Assembly (NCBI RefSeq): GCF_002775205.1
Contig: NC_036456.1
Span: forward strand, 5,037,463-5,101,462
Length of the DNA stretch: 64,000 nucleotides
Direction of reading: 5' to 3'
Source: Xiphophorus maculatus
Lineage: Eukaryota; Chordata; Actinopteri; Cyprinodontiformes; Poeciliidae
How positions within the stretch are numbered: position 1 is the stretch's first letter; every line of letters begins with the position of its first letter. Under the pieces are notes generated by a model. It saw only the letters and a program-made list of their open reading frames with translations. It was not told the DNA's origin and did no database searches. Below, one piece after another: positions 1 through 64,000 of this stretch. The translations under genes were made by a program, and so were the position numbers.

Positions 1-1836
1 GTAATCCCATTTGAGAACGTGAAAAATCTGGATACCAGAGGAACTGTGTGACGGGTCAAACTTAAAAACATATTAGCCAATTGCTACTATGTCAAGTAGA
101 AAAGATACCAGCAGTGATTAAGGGTGTCTGCCAATCAATCTACCAAGGATTGGAAGATAATTTCCAAACATCTTGACTCAATGGGTCTAGAGTAAGAGTG
201 GTTATTCATTGGAAGGACTCTGAACACCTCTGAGAAACACAGAACCTGGTAAAATGTGACAAAGTGCTGTCCTCTAGGAGGTAGGGATTACTTGAAGTCA
301 CTGATGGCAGATTTTTAAGTACCAACTTCTCAAATGACTGGTTCTTTCTTCTTTTGGTGTAAATTTGCAACCAAGGTAGACAAAACACCATCTCTAACTA
401 CACAACACGCCAAACACCGAGGCAGGTAGGTTACAGCAGCAGATGTCCGTACTTGGGGACCACTATTGTTAGCTAATCACCAAAAACTGTTTATCAAGAT
501 TTGAATATCAAGTAGAGAACAATGTCCTGTTCCAATAAGTCTTGATTCTACATTTGGAATGTGTTACAATCTAGTGTCGTTTTTCAACCATGACAGACCC
601 ACGATGCACAGAGCCACCAGAAACCTCGGGTAAGTCAAAGTATTTTTTAAATACTTTGACTTCATCTGCCGAGGTAATGGACTCTAGCTATTTTTATTTT
701 CAAGTTCTGGCATTTCAGTAGAGACTTAATAAAATAAAAATATCCAACATTAGATCAAAGGTGCGGTTATACAGGTGGACTAGTAGTGAAGGACCCTGGA
801 GGAGATGGAGAAGGAAAACATCACGGGTGTGCTAACAGATGACCATTGGATCGTCCACCAGGAACCACTGCGTGCCCATGTCAACATTGATACGGTACTT
901 TTTTTTTTTTTTGCTGGAGCGAGAGTCTTCAAAACCAAGCTAATGCTCTCAGGAAACAAATATGCTCCAAGAAATCTTGTGTCATTTTGTGCTGCCAAGC
1001 TACGGAGAAGCAGCTCTTTCCAGGCGTCTTCACAAGTACACGGTAAAAAGCTTGAGATACTTGACGCTGAGTTGGCACGCCTCATACGCTGACAGCTAAA
1101 ACTGAGTCTGTTGGTGCTGCAGAGTTTCTGCGTTACATCCTGACATCAATGCCAAGCTGCTCAAACGCTCCGCATGTTTGCTCACGCGAACATCCTAAAG
1201 GAGTCGTCTCACTTCACTCAAACGGAAGATTTACTCAACTCAGAGCATAATCCCAAAACATTGACCAAGTTGTATCCAAGATGAGACACCAACTATCTGG
1301 CAGAGTCACTTTTAGATCTTTTCCTCGTGCTGTTACAAGACATTTGATTTTCCTTTGAATTAAAAATTACGTTTTGCTTGTTTGCCGGTACAAGAATGTT
1401 TCCACTCAAAATTACTCAAGTAAAAAATGGTTTTACATAAAATAGACTTTTTTAATTCCAGGTTCAGTATACGCAGTAAGTCTTCAATAAAAGTTAAACC
1501 AGTCCAGTCCTCAACTAGTACCTTTTTTTTTTTTTAATTTGGCCCTCTGTGTATTGGAGTTTGACCACCTGATTTATAATATAAGACATTTCACTATAGT
1601 GACCAATGATTAAGTAGCGTTATCCCAGATATGTCTTGGATAACTTCTACCAACCTGGAATGTAATAGTTCCCTTTGTAAATCGAGATGACCGAGTCTCA
1701 ACCATGAACACTGAAAGCAGACACTGATCACATGAGGCTTGAGTCCACTCTGATTGGCTTGTCACAACCAGTCTTGTCTCTAGGAAGTAGAGCACATTAA
1801 GAGATTCTATCAGTGAAGCAAAACCATTTAAAGAAA
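1..1836. other. Non-coding 5' flank, no supportable gene
   Basis: I see no gene that can be defended here. A short open stretch near 805-1092 crosses a T11 run and has no recognisable domain. The last 340 bases (about 1498-1836) are paralogous to about 5690-6059 in front of the second NITR gene, so they are the promoter-proximal part of the duplicated unit. No clear TATA box was found. Confidence 0.5.
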
Positions 1837-4800
1837 ATGACTCCTCTTATGTTTATTGGCTATGTGACATGTCTGATCCTGGAAACTTTGGGTAAGTTGT
1901 GACTTTAAAAGTTTTATTTTATTGGCTCTTCAATGTTGCAGCCATAGCAGAAAGTTACGTGTGTGTGTTTCTTCTCCATTTTCAGTTCGTTTGGAAGCTC
2001 AGACTCCATCACCGTCTTTGCATTTTGAATCGGTCAGCGTCGGCTCAAATGTGACTTTAAAGTGTTTCTATAAAGAAACTGATGGAGTGATTTTCTACTG
2101 GTATAAACAAACTCCAGGGCAGAAACCACAGCTGATGTCAGAGTTTTATAGATATAAGAGAAATGGCTCACTTACGGGTGAATTTTGCAATGATCCACGA
2201 TTTGAGCTGGAAACTGGCAAAGACAAAAACCACTTGAGGATCTCCAGTGTGCAAATGTCAGACTCTGCTACTTACTACTGTGCAGGAGTTCATACATATC
2301 TGTATACATTTTTAGAGGGCATTACAGTCCATGTAAAAGAACCAAATCTGAACATTTGGACCTTGGTCGATCAGTCCAGATCTGAGATCAACCGGCCAGG
2401 AGGTTCTGTGACTCTGAAGTGTACGGTACAAAGTGGGACCTGTGATGGGCAACACAGAGTTTTCTGGTTCAGAAACTCTGAAGAACACCTTCCAGAGATC
2501 ATTTACACCAATGGAGCCAGTGATGACCAGTGTAAGAAGAAGCCAACCACACAGGCACACAGCTGTGTGTACAGCCTATCCATAGAGAGTCTGGACGCGT
2601 CCAATGCCGGGACCTACCACTGTGCCGTTGCCTCATGTGGACACATTCTGTTTGGAAAGGGGATGCAGCTGGACTATGAGAGTAACAATCTTTTTTCAAA
2701 GGCGGTCTTACATTTCAAGAAGTGGTGAGGATGTCCTCTGATTGTTACGTCTCACTGTCTCTCTTCAGAAAAGTCTGACTCCCCTGTCCTGCTGTACGTC
2801 TTGAGTGGAGCTTTAGCAGTCAGCATCATCATGGTGGTAATTCTGGCTCAAAAACTGCACAAGACCAAGTCCTGCAAAGGTAAAGTTTGGCTACAGATTA
2901 GTTTTGCAATTTAGAAATTATTAGAGTCAAGCAGTGAAAGATTATTGTGTCCCTTCTTTCTTTTTTTTCCCTCATTTTTAATCTGTTGATGTTTTTTTCT
3001 TTTCGAATTTCTAGTGTTTTTCTATTTTTTTACTTGATAGATACGTCCTATTGAAGTAACACGTCCACTTTTTTTTGTAAATGACATTTTATTACCAGGC
3101 TACTAGTTGACCATTTTGTCATCGGAGGATAAAACTAAGTTTTAAAAAAAATCCTCAACAATACTGTGGATTATATTCCTAAACGATTCTTTTTCTGTTG
3201 CTGTTATTTGTGCCGACAGACTCTCCAGACAGATCCTCCGCAGCCTCCGCTCTAAATGCAGATGTGAGCATTTTTATTTCCTCTTTATTTCTCCGTGAAA
3301 TGTTTTACAGTGTGTTCAGAATACCAGACGGCTGCAGAAAGAGGAGATCAAAAGCAATATTGATGTTCTTAGTATCACACAGTGTTGTCTAGAGCTGTAA
3401 TTCACCAGGTTGCATTTTTATATAATCTGTCCTTAAACTGTAGGTTCAAAATGCTATTTCATAGTCAGTTATAAAATAAGCCAAGATGAATAAACCGTTA
3501 ACAGTTTACTACAGAAGAGATAAATATAAAACTGGTGTGCTTTTGTTTTCATACTCATAACCAAAACTCCTTGAAGTGAAACAGGTTTAAAATCGAATTA
3601 AATTACATATCATAGCTGTAGGCTTAATGTAAGGTCAACCAAAATATGTGACAATATAATAATGGCAATTATACCTTTTTGGTAACACTTTATATTTTTG
3701 ATAACTTCTGGAATTGTAATGTTTTTTTCTGTTAATTTGGAAGCTTGTGAGTTACTGCAAACAAAAATATAATAATAAAAAAAGCTATATTTCATAAAAC
3801 CAAATAGAATGTATAATACACAAATGTGATGTTGTGCCTCAAAAGACGACTGATTACCAAAAGCTTCTGGCACAACTTCATCTACTTCTAAGGTACGTGG
3901 AGAGAGGTACGTTTGAAATACTGAAATACTGAGGGACCAAATGATTTTGTATTAACAGACTAACACATGGCAGCTTATGGCCTCTAAAAGAGGCATAACT
4001 AAAAGTACAAAGCAGGCAGTTGCTCCCTCTGTAGGCGCACACAGAACAGAGATACATCATCAGCTGTGACACACAGGCTGATCAGCAGAATCTGACAGAA
4101 ATGATAACAGCTGGAGGATGCTAAAACACCACTTTTCTTTACTTGAAACCATAAATGTATTTGAGCAGCATACAAGAGAATCATGACTCAATAATGCTGA
4201 GCCCCTTGTGGAATAATGAAATCCCCTTGTGGAAATCGCCTGCAGCTCAGGGTTAAGTTTCTAGCAACACTCCTTTGATTCCGCAGTTCAAGACACCCAC
4301 TGATATCGAGTTAAAACAGAAAACAAAATTTTAAACCTTTTAATCCGTGAAATACCTTCTTTAGAAAATAATTCAACATCAGGTCATTCAAAGAAAAGTT
4401 TGAATTTAGGATTTATGGTGCAGTAGACTGTTTCAGATAAGATATGGCTAGGATATTAACGCCCTTTTTTTAATGGAAATTATAATTTTATTTCAAAACA
4501 TATAGAGAACATAAAGGGGACTCCAACAATAGCTGGGATGTTTAAACCCCGCCTTTATTTATTAGAAGACATTGCAACTCAGACATAAAAACCGAGAGCA
4601 CTTTTGTTGAAAACATCATACGTATCTTGTTGAAATCGAGAATTTGGTCGGATAAATGATAGACTTGCTGCTGAATTACAAAAAGTCTTAAGACATCTCT
4701 GATTGTTAGATTCAGGCCTGTATGTGTTGGAAAAGAGAATATAAAAATAATGCCATATTTATGCAGTCACATATGTAACAATACCACAAGACAATACAGG

Positions 4801-4979
4801 GTTGTAGTTGGCATTAAAGCTACTTTGTTCACGACTTAACTCTGTTGTTTATTCAGGATTACGAGGATGCAGAAAATCTCCATTATGCTGCTTTAAGCAG
4901 TAATAAACTCAGCAGATCGAGAGGGAAGAGGGACGCCACCAGTGAAGTTGTGTACTCCAGTGTTGGGCCTCAGAACTGA
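1837..4979 (+). CDS. nitr: Novel immune-type receptor (NITR) gene 1, V+I domains, two ITIMs
   Basis: Inhibitory-type natural-killer-like receptor of teleosts, expected at the leukocyte surface. Proposed exons are 1837-1891, 1986-2681, 2769-2879, 3220-3263 and 4857-4979, with phases 1,1,1,0; they join to 343 codons with no internal stop. Exon 1 encodes a hydrophobic leader. Exon 2 encodes a V domain (Cys about 45, Trp 57 in FYWYK, Cys about 117 in DSATYYC) and an I domain with six cysteines ending in a J-like motif, FGKGMQL. The J-like motif after the V domain is degenerate (FLEGITVHV). Exon 3 holds one transmembrane helix without a charged residue. The tail has two canonical ITIMs, LHYAAL and VVYSSV, pointing to SHP-type phosphatase recruitment. 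V and I share one exon. The six-Cys I domain and the J motifs separate NITRs from TCR and antibody genes, and no recombination signals are visible. Exon ends are inferred, not transcript-proven. Confidence 0.93.
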
Positions 4980-5008
4980 AGTTGCTTCTTTGTGTGGTTA
5001 TGCTAATG

Positions 5009-5333
5009 CAGTGGTTCCCAAAGTGTGGGGCGCGCCCCCTAGGGGGTGCGCCGTGCCATTGCAGGGGGAGCACAAGAAGCGATATGGATGAAAAACCCCC
5101 AAAACAAAACAGTTACACAAAAGTGTTTCACTGTTAAGATGGTTTGTAGTTTGTTTTGTTGCAACCTGAAGTGTGAAATAAACTTCAGTGGAGTTTGAAA
5201 ACAAAATATGTGTTTAGGTTTATATTTGGTTGAACAATGTGTGTGCCCAGTTGATTTTTTATTTTATTTTATTTTTTGGGGGGGATTTTATTGTAATCCA
5301 TAGGGGGGCCCAGAAAATCTTTGGGAACCACTG
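5009..5333. mobile_element. hAT-type miniature inverted-repeat element, copy 1
   Basis: Terminal inverted repeats CAGTGGTTCCCAAAG and CTTTGGGAACCACTG bound a 325-bp non-coding segment. The flanks TGCTAATG (5001-5008) and CGCTAACG (5334-5341) look like a slightly decayed 8-bp target duplication, as expected for hAT. It lies 30 bp after the stop codon of NITR gene 1, so it is probably in the 3' UTR. The same insertion is present behind gene 2, so it predates the gene duplication. Confidence 0.85.
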
Positions 5334-5512
5334 CGCTAACGTCTCCGGTAGAAAGTCTTTGCTAAGCTTTTGACCAAAACATAAAAATTCCTTTTCATTT
5401 AGCTGTAATTAAGCTAAACCTGTTAGATATGACCAAAGTAAGTCCATCTCCTCTGTCACTATTCTTGTACAAACCTTTGAACTCGTGTCTTTGTTAACAT
5501 CAAGAAATCTTA

Positions 5513-5518
5513 AATAAA
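5513..5518 (+). terminator. Candidate polyadenylation signal of NITR gene 1
   Basis: AATAAA about 530 bp after the stop codon, conserved at the equivalent place behind gene 2. A second AATAAA lies earlier, inside the miniature element at about 5175, and could be used instead. Confidence 0.45.
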
Positions 5519-6059
5519 GATCAAAAACTATCTGCGAGTTTCTTATGTTTTACATCTTTACTGATATGATCACAACTTTCTAAACTAAATCTGTATCACA
5601 GATTTAGTCTGCTGTACAGACTAAATCTGTATTCAGTCTATAAATACAGACTAAATAAGGTAATTTCAATTTCAATAGACATTGAACCAGTCCAGGCCTT
5701 GACTAGCAACCTTTTGTTTATTTTGGCCCCTTTGATGCTCCTTATTTACAATATAGGAGATTCGACTATTCCATACCCTTATCCCACATATTTGAAGACG
5801 TTGTGGGTTTTACATAACTTCTGAGAACATGGAATGTCAAATTTCCCCTCCGAAAAGTGATATAACTGATTCTCACAGAGATCATTTTCTGAACTTGTTC
5901 TTTCCCCCTTTCCATTTCCTTTAACCATTAACACTGAAAGCAGACACTGATCACATGAGGCTTGAGTCCACTCTGATTGGCTTGTCACAACCAGTCTTGT
6001 CTCTAGAAAGTAGAGCACAGTAAGAGATTCTATCAGTGAAGCAAAACCATTTAAAGAAA

Positions 6060-7761
6060 ATGATTCCTCTTGTGTTTATTGGCTATGTGACATGTCTGAT
6101 CCTGGGTAAGTTGTGACTTTTAGCATTTTTTTATTTTCTCTTCAATGTTGCAGCCATAGCAGAAAGTTACGTGTCTGTGTTTCTTCTCCATTTTCAGTTC
6201 GTTTGGAAGCTCAGACTCCATCACCGTCTTTGCATTTTGAATCGGTCAGCGTCGGCTCAAATGTGACTTTAAAGTGTTTCTTTAAAGAAACTGATGGAGT
6301 GATTTTCTACTGGTATAAACAAACTCCAGGGCAGAAACCACAGCTGATGTCAGAGTTTTATAGATATAAGAGAAATGGCTCACTTACGGGTGAATTTTGC
6401 AATGATTCACGATTTGAGCTGGAAACTGGCAAAGACAAAAACCACTTGAGGATCTCCAATGTGCAAATGTCAGACTCTGCTGCTTACTACTGTGCAGGAG
6501 TTCATACATATCTGTATACATTTCTAGAGGGCATTACAGTCCATGTAAAAGAACCAAATCTGAACATTTGGACCTTGGTCGATCAGTCCAGATCTGAGAT
6601 CAACCGGCCAGGAGGTTCTGTGACTCTGAAGTGTACGGTACAAAGCGGGACCTGTGATGGGCAACACAGAGTTTTCTGGTTCAGAAACTCTGAAGAACAC
6701 CTTCCAGAGATCATTTACACCAATGGAGCCAGCGATGACCAGTGTAAGAAGAAGCCAACCACACAGGCACACAGCTGTGTGTACAGCCTATCCATAGAGA
6801 GTCTGAACGCGTCCAATGCCGGGACCTACCACTGTGCCGTTGCCTCATGTGGACACATTCTGTTTGGAAAAGGGATGCAGCTGGACTATGAGAGTAACAA
6901 TCTTTTTTCAAAAATGGTCTTACATTTCAAGAAGTGGTGAGGATGTCCTCTGATTGTAACGTCTCACTGTCTCTCTTCAGAAAAGTCTGACTCCCCTGTC
7001 CTGCTGTACGTCTTGAGTGGAGCTTTAGCATTCAGCATCATCATGGTGATAATTCTGGCTACAAATGCAGATGTGAGCATGATTCTTTTTTGTCTTATTA
7101 TTTCTCAGTGACATATTTTTCAGTGTTCAGAATACGAGAAGGCTGCAGAAAGAGCACAAAAAATAAATTCAACATCAGGCCACTCAAAGAAAAGCTTGAG
7201 TACAGCCAGTAGTGTCTCAACAAGGACTGGTGTAGTAGACTGTTTCAGATAAGATATGGCTGTGCTGAATAACTTGTGATGACTCCAACAACACTCGTGG
7301 TATTTAAGCCGCACCTTTATTTATCAGAAGACATTGCAAATCAGATATAAAAACCAAGAGCACTTTTCTTAAAAACTTATCATTTGTACCTTGTTCAAAT
7401 TAAGAAGTTGGTCTGGTAAAGGATAGACTTGCTGATGAATTACACAACATAACAAAAAGATCAGATTGGTAGTTTTAGGCCTGTATTTGTCAGTCCAACA
7501 TAAAGCAGGTTTAATAGAGAATATAAAAATAATGCCATATTTATGCAGTCACATATGTAACAATACCACAAGACAATACAGGGTTGTAGTTGGCATTAAA
7601 GCTACTTTGTTCACGACTTAACTCTGTTGTTTATTCAGGATTACGAGGATGCAGAAAATCTCCATTATGCTGCTTTAAGCAGTAATAAACTCAGCAGATC
7701 GAGAGGGAAGAGGGACGCCACCAGTGAAGTTGTGTACTCCAGTGTTGGGCCTCAGAACTGA
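6060..7761 (+). CDS. nitr: Novel immune-type receptor (NITR) gene 2, with fused transmembrane/linker exon
   Basis: Close paralogue of gene 1. Proposed exons are 6060-6105, 6198-6893, 6981-7072 and 7639-7761 (319 codons, no stop). The leader is three codons shorter than in gene 1 because the donor lies right after CTG G. Exon 2 again encodes V plus a six-Cys I domain with FGKGMQL. Exon 3 equals the start of gene 1 exon 3 joined to the end of gene 1 exon 4: after ...VIILA the sequence runs straight into TNAD and the donor GTGAGC. Intron 3 and about 20 codons of basic juxtamembrane sequence are therefore gone, in frame. The tail keeps LHYAAL and VVYSSV, so an inhibitory role is still expected. 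An open frame beginning at 6113 starts inside intron 1 and is not the true start. Confidence 0.92.
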
Positions 7762-7790
7762 AGTTGCTTCTTTGTGTTGTTATGCTAACG

Positions 7791-8108
7791 CAGTGGTTCC
7801 CAAAGTGTGGGACGCGCCCCCTAGGGGGTGCGCCGTGCCATTGCAGGGGGAGCACAAGAAGCGATATGGATAAATGAAAATAAAAAAACAGTTACACAAA
7901 AGTGTTTCACTGTTAAGATGGTTTGTAGTTTGTTTTGTTGCAATCTGAAGTGTGAAATAAATTTCAGTGGAGTTTGAAAACAAAATATGTGTATAGGTTT
8001 ATGTCTGGCTGAACAATGTGTGTGCCCAGTTGATTTTTTATTTTTTATTTTTTGGGGGGATTTTATTGTAATCCACAGGGGGGCCCAGAAAATCTTTGGG
8101 AACCACTG
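7791..8108. mobile_element. hAT-type miniature inverted-repeat element, copy 2
   Basis: Same terminal repeats and position as the copy behind gene 1. The flanks TGCTAACG (7783-7790) and CGCTAACG (8109-8116) agree at seven of eight bases. It was copied along with the gene and is not an independent insertion. Confidence 0.85.
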
Positions 8109-8284
8109 CGCTAACGTCTCCAGTAGAAAGTCTTTGCTAAGCTTTTGACCAAAACATAAATAGTCCTTTTCATTTAGCTGTAATTAAGCTAAACCTGTTA
8201 GATATGACCAAAGTAAGTCCATCTCTGTCACTATTCTTGTACAAACCTTTGAACTCGTGTCTTTGTTAACATCAAGAAATCTTA

Positions 8285-8290
8285 AATAAA
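8285..8290 (+). terminator. Candidate polyadenylation signal of NITR gene 2
   Basis: AATAAA in the same context as the gene 1 signal (TCTTAAATAAAGATC). Confidence 0.45.
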
Positions 8291-8430
8291 GATCAAAAAC
8301 TATCTGCTAGTTTCTTTTATTTTACATCTTTACTGATATGATCACAACTTTCTAGACTAAACCTGTGTCCCTGATTTAGTCTGCTGTACAGACTAAATCT
8401 GTATTCAGTCTATAAATAAAGACTAAATAC

Positions 8431-9423
8431 AGACTACAAGACTCTGCCTCACAGAAGCAAAGGCTTTTATTCTGTACACACTACAGAGCAATGCAACCAG
8501 AACAACCCAGTGGACTGACAGTGAAGCAGATCCAGAACCGTCTTTTTCACACCAACAGCGAAACTTGCGATGAATAAAATATCCACACATCAGGAAGTAC
8601 ATAGTTTGTACTGTATATGTCTCAAATTAGACAATATGGATTACAATAGCAAATGTCAAGTTACAAAAATAAATGTTCTCCAGTGTTGAGACGTGGAACT
8701 GATCAGTTGTCAAGAGTCAGATGATGACATATACTGTAGCTGCTGACATGAGCACAAATCTGTGCCACTGATTTGTGCTTTGTCACTCTAAACACTGCAG
8801 CTTTGCTCTCAGTGTTTTAGAGGAACACTGACTTTAGAGGGCTAGAGGCATTTCCCCCCATAGTTTCTTCACGGCGCCAGAACTCTTCAATCAAGCTCTG
8901 ATTTACTCAGCAAGACCTTTTGTGCCAATAAAATCATTTGTGATTTTGATCATCTTGACTCCACATGTTTCAAAGTACTAGTGAATCTTGGCTTCAGAGA
9001 GCAGAGAAAATAAAGCTGGAAATGAGCCAACATAAGACTGAACACCAGGAAGCAGAAGTTATCTTGCATTACTAAAAGAAAGAGTTGTTTTGGGGAAAAA
9101 AGTGTTATATGAATGGAATAATGAAAAATAATAAATTACAGAAAAAAATCAATGAAAAGATGCAGTGATGTCAGTTTAGGGTGAATTTGTATGTTTACAA
9201 AAACATACAAAATGAATTGAAATATTTTATGCTATCTATAGCTTAACGTTCTACATCTTTAAAGAAACAGGCAGAAATGATCCATCAGTCTCCTCCTCAT
9301 CTATCTTTTTTCACTCTGGCCTATAGGTGGTAGCGAACATGACAAAACCTGTCAGATTTAGTGTCTATCAAAAAGGAACAAAGGCGTAGAGTTTTCCTCA
9401 TTCAGCTTGGCTCGTTGATCAAG
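8431..9423. other. Intergenic spacer between the two NITR subfamilies
   Basis: AT-rich sequence without an open frame of note. The last roughly 170 bases are related to the sequence just upstream of genes 4 and 5 (for example the motif ATTCAGCT.GGCTCGTTGATCAAGATGAG across the start codon), so the subfamily promoter lies there. Nothing else recognised. Confidence 0.5.
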
Positions 9424-10821
9424 ATGAGTCTTGGACAGCGTGCCGTCAGTCTTACATTTTTGTTGTTATTAAAACTTGGTAAGTTTTTTTCTTCCATTAT
9501 CATGTGAGACTTTCAGAGTAGTTCAATATGTTTTTAAATGTTTGATTTCAGAGATACTGATCCGTCTCTCCTTACCTCAGATCAGACTATTCTCCAGGTT
9601 TCCTCGTCTCTTCAACAAGACAGTCGGTTCATTTCAGTAAAAACTGGAGAAAGTGTAACTCTGCAATGTTTTCGTGACCCTGATACACCTGCGAGGGCTT
9701 ACTGGTACAAACTAACGTTGCGTCAAAAACCACAACTCATTTCTACTGTCTTCAAGTACGACCCAAATGGAACGTTTCATAGAGAGTTCAAAGATAATCC
9801 CCGCTTCACCCTAGACACTAAAGGAAATTTAAATAACCTGAAGATTACAAATCTGCAGCCCTCAGACTCAGCAACGTATTACTGCGTCACCGGGCATTCA
9901 TTCAAGACTGAGTTCGATGGAGGCACCGTCATTCACGTCGAAGGATCAGGATTAAACATCCAGGCTTTGGTCCAACAGTCAGAAACTGAGATTTTCCAGC
10001 CAGGACACTCTGTGACTCTTAACTGTACAATACAAACTGGGAGCTGTGGTGGAGAACACAGAGTTTACTGGTTCAGAAGCTCTGAGGAACATTATCCAGG
10101 ACTAATTTACACTCATGAAGGGAGCAATGATCAGTGTGAGAGGAAGCCTGGGGAACAAACTAATAAATGTGTGTTCAGTCTGCCACTGAAGAACCTTACT
10201 GTGTCTCATGTCGGGTCTTACTACTGTGCTGTTGCCTCATGTGGACAAATACTGTTTGGAAACGGGACGAACCTGAATGTGAAGAGTGAGTAACAACTTC
10301 TACTTTGTTTCCCCCTCAAATACAGTTCTCTCTTTCAGACACTAATGTCTGTATTCTTTCTGTCTCTCTGCAGCTAAGACAGACTCTGTGTATCTCCTGA
10401 CAGGAGCTTTGGTATTCACCACATTTCTAAGTGTTTCACAGGCCGTGTTGTTGTTCATTCTCTACAAGAGAAACCACTCAGGAGACCCAGGTACTTCAAC
10501 TACATATTAATACCTACAAACTCAAGACGGCATCAATAAGGGATATGTCATTCTTTTCCAGACTCTCAGTCCAGAAGGTCTTCTCCTTCAACAACCACTG
10601 TAGAAGTATTATGTTTTTTATAACATTTATGTCATTAGTACTTAGTTCTTATTCATTGACAATTATTTTAAAATGACTTTTTTTTCCTTTCTCGTTTGCA
10701 GGGTGAAAACCTTCATTACGCCGCTTTTAAAATCAGATTATCAGACCAGAAGAGCAGCAGATCAGCAAGGCAGAGAAATGAAAAGACTAACTGCATCTAC
10801 TCCTCTGTTGTTGAGCTCTAA
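9424..10821 (+). CDS. nitr: Novel immune-type receptor (NITR) gene 3, ITIM-like tail
   Basis: Proposed exons are 9424-9478, 9554-10285, 10374-10490, 10562-10605 and 10702-10821 (356 codons). Exon 2 must begin after the second AG of TTTCAGAG; only that acceptor keeps frame with the phase-1 leader. It encodes a V domain (first Cys near residue 57, AYWYK, DSATYYC, degenerate J-like FDGGTVIHV) and an I domain with six Cys and the J-like motif FGNGTNLNV. Exon 3 carries the transmembrane helix followed by YKRN. The tail has LHYAAF and CIYSSV. Neither fits the strict ITIM rule (Phe at +3 in one, Cys at -2 in the other), so phosphatase binding may be weak. No charged transmembrane residue suggests an activating partner. 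Member of a second NITR subfamily with genes 4 and 5. Confidence 0.92.
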
Positions 10822-12891
10822 AATTGATTTAAGAAACCCTACCTTGTAAATTAGACTGAACCAATCTTTAATTTCTTTTATATATCCAAGTTCTTATTTC
10901 TGCTAACTTGTTTTCGAGCTTTGATGACGAACTGCCTGCTGAGTCGCCGTCACGCGCTTAGAGTTTTAAGAGTTTTCTGATTGTGAATTTTCATCCAAAA
11001 ATTAAACTTACCACAAAAAAACAAAGCATGTCATGTCATGATGTCGTCTACAGGTACAATCTCACCCACACATGTTACCACAGACCCAGTTCTGTGACCT
11101 ACATCGCTGTTTGCCTGATGCCAGCATCCATCTTATGAATCAAAATGCTCCCTAACGGACCTCACCAGAACACTCACTTTTAAATATAATTTTAATAAGA
11201 CAACATAAGGTTCTAGAAAGCAAAAATGAGGTAATTTAAGATGTAATTTAACTACGTCTTTCAGGACTCGGTTTATTGGGGGGGGGGAGGGCAGTTGCTC
11301 AGATGGAAAAAAATGTCACCTTTTGTGTTTTCTGTAACCAGCAGCAGCTCTGGTAGAGTGAGATTTGTTTTACAATAACAGCTTAAAAAATGACATTTAC
11401 TTGTTTCAAATCAATACCCGTATGTAATCTGCCGCAGATATTTCATAATGGTCACCACTATATGAATTGGTTTCTCCAACAACCAAATTCAACAAAGCGC
11501 CTCAAAGCCACACCAGAGTCTGTAAATATAAACAACCTGCTCAAATCCACAAAATCTACCAACAAATATGAAAAAAAAAAAAAAGTTCAAAGAGACTTGA
11601 CTTCGATTGTCTTTTGCTCAAAGACTAAAGTGACCATTATTATTCTCTTTCTCGTGCTTTTGAAGGTTCTGATGATCTCACTATGCCTGATTCTTAGGTC
11701 AAAGTTGTTCTTCTAAACATACATATATTTATTAGCTACTTGATCATTTTCAACATTTTCTATGATCTCTCCAGAGAAGCTGTAAGTCACATTAAATGAG
11801 TTATCTTCACAAAACCTGATTAACCAGGGGCTATTCTGCATCTTAAACTTAACAATATCCAAACAAGAGAGACAAAATCTTTACAGAACAATGTACTTGT
11901 TGAGTGCAACACAAATGTGTAGGCGCTCGCCAAAATGAATAAAATGTGCTCAAAAAACGTCTGCAATTACTTCTATTGCTAGATGTCACCCTGTATCCTA
12001 CAGTGTTCATGTTATCAGTCCTCCAATAGGTTCAAACTGAGACCGACAGCGCAGTGTATGTCCATAAGAAGAACCAATCACATCCGTTTCTGTCTGACTC
12101 TCTACGGATTGGTTTCTATCACCATCATATCAGCTTTTCAAAATAAATCTTTTGAAACCTTGTCTTTGCCTTGGCAGCGTTCTGACTTCTAACTCTTGTA
12201 GATTCAATCCAGTAAAGATTCAATCAGTCCCTCTGATCTGGGACGGAAACTTTTGCTTTGTTTATGCCCCAGAAACCTTTGTTTCTGTAAACTGTGAAGG
12301 CCTTCTCAAGCCACAGATATAACCCACCTTTGGTTTAGTCTCCAGTCCAGTGCAACCAAACTACAGCTAGAGCTTTCATCAGTGTCTGAAGCTAACAACC
12401 TTGGTAACCTTGTAGGAAATGTTCTACTTTTGCTGGTGGAAATTTGTAGAAAATGTCTGACAGGTTATATTTGGAGGTTAATATAGTAGTAGAACGCAAT
12501 AGTAATTATGTCTGTAAACTTAAAACATTTCTTGCTACTAAATGTTGCAGGTGGAGGTGATAATGGTGAACAACTTGATCCAAAATTTATGGGTGATGCC
12601 TTGTACAGTTGACATATTCTCAAGCTCCAGTGAAAAGTCTGACTGTAGCAAGTGCTACCATCATCGAATCTAACATGTGAAATAATAAAACCTGTCAGTC
12701 TGATCCTATCCTCTTCCTCACAGTTTATAGAAAGAAATCAAAGCACATTAGATCCCAAATGATGTAAAAGTGGAATGCCACTGGACACAATTTTTGAAAA
12801 TATTATCACTTTTATACTTTTACAAAGCGTAATTCTTGACAACTTCTAAATGTCCCCTGCTTGGTTAAAATTATTCACAGGCGTGATTTTT
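10822..12891. other. Intergenic spacer of the NITR gene 3-5 tandem unit
   Basis: Contains 3' flank of gene 3 and a stretch (about 11983-12350) that recurs nearly unchanged at about 17645-17985. This shows that gene plus spacer was duplicated as one unit. Open frames near 11390-11716 and 11983-12192 have no domain and are interrupted in the paralogous spacer, so I do not call them genes. Confidence 0.55.
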
Positions 12892-13178
12892 TAAAATATA
12901 TACAGTACAAACCAAAAGTTTGGACACACCTTCTCATTGAATTCAATTAGAAAGTGTGTCCAAACTTTTGGTCTGTACTGTATTTTTACCCCTCCAGGGG
13001 GTCTTTTGTGGGCTCTAGTGTCACTTATATAAAAGTAGGCTGATGGGGAAGGAGAGGAAGACATGCGGCAAATATCGACGGGTCCGGGAGTCGAACCAGC
13101 GACGGCCACATTGAGGACTCAAGGCCTCCAAACGTGGGTTGTGCTAATCCCTACGCCACAATGACACACCCCACCGGT
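12892..13178 (-). mobile_element. tRNA-derived SINE, minus orientation, with a nested Tc1-type element
   Basis: Read on the minus strand there is an A-box-like start (GTGGCGTAGGGATTAGCAC) and a B-box (GGTTCGACTCC), followed by a tail domain containing GCCGCATGTCTTCC that is shared with the copy at 16511. GTGATTTTT flanks both sides (12883-12891 and 13179-13187), matching a SINE target duplication. The paralogous spacer near 18415 lacks the insertion, so it is younger than the gene duplication. A miniature element sits in its A/T-rich tail. Confidence 0.8.
12901..12982. mobile_element. Miniature Tc1/mariner-type palindromic element
   Basis: Inverted repeats beginning CAGTACAAACCAAAAG and ending CTTTTGGTCTGTACTG span almost the whole 78-bp element (12903-12980), flanked by TA on both sides. 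Nested in the tail of the SINE. Confidence 0.8.
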
Positions 13179-13187
13179 GTGATTTTT

Positions 13188-14063
13188 GACAATTATTTTG
13201 CATAAACTGCCTTCTGGTCTTCAAGGTTCTGCAGGCACTTTGCATTGACTCTGACCTTCAGCTCTTTACAAAGATTGTCAGTTTGATATTTTACAGATTC
13301 TCAGTACATTTCGTTATCCAGCCCTCTACTCTAAGATAACCCAATGCTTCATTGCTAATACCTGCCAATTTCATTTCTGGCGTTGTGTTTTAGGGTTGAT
13401 GTGCAGAACCAGTCTTCCTCCAGTGTGCAATGCCATTAAAAGAGGTTTGGTGTCATCAGACCAAACTATACTCCTTGTTCACATGACAAGATTTTAAAAG
13501 TGTTGGTTGATTTTCATAACCTAAGATGATGATAACAAAGCTATAGGTTTGGTCCTATAGGATGTGGTAACACACATCAAATGAACAGATTTCACTGCAA
13601 ACATTCAGATTCACACAAAACCAAAGTCTTGATCTAATCTTACGTTAAAAGCATCATGCTCCATATTTTGTGCGTACTCTGCCTTTATAAGCAGCCACAG
13701 GTCTGACATGGTGGCCGCTTATAAAGTGGTTTGATGTTCTGATTTCTTTGTCTTTAAACATCAAAATAAGTCTTTTTCAAAGTTGTACGTGATTTTTCTG
13801 CAGACAGAATTTAAACTAGAACAAAACACTACAGCAGGGATTTCCTTCACCAAATGCAGCTAATTTTCCATGTCCTGTTTAAAGCTACAGCAGAAATGAC
13901 GAGTCTGTCCCCTCCTCGTCTACATTTTTTTTCCATTCAGGCCATTAGGTGGTGATCATGACAAAAGCTCTCACTCCTACTTTGTCAGTCAAATTTAGTG
14001 TTGTCGATTTAAAGGGAACAAAGACGTGGAGCTTTTCTCATTCAGCTCGACTCGTTGATCAAG
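13188..14063. other. Promoter-side flank of NITR gene 4
   Basis: Nearly identical to about 18417-19305 in front of gene 5. Part of it (about 13230-13480) has the flavour of an old interspersed repeat (text such as GGTGTCATCAGACCAAACTA). No coding sequence. Confidence 0.5.
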
Positions 14064-15477
14064 ATGAGTCCTGGACAGCTTGTCGTCGGTCTAACATTTT
14101 TATTCTTGTTAAGGTTTGGTAAGTTTGTTTGTTCATTTGGCATCGTAATGTGATGCAGAATATTTAAATTTGTTTCTGCGTGTTTGATTTCAGAGATACT
14201 GATCCGTCTCTCCTTATCTCAGATCAGACTATTCTCCAGGTTTCCTCGTCTCTTGAACAAGGCAGTCGGTTTGTTTCAGTAAAAGCTGGAGAAAGTGTAA
14301 CTCTGCAATGTTTTCATGACCCAACTACAACTTCAAAGTTTAGTTGGTACAAACTGTCACTTGGACAGAAGCCAAAACTAATTTCTACTGTCTTCAAGTA
14401 CGACCCAAATGCATCTTTTCATAATGAGTTCAAAGATAATCCCCGCTTCACCCTAGACACCAAAGGAAATCTAAATAACCTGAAGATTACAAATCTGCAG
14501 CCCTCAGACTCAGGGATTTATTTCTGCGTCACCGGGAATTCATTCAAGACTGAGTTCAATGGAGGCACCGTCATTCACGTCGAAGAATCAGGATTAAACC
14601 TCCAGGCTTTGGTCCAACAGTCAGAAACTGAGATTTTCCAGCCAGGACACTCTGTGACTCTTAACTGTACAATACAAACTGGGAGCTGTGGTGGAGAACA
14701 CAGAGTTTACTGGTTCAGAAGCTCTGAGGAACATTATCCAGGACTAATTTACACTCATGAAGGGAGCAATGATCAGTGTGAGAGGAAGCCTGGGGAACAA
14801 ACTAATAAATGTGTGTTCAGTCTGCCACTGAAGAACCTTACTGTGTCTCATGTCGGGTCTTACTACTGTGCTGTTGCCTCATGTGGACAAATACTGTTTG
14901 GAAACGGGACGAACCTGAATGTGAAGAGTGAGTAACAACTTCTACTTTGTTTCCCCCTCAAATACAGTTCTCTCTTTCAGACACTAATGTCTGTATTCTT
15001 TCTGTCTCTCTGCAGCTAAGACAGACTCTGTGTATCTCCTGACAGGAGCTTTGGTATTCACCACATTTCTAAGTGTTTCACAGGCCGTGTTGTTGTTCAT
15101 TCTCTACAAGAGAAACCACTCAGGAGACCCAGGTACTTCAACTACATATTAATACCTACAAACTCAAGACGGCATCAATAAAGGATATGTCATTCTTTTC
15201 CAGACTCTCAGTCCAGAAGGTCTTCTCCTTCAGCAACCACTGCAGAAGTATTGTTTATTTACTTTTTACAACATTTATGTTATTCTGAAGTTTTTCTTGT
15301 CATTCACTTCAACTCTCTATTTCCCCATTTCATTTACAGGTTTACCAAAATGATAAAATCCTTTATTATGCAGCTTCCAAGACCAGAAGACTAATGGACC
15401 AGATTAATTGCACATCAGCGAGACAGAGAAATGAATATACTTACTGTGTTTACTCTATTGTAGAGCTGGACAATTGA
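14064..15477 (+). CDS. nitr: Novel immune-type receptor (NITR) gene 4, degenerate first ITIM
   Basis: Proposed exons are 14064-14118, 14196-14927, 15016-15132, 15204-15247 and 15340-15477 (362 codons, no stop). Leader, V plus I exon, transmembrane exon and linker exon match gene 3 closely, and the I domain is almost residue-identical. The V domain differs in the first framework and CDR-like segment (HDPTTTSKFSWYK in place of RDPDTPARAYWYK) and around DSGIYFC. The tail exon is the most divergent: its tyrosine sites are LYYAAS and CVYSIV, so the first lacks the aliphatic +3 residue of an ITIM. The gene may be a weak inhibitor or decoy, which is inference only. Exon 2 again uses the second AG of CAGAG. 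Confidence 0.92.
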
Positions 15478-16510
15478 TCCGAGTTGTGGTTGCTTTGTAA
15501 ATCCGACTGACATAACAGTATCTCGTTACTCTTGTATACACAATCTGTTACTCTTTGTGCAACTGTTGTCAAGTTTTGATGACAGAATGTCTGCTAGATG
15601 ATTGTCATTTGCTTAGATTTTTAAAGATAATTTACTCTTGCAAAAGTGTCTTGGGTTTTCTACCTGAGACTTTTCATCAAGTAATGAAATTTACCACAAA
15701 AAAAAAAACAACAAAGTGTGACATGTCAATTCACCCGCACACAATACCACAGACCCAGTTCTTTGACCTAAATAAATATTTATTTTACCCCAGAATGAAG
15801 TCATAATGCTCACTAATGGTCCTTACTAAAAACAAACTATTAAAGATGATTTTAATGAGAGAATATTAGATGCTTCTAAGCAAAGGTGAGGTATTTTAAA
15901 CAACTAAATACAAAACAGTTCACAAGAGAACTTTTACTACCAGTGAAGTACAAAGACATCTTTATTTGGGGTAGGGGCCTCGGAGGGACGGCAGGTGCTC
16001 AGATGGAAAAAGGGTCATTTTTTGTGGTATATGTGACGACCAGCTGCTTTCAAAGTGTGAGATCTTTTACAGGCACAGCTTGAAAATCATGTGTACTTAT
16101 TTTAAATCAATAGTCGTATGTATTCTGATGCAGATGTTTAATAATGTCCATAACTCTACACATTGGTTTCTCGGACAATCATACTGGAAACAACATGACA
16201 ATGTAATGTGATGTTACTTTAGCATCTATAAAATACACAACCAGTTAAAATCCACAAATGTATGAACATCTGAAAAAAAACTTGTTCAAATACCAGAGAC
16301 TTGACATAGACTCTTTTCCTGCTTTGAAGATCCTGATGACGTCACTGTGCCTGATTTGAATGTTGTTCTCTGTGGCAATCAGGAAAAGGTCAGAGTGTTT
16401 CTTTTCCGTTTCCTATTATCTTCTTGAAAATACACAGACGCTGTAAGTCACACTCAATGAGTTTTCCTCATTTAAAAAAAAAAACAGTGACCATTCTTCA
16501 GCTTAAATTT
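15478..16510. other. 3' flank of NITR gene 4
   Basis: Paralogous to the flank after gene 3, with several small indels. No supportable coding sequence or RNA gene. Confidence 0.5.
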
Positions 16511-16678
16511 TTTTTTTTCTCCGAAGAGTTTTTGAGGCGCTAGTGGCTCGTATTTTTTGCGACAGTAGGCAGACAGGAAATAGGGCGAGAAGACATGCGG
16601 CAAAGGTTGTCCTCGTCGAGGACTAAGGCCTCCAAACGTGGAGCATGCTAAACCCCTCCGCCACCACAGCACTCCCCT
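16511..16678 (-). mobile_element. tRNA-derived SINE, minus orientation, partly deleted
   Basis: Bounded by a perfect 15-bp target duplication, CTTCAGCTTAAATTT, at 16496-16510 and 16679-16693. On the minus strand it shows the A-box-like GTGGCGGAGGGGTTTAGCAT and the tail text GCCGCATGTCTTC shared with the SINE at 12892. The B-box part is missing. Same family, independent insertion. Confidence 0.85.
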
Positions 16679-16848
16679 CTTCAGCTTAAATTTAACAATT
16701 ACTAAAAAAGAGTAATGAAATCTTTACTGTGCAATGTTTTTGTTGAGTAGAACACAAGTGTATATGCGCTCACCAAAAGGACCCAAAGATGCTCGAGAAA
16801 CTTTTGTAGCTACTTGTATTGCTTGAAGTCTTCCTATATCCTACAGTG

Positions 16849-17405
16849 TGTTAGGCGTGTGGGGTTTGGGTTCTGTGTGTGGTCTTTATTTTCTCACAGT
16901 TTCCACCAGAGGGAGCCAGGAAGCTGTTGTGGAGTCTGGACCTGCCAATCAATCACATCTCACGTCTGCTAATCATGCAGGCTCATCAGCCCGAGGATAA
17001 GAGGACCTAGTTTCCAGTCCTTCGGTGCCTGAGTGTCAACCTAACATGATACTCTGACCCCTCTGTTGTCCCTGCGATAGTTTGGTATTTGTGCTACTTT
17101 GTGATGATCTCTTGATGTCACCAGTCTTCTCTCTGGTGACTCCCTGGATTCTCTTCCTCCAGTCAATCTGGTTTCTCCTCGTGATCTAAAGACTCCAAGT
17201 AATTAACTCTGCTTCAAGCTCCACGGCTGGCAAAGTTCCACTCCTTTTTCTCAATTCAAACTCTTTGTATCCTGTCCGTCCTCCAACGTCTCCACTGACC
17301 AGCAGCTTTCCTCGTATCATACCCAAGACCTCAATAGCTACGGCAGTTCTAAGACTCCTCCACTAAGGCTCAGCTCTGGACTCCTTTCGCCTCTCCCTCG
17401 TGGAC

Positions 17406-17438
<33 letters not shown>

Positions 17439-17653
17439 GTAAGATCCTCATTTCTCCTGAACATCCCACCCTGAACTTTCCAAGTACTCCCCACTCAGTC
17501 AGTCTTCCTGATCCTTCCCTCGTTTCCAGATTTCCTGGACAAAGACTCATAATCAAATTCATTGTTGTTCAATAAACTTCATTAATTTTTTCCATCTGCC
17601 TCCTGAGAGTGTTCTGCATGTGGGCCAAAAGCTTACCTAAGACCATTACAACA
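16849..17653 (+). mobile_element. LTR-like fossil insertion (probable solo LTR)
   Basis: About 800 bp are present here but absent from the paralogous spacer near 12009, so this is an insertion. It begins TGTTAG, ends near TTACA or ACAACA, carries an AATAAA near its end, and its last 50 bases resemble the end of the solo LTR at 27127. No internal coding part is left. The family is not assigned and the target duplication is unclear. A CAT microsatellite (about 17407-17438) lies inside. Confidence 0.6.
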
Positions 17654-19305
17654 TGTTAATAAGCCTCCAAGCAGATAAAAACTGAGACCGACAGCGCAGT
17701 GTATGTCCATAAGATGAACCAATCACATCCGTTTCTGTCCGACTCTCTACGGATTGGTTTCTATCACCATCATATCAGCTTTTCAAAATAAATCTTTTGA
17801 AACCTTGTCTTCGCCTTGGCAGCGTTCTGACTACTTACTCTTGTAGATTCAATCCAGTAAAGATTCAATCAGTCCCTCTGATCTGGGATGGAAACCTTTG
17901 CTTTGTTTATGCCCCAGAAACCTTTGTTTCTGTAAACTGTGAAGGCCTTCTCAAGCCACAGATATAACCCACCTTTGGTTTAGTCTGCAAATGGGTTAAT
18001 ATAAGTGGTAGACTGCAGTCATAATTATGTCTTTAAATTATAAACATTTCTTGCTACAAAATGTCGTGGGTGGAGGTGATAATGACTGAATCTACATGAC
18101 GTGATATAAAATTTATGGATGGTGTCTTGTGTCTCTGATATATCCTCAAGTTCCAGTAAAATGTCTGACTGTAGAATGGGCCACAATAATCAAAACTAAC
18201 ATGTGAGATAATAAGACCTGTCAGTCCGATACTATCCTCTTCCTCACAGTCAGTTTATAGAAATAATCCAAACCACATTAGAGCCCAAATGATCCAAAAT
18301 TGGAATGCCACTGGATACAATTTCTGAACATATTATCAAAAATTTATTGAATTATTTTAGAAAGTGTAATTCTTGACTTCGAAATGTTTAAACTAGTCAA
18401 ATAGTTTCACAGGTGTGATTTTTGACAATTATTTTGCATAAACTGCCTTCTGGTCTTCAAGGTTCTGCAGGCACTTTGCATGCACTCTGACCTTCAGCTC
18501 TTCAGAAAGAATGTCAGTTTGATATTTTACAGATTCTCAGTACATTTCGTTATCCAACCCTCTTCTCTAAGATAACCCAATCCTTCATTGCTAATACCTT
18601 CCAATTTCATTTTTGGCGTTGTGTTTTAGGGTTGATGTGCAGAACCAGTCTTCCTCCAGTGTTCAATGCCATTAAAAGAGATCAGGTTTGGTGTCATCAG
18701 ACCAAACTATACTCCTTGTTCACATGACAAGATTTTAAAAGTGTTGGTTGATTTTCATAACCTAAGATGACGATGACAAAGCTATAGGTTTGGTCCTATA
18801 GGATGTGGTAACACACATCAAATGAACAGATTTCACTGCAAACAATCAGATTCACACAAAACCAAAGTCTTCATCTAATCGTACGTTAAAAGCATCATGC
18901 TCCATATTTTGTGCGTACTCTGCCTTTATAAGCAGCCACAGGTCTGACATGGTGGCCGCTTATAAAGTGGTTTGATGTTCTGATTTCTTTGTCTTTAAAC
19001 ATCAAAATAAGTCTTTTTCAAAGTTGTACGTGATTTTTCTGCAGACAGAATTTAAACTAGAACAAAACACTACAGCAGGGGTTTCCTTCGCCAAATGCAG
19101 CTAATTTTCCATGTCCTCTTTAAAGCTACAGCAGAAATGACGAGTCTGTCCCCTCCTCGTCTACATTTTTTTTTCCATTCAGGCCATTAGGTGGTGATCA
19201 TGACAAAAGCTCTCACTCCTACTTTGTCAGTCAAATTTAGTGTTGTCGATTTAAAGGGAACAAAGACGTGGAGCTTTTCTCATTCAGCTCGGCTCGTTGA
19301 TCAAG
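17654..19305. repeat. Tandem paralogue of the spacer upstream of NITR gene 4
   Basis: Matches about 12010-14063 apart from the SINE and LTR-like insertions. It contains the promoter-side flank of gene 5, including the conserved stretch from about 19095 to the start codon. No additional gene. Confidence 0.8.
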
Positions 19306-20721
19306 ATGAGTCCTGGACAGCTTGTCGTCGGTCTTATGTTTTTATTCTCGTTAAGGTTTGGTAAGTTTGTTTGTTCATTTGGCATCGTAATGTGATGCAG
19401 AATATTTAAATTTGTTTCTGCGTGTTTGATTTCAGAGATACTGATCCGTCTCTCCTTATCTCAGATCAGGCTATTCTCCAGGTTTCCTCGTCTCTTCAAC
19501 AAGACAGTCGGTTCATTTCAGTAAAAACTGGAGAAAGTGTAACTCTGCAATGTTTTTGTGACCCAACTACAACTTCAAAGTTCAGTTGGTACAAACTGTC
19601 ATTTGGACAGAAGCCAAAACTAATTTCTACTGTCTTCAAGTACGACCCAAATGGAACTTTTCATAGAGAGTTCAAAGATAATCCCCGCTTCACCCTAAAC
19701 ACTACAGCAAATTTAAATAACCTGAAGATTACAAATCTGCAGCCCTCCGATTCAGCGACTTATTTCTGCATCACTGGGTATTCATACAAGATTGAGATCG
19801 ATGGAGGCACCGTCATTCACGTCGAAGGATCAGGATTAAACATCCAGGCTTTGGTCCAACAGTCAGAAATTGAGATTTTCCAGCCAGGACACTCTGTGAC
19901 TCTTAACTGTACAATACAAACTGGGAGCTGTGGTGGAAAACACAGAGTTTACTGGTTCAGAAGCTCTGAGGAGCATTATCCAGGACTAATTTACACTCAT
20001 GAAGGAAGCAATGATCAGTGTGAGAGGAAGCCTGGGGAACAAACTAATAAATGTGTGTTCAGTCTGCCACTGAAGAACCTTACTGTGTCTCATGTCGGGT
20101 CTTACTACTGTGCTGTTGCCTCATGTGGACAAATACTGTTTGGAAACGGGACGAACCTGAATGTGAAGAGTGAGTAACAACTTCTACTTTGTTTTCCCCT
20201 CAAATACAGTTCTCTCTTTCAGACACTAATGTCTGTATTCTTTCTGTCTCTCTGCAGCTAAGACAGACTCTGTGTATCTCCTGACAGGAGCTTTGGTATT
20301 CACCACATTTCTAAGTGTTTCACAGGCCGTGTTGTTGTTCATTCTCTACAAGAGAAACCACTCAGGAGACCCAGGTACTTCAACTACATATTAATACCTA
20401 CAAACTCAAGACGGCATCAATAAAGGATATGTCATTCTTTTCCAGACTCTCAGTCCAGAAGGTCTTCTCCTTCAACAACCACTGCAGAAGTATTGTGTTT
20501 TACCCTTCATAAAATTCAAGTCAGTAGTAACGTTTTCTTCTCAATTTACAATAATTTTCCCAAAATTTATTTTTCCGTCTGATATACAGGGCGACCTAAG
20601 TGGGGAAAGCCTTCATTATGCAGCGTTGAGGACGAGAAGATTAACAGACCAGAAGAGCAGCAGATCATCAAGGCAGAGACATGAAGAACCTGACTGTGTG
20701 TACTCCTCTGTACAGACGTAG
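19306..20721 (+). CDS. nitr: Novel immune-type receptor (NITR) gene 5, canonical first ITIM
   Basis: Proposed exons are 19306-19360, 19438-20169, 20258-20374, 20446-20489 and 20590-20721 (360 codons). The V half is a mosaic: its N-terminal portion resembles gene 3 (LQQDSRFISVKTGESVTLQC), then comes the gene-4-like DPTTTSKFSWYK, then a distinct CDR3-like end (ITGYSYKIEIDGGTVIHV). The I domain with FGNGTNLNV, the transmembrane helix and the linker exon are nearly identical to genes 3 and 4. The tail starts GDLSGES and carries a canonical LHYAAL plus CVYSSV, making this the best inhibitory candidate of the subfamily. Leader and acceptor use are as in genes 3 and 4. Confidence 0.92.
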
Positions 20722-23700
20722 ATATGGATAATTGTTCCATCAGTTAGTGCTAACAAAATGTGATTGCTTTGTAAATCGGACCATCTTTTTTTATTTTATT
20801 TTATGCTGATTGTATTTGGCTCTTCACTTATTTTGATGGCTGAATATCTGAGCTAGATCATCATCATTGACTTTGCTGACATTTTTAAAGATAATTAACT
20901 TTACTATAGCAAGCACATTTCAAGTTGTCTGCCTCTGACTTCTCATCAAGGAATTAAATTTACCACAAAAAAATAAAATAAAATAAATATGTATATGGTA
21001 CGTCGTGATGTCATCTCCTGGATTTGCGAAGCACAATCTCACCCTCACTCGTCGCCACAGACCCAGTTCTGTGACCTGAATCGCTGAATGTTTGAGGTCA
21101 GCATCGATCTTAGAAACCACAATGCTCCATAATGCTCCTCGCCAAAAAACAAACGTTTAAAAATAACTCTTATATTAGATGATGAGGTGCTAGTAAGCAA
21201 AATGTGTGATTTATTTATTTATTTTTTTAAAAGCAAAGAACTCAACAACAGTTTCCAGCAAAATTATACTGCTACTCCAACCCTTATCTCTTGGTCTACC
21301 TACAGTACACAAGTAGCTTTAATAACTTATTTTTATACTGATTTATTTTAAAACTGAGACTCAGGTTGAAACAAATTGATGTCTTTCCAGCATTCACATT
21401 CAGTAGAGTCCACCTGCTTGTGTTCTGCTCCGTCTAGACCAGCAAAGTTGTTGTTATTCAGGGGCTTCATTTATTTCTGTTTCGTTGTTGTTGACTTCTT
21501 ATGTCAAAAGGTCAACTGATTCCCTGGGGAAAGAAACTTCAGTGCTCTGTGAGCGCCTCCTGCTGGTCAAAAACTGATCAGCAGAACTGAATCGCAAAGG
21601 AAGTCCTGCTGTAAAGCCTCCATTTTAGTTCCAAGCACCCAGTGTGGAGAGGCGAGTGAAGCGTCTATTGTGTTGAAAAGAGAGAGTCGCACACGACACC
21701 AACGACTGTCAGACTTTTTCGTGCAAAGAGTCGAGTGGTCTGCAGTGGGAGGAGAGAAACGTGCAGGAGTGTTTGACAGGAAGAGACAGCGCAGTGTGGT
21801 CTGAGCACATCTGAGGTGAGCGTCGCTCAACCTCATGCATCGACTCTCTTCAGACCATTGTGAAAACATCAGGGTTCTGATCAAATCAAAGCTGCTGCTG
21901 CTGAGTGTCAGCGTACTTAGTTTGATTTTTAAAAATGTGTCACACACAAAAGGGCGACCTAAATGGTCTCACATCATAGTGAGATTAAAAGAACAAGAAG
22001 ACAACGTTTATGCATTGAACCACAGACCACACCCATCAGACAGGACCGTCACTGTCGCCGTGGGAACGTGTTTGAGCCGAGGGTAGGGGTGGTCTCGTGT
22101 GTGGATTTTGGTGAGAGAGCCGAGCGCAGCAGCAGAACAACAACGCGACACCACATGCAGTAAAATGAACGCTGACAATAATATCCACGTTCTTTGTGTT
22201 CTTAGGTTTTCTTCATCTTGGAGGCTAACGCTACAAACAGCACTGACAGAAACACACCTCAATCTGGAAAACGCTTCAGATTTATAGTTTTCTTCACATC
22301 ATGACTTCCTTCAGCAATACGGTCTAATTTGGTTCAGTGTATTTTGCTTCTATGGTGGCGGATCACATCGGAACACTTTTCATTGGATAAAAACTGACAC
22401 AGTTCAAATGAATTAGATTTAAATAATACATAATGTCAATACCAACCATCTGGTTTCTTCCAATTAAAATGTGACTCAGAAGAAAAGTGTCAGACATTTA
22501 AGTAGATAATCTATCTATCAAAGTTTATGAGTGTGAACATATGAGAGCAGACCTTTTCAAATTAAGAGCAGGTTTCCTTCTTCTCTCAAATCTTGTGTTT
22601 CTCTCACTCTAACATGGTAAAAAGGGAAGTAAGAAGAACCACAGACTAGCAGGCTAGACTAGACTAGACTAACATCACATGGATATTGGACTTCTGATCT
22701 CAAAAATCCAATATCCGTGCCGATATATTAGAAGTCATTTGGCCGATAACCAATACCAATACCGATATTTTTACCTATATCTACTTAGTGACACTATATG
22801 TCTTTCTCTACTGTGGAATTAAAATGCTGCATAATCTTTGTCAAGTTAGCCTGCTACCAGAAGCAAATGCTAAAATGGAGTCGGAAAATGATCTAACTCT
22901 TCCAACTTGCATTATGTTTAATGTCTAATTTATTCATGACATTTTCTCTCTCTAAGACAACGACAACAATGCAGGCGTCATTGTCACTTGTTTGTCTTAT
23001 AAAAACGTCTTTTATATCGGTGAGTTATTGTGACGGAATTACATTTTACAGTGAACATTGGCCGATACCGAAACAGTGGCGACAATATTGCGCATCCCCA
23101 CCACAGAGTGTTGACACGTCATGAAAAAAAAAGACACAAAAGAAAAAAATTCTCTTTATTTTATCTGCTGGACTTCTGAAGGCAAACTGTTTCATGATTG
23201 GTGGAATAAGATGAGTTGGTGAAGAACTGAAGTTGCACAAAGCGAGCCGGAAACAACGGGGAGCAACGGAACCAGGTTGTTTGACGAGGAGAAGCCACGT
23301 GTGACGCTGATGATCCGTCTGCTCATAGTGAGTCATAAACGGGCCGAGATAAACGCCGTTCCTCAGGAAGAGGCTGCAGTGTGAGAGAGGACAGCTGCAA
23401 CCTTCAGCACCAAAGGCCTCAGACTGAGCAGACATGTTGGACTAACTTCCCGTTTTTATAATGAGAGTAACATCAAAATGTGTGTTTCTGCAAAGGCGTT
23501 GAAGAGAAATAAAGCAACAGTGAGGTGTGTGATGTTGAATGTGTTGGTTTCTGACAGTCCCTCCCCAGTTTCCACTGCGGTGACGTTTAGCCACAGAGAG
23601 ACTAGCCTTCAGCGCTGCACCAAAACCACAAGTGGCAAAAGCTTCTCTACTCTCACATCAAGAGATTCGATCTTCTCTTTTAAGGTGTGTTTAGTGGGCC

Positions 23701-24172
23701 TCAGGGAAGGCCTGGTAAAACTCATTCTCCTTTGCTGCTGAAACTCACCAAACAATAGCAGTAAGTGAAAAAGTGCAAAGTGTTGCCTACTGTCCTTTCA
23801 TAAAAAACGCTTCAGTAGTGATGTTGGGGCGAGTTCCTCTTGATGAAATGTGTGTTTAGGTCAAGAAAGATGGCAGTGGGGAAATGATGCTAAGTGAACT
23901 AAACTAAGACAATATGGGTCAGGGGTAGAACAACATAATTTGTTTTAAAAAGATTTAAAAATCACGTGTGGCACATTTTGTCATGTTACAAACAATAAAC
24001 TTCCATTTATTTTATAGAGAGTTTCTTTAATAGACAAACACAAAATAGTACACAATCAAGATTGAGCAAAGCTGGTTTTTTCCATTTTTGCTAGAAGAGA
24101 CACAGAAAACAATACAGAAATGACTCATGACGATAATACAGCCTTAGCTGCTGTTATTAATATTGAGAGAGT
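20722..24172. other. Spacer between the NITR and single-V receptor clusters
   Basis: No gene could be supported. Open frames at 21567-21947 (minus), 22008-22262 (minus) and 23046-23435 (minus) show no domain and no splice partners. About 22680-23095 is an old interspersed repeat rich in CCGATA-type text (for example GGCCGATAACCAATACC). This is where transcription changes from the plus to the minus strand, so the two clusters converge here. Confidence 0.5.
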
Positions 24173-25956
24173 CTATCTGGGGGCAGAATACACCACATTT
24201 GGATCCGTCTCTCTCTCTGCAGAAGGCCTTCTCTTCCTGTTTGCTTTGGGTCTGAAATTCAGCGCTGCGTAGTTCACAAGATCAGAGTCCAGATTCTGCA
24301 AAGCAAAAAAAAAAAAGACTTGCAGTGACTCTGCAAGTTTAAGGATTCAATGATTTAAAAAAATATATCATTTTCTGTGATTACCTCATTGTGTTGTTGA
24401 TTCTGTTTGTTGGTTTGACCTGAAAAACAGAGACGCTGAAGCCCGTAAACTGCTCGAACATTCTTCAATGTGTCATTTCATAATATTTCATATTATTAAG
24501 TTGGTTGAAAAGGAAATACAGAGAAAAATACAACCACAAAATACCTGCGTGACAAGGTTTGGTTTTCAAAACCAGTCCCAGGATGATTATGACCAGGAAA
24601 ATAACTACACCTCCCAGAATGACAGTGGGCAGGTTGACTCCATCCAGTCCATCTACAACAGAGACAAAGACATATATTATGTACTCAGCACAATATAATA
24701 AAGAAGTTTCCAGGTCGACTTGCCCGTCTTGACTGATCCAGACTCCCATCTTCTCTCTGTCTACTTTTATTTCACACCTGTAAACCAACCAATATTTTCT
24801 ACACACCTGAACGACGATATAACCATTAATACCTGTTGTTGTGACACATTTTTAGAAATTATAGAGATAAATTGTCTTAAATAGGTCATAAGTTTTTAAT
24901 AGCATTCTGTTAGGAAAACTTTTTGTCCTAATGGAATGTTTAGGACAAATTTCCCATTGAAATAAAATCAATGGAATCCTTTTTCCATTGATTCTGGCTC
25001 TGATCCAGATGTGGACCCAGTGATTCCAATAAAAACAAATTGGCTCTAGTGACCTATCAGAGGTAGACGTTGTTTACTTGTATCACGTTACCTAGACTAC
25101 GAGTAGGCCATGGAAAATTATTATTTGTTAATTATTTTAAATTGGACCTTTAGATTAATGTATTTGAAGTTAAAATATATTATAAATAGATGATATTTAC
25201 AGTATTATAAATCAGTATTCTGATTTTGTTGAGAAAGCAGGAGGATTCTCCATCAAAAACTGCACATTCACAAAATGGCGGAACAAAACCATGAACAAGA
25301 TAAACTTACAAACAATATCGGAGAGACTCTGTTCATCATGGCAGCATTCTGGCCTTTAACTTGCAAATAAGTTCCACTGAAGATTCTGGAAGTTTTGTCT
25401 GATTTCAATCCACACATATGATGTCATAACACAAGTCCTCTTACCGTCAACTTGTAAATATGTTTCACTGAAGATTTTCAGACAGCTTGGTGACTTGGTT
25501 CCACAGATATAAACTCCAGAATCTGAGAAATTCACTTGTTTGATGTTCAGAAAGATGTTTGTGCCGTTTGACGTCATGTTGAATTTCTCACGTTGAAATC
25601 CATCATGTAAATGAACTTTAGATCCAGGATTAACCATCGATGAGATGCGGCTGACGCCGGGTCCAGGGATCAGTTTGTACCAGAATATGTGTTCGAAAAT
25701 GTTGGTAAAGTTGGGGCAGAGCAGAGTGACTTCTTCACCAGGCTGAACCAGAACTGAGTCAAACTCAAAGTCTGACTTGGTGATCCAACCTGAAACATTC
25801 ACAAAGATCAACTACGACTCTGAATGATAGACGTCAATTTGTTGTGCGTTCGGAACAGAAATGGGAAAAGTGTTGAGAAAACCATAGACAGCTGTACTTA
25901 CTGAAGCTGAAGAGGAAAACCAGCATCACGTTGATGTTCATCGTTGTGCTCAACAT
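24173..25956 (-). CDS. Single V-set immunoglobulin receptor A, type I membrane, ITIM
   Basis: Proposed minus-strand exons are 25956-25902 (leader), 25789-25445 (V domain), 24652-24545 (transmembrane), 24419-24385 (linker) and 24295-24173 (tail); they total 222 codons without a stop. The V domain has Cys in VTLLC, Trp in IFWYK and DSGVYICG, with N-glycosylation sites (NFT, NMT, NGT). It has no J-like FGxG and no I domain. Exon 3 encodes a hydrophobic helix without charge. The tail has VNYAAL, which fits an ITIM, and ends NVVYSAPR, which does not. I do not recognise a named family. The exon plan (phases 1,1,1,0) and the YAAL motif resemble the neighbouring NITRs, so an inhibitory leukocyte receptor is likely. 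The V exon is almost identical to gene B. Confidence 0.87.
25352..25400 (-). pseudogene. Relic of the 3' end of a V exon
   Basis: The + strand text TTTAACTTGCAAATAAGTTCC followed by ACTGAAGATT is a diverged copy of the end of the functional V exon (about 25446-25480). It lies just inside intron 2 of receptor A, has no donor site and codes for only a few residues. It is probably left over from an older exon or gene duplication. Confidence 0.45.
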
Positions 25957-26927
25957 GGTTCAGTTGGAGCAATAAACTGTGTCAGTTCTAGTGAGCCTGC
26001 AGTGTAGAGGTGGAGTTTTCTTTGTGTTATCAGTTTCCTCAAACTGACGACGAGAATCATTTTGTTAGAACAAAACTATCATTGGTTGTAAAGACCTGAA
26101 AGTAACGTCATCATGAATAACACACGCAACGCTCTTTCAAGTTGGAGAATCTGCAAGAGCTTAAAAAGCTTAAGAGCTTTGATATGAATATTGTGTGTTT
26201 GCATGAAGCGTGTCACTCACCTGTGTGTGTTACATATTTATCACTTGCATGTGTTCTGCAGAAGAGTGTGGCTAGAGAAGTAGGAAAATAGTTACTTAAG
26301 TAATAGTTGTTACTTCAAAATACAAAATACAAAATACAGTGCCATAAAAAATGACTCTGTGATGTATGTTTTCATCTTAATCAATTGGAGGTGAGTGCTT
26401 AAATATGAAAAATAAAAATGAAGTTGTCATGAGAAGATCACAGATCAAAGGTCATTGGCCTCTTTCTGTTCAACGTTGTTGCATTTGGAAATTTATTCAG
26501 AATTGCCAAAAATGCAGATAGAGGATTTCTTTTATTCATGTGAATTGAATACAGCAGCCCCTCCTTAGCAGAAAGTCCATTAGTCAAAATGGACTTCTTA
26601 CTATTGCACCTCCGGATCACAAGGTTGGACACTTTCTGTCAGCGCTGTTTTAAAAACTGTTGACTGGTGCAAGTGAAAGTCAGCAGAAACCCATTAAAAG
26701 TGAAGAGCAGTGGTATTGTGGTGGCACAAGGATAAAGCACCACCATGGATGGAGGCCTGAGTCCTAGACGAGACTCGTTACCCACTTTAGTATCTGATCA
26801 CTCTCAAATAAAGGCCATTAAAGCCAATAAAACCTTTTTTTTCCTTTTTTCAAAGTGAACAACGATAAAGTATTGTCTGGTTGCCAGTTTCTTAATGACC
26901 TCCTGGACTGTTTTAATAAAAATACAG

Positions 26928-26928
<1 letters not shown>
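25957..26928. other. 5' flank of receptor A
   Basis: The first roughly 110 bases are shared with the flank of receptor B and presumably hold the promoter. A short stretch near 26710-26790 resembles a decayed tRNA-type SINE head. No gene seen. Confidence 0.45.

Positions 26929-27001
<73 letters not shown>
26929..27001. repeat. (AAT)n microsatellite
   Basis: About 24 uninterrupted AAT units. The long Asn and Leu tracts in open frames here are artefacts of the repeat. Confidence 0.97.
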
Positions 27002-27003
<2 letters not shown>

Positions 27004-27126
27004 TGTTCCTCACCTCTCCTTTAGATTACACAATGTCTTGTCATAAGATTAAATCAGCTGGTCTCACACAGACAGTGTCATAAAACAGCAGGGGGTCGAT
27101 CCGATCCGTGATGCTCAGAACCAGTC

Positions 27127-27887
27127 TGTTGTGGTTCGGGGTCCTTTGGTTGTTCTTTGTGGGGTTTTCTGTGCATACACTCACCTTTTACGACAGATGG
27201 CGCCATACTCACCCGACTGGAGTGTGTGTGTAGACCGTCATCAAGCACACCTGAACCCGATCAACTCATCAGCGGCGTGTACTAAAGGAGGCTTCTGCCA
27301 GTCCTTCAGCGCCTGAGTGTTAGCCAGAAACGGTTTTTCCCCGGAGAAGCCCTTACAGATCCTGTCTGCTTCTCTGATCGAGATTCCCCTCATGACGTCG
27401 TGGGTCCTACCCACTGGTTGCCCGAGTTCCCAGACTCACCTCCTCAGTCTGACTACAAGTTCCCCCCGGATTCCACGACTGGTAGTTGCACCGCTCCTTT
27501 GTCCCCGCCGAGCCCGAGCCTACCTGTCCGCCCTCCGACGCAATCCTCTGTTTTCCTCCTGGACACCAGCCGTCAGGCACCGGACCACCTGGACCACTTA
27601 AGAGACTAAGACTCCGAACCTTCCAGTAAACTCTCCTAGATCTCGTACCATCGAACCACAAGTAAGCTCCGTTTACTCTGTGACTTTCCCGTTTCCGACA
27701 ACCCTGAACTCACCATTCTGCTCTGCCTCTTTAGAGAGCCGGTCACTCCGTGAACCCGTTTCCTTCCTGGACCAGACCAGAGCTTCCACAACCTTCACTT
27801 GCCGTTTTACAATAAACCAATTACCGTATATACCTCTCCTGAATTGTGTTCTGTATGTGGGTCTGAAAATAGTAATCCATCATGACA
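27127..27887 (+). mobile_element. Solo LTR of an LTR retroelement (fossil)
   Basis: A 761-bp segment starts TGTTGTGG and ends CATGACA, flanked by a perfect 5-bp duplication CAGTC (27122-27126 and 27888-27892). It carries AATAAA near 27819 and no coding remnants, so only one LTR remains after recombination. The end sequence is related to the LTR-like insertion at 16849. The exact duplication suggests a moderate age. Family not assigned. Confidence 0.8.
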
Positions 27888-27892
27888 CAGTC

Positions 27893-29642
27893 ACTGTTAC
27901 TTTCCCAGAACTTATCATGATCGTAGTTTTCTACTTTAACATCAGATGTTAAAGCCCTTTTTTTTTTAACAAGAAGCAAATGACATGACCGTCTGTGGTG
28001 ACCTCCATAAACGTCTTGGTACAAAACAATCCACAACTTCACACCAATGGTTCAAGCAATCCTTTCTTCTCAAACAGTGGTGACATTATAAGATCTACTG
28101 ACCAGAACCTAGAAAAGGAATCCAGAATGAACCAGCAGCTAGAGCCGAACTCTTGACTCTGCATTTTTGTTTTTACTGTGCAGGGTTTTAAAAAATGGCT
28201 TACTGTTTCTCATCTATAGACTCTTGGTAAATGATTTCCTTCCTCTCCCCCCTCAACAATCATACGCCCAATATTTGTTTTGACTCAGTTATAATTTCTT
28301 TAATAAAACTACCCTTGTTTGTTCCAGAAAAGTCCAGCTCAGTCCGAACAGCGAACAGTGTGACGTATAAAAACATTCATCATACTGTTTCTTTGAAGAA
28401 GAAAAGAGGAAAGGTCAAAGTTTATTTGTTGTGAAAACAATTTATTTACTTTTTTTTTTTTTTAAAGCAATTCCTGTAGAAAAGCCATTGAGTAGATGTT
28501 GATAGGCTAACATAAAATAATAATAAAGTATTATTTTGACTCTGGGCTGATGTTAACATTACTGTGTACGTCTGTTTTGTGTAGGACGACCAGATGTCCT
28601 CTTTTCCCTGGACATGTCCACTTCTCACGTTCTGTCTGCGGGACGTTGAATGACGGATGAAAACGTCAGGATTTTCAGGGAACCAGAAGGTTGAACACGA
28701 CAGACTTGATTTCATGTTTTCAAAAAAACGTAAATGTAGCTTTATGAACCAATAGGACAATAAATATCTTGGTACCGTCCCGGTGGCATTATGTGGGCTG
28801 CAGGTTTTTCTGTGCATGTAGCTGGTGTGTGTTTCTGTGTGATAAAAGTCCCAAAGGTTCAAACAGGCTGCAAGAACACAAACAAAAAAAACTTTGCAAA
28901 ATGAGAGTTAATTTATTATATTGACTGAGGATGAATGAAGAAGAAAGTTAAAGACTGTAAAACAGCCTAGCAGTCTTAAGACTTTTAATTTCAATTATAA
29001 TGTTGTATATAATTTCAGAGTTTTGTGTAATTGTTGTTCAAATTGATTTAAAACAGGTTATTATTGTTAAACGCTAATTTCCTAAGCTACATTAGAGTAA
29101 TTATTAGAGATCCTGACACCAATATCCAATATTAATACTGCTGTTATTCTGTTGTTGCAACGTTTACCAATATTTACTGATATCATATTTCATATGACAT
29201 TGTATTAAAGCATCTACAGGGCCTGCTTTGTTTCTCCATTTCAGTTCAACATCACATTATTTCTGTCGCATGAAAACAGAGCACAGAACCAAACCTTCAC
29301 TCTCCCTCCTGAAAAACAGCAACAAAATGGAAATAAACATTCGTTTTTAATATTTGTCCTCTTTTATTTATCGGACTGATACAGATACGTTAAAAAAAAT
29401 GACCAACATCGGTTCATGCTAATGTTGATGCAGACATATTTTGTTTATTTCAATGTTTTTTAGTCATTTTTGTACTTGCGAAAGCCTGAAGTTTGTTTAT
29501 TCCGTTATAGTTTCTAACCACTAATAGAAAACACACTTTATGTTAAGGTCAAAGGTCTTCTGTAAACAGAGGATGATTGAAGCGCTTCAGGTCTGAACCA
29601 AGTGTCCGAGTTTCTGGGGAAATCAAAATAATATTTGTCGTC
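27893..29642. other. Spacer between receptors A and B
   Basis: No supportable gene. The minus-strand frame at 28446-28862 has no domain and begins in a homopolymer. About 29100-29400 resembles the CCAATATC/CGATA-type repeat seen near 22700. Confidence 0.45.
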
Positions 29643-31537
29643 CTATCTGGTGGCAGCGTACAGCACACTGGTCTCCGTCTCTCTCTCTTCAGAAAGCCTC
29701 ATGTTGCTGGTTGCTTTGAATTTCAGTCCTGCGTAGTTCAAAGAGTCCAGGTTCTGTGACGAGAAAGGATTTAAGTCCCGTAGGTACGATTTAGGTTAAT
29801 CTCAGAAAATGTATCTAATCGTTGTGTCTGTACCTCATTTTGTTGTTGATTCTGTCTGTTGGTCGGAGCTGAAAAACAGAAACTCTTCTGTTTACATCAG
29901 TTGTTTATTTTAATTTGATTGCAAAAAAAACAAAAAGACAAAAATAGAGGCTACAACAAAAACACCTTCATGAAAAGTCCTGATTTTCCAAACCAGGCCT
30001 ATGATGACAGCAGCAAGGAGAATCACTGAACTTCCTAGAGTCACAGTGAGCAGGTTGTTGACTCCATCCAGTCCGTCTACAGCAGAGACAAAGACATTTA
30101 TTCTGCTTTTAATGAATCAAGAAATAGGTTCTTGGCTCAACTTCTTTATATGATTTATTGTATCTCCATCTACTTCCATTTCACAAATATGAACTAATCA
30201 TGTTGTACGCCTTCACCTAAACAATAGAAGAGAAAATAAAAAAGAATAGAAAAATACTTTATTGTCCCTCAGTAGGGAAATTCACTTTAACGGCAGCAAA
30301 TCAATAATAATAATAATAATAGTTATTATTATTATCATTATTATTATTACAATGATAACCCTAATTATTATATTATTATTACTGTATAATAATAATAATA
30401 TCACATTATATCATTATTATAATAATATGATATTGTTATTATTATTAAATTAACATTATTATTATTAGTAGTAGTGTTGTTATTATCATTAACATTATTA
30501 TTAATATAAAACAAGAGACTGTAAGGGAAATCCAAATTCACATCAACGAAAAGTGCAGCTACACCGGATAGTAAAAAAATCCACATGTATACGGCACATA
30601 ACAGCAAACATGTAGAAAAATAATTTTCGGGATCGTTTGTCATAACACCTCAGATCTTGTATCTAATTTATTTCTACATTCCTTTCGTAAACGTTTTATT
30701 CCTTATCATTCACATTATTTCAACCTGCCTTGCTTTGATTCTGGGTCTGATCCACATTTGGGTCGGGTGACTCCTGTAAAACAAAGCAGATTAGGTCATT
30801 AGCTGGTGATAAAGCCACATTAGCTCCAGTCCACCTCCATTAGATGGATTTTATTTGGCCGGTTATGTAGGAGATTTTAGAAAACTGTTAAAAATCATCT
30901 GTTGGCAAAGCGAGACCATCATAGGTTCAAATCTGCACAAAGACAAACCTCAAAAACATGGACAAGTATATAGATAAAAACATGACATTAGCCCTGACTA
31001 CCAGTCATAACACAAGTCCTCTTACCTTCAACTTGTAAATATGTTTCACTGAAGATTTTCAGACAGCTTGGTGACTTGGTTCCACAGATATAAACTCCAG
31101 AATCTGAGAAATTCACTTGTTTGATGTTCAGAAAGATGTTTGTGCCGTTTGACGTCATGTTGAATTTCTCACGTTGAAATCCATCATGTAAATGAACTTT
31201 AGATCCAGGATTAACCATCGATGAGATGCGGCTGACGCCGGGTCCAGGGATCAGTTTGTACCAGAATATGTGTTCGAAAACGTTGGTAAAGTTGGGGCAG
31301 AGCAAAGTGACTTCTTCACCAGGCTGAACCAGAACTGAGTCAAACTCAAAGTCTGACTTGGTGATCCAACCTGAAACATTCACAAAGATCAACTACGACT
31401 CTGAATGATAGACGTCAATTTGTTGTGCGTTCTGAACAGAAATGGTAAAAGTGTTTAGAAAACCATAGACAGCTGTACTTACTGAAGCTGAAGAGGAAAA
31501 CCAGCATCACGTTGATGTTCATCGTTGTTCTCAACAT
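29643..31537 (-). CDS. Single V-set immunoglobulin receptor B, type I membrane, ITIM
   Basis: Minus-strand exons are 31537-31483, 31370-31026, 30076-29966, 29868-29834 and 29753-29643 (219 codons). The V exon differs from receptor A at only two or so residues (for example Ile to Val after NFTN, and VEG in place of VDG at the exon end). By contrast the transmembrane exon, linker (APTNRQNQQQNE) and tail are clearly different sequences. The tail has a canonical LNYAGL ITIM and ends VLYAATR. The function is inferred to be inhibitory, acting at the leukocyte surface; the ligand is unknown. Intron 2 is about 950 bp and contains an ATT microsatellite. The near identity limited to the V exon and its flanks suggests gene conversion or a recent partial duplication. 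Confidence 0.87.
30301..30460. repeat. Compound ATT/AAT microsatellite
   Basis: Imperfect ATT, AAT and ATC tracts in intron 2 of receptor B, next to repeat text TTTATTGTCCCTCAGTAGGG that is common in fish interspersed repeats. Confidence 0.9.
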
Positions 31538-33839
31538 GGTTCAGTTGGAGCAATAAACTGTGTCAGTTCTAGTGAGCCTGCAGTGTAGAGGTGGAGTTTT
31601 CTTTGCGTTATCCGTTTCCTCAAACTGACGACGAGAATCATTTTATTAGAACAGGAGAAACGGCAGCGATTGGTTGCGAAGAGCTGGAAGTAATCCTGTC
31701 ACGTCAAATAACACACGATACGAATTAGTCAGAAAAATGTTGAGCTTTCACAAAACCCTGAATAAGGTAACAAGTCCTGCAGATAAATGAAAGATTCATC
31801 TGCAGTAGTTTTGATGCACTTTGTTTTCTTTCATGTCTGAGAATCTGCTACCTTTAACACAGTAAAAGCTTTGATATGAACCAATGTGTGTGTTGATATG
31901 TGTGTGTGTGTGTGTGTGTTTGCCCCACAGGCTGGTGATATATGTGTAACAGTTGAATCTGTTCTTCAGGAGAGGCTGGTAGAAAAGTCAAACAATTTCT
32001 ACTTTTGGCTGCAAAGTTTTATAAGTTATTTCAGTAAATATAAGAAAATAAATTACTCTAAATTCTCTGTTGTATCTCATTTGTCTGGTAAACTTTGAAG
32101 CAGTTTGTGGTTTATGTGGTGGAGGTCCATCACTTGCCAATTTAATATTCAGCCTCATAAAACAGACGTACACTTCATGCAGGTCTTGTGGAATATTTGA
32201 CCATTTATCATAACGTCATTTAAACAGGAAAGTAAATAAAAACGGGAATACCAGTTTATCTTCCGTTCCATCAACACACAGCAAACATCAGGGTCAAAGT
32301 TCAGATTGTCTCCTGATTCATTCACGGTGAAAAAAATCCCACTCAACTTTATGCTTTGACACGTTGTTGTCCAGAACAAATGCAGTCTGGGTAAATTTTA
32401 TTATATTTTTATTTATATTTTTCTCAATAGAAACTCAAAACTTCCCAGTTCTCTCAAGCTGTAAGTGTAACTCATGCACATTTTTAAAACATAGTTCTTT
32501 TGATCTTATTTATGCCTATTTGTTGGTTGTATACTTGGTCTTGCTTGCTTATGTGTAGCTTTAAATCTCTAAGCAGTCACTTTCTACCAGCTTGAATTGT
32601 TGGTTTTCATTATTTCTCGTGCTTGTTTTTATTTTGAAATGTCTTTTTAGGCATGTTGATTTTACTGCCGTTGTATAAAATTGACTTGGTTTGACATTTG
32701 ATTAGGTGCGTTGTTGCTTAATTGTGTTGTTTTCCATGTTTTGTTCCCTTGTTTGTACCTCAGCTTGGCTAGCTGGACACATCGGTTACTTACTCTGATC
32801 ATCATTACCTCTCAGGCATGCGGTAGAGGTCACTTAAACCCAATGTTTTTGGCCAATTTTGAGAAAAGGTTGCAGTGAAATGAGAAAAAAAAGGGTATAT
32901 GTTGATTTTATGTGAATTTTTCAGATTTGTGAAAAACTGGAGGAACTTATTGATGTAATCTGGAGTCTAGAGGGCCACATAAAAAGCTACATGGGTCAGA
33001 TTTGTTCAGTTCGACATGTGCTTTAAGCTGTGAGAAAGGCGGATCTGGATTTTTCTTAAATGAACACAGAACAAATCCCTTCAAGACTGTTACCACCTGC
33101 TGAGTGACCTTTGGTGCTGGGCTTTTACCCAGAATTCAGTAACTTTCATTTTATTGTTTCTTCACCGTACAGGTAAATCTCATCGAGACATGGGGCGTCA
33201 TTTCTCTGTTTTACAGACATAAATGGCATGAAATTATGTTAAAATGGCCAATAATCAATACAGGCCTTACAGCAAATGAAAGAAAAGCAAAAACAACAGC
33301 AACAGCAATAGATTGGAAACAAGAAAACATCAGTAACATCTGCTTGTTAGCATCTATGCTAAAGCGAATCCATCATTACACACGAAGTGTAACACCGGCC
33401 TTATAAATCCTGGGTTGTTAAACATGTCACACTGGAGCAATAAACACGTCAACTACATTTGTAATGCATAATAAACTTCTCTGTAATTGGTAAGGTTGCG
33501 TGTAGTTTTGCCGAGCCTGAGCTTAAAGATAGTCTTTGTGGTATTTCGCGTTTGCTGCCACCACAGTGGAAACAAGCAGCAATGCTGCCGTAGAAACGTT
33601 GGCTAACACCTGGTGCCGACTTCTGTCTGCCTCACATCTAAACATAGATACCACAAGTCTCAGTCGGTCCTCGTCTGTGACCTTTCACATTTTCCATCCG
33701 ACAGGCAAGGACAAAAACAACAACAACAACGTAGACGTTAAAGTAAAACTTTATTTCAACTAGGAAAATTAAATAAATACTCAGATGACCATTAAAGCAT
33801 CGGCATTGTCAGGATTTAGAGATTTTGAGCTCATCACTA
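31538..33839. other. Spacer between receptors B and C
   Basis: Shared flank with receptor A up to about 31650, a short GT microsatellite at about 31897-31920, then AT-rich sequence. The stretch 33526-33660 recurs downstream of receptor E at about 44826-44935, marking an older duplication of the receptor plus its 3' flank. No gene seen. Confidence 0.5.
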
Positions 33840-34905
33840 CTAGTGAGTCTGTCTTGTAGCAGCATACAGGACATTTGTCCCCAGATCTCTTTCTGCTACA
33901 GGGCTTCTGTTGCTCTTGGCTTTTGGAGGGAAGCTCAGCGCTGCGTAGTTCATGATGTGAGAGTCCAAATTCTGCAGGTAAAAGGACTTACAGTTACTAA
34001 CTTATGAAGTCATAAACGGTTTATTTAGAAAGGCTCACATTGGTTTAAACAGCCTTTACCTCCTGATGTTGTAAAGTCTTTCTGTCTGAAGACGAGAGCA
34101 CCGAAAATGATGGAGGTGGTGAGTTTAAGTTGTATCTTTACATTTATGAACATCCAAATGTAAAATTTGCATAAAAATATCATGAGTACCTGCATACAAG
34201 GTCCTGATTTTCACAATAAAACCAACAATGACAATTATAAGAAATATGACGATGCCACCCAGGATCCAGTTCAGCAGATGTTCTGGTCCATCAGGTTCCT
34301 CAGAAGAATCGACTGATACTCCTGTAAATATTTACAGCAACATTAGGTCCAAATCGGTTCTTTTGTTTTAATCTCACAGCCCTAGCAACATGAAAGCCCA
34401 TAATCTTACCTTCAACCTTTAAATATGTTGCGGTGAAAACGGCAGGAAACGCATCGAAATAGTGTCCGCAGAAATACAACCCAGAGTCGTTGGCGTCCAG
34501 CGGTCGGATGCGCAGGGAGACGTTTGTGGAGTCGGACGTCATCGCGAATTTGTCCGGCTGAAACGCACCGTAGGACGTCGGGGCGGATTCGGCGTTCAGC
34601 ATCGCCGAGATGCAGCCGAGGGGTCCGTCGTCCAGCTTGAACCAGAACACCTGAGAGCGATAAGTGCTCATGTTGGAGCACCGCAGTGTGACTTCTTCAC
34701 CAGGCTGAGCCACCGCCGTGTGAAACCGAACCCCTGACACACAGATCCAACCTGTAGCATTCAGAAAGTACAAAAAAAAAAGAGTTGATGATAGTAATTG
34801 TTGACTTCAGTCGGATTTTTGTACAAAAAGGAAAAAAAAAGAGAACATTTTTCAAATGCACTTACTGAATGAGGAGAGTAAAGCCAGTGTGAAGGTGCAG
34901 CTCAT
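33840..34905 (-). CDS. Single V-set immunoglobulin receptor C, ITIM-like tail
   Basis: Minus-strand exons are 34905-34866, 34751-34410, 34321-34190, 34085-34060 and 33971-33840 (224 codons, no stop). The V domain shows VTLRC, VFWFK and DSGLYFCG with several N-glycosylation sites, and the exon ends TYLKVEG. A serine/acidic stalk (SVDSSEEPD) precedes a long hydrophobic helix. The linker exon is short (DRKTLQHQE). The tail contains MNYAAL, which has Met at -2 and so is ITIM-like, and VLYAATRQTH at the end. The exonic GC content of the V exon is visibly higher than in receptors A and B. Closest relative in the window is receptor E (shared NWILGG/NWTLGG helix start, SFPPKAK tail and 3' flank). Confidence 0.87.
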
Positions 34906-37113
34906 GGTGGTGAACACAGTCGGTGTCAGAATCTGAACTGAGCTCCAGTTTATAGCGACCTCGTGATAAGGAGGTGGGGAGTTGCTTGGTGTGTTTAGCC
35001 TGCTGAAAGGGACACTGAGAATGGCTTCAATACATGTTCTACAAAAACTGTAAATCTATGTTTTCCTTATTCAAAACCCACGGATAATACTGGTAACAGA
35101 CATCAACACAGGAATCTTCCATAAACTTTCATAAATGATGACAGTAACTGAGGCAACCATCTGATTTACATGTTGCTGAAATGTCCGTTTTTCCCCACAT
35201 GACACCATGAGGTATAACTAAAGGTGATATAACTTTTTGATTTTCTCCCCAAGTGAATGAGACTCCATCATAAAATGTGTGTGCTTCAAGTAAAGTGACA
35301 TTTTACAGATAACTTTTTACATTTTTTTTACTTTAAAATTTGAGCAAAAAATATCTTTAAGCGAGCAAGACTGGAGGGTTAAAAAAAAGTGTTTTACATT
35401 TCCTTCTGGCACATTAGAGCTGGTTTCATCGGTCAACACACACCGTCTTTTGTCGGTGCTCCAGGTACAAAGTCTTTGAAAAGTGGGACTATCTTGTTAT
35501 GCATAAATCTATGCGTTACAGTTACTGAGAAAAACCCTCAACGTTCTGCATAATTCTGAGATGGAAGAAAAATAATACATGGATTTCATTGATTTAAAAA
35601 AAAACAAACAAAAAAAACTCATTTCTGTTGAAGTTGGGAACTCAGGAGTTAACACCTTTTACCACTGCAATTACTGGAACTATAGCAACTTTGCAAAGTC
35701 GGGGTCTGAAAGTTTTGCCTGGTCTTCTTTCTAAAAAAGCTCAAGTTCTGATAAAGTTTGGAGATTTCCACTTAGAATTAGGCCTGGTCTTTGACTGGGC
35801 CATCTACCACACGGATATGCTTTAAACTAACGTAGGCTGTTGTAGCTCTGCCTCTGTTTCCAGTCATTGTCCTGTTAGAATTTAAACCTCTGATCCAGTC
35901 TTGAAACTTTTTCCTCCTCTCTGCTTCAGGTCTTCCCCTGCTTTAAACTTCTCCACAACTTTGTCTCCTGTGTTTCTTAGTCTTCGTGATGCTGCTGGTG
36001 TCATGTTTAGATTTAATTTCCCGACTCGCAGGATACAGGGAACTCAGAGTGTTTCAAGTGGTGAAGTCCTTAATTGTTTGTTCTTGGTCACAAGTTATGA
36101 TTTGAAGGCAGGTATTACTGACTCCAGGACACATGTAAGGCCTCTAAAGGTCATGTAATCCATGACCTTTGATAAAAAAACAGGTGAGCCTTCATAGGGG
36201 ATTTTGTGATGAGTACTGAGGTCCTCTGAGCTGTGGGAGACAGAAATATGTGGGGAACTGAGTCACAGAAGAAAAGGACTGGAGGGATCCGATTGGAGGT
36301 AACAGTTGCCATGACTCCTCCAGTCACCACGCCCCCTGGAGGAAAAACTCACTGATACTCTGACCTACGCAAACATCCCAGCAATATGGCAGCTTTTGTT
36401 CACTGCAGTTCTCATCAGAGATCAGAGGAACTTCATGAAACAGTTTGATTTATACTGAGACTAAACTGGAGCTTATTTAAAAAAGGAAAAGTAAATTAAA
36501 AAAAGTCCCAGAATAAGTATTCTGGGACATTTGTTTCTTACAGGATGATGCTTTCTTTGAGACTATTGGAGTTCAGAAGTGCTCCTTATGAATTTAAACT
36601 TCAGATTATTATTTTTTTTTCCCCCTTTCAAACTTTTTTGACATTGTTTTGTGTCGGCATTACAAGTAGAGGTCAAGTTTGTGGTTGTCGCATGAAAAAT
36701 GTTTTAGGGGTAACAAGTCGGCCGTGTCGGGAGCCTTTAGTCGAATCAATGATGTGTGAGCCGCTGTTTTATGAGAACCACTGCATGGAGACAAACTGGA
36801 GACAAATCTTTCAAAAAACCCACAACAGAACATGAAAGAGCTGAAGGAACCAAGTGGAGATGAACCTCCCAACAAGAACACAACAAAAGTTTCACTGAAA
36901 GTGACGAAAACTAACATGAAAACACAAAGACAGAGAGTTAAATGAGAGGCGAGGAAGGAAAACAGAAAGCAGCTTTCTGCTTCTAAAGATGAGGATTGGT
37001 CAAAGCTTGTCTTTGTAAAAACCAAAACTTTTATTACAGCTTTTTAGAAGAGAGAAAAATCCCCAGAAATAGAAGATAAAATGATAAAACTACATCATTC
37101 CTGGTCAGAGAGT
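34906..37113. other. Spacer between receptors C and D, with an old interspersed repeat
   Basis: About 35630-36030 reads like a worn copy of a common teleost repeat (for example CTTTGACTGGGCCATCTACC and CATTGTCCTGTTAGAA). Open frames inside it are repeat-derived. No host gene was found in the rest. Confidence 0.5.
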
Positions 37114-38623
37114 TTATCTGGTGGCAGAATAAATCACATTTGCCTCCGTCTCTCTCTCTGCAGCGGGCCTCCTGTCGCCTTTTGCTTTGGATCTGAAATT
37201 CAGCGCTGAATAGCTTACAGCCTCCGAGTTCAAGTTCTGTAAAGCAAAACAAAACAAAAAAAAATAATTACCTAAAAAATACTCACCAAGTTTTATTATT
37301 AAGTGTTTCAGAAAACAGCTGAAATGGTTCAAATGTAATTACCTCTCTTTGTTGTTGCCTCTGTCTGCTAGCTTGACCTGAAAAAACAAAGACAGTTCAT
37401 CTGGTTCACTATTTAAAGGTTTCGTCATTTTTTTATTCCCAAGTTAACATCGATCAGCGACAGATTACCGGTGTGAGAGGTCGTGACTTTGAGAATTAAA
37501 GCAAAGATGACCACTAGAAGAAAAACAACAACACTTCCCAGGATCACCGTCAACAGATTGTGTGACGCCTGGTTTGAGTCGCCTGTAAGAGAAGAAAACG
37601 ACATTAATGCAGGACTGCTGGATTATTAAAACAAAAAGACTGAAAATGGTTTGGGTCAGTTTGCTCCTTCAGGTTAGCATGATGTACTTGAGCCATTGGT
37701 TAGTTCGGCATTCCTTGCAGTTAACTATTGATCATATTCAATTATGGACTTAAACAGTTGACAGATATTCATGTTTTAAATGTATTTTCTATTCAGTTTG
37801 CCAGTTGGGTTCTGAACAACAAGATTCAATCCTGAATTGAACCAAAGTGACTCTGAGCTGCCCGGTTCTGATAGATGTTGTTGAAACATAACCACTTTTT
37901 CTGACAGCAAATTTTCAGTGGATCATAGATTTTTGTTTTATTTTTTTATGTTGATTCATGTTTTTTTACATGGTCGTACTACAAAACAAGTCCCGTAAAA
38001 CCATTTTGTTCTTAAAGCGTCGGGGGCCGACACTGTAAAATTACAACGACTGACATCCGAGTAAACAAGTTCATTAACCAAAAATACAATATCGCTAATA
38101 ACACCGATTAGAATCGGCTCAGCCTTACCTTCAACTTGTAAATAAGTTACGCCGAAGATTCCTTTAAACTCGTCGGTGAATTGGCCGCAGATATAAACTC
38201 CAGCATCTAATAAATTCACTTCCTGGACGTCCAGGAAGATGTCTGTCCCGTTCGACGTCATGTTGTATTTGTCACCTTGACCTTCATCACACAGCACAGC
38301 TCTGGATTCAGAGCTGGTCATAGTCGAGATGCAGCCGACGTTGCCGCCGTCGGCCAGTTTGGACCACGAGACGTGAGAGGGAAGTTTGCTGAGGTTGGCG
38401 CACGACAGGGTGACGTGTCCTCCAGCCTGAACCGTCACTGAGTGAAACCGACAGAGCGTCAAACGGACACGACCTGGAACGAGACGATGAAACACTTACA
38501 GAGTTTAAATTTAACCAGAAGAAAAGAGGCATTTCAGGTATTGATTGTTCTAAAAAACCAAAAAACATGGATGAACTTACTGAGGGTCCAGAGTAAGGGG
38601 AGCAGGAAGGTGAAGTTTGTCAT
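37114..38623 (-). CDS. Single V-set immunoglobulin receptor D, ITIM
   Basis: Minus-strand exons are 38623-38581, 38473-38129, 37582-37469, 37377-37343 and 37236-37114 (220 codons). The V domain has VTLSC, VSWSK (Ser where the paralogues have an aromatic residue) and DAGVYICG, with extra Cys residues near CIST and VLCDEG. The exon ends TYLQVEG. Exon 3 gives a helix without charge, and the linker is rich in Gln and Arg. The tail has VSYSAL, a canonical ITIM, and ends VIYSATR. The tail and linker are closest to receptor A (NFRSKAK/NFRPKAN). Inhibitory function is inferred from the ITIM. Some of the V-domain changes could affect core packing or ligand choice. Confidence 0.86.
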
Positions 38624-39474
38624 GTTGCACCGGATGAGACTCGACGGTAAACTGTGACTAGTGAGAAAGGAGGAGGCGTGTTCTCTGTCTGAACCGATTG
38701 GTCAGAAACATTTAAAGAAACAGGTGGAATAAATATTAGTAGTCGAACAAAACACTGACAAAGAACCCCATTTGATTAATAAAAGTAGTGGTTTGTGCAA
38801 ACAATTTTTGAAAATGGTTTGAAGTTTCGTGAGAAACAGAAAAGCTTTCTTATGTTGCATAAAATCACTCTGACTTATTTCTCTTTTACCAACTACAGAC
38901 GTTCAGCACACAGAATCACATCAAGAAACAGCTGAGGCGTCTCTTTAGAAGCCATAAAACTTGTGAGAGCAACAAAAAAATCATACCAGACCTTCGACAG
39001 TTGCCTGAATATGACATATGAAGGCTAACGGTAGATGCTGTAGTGAGAATCAACTACAGAAGAGTTTGCAGCATTTTTGACGCCCTTTGTGCTGTTTCCT
39101 ATCTAAGTATCCGGTGCCTTTAACACAGTTAACGCTGTGATACAATGCAGTGTGTGTGTGCTGTCATGCAGGAGGTGCATTTTTTTATTGACAAGATATT
39201 TATATACATGCGATTTATTTTGCTGATAAAATCACGTTTATTCCTTTGGAATGGTGACTTGTGGGACGGCTAGCTCGGCCCCAACTTGTCCAGCATTAGT
39301 GTCTGATCCCATAAATATGTTTCTGTTTCTGGGGAAATGGTAAAAAAAAAATATATATATATAAAAAAAAAAAAATGTAAATCTAAACCTTGTAGAAATA
39401 CTTTGTAGAAGAGCTTAAGTTGACATAGCAGCAATCATCATGATAAATCCTTTGAATTTAGAATGGGTTCTAGT
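38624..39474. other. 5' flank of receptor D
   Basis: Non-coding, AT-rich; nothing recognised apart from a short A/T run near 39350. Confidence 0.45.
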
Positions 39475-41002
39475 CAGTGGTGGGAAGTAACGAAGTACAA
39501 GTACTTCGTTACTGTACTTACGTACAATTTTCGTGTATCTGTACTTTACTTAAGTAGATTTAATAATGGATACTTTCTACTTTTACTCCACTACATTTAA
39601 CAGTAAGTATCTGTACTTTCTACTTCACTACATTTCTATATAGCGTTTCGTTACTCGTTACATCCAAGACGCATTTCAGTTTTTTGATTTGTTCGTTAGT
39701 TTGAAAGTATCCAATGGCGAGAGCAGAATCAGTCCGCTGAACCAATCCAAAGCGGGAAATAACCATTAGGCCCTCCCTCAAGAAGAGCAGCACAGTACGC
39801 AGGACCTGCAGAATCATTAACTCCCAGAATGGAGTCCAAGGATAGTCATCCTCCAGAAGACCTGCCCCACCCATGGCCTTATTTAAAAGATTTCTTTGAA
39901 ATAACTGGGTCAAAAAACGCTTCCTGGAGATTCCAATGCCGCCTTTGCCTTCCCCGAAAGCATGAAATTCTATCTTTCAAAAATTCACCATCAAATTTGA
40001 AAATTGAGGTAAGTTAAGTTGCTAAACGCTATCGATGTTAAATTAATTTGTGTTAGTGAAGTTTTATGTAATCTCAGCAAGCTTTTTGTTGAACTCGACT
40101 GCAGTAAATAAATACGATTACTGTATATTGTTATAAGCTAGCATGAACTTGCAAGTAACAGTGATTACTGCGGTCGTGATCACGTCTCCCGCCATGAATG
40201 TTACATATAAGTTGACGCTAAACTCCTTCACGTCCTGGTTATTGAATAAATGTTAGCGCCATTAAAATAATCTCCATGTAACAGTTACAGTCATATTCAA
40301 TAAATTAGAATATGGGTTCCAATGAGACGCAATTGTCGCAAGTCCGGCGACATTGGCGGACATTCCCGCCCACAGAGTCAGCCGTACCCCCCCTGCCTGG
40401 AAGGTGTTTATTGTCAGCCCCTTTCTGTTAACAGTTCTCTCAAAATAGCTGGCAAAAAAGTTAAGTTCATGTTTTGTTAGGACGAAAGACTAGATGTTTC
40501 CAAATCGCTTGATGTTTGTTAGGTCAGTTTAAAGTCCCTTTTTTCAGGGAAACAATTTTCTTTTGAACGTGTTTATTTTGAATTAAATAAAACATTTCAA
40601 AGGTATAATAATTTCTCTCATTTTGCCTAATTACATGTAACCCTGCAGGTCATCCCTGGAATTCTGATGCATAGAATAAAATATCTAAATCTAAACTGTC
40701 ACAGGGGGTAAACACAATAAAAACATGCTTTATCTGCAGCATTGCTCATTAAAATGGTACATTACTGATTTATTAAAACTAAATACGATAGGTACACTTA
40801 ATGACATTATATAAGCCGTTAGGTATTATGGTCGGCAAGTACTTTTACTTTTAATACTTAAGTAGTTTTAAAAGCTTGTACTTTCTTACTTTTACTTAAG
40901 TAAAATAATAATGTGGTACTTTGACTTTTACTTGAGTAAATTTTTGTCTGTGTATTTGTACTTTTACTTAAGTACATTGTATGAGTACTTTCTCCACCAC
41001 TG
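39475..41002 (+). mobile_element. hAT DNA transposon, internally deleted, with BED-finger exon
   Basis: Inverted ends CAGTGGTGGGAAGTAACG and the complement of CAGTGGTGGAGAAAGTACTC, with a perfect 8-bp duplication GTTCTAGT at 39467-39474 and 41003-41010. Internally, 39829-40008 codes for a BED-type zinc-finger start (WPYLKDFFEITG, then CRLC) ending at a GTAAGT donor. This is the first coding exon of a hAT transposase. The catalytic part is missing, so the 1528-bp copy is non-autonomous. Confidence 0.88.
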
Positions 41003-42895
41003 GTTCTAGTTCAAGCTTATATATCTGAGAAGGTGGGACAAAAATCTAATTCAGTTCATTTGTATAGGGCCAATTGGTACTTCACAAATGCAATAATGAG
41101 ACATTGCTTCAGTTTGATTAAATCCTGTAGATTGATATTATCAAACAAAACATTAAGCTCAGTTTATTGTTGTAATTAGCATAAAAAGTTTTGCATCTAA
41201 GGAAAACCAGCAGATTGCTTTAAGTCACTGACTTCATTCCTCCTGCTGGTCACAGTGGAAAATTGCTCGTCTTGTGTCATTGACTTTACAGCAATCCCTC
41301 ATACCGAGCAAGCATGTGGCGCCAGTAGAGATGAAAGATTCTGTCATGACGTATGCTGTGGATGGACCCAAATGCAGCAGGCTTGAGACACCAGGTGGTG
41401 AAAATTGCGTAAAAAAAAAAAGATGAAGAACAAAAACTTACAAAAATCACAAAAAACAAACAAACAATGAAGCTAAAAAGAGTGCAAACCATAAGTCCGG
41501 GGGGAAGTGAGGCAGGGAACAGATGGGAAAATTAACAGGAGTAGACAAGAGGAACCGGCGAGTGATGACTAACAATGAAGAGCTGAAATACTGGGAGGTT
41601 CACTGTTGGGACAACAGACCTGGGCTGATGAGTCACCTGATTGTAACAGCAGTAAGGCAACTACTTACCTCTACCAAGGTGTAAGATATACAATCTCTGA
41701 ACAGAATTTGAAGCAGGTAGGCTACAGGAGCAGAACATGTCCCACTAGTCGGACAAAAACATGAAACTGGGTCTACAATTGCTAGTTCTATTAAATTTGA
41801 ACAACAAAAGATCAGAAAAAATTGTTAATGATAACAGTAGAATTTATTTTGACAGGAAAACAATCAGACATAGAGTACAACTAATGTACTTTACTGATAT
41901 TTTATGGTTGGAGCTGCTTTTCTACTATTGTCCCTTGTTGGGCTTTGACATAATCAAAAGGTCTAGAAGCTGCTAAGGAAAATGATTATTTAATGCTAAA
42001 AATACACTTAATCTTACAACATGTGTAAAGGGATAGCCAACACTTTATTTGGAACAGTTTTCTGTGGAGCATGGGGGAGCTCACAACAGCAGACATTCAA
42101 ACAAAACAGGGCCTTTTCTTCCCCATTGACACAACAGAGCAATAAATTTGCATTCCAATGGGAGTGGGGGCTACGCAGGTGTCTGTGAAATCTCATCTTA
42201 GGACGTTTGGCTCCAGGGATCTTCCGTATCAGGCAGAGATGACCACGGGGTAGTCCGCCCTCTGCTTAGATAAAAAACAGGCACCTTTGCTATAAATCAG
42301 GAAGTCCCAACTTTCTTTGGGGGCCTGAGGGAGTTCTAATTGGACGAAGAGCAGAACGCCTTTTTTGCATATATTAAATAGGGAAACTCCTCTTCTGTTT
42401 AAAAATTCCAGGCCAGAAAACGGAGTTAGAGTTTTTTCCATCTTTTTACTCCACGCGGGCGCCTTTGTCTGTCTCTGTGTTCGTTTGTCTTCCCTTTGTG
42501 TGTTTTTTATTTTCATGAGAAAATGCATATCTCTGTATCTCTGCAGCTTTGTTGTCGATTGCTCAGTATGAATTAAACTCTGTGATCTGTGACGTCATTG
42601 TGCCTTGCCGTTTCCTTGCCGGCCGTGACGACATCCGCTCGCGACCCGGGCATCCAGGAGGAAAAGGAGAGCCATGCTTTTTCCAAAATTTAAGCTATCA
42701 TAATAACTTTTCTCCTTAACAAAGCTCAAGCTCAAACTACATTACATTATATAGCAAAAGAACTAGACCCACATAATGTTACAAAATCATCTTTCAGTTG
42801 AAAATAGTGGTTTGGAAAGCAACATGAATAAAAATCTGGACAACCGGTCGCAGTTTGACAACATTTTGAACTAGGCGTAAGGGAGCAACAGCAGG
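41003..42895. other. Spacer with repeat fragments
   Basis: About 41342-41618 is an LTR-like fossil in minus orientation (complement of text resembling TGCATTTGGGTCC, related to the ends at 17600 and 27860). About 41060-41100 resembles a fragment of an abundant fish repeat. No gene seen. Confidence 0.45.
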
Positions 42896-43303
42896 TTGGG
42901 CAACACCAAATGTAAGTCCATGTCAATCGAACTGAGACATAATGAAAGTATGGACTACTGTTTCAACACTGATGTTGGACAGAAACAGATTCAATCTTTG
43001 CTGATTTCCTCAACTGGTAAAAACGAGACTTCACAACAGAGTTCACTTGACTGTTCATTTTCAAAAGATTGTCCATTTTTTACTCCTACATTTATTTACA
43101 GGGTTAGTTCATATGGTGCCAAAGGTGGAAGGTTCATAATTAAAATTCATAGCATTTTGTGCCAAGCACTTTCTGATGTCAGCCATACAGTCAAGGAGGG
43201 GCCTAACATAGTGTGTTCTGCGTTTCGATTGGAAATAGAGATGGCAATCATTTGCAAAACGATGAAAGCAGACGTTTTAAAAAAAAAAAGAAAAAAGGCA
43301 GAT

Positions 43304-43500
43304 GTCCAAGAATAGAGCCTTGCGGTACACCCCAGGGCAGCAGAGCACAGTCTGAGCTCAGACCACAGAAACTAACACGAAAATGTCTGTCAGTGATGTA
43401 CAAGCGAAACCAGTGAAGAGCCTCTGATACCCACCCACTGCTTCAGCCTTGAGACGAGGAAGTCATGATCGATGGCTGATATCATTTGGACATTACAGTC
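43304..43500 (-). mobile_element. LINE reverse-transcriptase remnant
   Basis: On the minus strand the translation reads SAIDHDFLVSRLKQWVGIRG, then (after a break) CALLPWGVPQGSILGHL. This matches the DxxxAFDxVDH ... GVPQGSILGP block of LINE (L2/CR1-like) reverse transcriptase. The copy is short and truncated at both sides, with the reading frame disrupted. Exact clade uncertain. Confidence 0.75.
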
Positions 43501-45088
43501 AACATTATTGCCTAGAAAGTTACCAGTCTGCAAAATTTTCTTATAGTTAATCTTGACCTGTCGCCAGGTTCTCATTGGTCCGGTCGTGTGGGGGTTTTTT
43601 TCTGCTTAAATATTGATAAGATTGGTAACAAAAATAAGAGTGTGACATCAGAGCAGTGGCAAGGAAAGGATATTTTATGGTAATTACAAGTTCATTCTAT
43701 TGTTTGCCATTGCAGTTTCAGTATGATGTGCTTCAGCTCCTCATAATCCTCCATCAAGAGTTGTTGCTCCTTTGGTGTGACGTATGTCACACTCAGATAT
43801 CCATTCCAGCATCAGTGAATCTGTGATCGAACTCATGGTGTGTTGAGGAAAGCTGTGGACCCACATTTACCCGAGTTACTTAACCCTGGTTCGGCACAGT
43901 CGCACCTCCTGACTCTGGTTTGACCTTCGTGAAACAGGTAAAGCCAGGATGAACTGATCACACTAGGTCAAACTTGGCTTTATCTCTTTTCATGGATTTC
44001 TGAATTCTGCCTTTGTGAAACAGCCCTCTGGTTTGACATCGTTCACCACTGGATCCTTCTAAATCCTTCTCCTTTGCCCTTCTTGTTTCACTCTCGCCTG
44101 GTCCATGTCCTGTTCCCTTCACCACAGTATTGTAAGTTATTTAAAGAAAATTCTTCATTTTACCTTTCTGTGCCTGAGTTTCCTGCATTTGGCTCCAACT
44201 ACAACCATGACGTTAACAAGTTTTAGCTCCCGTTATCATACCACACCACAAAAGATCCATGTGGGAGCAGAAATATCCGTTTTACTCTTCTGCCACGGTT
44301 AAGATCGGTTCATGTTTACTCTATTTGTGCTTATGCTCAGCGATAATTGAAAACCAAAAGAACATTAAAGTACCGATAGGGACAGAAGCTATTTCGCGAC
44401 AGTATAAGTTTCAGTTGACCTTTGCCCTTTTGCGCTTGCTCTAAGCTGAAAACAAACTAATGTAAATGTATACTAAATTTAGTTATCAACAGCAACGAAG
44501 ACATGAACTGCCTCTAAGTTTTAACAGAACATGACCCAAAAGATCCCGATCAATTCATTGACTATTAATATCCCTGCAGAACTCTGACTGTCAAACTGTT
44601 ATAATCAGTTAAAATGACTCATTAGCAGCCGATGCTAAAGAGCTCAACCTTCCTGACACACTGACCACTGGATCATAAGATCAGGTTTGTAAAACCCTGG
44701 GGAGAAATGGAGAAATTAGAATGGCTGCCATAAACAATAATAATAAAAAAAACCCCCAGTTATTAAATATTTATAGATTAAATTGTTTATAAATTGAAAG
44801 GCAGTGCTGCTCTGATGCAGAGAGCTTAAAGCAGTCTTTGTGGTATTTTGTTTTTCTCATCTGCCGCCACCACAGTGGAAACAAGCAGCTGCATGTACCA
44901 GCGCTCCTCTGCCTCACCTCTAAACATAGATTCAAAAAGCTTTATTTGGCCTCCCTTACTCGTTTCTTACAAGTTTGAAAAGTCAATAAACAGAAACTTT
45001 TTCTAACTAAAAAAGCAACAAAAAAGAAAAAAAACGTCACAATTACTATTATTTTTTTTACTATCATTTGCTGTTTCTCTTGATGAGT
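43501..45088. other. 3' flank of receptor E
   Basis: Non-coding. About 44826-44935 is the paralogue of 33526-33660 downstream of receptor C. No gene seen. Confidence 0.45.
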
Positions 45089-46170
45089 CTACCTTGTAGC
45101 AGCATACAGAACACATGGCTCTCGTTCTGCTGCTGGTCTTCTGTTGGTTTTTGCTTTTGGAGGGAAACTCAGCGCTGCATAGTTCTGGGTGCAAGAGTCC
45201 AAATTCTGTAAAATAAAAGAACTGACAGTCACTAACTCAGAAACCTACAGAACGGGTTTAATTGAGGAAATATGTCATTTGTTTCAAATTGATTACCTCA
45301 CAGTGTTGAGCGTTATTTCTGTGTGTTGGAGCTGAAAACAACCACAACTCTTAGTACTGTTGGCTTAATGTGAGCATTTCTACACAAATAAACATCTCAC
45401 TTTTCAGCTGGAATTAAAATATTTATACCTGTACGCAAAGTCCTGATTTTGACAACCAAATTGATGATGACCATAGCAAGAAAAATGACTACACCACCCA
45501 GGGTCCAATTCAGCAGGTTGCCTGGTTCTTCAATCTGATGTAAAAGGCTGACTAGGGAAAAACAGAAGATACATCAGCGTTGGAGTGTAATCAATATTTA
45601 GTAAGTCACTTGAAATACGAGGGATCACAATCTTACCTTCGACATGTAAATATGTTGCAGCAAAGACTCCAGGGAAATCCTCAGCATAAAACCCACAGAA
45701 ATACAATCCGGAGTCGGTCACCTCCACCTGTTTGATGTCCAGAAATATGTTTGTGACGTTGGATCTCATGGTAAATTTGCCCCGTTGAAATTCACCGTGC
45801 AACGAAGGAACGGCTTCGGAGGTGGACATAGACGAGATCCGGCTCACGTCGGGTCCGTCGTTCAGCTTGAACCAGAAAATGTGACCGGCAATTCGGCTAA
45901 GGTTGGCGCATCGCAGAGTGACTCCTTCATCGGGTCGAACCGTCACGGTTTGAAACAGGGAAGCTGACAGAGCGACCCAACCTGAAACAAACAAATAATA
46001 ATAAATAATACTAATAATAATAATAAAAAAAACACAGCATGCTTTTGTTAAGTTCAAAACAATGAATGTGAAATGGATTGCAGTACAGTGAGCCAGTGAA
46101 CGTACTAAGACATGTAGGTGTACTTACTGAGGTTGCAGAGTAAAGCGAGCATCAAGCTGAAGTTTCCCAT
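45089..46170 (-). CDS. Single V-set immunoglobulin receptor E, ITIM-like tail
   Basis: Minus-strand exons are 46170-46128, 45981-45637, 45551-45429, 45331-45297 and 45205-45089 (221 codons). The V domain has VTLRC, IFWFK and DSGLYFCG, with glycosylation sites NLS and NVT, and ends TYLHVEG. Exon 3 has a short stalk, then a helix beginning NWTLGG. The helix contains an Asn (VIINLVV) but no charged residue. The tail has QNYAAL, where Gln at -2 departs from the ITIM rule, and ends VLYAATR. It is the closest paralogue of receptor C. Last gene of the minus-strand receptor cluster in this window. Function inferred from architecture only. Confidence 0.86.
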
Positions 46171-48730
46171 TGTGAACACAGTAAGAGCCTGAATGGACAG
46201 TGTTAGTGACTGAACTGTGCTCCAGTAGCAATGATTTCACTGCCAGGAGGTGGGGTGTTCTTTTAGTATCCGGTTAGCATTCACAGTGAGAATGAATTTT
46301 GTTTAAATATAACTTTGAGGAGAAAAAAAGAAAGAAAAAGAGACAAAATAAATAATTATTCTTTTTACTTTGTTCAACAGAGTATATGTAAAAACCTAAA
46401 ACTCCACCTTTTTGCTGTGTATTTTGAAGGAAAACAGTAAGGTCTTCAATTATATCAACTTATCCATTGTGATGTTTAAATACTGTGTGAACAGGAAAAA
46501 TAAAATGTGTTCACCTCTATTAGGTTTGTCTGCCTCGCTTTATCATGGTTGGCAATTCTGACTGGAACTTCACTCTGACAAAAAAGTTAAACAAGTCTCA
46601 CAAAACAGGATGCACAATACGCCAACTTTTATTGGTCGCTGTATGACCAACATCCATCAGCATTTCATAACAAAGACAAGCATCTCCTGGACAACTTAAA
46701 CCACCGACCAGTCAGCTAACAGCTAGGCGAGTGCCGCCTTGGGGGAGTCAGACTGGGCCATAGACTGCAGAGTGGTGGTACAGTAAAAATGCTATTTTGT
46801 CTCATTTCCCTGCAGTTTCAGATCGTGATAAATGGTACGGCAGAATTTGAATAGTAAAGCCTTTTAACTCACCAAAACAGAAACACGTGGATTTGATTTG
46901 AGTGTTAGAACTCTGCAGTCGATTCAAAACCTGGGACATCCAGAACACAAACAGACACTTGAACGCATCACAGTCTCACTATGCACCAGAGACAGTCTGC
47001 CTGTGTATGTGCTTTCAATGTAAGAACTGAATTGAAGTAAAACTTCTCATGAACATAAGAACCTGATGTACATATATACAATTGTTGAAGCAATACAAAA
47101 AAACACAGGCACTACTTTCACTGAATCGACAATAACTAGATTAAAGCAGTGGGTGCTGCAATGAACGGAAAAAGATACGTTTAGCCTCTGGTTTAATCCA
47201 TGCAGCAACTCCCTAGCGCACCAGCAGACATCACTGATGCACCTCTGACCTACAGTATTTGAGACCATATCTTTCTAGACACTGTATTATTTTCTGAGTG
47301 AGTCCTGATGCATATAGTTCACTGGCTCTTTGTAGATCTAAAATCTTTTGAGCACTGTGCTGTTGTAATCATACTTCAGTACTAGTGACAGCTGGTAAGT
47401 TTTCGTTTTCTCTCTGTCCATGGATACACCTTCGGGACCGTCTGCTGGGCTTTGAGATACATCTAGGAAAAAAAAAGAAGAGTGGCAGAAACTCTTTTAA
47501 GACTATGTAGAATGGTTTTCACATAGAATAAGATGGAATATGACTGGCTATAACAACCATGTGCAAAGGAAAATGGTGTCCCGTTGCAGTAATGCACTAG
47601 ACTTCACCATCATGTTTATTTAGACTTTCTGAAATTATCATAAAGCAAATAAATAAATACCAAGTTGTGGGGGTGCTGTGGGTTGTCATGCATGTTTGGC
47701 CTCTTCTGTCTCTTCCACTGTAGTTTCCACTACTTCAATGGTTGGTTTTCATAATCCAACAGATCGCCACAGGAAGTGTCCGGTCAAATAAAAAAATATT
47801 AAAATATTGCATCAAAAAAAATAAATAAATAAAATAAAAACACGTTTGGGGTGATCTATTATAATTTAAATATTAAATGTTCTTTATGAAATCTGAACCG
47901 CAGATGACAGACTTTCAATCTCATGTCCAATTTCATCACTGTGCAGCATTCCTGTAAAAAGGTCTATCAGTCGCTCATAGTTTTAACATCAAATGTAAAA
48001 TTAAACTGACTGAACTTTCAGGCCTGTTTCTCTGTAACTTGTGGTGATGCAAACAGTTCAGTTACAAAAATCAAATTAACTTCAATTTGTTATAGATAAA
48101 TTATAGACCTTTTCTTCCCTCTGAAGCAATGAATGAATGCACCTGATAAACTGACACATTGTTGTACATACAAAGAGATAATTTGTTCATCCTCAAAGGT
48201 TAACTTAGAACAATAGGTATATTTTAATACTCTTTAAAAACAAACCTACTAAAACTGCCTAATATTCACCAATAACATCAAATCTATTGACTGCATTATT
48301 TTTATTTACAGAGAAAAAATTGCCAATATTTTGAGTTTTTTTTCATCTTGATCCTACAGTTTTAACTGTAATGTTTAAGGTTAGAGCACCGATTAACTTT
48401 CATCCGGTCTGCACTATTTAACTCTTAACGGTATATAGCGTAGCTCTGTTACGCTAAGTCAAAACTTGTAGACGACATTTTGCAAAAAAAAACTGTTAAC
48501 TTGCCTTTTCTCCATTGAGTTTGAAATACTTGGTCTCTTGTGATGTGAGGGTGCTTATTATTCTTACTGATTGTCAAACAAGAAACTGTGATTTTTTTGC
48601 TAATAATTACAGGAGACAAACATACTCAAAGCAACACCTCATGGTGAGGTAAAAGCAGTAAAGTCTTTTGGTATGCAGGCTGTACATAAATGTTTTACAT
48701 GAGCAAAGACCACACTTAGCAAAAGAAAAA
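46171..48730. other. Spacer between receptor cluster and tRNA array
   Basis: AT-rich, without supportable genes. A degenerate open frame at 47047-47268 (minus) shows no domain. Confidence 0.45.
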
Positions 48731-49045
48731 AAGGTAACACTTTATTTGACGGGTTGTGAATAAGACTGTCATGAACACCGTCATAAACAAGACATAGCGC
48801 CTGTCATGAACATCAGTAAGTCTTCATGAATATTTATGACTGTTGTCATAAACTGTCATTAGGAAAATCAAGACACTTTTAATACAATGTTGACATTATT
48901 GAAAATGTCTTCGTCATGACAACTGGACATTAACCAAGAAATCATTATGTAACATAAATTTGTTATAAAAGTATTACTGATTAAACTTTAGCTTTAATAA
49001 TATGAAGCTATATAAATTTTGACACTTTATGACAACAGTCATGAA
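48731..49045. repeat. Interspersed repeat of the TAACACTTTATTTG type
   Basis: Starts GGTAACACTTTATTTGACGGG and is rich in CATGA/TCATAA text (for example GACTGTCATGAACACCGTC). It ends around GACACTTTATGACAACAGTC. It resembles abundant non-autonomous fish DNA elements; family not assigned. Confidence 0.5.
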
Positions 49046-49752
49046 ATCCAACAATCAGTGTTAATAAGTCAGACAACATCCATTGCCTTTTCTAGAATAA
49101 AAACATACGTCCCTGGCAGGGGAGCAACTACATATTTTTGAGGTGGATGTGAACATCTCACCCCCCGACCCCTCGGGCCCCCACATAAACTTGTACAAGA
49201 GAGCCAAAGAGACTGTTCTGTTAGCCTGTGTCTGCAGGTCTGAAGCTTTTTGTTAGCATGTTTTCTATCATTCTTGTTGCTTGATAGGAAGCCTTATCCA
49301 AACTGGCAACCCACATTAATAAATTGGTGAAATAATATTGACCACAAAACACTGTATTTATAAAAGATATCAACAATGTTCCTACACAATCATAACAAAC
49401 ATTTTAAATGTTCTCTTCAGAATATTTATTTACCATTAATCTATTTGTATGATTTGTTCTTTAAATTGCCATCTATGTAATTTTTCGATCTCAGGAAATG
49501 ATTGTGGGATGAAGAGACCGATGTCTGGTTATTTAGGTTCCTCTCCTGATCCATTCTGTCTGACATCAAACCCCGACCACTAAATATCGTCAACACATTT
49601 ATTTTAATGCCCCTATTAAACTTCACTGTGATTGGCAATAACGTACAGAAGAGAGTATTTCAAAAGCAGCGGCCAAGAACGGCAGATGAAATCCAAAAAT
49701 TAAGTATATTTAGTAAAGCAACATCTACTGCCTTTTGTAGAACATTGACAGT
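49040..49752. repeat. Diverged outer units of the tRNA-Asn array
   Basis: About 49045-49115 matches the array spacer before the tRNA (GTCAGACAACATCC, CTAGAATA and then CGTCCCTGG) but the tRNA itself has been lost. About 49607-49752 is a further diverged spacer unit (AAGCAGCGG, AATGGCAGATGAAAT-like text) leading into the interrupted tRNA at 49753. Confidence 0.6.
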
Positions 49753-49769
49753 CGTCCCTGGGTGGGCTC

Positions 49770-49809
<40 letters not shown>

Positions 49810-49819
49810 AATTGCGCCA
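49753..49819 (-). pseudogene. tRNA-Asn(GTT), 3' 67 nt, cut by transposon copy 1
   Basis: Nucleotides 8-74 of tRNA-Asn, including A box, GTT anticodon, B box and the 3' acceptor strand. The first seven nucleotides (GTCTCTG) lie on the far side of the inserted element. The element sequence that replaces them cannot pair with CAGGGAC, so a functional tRNA is not expected although both internal promoter boxes remain. Confidence 0.93.
49814..49819. repeat. Target-site duplication, left, copy 1
   Basis: GCGCCA, the same six bases as at 53308-53313. It is part of the tRNA A box. Confidence 0.9.
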
Positions 49820-49841
49820 AAATTGGGGAACAATAGTCTGC

Positions 49842-49906
49842 TTGGGGGGGGGAAGAAAGGAAGGAAGGGGGAAGAAAGGGAGGGGAGAAGAAAGGGGAAG
49901 AGTGAG
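49842..49906. repeat. Polypurine tract near the 3' end of copy 1
   Basis: About 65 bases almost purely of G and A on the + strand (GGGGGGGGGAAGAAAGG and onward). It is conserved in the long copy at about 55534-55592. It is followed by a B-box-like sequence, GAGTTCGATCC, at about 49924-49934. Confidence 0.85.
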
Positions 49907-50710
49907 GCCGATCCCAGAGTCGCGAGTTCGATCCTACCAGTCGCCATACTATGTTTTAGTGAAAAGATTTCCCACAATTAATGTTTAAGTGTTATGAAGT
50001 AACGGCTGTTTTTTTGTATCTTGAAAACATTTTAAATGCTTTTTTGTACAGATAGTGTAGTACTGTAAACTAAAACCCAACACTTGTCATAAAAGGCTTT
50101 CTTTTTAAAACTTTGAATTGCTTAATTAATTTTGCTTTTTTATTCTGATATATTCAAATTAATGTGTTAAATTATACTGTATACTATATACTTGATGTAT
50201 ATTTTAATGTCCTTAATCATACCCAGTGCTTATTTTCATTTTTCACAGCAAAACAGTGACTGAAACTAAAATTGCAAGTGTCTTTCCTAAAGTACTTTGA
50301 GTGAAGTGAATGATATCTTTTTTCTAGTGTATGCTTAAATTACCAATAATTCAGAATTTGAAGCAGCTAATATTTACTCACAAAAGACCATAGACCTTAT
50401 CGGTTTAAAAGAACCAAATATTTATTCAACAATTAAGACAGTGAATTAAACATTTTTAGTTAGTCCCAAAACATTGTAGCATTTGGATGCAACACATTTC
50501 CATTGAAGTCTCCCATTTCTTTTTCTTAACCAAGAAATTTGTGGTTTGCTGAAGGACTTAAATCCTTTTACTGTATGGTTTGTTGAATTACTTTGTGTAC
50601 ACAATGACAATAAGAATAAATATCTGTATCATTAACCCAAAACAAAATAAACACACTATGAACTAAATAAAACTTATATACAGTGAAGTTATTTAAAATA
50701 AAGAAAATGT

Positions 50711-52390
50711 TTATTTTTTCTTTTTAATTTGTTCCAGCCACTGCTCTTTAGTGAGACTTTCATTAGAGGGACAGTAAATTTGCCCTCTATATTGGCTGTG
50801 TCCTGTTTCAGCTATTCTAAACTGCCCGCATTTTTTGCATGTGTTGTGCAAAACTTTGCGAGTCAATTTTCGAGGTTCTCTACCAGGTTGAGCAGGGGCT
50901 GCACCTGGAGACTGTGCCTGCTCCTCTTTTCTTTGGACTACGATGGATATTGCACAGTCGGACAAAGATGGTCTCCACCAAGCGGCAGCAGTCTGGCCAT
51001 TGGGCAGATGGGGCTGGAGTGGTTAGAGCATGCCTCTTTACACTCTCAACCCCAGGAGTAAATTCTTGCCTCTTCTTGGGGGACCGAAACCTCCCAGTGT
51101 TCAATCTTTCTTGATGTCTTGCAGCAAATACCGTTCTCTGTTTATCAAACTCCAGCAGGTTCTGCCACAGAGCAACAATGCAGCTCACCTAAACAGGAAA
51201 ATAAAACAATTTTACATTAGGACAACAATATGCAAGTGAGGTGAAAGGCGTGTGCATGTCTGCAGCAAGCAACAATGCATGTTACTGACCTCCTGGTTGG
51301 TCAGCACCAGTGAGGTTTTGCTCCTTAGATCCACCAGATACTCAGCCAAGCTGTCAACTTTGTCCAGGCCTGGTACACCGGCTTCATCTAAACCCTGAGA
51401 AAACATAAATAATGTTGAAGTTATTTGAAGTTTTATTAAATTTTTCTTCAATTCTACAGCTTACTATGAATGCCCACCTCTGACATAGGCTCAGCAATGC
51501 CAGGCTGGGTGGAGGCAGCAGACAGGGTGGAGGGAGCTGGCTGGGTGGAGGGAGCTGGCTGGGTGGAGGGAGCAGACAGAGTGGAGGCAGCAGACAGGGT
51601 GGAGGCAGCAGGCTGGGTGGAGGCAGCTGACTGCCTAACGAGAAATAACGAGAAATGTACAATCATGTGAAGTATATACTTTATAAATCACTACATCAAA
51701 ATAAGCACAAGAAAATGTTTTGTTCAAAAACTATTATAGTTTGTTGCCAAGACAGAATCAATAATATAAAGTATTGAGCAAACAAACAAGAACATTTACC
51801 CTTGACAAAGATGGAGGGGACCTCAGGAAACAGCGGGTGGCTGTTGCTGTATCTCCAGAATTAGATTGTGAACCCACAGACTGTGGGGTCAAAGAAGGAG
51901 GTGCAGAAGGAGGCTGCAGTGCAGGCTACCAAAACAAAGATATTTTAAGTATAAAAGTCACCATTCACCAGAATTGCAAGAGACAAGACATAGCTTCAAA
52001 TTTGACTAAGAAGTGATTGTTATTAGATATTATTTTAAACCAGCTTACTTTAACAGTGTGAAAGCCACAGTCACAAGTGACAGACGCTCCAAAAAGGGTG
52101 GTCTGTCCCCGAACTTGCATGGGGCATTTTTCTATCTGAAACAGTGTAACATAATCTTATTAATGACAGCTACTCAAGTCTGTCCTTTTTTATAAACATA
52201 TCTACACACACAAGTGAATGAAACAGTGACTTCACTTTACCTTCTGATAGATATCATGCCATTTCTTCTGCCTTGGGGCTGGTCTATTCCCTGCATTGGA
52301 AGGCCAAACCCCAGTGCTGGCAAATGCCTTAAGCCTTGCCATCCACTCCCCATCCCCCATACCTTTGTGGCTCTTTGGCTTGGTGCTCAT
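50711..52390 (-). pseudogene. Remnant transposase coding region of copy 1
   Basis: Minus-strand exons equal to the first three of the long copy (from 52390, protein start MSTKPKSHKG) and to its last parts (51188 down to 50711) survive. Exons for the Cys-rich domain and the catalytic core are deleted. The remaining repeat exon has about 7 units against about 40 in the long copy. Near the end the frame runs into a stop (VSRCSPCSTW), so the C-terminal zinc motif is out of frame. No active enzyme is expected. Confidence 0.82.
51505..51640 (-). repeat. 18-bp coding minisatellite, short allele in copy 1
   Basis: About 7 units of the form GGCTGGGTGGAGGCAGCA, coding on the minus strand for six-residue repeats such as STQPAA and STLSAP. 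Confidence 0.9.
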
Positions 52391-52550
52391 CTGAAGATAA
52401 CATTGGGAATTAGCAGAATCAAATTCCATAAACTAATGATGCACTTTGTGCACAACTAACAATGGGTATGACATAAAAGCATTTAAAAGTAAAATCAAAG
52501 CCATAGTTTTCTGTGCTAATTATGATGAGGTAAAAAAAAAAAACTATAAC

Positions 52551-52580
52551 CCTCGATCGATCGATCGATCGATCGAGGTT
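52551..52580. repeat. CGAT palindrome in copy 1
   Basis: A run of CGAT units forming a long perfect palindrome, next to an A-rich tract. The same structure is at 62926-62957 in the long copy. Confidence 0.9.
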
Positions 52581-52985
52581 GGTCTATATATAGGTTGATA
52601 TCTATGTATGCATTTACATTTTAACTTAAAATGTTACTACTATATTATAAAATAAAATGTGTCCTTACTCTTGCACTCAGAACATGACATCATTATGTCG
52701 CCCTTTTATTTAACCCACAATATATTATTTTAGCTGATGTACAATTATAAATACGAAATCTGTTTGAACGACAACAGACAATAAACAATATTAATGGGTA
52801 CTCACAGCAAGATCGTTTAGGTCGAGAGATCAATGATGTGATGACGAATCCTTCTTCAACGAAGCTAGGCTACTGACATCTGACTTTCAGAATCTTCCAA
52901 CGGTTTTTATTTTTAAAAATAAAATTCGAAATTTGTTTTGTTTGTGGTGGTGGGGGGCGTGAGGGCGTCTGAGAGAGGGAGGGGT

Positions 52986-53205
52986 CACGGTGATTGGCCG
53001 ATTTCCATTGTGAGCGCGGACATTGATAGGTTCGCATGTCGCCACGGTGATTGGCCGATTTCCATTGTGAGCGCGGACATTGATAGGTTCTCATGTCGCC
53101 ACGGTGATTGGCCGATTTCCATTGTGAGCGCGGACATTGATAGGTTCGCATGTCGCCACGGTGATTGGCCGATTTCCATTGTGAGCGCGGACATTGATAG
53201 GCTCG
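52986..53205 (-). promoter_or_regulatory. Four 57-bp tandem repeats with CCAAT boxes (copy 1)
   Basis: Four nearly identical units, each carrying GGCCAATCACCG on the minus strand, just upstream of the first (non-coding) exon of the element. This arrangement looks like a repeated NF-Y-type promoter or enhancer. One unit differs (TTCTCATG in place of TTCGCATG), and the variant is in a different unit in copy 2. Confidence 0.75.
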
Positions 53206-53307
53206 GTCCATTATGAGGCGGTACGACATTGGCTAAACTGTTCAATGTGAGAATGGAGAGGGGCAAGCGCCATTGGAGGAGAAACACCGACTAACGTGAG
53301 CGAAGTA

Positions 53308-53320
53308 GCGCCACAGAGAC
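53308..53320 (-). pseudogene. tRNA-Asn 5' fragment (13 nt) right of copy 1
   Basis: GTCTCTGTGGCGC on the minus strand: nucleotides 1-13 of tRNA-Asn. Its last six are the target duplication GCGCCA (+ strand, 53308-53313). Confidence 0.92.
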
Positions 53321-53683
53321 ACTGAAATGCTACAGGTAGCCGTGACATAGATTCATCACATGTGCAACATTCTAGCCTCGCTTCTGAAATCCGTTGCAAT
53401 AATCATGGCAAAAGACAGAGTTGAGCGGTAAGATGATGGGGAATTGCTTCAAACTCAAAAACGGCTTTGCGACTCTCACCAAATATGTTAGATTTCTAAT
53501 CAGTCTTTACAATTCAAAGGTCGAGCAATCCATACGTTGCATTTGGTCAACTTCCTTTTTATGTGGTAATCACGTACTGTAGTGCGTATTTTAAAAGCAG
53601 CGGACAAGAATGGCAGATGAAATTCAACAGTCATTGAAAGTGAGCCAGACAACATCCTTTGTCCTATCTAGAATATTGACAGT

Positions 53684-53757
53684 CGTCCCTGGGTGGGCTC
53701 GAACCACCATCCTTTCGGTTAACAGCCGAACACGCTAACCAATTGCGCCACAGAGAC
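53684..53757 (-). tRNA. tRNA-Asn(GTT)
   Basis: A 74-nt cloverleaf with acceptor stem GTCTCTG/CAGGGAC (one G-U), anticodon loop CTGTTAA, T arm GGTGG-TTCGAGC-CCACC and discriminator G. Variant copy: the variable loop is AGGAT and the D stem has C to T at position 25, leaving a G-U pair. CCA is not encoded, as in eukaryotes. Confidence 0.93.
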
Positions 53758-54128
53758 AGAGACACTGAAATACTACAGGTAGCCGTGACATAGATTCATC
53801 ACATGTGCAACATTCTAGCCTCGCTTCTGAAATCCATTGCATTAACCATGGCAAAAGACAGAATTGAGCGGTAAGTTGATGTGGAAATGCGTCAACCACT
53901 TGCTTGCGCCTCTCGCCAAACCTTATAGATTTCTATACTGTCCATACCATAGTTCAAAGTCAAACGGTCGAGCAATCCAAACGTTGCATTTGGTCAACTT
54001 CCTTTTTGTGGTAATCACGTACTGTAGTGAGTATTTCAAAAGCAGCGGACAAGAATGGCAGATGAAATTCAACAATCATTGATAATGAGCCAGACAACAT
54101 CCTTTGTCCTATCTAGAATATTGACAGT

Positions 54129-54145
54129 CGTCCCTGGGTGGGCTC

Positions 54146-54185
<40 letters not shown>

Positions 54186-54202
54186 AATTGCGCCACAGAG
54201 AC
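54129..54202 (-). tRNA. tRNA-Asn(GTT)
   Basis: Consensus copy of the array: complete acceptor, D, anticodon and T stems, with A box TGGCGCAATTGG and B box GGTTCGAGCCC. Confidence 0.96.
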
Positions 54203-54565
54203 ACTGAAATGCTACAGGTAGTCGTGACATAGATTCATCACATGTGCAACATTCTAGCCTCGCTTCTGAAATCCGTTGCAATAATCATGGCAAAAGACAG
54301 AGTTGAGCGGTAAGATGATGGGGAATTGCTTCAAACTCAAAAACGGCTTTGCGACTCTCACCAAATATGTTAGATTTCTAATCAGTCTTTACAATTCAAA
54401 GGTCGAGCAATCCATACGTTGCATTTGGTCAACTTCCTTTTTATGTGGTAATCACGTACTGTAGTGCGTATTTTAAAAGCAGCGGACAAGAATGGCAGAT
54501 GAAATTCAACAGTCATTGAAAGTGAGCCAGACAACATCCTTTGTCCTATCTAGAATATTGACAGT

Positions 54566-54582
54566 CGTCCCTGGGTGGGCTC

Positions 54583-54622
<40 letters not shown>

Positions 54623-54639
54623 AATTGCGCCACAGAGAC
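54566..54639 (-). tRNA. tRNA-Asn(GTT)
   Basis: Identical in the tRNA part to the copy at 54129. Confidence 0.96.
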
Positions 54640-55000
54640 ACTGAAATGCTACAGGTAGTCGTGACATAGATTCATCACATGTGCAACATTCTAGCCTCGC
54701 TTCTGAAATCCGTTGCAATAATCATGGCAAAAGACAGAGTTGAGCGGTAAGTATGATGGGGAATTGCTTCAAACTCAAAACGGCTTTGCGACTCTCACCA
54801 AATATGTTAGATTTCTAATCAGTCTTTACAATTCAAAGGTCGAGCAATCCATACGTTGCATTGGTCAACTTCCTTTTATGTGGTAATCACGTACTGTAGT
54901 GCGTATTTTAAAAGCAGCGGACAAGAATGGCAGATGAAATTCAACAGTCATTGAAAATGAGCCAGACAACATCCTTTGTCCTATCTAGAATATTGACAGT

Positions 55001-55074
55001 CGTCCCTGGGTGGGCTCGAACCACCATCCTTTCGGTTAACAGCCGAACGCGCTAACCAATTGCGCCACAGAGAC
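55001..55074 (-). tRNA. tRNA-Asn(GTT)
   Basis: Complete cloverleaf. It carries the variable-loop change AGGAT like the copy at 53684, with a normal D stem. Confidence 0.95.
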
Positions 55075-55444
55075 AGAGACACTGAAATACTACAGGTAGC
55101 CGTGACATAGATTCATCACATGTGCAACATTCTAGCCTCGCTTCTGAAATCCATTGCATTAACCATGGCAAAAGACAGAATTGAGCGGTAAGTTGATGTG
55201 GAATTGCGTCAACCACTGCTTGCGCCTCTCGCCAAACCTTATAGATTTCTATACTGTCCATACCTTAGTTCAAAGTCAAACGGTCGAGCAATCCAAACGT
55301 TGCATTTGGTCAACTTCCTTTTTGTGGTAATCACGTACTGTAGTGAGTATTTCAAAAGCAGCGGACAAGAATGGCAGATGAAATTCAACAATCATTGATA
55401 ATGAGCCAGACAACATCCTTTGTCCTATCTAGAATATTGACAGT

Positions 55445-55461
55445 CGTCCCTGGGTGGGCTC

Positions 55462-55501
<40 letters not shown>

Positions 55502-55511
55502 AATTGCGCCA
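55445..55511 (-). pseudogene. tRNA-Asn(GTT), 3' 67 nt, cut by transposon copy 2
   Basis: Nucleotides 8-74 of tRNA-Asn; the break is at exactly the same position as in the tRNA at 49753. A and B boxes are intact, and the acceptor stem 5' strand is lost to the element. Confidence 0.94.
55506..55511. repeat. Target-site duplication, left, copy 2
   Basis: GCGCCA, repeated at 63685-63690. Confidence 0.9.
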
Positions 55512-55533
55512 AAGTTGGGGAACAATAGTCTAC

Positions 55534-55592
55534 TTGGGGGGGGGAAGAAAGGAAGAAAGGGGGAAGAAAGGGAGGGGAGAAGAAAGGGGAAG
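55534..55592. repeat. Polypurine tract near the 3' end of copy 2
   Basis: G/A-only stretch of about 60 bases on +, matching 49842-49906, followed by a B-box-like GAGTTCGATCC at about 55617-55627. Confidence 0.85.
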
Positions 55593-56399
55593 AGTGAGGC
55601 CGATCCCAGAGTCGCGAGTTCGATCCTACCAGTCGCCATACTATGTTTTAGTGAAAAGATTTCCCACAATTAATGTTTAAGTGTTATGAAGTAACGGCTG
55701 TTTTTTTGTATCTTGAAAACATTTTAAATGCTTTTTGTACAGATAGTGTAGTACTGTAAACTAAAACCCAACACTTGTCATAAAAGGCTTTCTTTTTAAA
55801 ACTTTGAATTGCTTAATTAATTTTGCTTTTTTATTCTGATATATTCAAATTAATGTGTTAAATTATACTGTATACTATATACTTGATGTATATTTTAATG
55901 TCCTTAATCATACTCAGTGCTTATTTTCATTTTTCACAGCAAAACAGTGACTGAAACTAAAATTGCAAGTGTCTTCCTAAAGTACTTTGAGTGAAGTGAA
56001 TGATATCTTTTTTCTAGTGTATGCTTAAATTACCAATAATTCAGAATTTGAAGCAGCTAATATTTACTCACAAAAGACCATAGACCTTATCGGTTTAAAA
56101 GAACCAAATATTTATTCAACAATTAAGACAGTGAATTAAACATTTTTAGTTAGTCCCAAAACATTGTAGCATTTGGATGCAACACATTTCCATTGAAGTC
56201 TCCCATTTCTTTTTCTTAACCAAGAAATTTGTGGTTTGCTGAAGGACTTAAATCCTTTTACTGTATGGTTTGTTGAATTACTTTGTGTACACAATGACAA
56301 TAAGAATAAATATCTGTATCATTAACCCAAAACAAAATAAACACACTATGAACTAAATAAAACTTATATACAGTGAAGTTATTTAAAATAAAGAAAATG

Positions 56400-56405
56400 T
56401 TTATT
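56400..56405 (-). terminator. Polyadenylation signal overlapping the transposase stop codon
   Basis: AATAAA on the minus strand is formed by the last lysine codon, the TAA stop and the next base. The same is seen in copy 1. Confidence 0.5.
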
Positions 56406-59400
56406 TTTTCTTTTTAATTTGTTCCAGCCACTGCTCTTTAGTGAGACTTTCATTAGAGGGACAGTAAATTTGCCCTCTATATTGGCTGTGTCCTGTTTCA
56501 GCTATTCTAAACTGCCCGCATTTTTTGCATGTGTTGTGCAAAACTTTGCGAGTCAATTTTCGAGGTTCTCTACCAGGTTGAGCAGGGGCTGCTCTGGGAG
56601 CCAGAGCAGGGGCCAGAGCAGGGGCCACAGGATAAGCATGTGGAGGAGGGGTGGAGAGGTTCCACAAACTCTGTTGCTGTTGGGTAGTGAGGATAACAGA
56701 TCCCTGTGGTGCCATTGGAGTAATTGCCACTAGCTGAGGCCTTTTGGGTGGGGCAGGGAGAAGCTGCCGCTGTCCTGATGGATTTGTCCCATCAGTGAAT
56801 TGTAGCTTTCTTTTAATTTTGACTGCCCCACAGTGTTGGATGGTAGCCTATATGTATGCAGTGGCCCTGAATGTGGTACGCCGTAATGCGGGCGTATATT
56901 TGCAGGCAGAAGCGGGTCAGCAGCTACAGAAAACTGGCTGGGAAGGTTTAGCCCTTGAAGTACCACAGCGGTCTCTTGCCTTTTGACCCTTCTGTTATGC
57001 CACTGAACCAGGGTGGTGTAGCTAACATCCACTAGCTGCAAATGTGTCTGCCCCATCACAGCTCCATTCGCCAGAACGAGCTGCCTGATCTTTCTATAGT
57101 CTTGTAGGATCAAATCCCACCTGGAGACTGTGCCTGATCCTCTTTTCTTTGGACTACGATGGATATTGCACAGTCGGACAAAGATGGTCTCCACCAAGCG
57201 GCAGCAGTCTGGCCATTGGGCAGATGGGGCTGGAGTGGTTAGAGCATGCCTCTTTACACTCTCAACCCCAGGAGTAAATTCTTGCCTCTTCTTGGGGGAC
57301 CGAAACCTCCCAGTGTTCAATCTTTCTTGATGTCTTGCAGCAAATACCGTTCTCTGTTTATCAAACTCCAGCAGGTTCTGCCACAGAGCAACAATGCAGC
57401 TCACCTAAACAGGAAAATAAAACAATTTTACATTAGGACAACAATATGCAAGTGAGGTGAAAGGCGTGTGCATGTCTGCAGCAAGCAACAATGCATGTTA
57501 CTGACCTCCTGGTTGGTCAGCACCAGTGAGGTTTTGCTCCTTAGCTCCACCAGATACTCAGCCAAGCTGTCAACTTTGTCCAGGCCTGGTACACCGGCCT
57601 CATCTAAACCCTGAGAAAACATAAATAATGTTGAAGTTATTTGAAGTTTTATTAAATTTTTCTTCAATTCTACAGCTTACTATGAATGCCCACCTCTGAC
57701 ATAGGCTCAGCAATGCCAGGCTGGGTGGAGGCAGCAGACAGGGTGGAGGGAGCTGGCTGGGTGGAGGGAGCTGGCTGGGTGGAGGGAGCAGACAGAGTGG
57801 AGGCAGCAGACAGGGTGGAGGGAGCAGACAGGGTGGAGGCAGCACGCTGGGTGGAGGGAGCTGGCTGGGTGGAGGGAGCAGACAGGGTGGAGGCAGCACG
57901 CTGGGTGGAGGGAGCACGCTGGGTGGAGGGAGCAGGCTGGGTGGAGGGAGCAGACAGGGTGGAGGCAGCACGCTGGGTGGAGGCAGCAGGCTGGGTGGAG
58001 GCAGCAGGCTGGGTGGAGGCAGCACGCTGGGTGGAGGCAGCAGGCTGGGTGGAGGCAGCACGCTGGGTGGAGGCAGCTGACTGAGTGGAGGCAGCACGCT
58101 GGGTGGAGGGAGCAGGCTGGGTGGAGGGAGCAGGCTGGGTGGAGGGAGCAGGCTGGGTGGAGGGAGCAGACAGGGTGGAGGGAGCAGACAGGGTGGAGGC
58201 AGCACGCTGGGTGGAGGGAGCACGCTGGGTGGAGGGAGCAGGCTGGGTGGAGGGAGCAGACAGGGTGGAGGCAGCACGCTGGGTGGAGGCAGCAGGCTGG
58301 GTGGAGGCAGCAGGCTGGGTGGAGGCAGCAGGCTGGGTGGAGGCAGCTGACTGGGTGGAGGCAGCACGCTGGGTGGAGGCAGCTGGCTGGGTGGAGGCAG
58401 CTGGCTGGGTGGAGGGAGCTGGCTGGGAGGAGGATTCGAGATGTGATGTAGCTGAGAAAAGGGTCTCATCGTCTAGCTCTGATACTAGAAAGTCCAAAGC
58501 TTCTTCGTCCACAAAGCCTTCATCTTCCTCTGCTACATTAGCCTCCACATCTTCCAGCAGAACATCTGTCTCTTCTGAGTCAGGCTGGGGTTTCAGTGGC
58601 TTTCCTGTTTGACTTAGAAGGTAGTCAACGCCCAGTAGCTCACCTATGGAAAATCAAACATATTGATAGTAAAACATTCCAAAACATGTTACATATTATT
58701 GATCTTTTTATACTATAGTTTATCTTAAACTGTTTATCCTTCACATATTTCATTTGTACCTGTGTACTTTGAAGGGGGCATAAATTGTGGGACGTACTCT
58801 CGTCCCAGCACCTTCAAGCTGTTCTGATTTATGGACTGAGTCATGTCTCCAGCATATGTCAGAAGAGACGATGGTTTGTTGGTCACTGCTGCAGAACCCC
58901 GATCCTGATTCCATCTATTCAGGCCTTCCAGGAGGTAGAGCTGGAAATTCAGTAAGTTTGCACTGGTTCCTGTAAAAAAAGGAAAAAAACAACACATCAT
59001 ATTAATGTCTTTGAAACAATACTGGTTGATCCAGTTTTGCAAAAAATATACAGTAAAGTGTTGTAGTCATGTTAGAAAGCGACTTACCTGGAATAAACCT
59101 GTTTAAATGACAATGAAATGACTCCAGGGATGTAGAGCCTCGTGAACAGCGATAACGTGTCAACTTGATTCCGCTCTTGTTGACACTGCCCACCTCAGTG
59201 TACAACTGAATCCCTGCAACATCCTGAATGCATTTCACATGCCGTTTTTGGACACCCCAGATGTGTTTTATCCTGACTTCATCCAGTAAGGGAACCCCCA
59301 TCAAATCTCTCCCTTTTGGACCATTCAGCTCCTCCAGCAGTCGTTCAATAAGGACAGTAGTGATGTCCTCTCCCCGTGTCCTCCTACGACAGAAATTACT

Positions 59401-62400
59401 CAACTCCTTCTTGGTTATCTGCCTGTCCACCATGGTGTTGGTTATACCTGGCCTCTGTTCCTGCTGGAGCTGCCTTTCTTTCGCTCGTCGAAGAAGGTCA
59501 AGGTCCCCTGCATCCCACTCAAAAATGCAGGAGGACAGTGCCCGCATGAAAGCAGGATACAGAGGGTGGGCATCCGTGGTACAACCAACAGCCAGCCTCC
59601 GCATAAAGTGCCAAATGTCCAGGCGAATGTAAATATCTGGCCACCCTCCAAACCTGGCCTGCAGCTTGCTGAGGCCTTCACTAACACAGCAGCCACAGTC
59701 CACATACAGCACCTTTGGAGGTGCAGCCCCAGCCTGGCGGTACCGCTCCATCAGTCCTGCAGCCATTTTGTCCAGTCCTGGACCCTCCTGGACAGTCAGG
59801 ACACTATTCAATATTTGGCCCAGCTCATTGCTGACTGACGACACCCACAGAGCCGTTCCTTTGCTGTGGCCAGCCAGCTTTTTGGTGATCTACAATAGAA
59901 AGTGTGGAATTAAATCTTGCCGTTTCTCATGTCTACAGAAACCACTGCCGGCTGTGTATTTCATAACATTTTCAATGTACTTAGAACAATAAACTTTTCA
60001 CAAGTTTAATTGTTTGTGAAACAGAAAAAAAGTTATCCCAAACATTTTTAAAATTATTAGCGTTTTAAATTTAGTAGTGTACAACTTTTTTTCCAAGTAG
60101 GATATAATAATCAATATTATTATTGTCAAGTTTTTTGCTCTCTTTAAACCACCTCAGCTTCTGCCCAAACTTGAAAAAGCTTGCTTCCCTCAAAGAAATG
60201 CAGGAACCACTCATTTCAGCGACATCTTTTATTCATCTTTTCTTTTTGTCTTTAGATTAGTTCAATTAACAGTGTAAGACCACCATGATTTTGCAGAAGT
60301 AGTCACAGAGAGTCACAGAGCAGTTTGAAAACCTACAAACAAATGAAACAAAATCAATTACAGATCACAATGAACTAATGAACTAGTTTTCCAGGTAATG
60401 TTAATCTACTTTTAAGTGAACAGTGAATGAACAAACAAACTACATTCCACACACATAAATCCCATTTCATCACCAAGGCTAATTTGGTCTTCTGAATGCA
60501 GATTAAATGATATAAACTGTGCATAATGTCCAGTTCCTACCAGTGGTGTCTTTGTGGAAGCTTGAAGCTGAGGCTCTTTGTCTGAGCACAGGTGTGCCAA
60601 GTTACCTTATAGACTTCAGATAGGCCTGATTGAAAGGGAGGGGTGCGCTTGATTCTCTGTGATGTGTGTGCCAGTTGGGTGGAGATAGTAAATGCACTCA
60701 CAAATGTACCATTTGCTGTTTTAACTTGACAATTATCATTACATGGTTACTAACCTTTTTGGTGGAGTCCAGCTTCAGAACTGTCCCCAAGGTGGAGGTG
60801 ATGCTGGCTTTTATGTGTTCTATGCGTGACAGAATATCTCTGCCATACACTGACAACAACCAGCGATCAGTGGGGATGTCAGCTGGTTCTGGGGGCTCCT
60901 GGCACACCACAGGGAAAAGGCTGGGTCTATTTACAAAGTTAGCGCACTCCTCCAGATAGTGCCCCAACCTGTTCAGCCACTCCTCCCCGTGGTTTTCTTT
61001 CAGCTGCTTCAGCAGCCGTGCTGAACTGTTGCCCTGTGTCCTGTCTCTCATCAGCCTGATCACTCGTATGTCACAAGCATACCTGGAAGGCAGATTAACA
61101 AAGTATTTATTTTGCAGTTACATTTGCATGTAATGTAATATCTTCATTCCTTCAGTTAGCATTTTACTAAATGTTTTACTCACTTTTGGGTGAGGATGAG
61201 CCGAAATAATTTCTGGTGCGGCAAGTCCAGCTGGTCTCGGATGCTCTGGGATGTTGATAGATACGTGAGATTACACCCGCTGCACCTGAGTGTCTCCGTC
61301 ACAAGGAGGTAATACCTATCAATATCCAGGACTTTCCGAGCCCTCTTGTGGATGCCAGCACCTGTAAGATGATTCCCACAAGTTTTGCAGAACACCCTGA
61401 CCTTCCACTGATGGTAGGGCATCCATACGAGGAGCCGATGTGAAAAAAACCTCTCAGGTGTTGGCACCTGATGGTAAATGAGGGCCGGCGCAGGAGGCTC
61501 GTACCACAGCTTTAAATCTGGGCGCAGTTTGCCAGATTTAAAGAGGGTATTTGAGATCCATCTTTGATCCTGCACAGGGATGGTTTTCCTCATCTCACTC
61601 GGTAACCAGAAAGAAGCTGCATTATCACCTGCAGCTGGTTGTAACAGAGACGTTGAAGGCTGTTCCTAAAAACAACAGAACATAAATATGTTTGAAAACA
61701 GATATCTTAGAACTGCTTTATTTTAATGAATATACAATGCTGTACTCACAGATGCAACTGTCTTGCCGGAGTGTGTCTGGGAGGATGGAGCAACACTAGG
61801 GCTCCTCACAGAGGGTGGAGAAGGACTTGGGCTCCTCACGGAGGATGGAAAGGGACTTGGGCTCCTCACAGAGGATGGAAAGGGACTTGGGCTCCTCACA
61901 GAGGATGGAGAGGGACTTGGGCTCCTCACAGAGGATGGAGAGGGACTCGGTGTCTTCCGGGCCACCAAGTTTGGCTTCACTGAATCCGAAAGAGAACCCC
62001 CAAAATAGGACTTAGTGAACTGAAACGAGAAATGTACAATCATGTGAAGTATATACTTTATAAATCACTACATCAAAATAAGCACAAGAAAATGTTTTGT
62101 TCAAAAACTATTATAGTTTGTTGCCAAGACAGAATCAATAATATAAAGTATTGAGCAAACAAACAAGAACATTTACCCTTGACAAAGATGGAGGGGACCT
62201 CAGGAAACAGCGGGTGGCTGTTGCTGTATCTCCAGAATTAGATTGTGAACCCACAGACTGTGGGGTCAAAGAAGGAGGTGCAGAAGGAGGCTGCAGTGCA
62301 GGCTACCAAAACAAAGATATTTTAAGTATAAAAGTCACCATTCACCAGAATTGCAAGAGACAAGACATAGCTTCAAATTTGACTAAGAAGTGATTGTTAT

Positions 62401-62767
62401 TAGATATTATTTTAAACCAGCTTACTTTAACAGTGTGAAAGCCACAGTCACAAGTGACAGACGCTCCAAAAAGGGTGGTCTGTCCCCGAACTTGCATGGG
62501 GCATTTTTCTATCTGAAACAGTGTAACATAATCTTATTAATGACAGCTACTCAAGTCTGTCCTTTTTTATAAACATATCTACACACACAAGTGAATGAAA
62601 CAGTGACTTCACTTTACCTTCTGATAGATATCATGCCATTTCTTCTGCCTTGGGGCTGGTCTATTCCCTGCATTGGAAGGCCAAACCCCAGTGCTGGCAA
62701 ATGCCTTAAGCCTTGCCATCCACTCCCCATCCCCCATACCTTTGTGGCTCTTTGGCTTGGTGCTCAT
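56401..62767 (-). CDS. Dada-like transposase, 12 coding exons, apparently intact
   Basis: Proposed exons on the minus strand are 62767-62618, 62512-62426, 62302-62177, 62019-61750, 61665-61184, 61082-60755, 59889-59088, 58969-58760, 58643-57694, 57610-57506, 57404-57121 and 56593-56401. All junctions are GT/AG with matching phases, giving 3987 nt and about 1328 residues. N-terminus: a small KWHDIYQK domain and a CP..CDCGFH motif, then a Ser-Pro repeat. Next is a Cys-rich domain (FCKTCGNH, LRCSGCNL) of the DUF6729 kind. A catalytic core follows with candidate acidic residues in VLKLDSTKK, LYVDCGCC and STSLESFHCHLNRF, plus RLDIWHFMRR. Then come an acidic segment, about 40 STQPAA-type repeats, and a C-terminal motif CKKCGQF...GHSQY...YC. 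The start is the ATG directly after a TTCAG acceptor. The last intron (57120-56594) is my inference; without it the C-terminal Cys motif is out of frame. Predicted role: nuclear excision and insertion at tRNA-Asn genes. Confidence 0.85.
57720..58432 (-). repeat. 18-bp coding minisatellite, long allele in copy 2
   Basis: About 40 in-frame units coding for STQPAA, STQPAP, STQRAA and STLSAP variants within a single exon of the transposase. Variants are arranged in larger blocks (for example the run around 57840-57990 recurs around 58195-58300), so it expanded by unequal exchange of multi-unit blocks. Confidence 0.95.
61797..61952 (-). repeat. 30-bp coding repeat (SPSPSPSSVR)
   Basis: About five tandem 30-bp units giving a Ser/Pro/Arg-rich disordered stretch in the fourth coding exon of the transposase. 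Absent from the deleted copy 1. Confidence 0.9.
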
Positions 62768-62925
62768 CTGAAGATAACATTGGGAATTAGCAGAATCAAA
62801 TTCCATAAACTAATGATGCACTTTGTGCACAACTAACAATGGGTATGACATAAAAGCATTTAAAAGTAAAATCAAAGCCATAGTTTTCTGTGCTAATTAT
62901 GATGAGGTAAAAAAAAAAAACTATA

Positions 62926-62957
62926 AACCTCGATCGATCGATCGATCGATCGAGGTT
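62926..62957. repeat. Perfect 32-bp CGAT palindrome in copy 2
   Basis: Starts AACCTCGATCG and ends with its complement CGATCGAGGTT. It lies in the first intron of the element, beside an A11 run. It can form a hairpin or cruciform. Confidence 0.93.
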
Positions 62958-63362
62958 GGTCTATATATAGGTTGATATCTATGTATGCATTTACATTTTA
63001 ACTTAAAATGTTACTACTATATTATAAAATAAAATGTGTCCTTACTCTTGCACTCAGAACATGACATCATTATGTCGCCCTTTTATTTAACCCACAATAT
63101 ATTATTTTAGCTGATGTACAATTATAAATACGAAATCTGTTTGAACGACAACAGACAATAAACAATATTAATGGGTACTCACAGCAAGATCGTTTAGGTC
63201 GAGAGATCAATGATGCGATGACGAATCCTTCTTCAACGAAGCTAGGCTACTGACATCTGACTTTCAGAATCTTCCAACGGTTTTTATTTTTAAAAATAAA
63301 ATTCGAAATTTGTTTTGGTTGTGGTGGTGGGGGGCGTGAGGGCGTCTGAGGGAGGGAGGGCT

Positions 63363-63582
63363 CACGGTGATTGGCCGATTTCCATTGTGAGCGCGGACAT
63401 TGATAGGTTCGCATGTCGCCACGGTGATTGGCCGATTTCCATTGTGAGCGCGGACATTGATAGGTTCGCATGTCGCCACGGTGATTGGCCGATTTCCATT
63501 GTGAGCGCGGACATTGATAGGTTCTCATGTCGCCACGGTGATTGGCCGATTTCCATTGTGAGCGCGGACATTGATAGGCTCG
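63363..63582 (-). promoter_or_regulatory. Four 57-bp tandem repeats with CCAAT boxes (copy 2)
   Basis: Each unit contains GGCCAATCACCG and CCTATCAATGTCCGCGC on the minus strand. They sit about 100 bp inside the element's 5' end and upstream of the non-coding first exon, the expected place of the transposase promoter. Spacing is exactly 57 bp. Confidence 0.77.
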
Positions 63583-63684
63583 GTCCATTATGAGGCGGTA
63601 CGACATTGGCTAAACCGTTCAATGTGAGAATGGAGAGGGGCAAGCGCCATTGGAGGAGAAACACCGACTAACGTGAGCGAAGTA

Positions 63685-63697
63685 GCGCCACAGAGAC
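63685..63697 (-). pseudogene. tRNA-Asn 5' fragment (13 nt) right of copy 2
   Basis: GTCTCTGTGGCGC on the minus strand, nucleotides 1-13 of the tRNA split by copy 2. It includes the right target duplication (63685-63690). Confidence 0.93.
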
Positions 63698-64000
63698 ACT
63701 GAAATGCAACAGGTAGTCGTGACATAGATTCATCACATGTGCAACATTCTAGCCTCGCTTCTGAAATCCGTTGCAATAATCATGGCAAAAGACAGAGTTG
63801 ACCGGTAAGATGATGGGGAATTGCTTCAAACTCAAAAACGGCTTTGCGACTCTCACCAAATATGTTAGATTTCTAATCAGTCTTTACAATTCAGAGGTCG
63901 AGCAATCCATACGTTGCATTTGGTCAACTTCCTTTTTATGTGGTAATCACGTACTGTAGTGCGTATTTTAAAAGCAGCGGACAAGAATGGCAGATGAAAT
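63698..64000 (-). repeat. tRNA-Asn array spacer, continues past window end
   Basis: Matches the array spacers at 53321-53640 and 54203-54520, so the array goes on beyond the window. The next tRNA would be expected just outside. Confidence 0.93.

Follow-up and report, generated by a model that had tools for sequence, protein, structure and literature searches.

Two tRNA-Asn genes of Xiphophorus maculatus interrupted by very probable copies of an A-box-targeting Dada-type transposon family

Target-specific DNA transposons are rare and are of interest as insertion tools. Dada elements have been reported to be distantly similar to IS256, and the closest described relative of the elements considered here is Dada-tN, which according to the sections of Kojima 2022 used here (PMC8869645) inserts into tRNA-Asn at nt 8–13, the hexamer TGGCGC; within the open PMC literature, the term Dada-tN occurs only in that paper. 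The tRNA genes that these sections name for Dada-tN and Dada-tR are those for Arg, Asn and Met. They also describe, for Dada-tY, a replacement of the flanking hexamer by a mechanism that is called unknown.

The window, by which we mean the whole stretch of 64,000 nucleotides that was analysed (contig NC_036456.1), contains two tRNA-Asn(GTT) genes interrupted by elements of 3488 bp and 8173 bp (copies 1 and 2, Table 1), both in the same orientation and both flanked by TGGCGC, nt 8–13 of the tRNA. When the flanks are joined minus one hexamer, a complete tRNA-Asn(gtt) is obtained for copy 1 and copy 2 alike, and Rfam identifies the 3' halves at both as tRNAs starting at model position 8. Coordinates, rejoined flanks and Rfam thus confirm the preliminary description of two split genes with a duplicated TGGCGC. 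Chance is not a serious alternative, since identical junctions recur genome-wide at the same tRNA position and TGGCGC is scarce, occurring eight times on both strands together in positions 1–49700 of the window.

Table 1. Features of the interrupted tRNA-Asn array and of the two elements, in window coordinates
Feature	Coordinates	Strand	Remarks
tRNA-Asn(GTT) nt 8-74, gene broken by copy 1	49753..49819	-	left hexamer 49814-49819
Copy 1 (3488 bp), an N1-type element with an internal deletion	49820..53307	-	
tRNA-Asn nt 1-13, beside copy 1	53308..53320	-	duplicated hexamer 53308-53313
Four intact tRNA-Asn(GTT) array genes (uninterrupted targets), between copies 1 and 2	53684..55074	-	
Intact tRNA-Asn(GTT) genes individually	53684-53757, 54129-54202, 54566-54639, 55001-55074	-	
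tRNA-Asn nt 8-74, gene broken by copy 2	55445..55511	-	
Copy 2 (8173 bp), a full-length element whose transposase gene lies in separate open frames	55512..63684	-	
C-terminal open frame, CCHC zinc finger CxxC-x9-H-x8-C	56401..56730	-	motif
Open frame: putative second D (VDCGCC), DxxH (RLDIWH), E (LESFH)	59002..59844	-	motifs
Open frame: DUF6729 end and putative first catalytic D (LDSTKK)	60698..61063	-	PF20499, E 2.2e-24
Open frame: DUF6729 and N-terminal CxxC...CxxC zinc finger	61180..61593	-	PF20499, E 3.8e-52, positions 2-145 of 229
tRNA-Asn nt 1-13, beside copy 2	63685..63697	-	duplicated hexamer 63685-63690

The proposal that these are target-specific DNA transposons of the Dada type is borne out by the transposase motifs, by the match to PF20499 (present in 0 of 14 control genomes) and by the insertion sites. 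LDSTKK, VDCGCC and LESFH, the putative DDE triad, occur in all four full-length copies examined. The first D and the E have aligned counterparts in another Dada family (locus L062); VDCGCC is assigned as the second D only by its location ahead of DxxH, and no counterpart of it was found in the compared piece of that second family. The DxxH motif itself, RLDIWH, is present in 4/4 full-length copies and aligns with RLDIFH of L062. The same four copies carry an N-terminal CCCC zinc finger, spaced CxxC-x31-CxxC as against Cx4C-x34-CxxC in Dada-U6_DR, and a CCHC finger whose spacing is identical to that of Dada-U6_DR; the copy 2 frame that encodes this CCHC finger is shorter than its counterpart in the other three.

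Other traits of the family agree with Dada elements, which have an intron-containing gene, a length of 4.7–11 kb and no terminal inverted repeat. The four full-length copies measure 8131–8438 bp, their gene lies in separate open frames with predicted introns, and no exact inverted word of at least 7 bp is common to the two 200-bp ends. A 6–7 bp duplication within a multicopy small RNA gene is likewise found, with exceptions among the flanks. Short subterminal inverted repeats that match the target, as in Dada-U6 and Dada-U1, were not seen (no shared inverted word of at least 7 bp), but since the published sections used here describe them only in these two lineages, we do not treat them as defining for the tRNA lineages. 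A T-loop-like word picked out by eye in the left end was considered as a functional pol III B box and rejected, as stricter patterns found none. From these sequence comparisons, the window elements are very probably copies of one recently active, A-box-targeting Dada family (Dada-tN/tR-like), a confidence that covers family identity and target and not the overhang step discussed below.

The target of the family is the tRNA A box. Genome-wide, 13 left flanks are readable: five lie in tRNA-Asn genes (four of them units of tRNA-Asn arrays), six in other tRNA genes (Arg, Lys, Thr, Met, Ser) and two in tRNA-like sequence. Flanks were joined for 14 copies, with both sides readable in 11, and eight of these 11 fold as tRNA (Asn three times, and Arg, Lys, Thr, Met and Ser once each), the Arg case having its 5' half from another gene. 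The joined flanks of L017, L019 and L021 give no tRNA fold, and neither do those of the three copies without a readable left flank; left flanks were largely unavailable for L022, L023, L025 and L026. The right flanks of L021, L025 and L027 (3/15) have no recognisable tRNA half. L015 and L017 each combine halves from two different tRNA genes; a search for the native gene of the L015 right half gave 0 matches. Element flanks in the window and across the genome bear out the earlier reading of an A-box target with a 6-bp TGGCGC duplication and a fixed orientation.

The hexamer itself can differ between the two sides of one element. Of the four insertions whose target natively carries a different hexamer, three have TGGCGC on exactly one side: L016 has TGGCGC on the left and TAGCTC on the right, L018 the reverse, and L019 has TGGCGC on the left and TGGCTC on the right. 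The native hexamer is TAGCTC in Lys-CTT (1/1) and Thr genes (3/3), and that of the L019 target is inferred from near relatives, three of four of which have TGGCTC, a search for the exact repeat having given 0 matches. No one-sided replacement beyond these three was observed. The Ser insertion (L024) is offset by one base and has no hexamer replacement. Replacement at the Met gene was rejected, as it would not be visible where the native hexamer is already TGGCGC (39/39).

We suggest that the DDE transposase encoded by the full-length copies recognises, in one orientation, the A-box region, with TRGCNNAR... as the pattern and TGGCGCAA as its most frequent form, and that the ends would be joined at a 6-bp stagger across nt 8–13 of the tRNA gene, with the internally deleted N1 and N2 relatives presumably moved in trans. 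More tentatively, and at somewhat below even chances by analogy, the excised end may keep the 6-nt flank of its donor as an overhang, like the spacer of an IS256-family circle. Such an overhang could fill the 6-nt gap at the target, giving a donor/target heteroduplex in which each side is resolved separately. Alternatively, the one-sided TGGCGC could come from later gene conversion or from one-ended transposition, as one-ended events have been proposed for Dada-tL and L015 and L017 are chimeric. We consider this rather unlikely: the departure from the native gene is confined to the hexamer, and a one-ended event fails for L016 and L018, since the two flanks of each join into one folding tRNA.

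A comparably low probability attaches to targeting by way of a pol III factor, TFIIIC or TFIIIB, bound to the tRNA gene, in place of a transposase that reads the A-box sequence. Insertion at the same coordinate in several tRNA types with differing hexamers is what a bound factor might produce; however, insertion within the gene is exact to the base, and Kojima, in the sections used here (PMC8869645), favours recognition of primary sequence from the target similarity of related families. Direct recognition of the A box by the transposase is the reading that we retain.

Within the window, it is very unlikely that a single insertion gave rise to both copies through duplication of the occupied unit and an internal deletion, even though they share an array and have right flanks that agree at 98.7%; unequal exchange in the array retains a small probability. 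Deletion breakpoints among 15 typable copies are common to nine in type N1 and to two in type N2, and copy 1 thus shares its breakpoints with eight copies at other loci. N1 copies on C13, C3, C24 and C5 are alike at 23/23 informative sites, with zero private substitutions (2018 columns). Copy 1 lacks differences common to the other N1 copies, and its place in the tree has a support of 0.274, so that copy 1 itself may be where the N1 deletion originated. On the other hand, copy 1 falls outside the full-length group containing copy 2, and its left flank is only 57.7–60.5% like the five other window units compared, whereas that of copy 2 matches the unit at 54127 at 99.3%. Breakpoints, grouping and the unlike left flank uphold the original view of two insertions. 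A new lineage aimed strictly at tRNA-Asn, as first suggested from the window, is scarcely tenable: two copies on C72 sit in tRNA-Asn units as both window copies do, but the family is also present in Arg, Lys, Thr, Met and Ser genes (eight of the 13 readable left flanks lie outside tRNA-Asn), and the suggested novelty fails because Dada-tN, with the same target, position and hexamer, has already been published (PMC8869645, in the sections used here).

Near-identical copies in different tRNA genes amount to a recent natural experiment that shows how much target variation the transposase accepts, and flank replacement, published as having an "unknown mechanism", becomes testable through the hexamers that changed on one side only.

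With the IS256 family, for example ISCth4, the window family has a DDE transposase in common (PMC7780238, in the sections used here). The IS256-family circle carries a short flank-derived spacer of 6–8 bp, and integration is most efficient at 6 bp; the family differs in being bacterial and in its AT-rich targets, 8-bp duplications and terminal inverted repeats. The analogy is loose, since the ISCth4 spacer (6–8 bp) and duplication (8 bp) are not always equal, and the parts of the published Dada descriptions used here mention no circle. That one Dada family recognises pol III A boxes in general rather than a particular tRNA and also carries its donor's 6-nt flank as heteroduplex, as would mark an IS256-like copy-out/paste-in (circular) pathway in an animal DNA transposon, is a conjecture that we rate as improbable. 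Dada-U6N1_DR (Kojima and Jurka 2013, PMC3706591), like N1 and N2, derives from a full-length Dada by internal deletion and is target-specific, but its target is U6 snRNA. As described in the sections of PMC8869645 used here, Dada-tR, Dada-tK, Dada-tY and Dada-tS insert at nt 8–13 of tRNA genes, as here, with fewer tRNA types reported for each (Tyr and Phe for Dada-tY_CaAu, for example). Compared by description in the same source, Dada-tN shares with the window family the tRNA-Asn target TGGCGCAATTGGTTAG, insertion at nt 8–13 and a 6-bp duplication, and the window insertions indeed have TGGCGC followed by AA at this position; unlike Dada-tN, the window family also occupies genes for Lys, Thr and Ser, where the hexamers are TAGCTC and TGGCCG.

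Target choice in this element family is directed at the A box in several kinds of tRNA gene, and not at tRNA-Asn alone. The preliminary description had reported two elements splitting tRNA-Asn(GTT) genes at identical breaks, and the junction coordinates bear this out to the base: TGGCGC (tRNA nucleotides 8–13) flanks both sides of copy 1 and of copy 2, with four intact tRNA-Asn genes between them.

Coordinates of the elements and associated features (window positions unless a region or contig is named)
Feature	Position	Strand	Remark
Element copy 1, 3488 bp	49820-53307	- (split tRNA-Asn(GTT) gene)	nt 8-74 separated from nt 1-13
Element copy 2, 8173 bp	55512-63684	- (split tRNA-Asn(GTT) gene)	nt 8-74 separated from nt 1-13
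Last exon, copy 2	56401-57404		
Short-repeat array	57690-58430		about 18 bp by eye; within transposase-region open frame
TGGCGC inside right end	63644-63649		36 bp from terminus
Region L025	C6:1674930-1679674		
Second Dada family element	L062:828-8266		tRNA-Ser insertion, nt 8-13

A 301-bp left-end query found at least 17 left ends genome-wide, a lower bound since 40 of 71 candidates were scored; a right-end query found 15 right ends. Flanks were read in all 17 left-end regions (L011–L027), of which 13 are tallied as readable on the left (L022, L023, L025 and L026 left out). These are tRNA-Asn in 5/13 (L011–L014 and an eroded piece at L027), Lys in two (L016, L017), tRNA-like sequence in two (L019, L021), and Arg-TCT (L015), Thr-TGT (L018), Met-CAT (L020) and Ser-GCT (L024) in one each. 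The 15 right flanks comprise Asn in 5/15 (L011, L012, L013, L017, L022), one each of Lys-CTT (L016), Thr (L018), Met (L020), Ser (L024), Arg (L023), another tRNA-like 5′ half (L015) and tRNA-like sequence (L019), and three unrecognisable as a tRNA half (L021, L025, L027). We take the right 5′ half at L015 to be Lys-like; it and the other halves that could not be joined (L014, L017, L022, L023, L027) were named on our assumption, from sequence and general knowledge. With 8/13 readable left flanks outside tRNA-Asn, the proposed restriction to that gene, with most copies lying between its halves, does not hold. The common orientation noted for the two window copies does extend to the genome: at every recognised tRNA half, 3′ parts adjoin left ends of the element and 5′ parts adjoin right ends.

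Flanks were joined for 14 copies, both being readable in 11, and eight of these 11 sites fold as a tRNA (three Asn, and Arg, Lys, Thr, Met and Ser); joining gave no tRNA fold at L017, L019 and L021. The Arg fold at L015 uses the 5′ half of another gene. L015 and L023 lie on contig C5 in opposite orientation, their right ends ~1.7 kb apart, and the Arg 3′ half at L015 has its matching 5′ half at L023, which an inversion between the two would account for. At L017, a Lys 3′ half is joined to a tRNA-Asn array unit. At the right end of L025 the last 41–42 bp of the element, from an internal GCGCCA, are tandemly repeated (8 matches to the terminal motif; units begin GCGCCA or GCTCCC), with no recognisable tRNA half in the outer flank beyond the repeat. 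On an unplaced 17 kb contig (C72), two further tRNA-Asn units are occupied, one of them truncated where the contig stops; the contig may belong to the window array or to another haplotype.

The possibility that both window copies arose by duplication of one occupied unit, raised in the preliminary description, is made unlikely by deletion breakpoints, copy grouping and left flanks, and the two are no simple duplicate of one insertion. Among 15 typed copies (L014 and L026 left out), four are full length (copy 2, L013, L017, L020), nine including copy 1 are of the internally deleted type N1, and two (L024, L027) are of type N2. All nine N1 copies share breakpoints 1089/1607 and 6513, while the fourth edge, in a variable repeat, lies at 2332 in L011 and L025 and at 2356 in the other seven. 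Over 2018 aligned columns of the 15 copies, copy 2 clusters with the full-length set. Copy 1 falls outside it, and its own placement has low support (0.274). The left flank of copy 1 is 57.7–60.5% like five other units compared, and that of copy 2 is 99.3% like one array unit. Exchange within the array may have occurred. Copy 1 may be an early N1 copy, as it is without differences that other N1 copies share. Activity is recent, given that four N1 copies (contigs C13, C3, C24 and C5) are identical at 23/23 informative sites, with no private substitutions.

Native hexamers, taken from intact genes, are TGGCGC for Met (39/39) and TAGCTC for Lys-CTT (1/1) and Thr-TGT (3/3); near relatives of the L019 target have TGGCTC (3/4) or TGACTC (1/4). 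Four insertions lie in genes or repeats whose native hexamer is other than TGGCGC, and in each of them the two flanks can be read as parts of a single gene or repeat. TGGCGC stands on the left and the native hexamer on the right at L016, the reverse at L018, and TGGCGC left with a native-like hexamer right at L019; L024 shows no replacement, and its duplication is shifted to nucleotides 7–12. The hexamer is thus changed on exactly one side in 3/4, on neither in 1/4 and on both in 0/4. Counting required a native hexamer for comparison, which leaves out L021 (TGGCGG left, TGGCGC right); the chimeras L015 and L017 were also left out.

Replacement, at times one-sided, is reported for Dada-tA and Dada-tY (PMC8869645 and sections of PMC3706591); those 2013 sections term its mechanism unknown, and in 2022 the old flank was suggested to move along with the element (PMC8869645). 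A distant similarity of Dada to the IS256 family is reported. There, according to sections of PMC7780238, strand transfer immediately beyond the second end yields a circle whose ends are parted by a short donor-flank spacer, in ISCth4 of 6–8 bp, with best integration at 6 bp and an 8 bp duplication. We propose that Dada ends might keep a 6-nt donor overhang, which would exactly fill the 6-nt target gap and leave a mismatched hexamer on each side, each resolved independently by repair or replication. With such overhangs the donor hexamer would be expected on a single side, on both or on neither, and no change would be visible where the target already has the donor's hexamer (Asn and Met here; Arg per PMC8869645). 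The observed pattern is consistent with this overhang model; later conversion is a rival source of the hexamer change.

The preliminary assignment to Dada stands on the transposase. All four full-length copies carry, in separate open frames, CxxC-x31-CxxC, LDSTKK, VDCGCC, RLDIWH, LESFH and CxxC-x9-H-x8-C, in this order, and copy 2 also matches DUF6729, which has 22 matches in the host genome vs none in 14 control genomes. At sequence level this fits the published definition of a DDE triad, the DxxH motif, a CCCC finger at the N terminus and a CCHC finger at the C terminus, in elements with introns and 6–7 bp duplications in small RNA genes (sections of PMC3706591). The copy 2 gene may be interrupted, since its last-exon frame around the zinc finger spans 148 codons vs 334 in L013, L017 and L020. 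The short-repeat array varies among copies.

A different Dada family on contig C23 (L062; hexamer TGGCCG) served as control for motifs and insertion point; its protein pieces are 32–43% identical to those of the window family. A pattern search of the L062 family for the second catalytic D gave no match, so VDCGCC is a putative second D by position only. Close to the L062 element, L024, an N2 copy of the window family, occupies another tRNA-Ser, one base off. CGGCCA lies near the L062 right end, parallel to the internal TGGCGC of the window family; these are possibly a candidate transposase binding word, and chance recurrence is also possible.

The lineage, thought possibly new, is already described: Dada-tN, named for tRNA-Asn, shares target, position (nucleotides 8–13) and TGGCGC (Kojima 2022, PMC8869645, listing 121 families). 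The same work notes that several tRNA types can be targeted by such lineages, and reports vertebrate target-specific Dada from ray-finned fish only, on which ground the host is presumed to be such a fish. The insertion at L062 is as published for Dada-tS. In the sections of PMC3706591 on Dada-U6_DR, C-terminal finger spacing is the same as in the window family, whereas N-terminal spacing differs.
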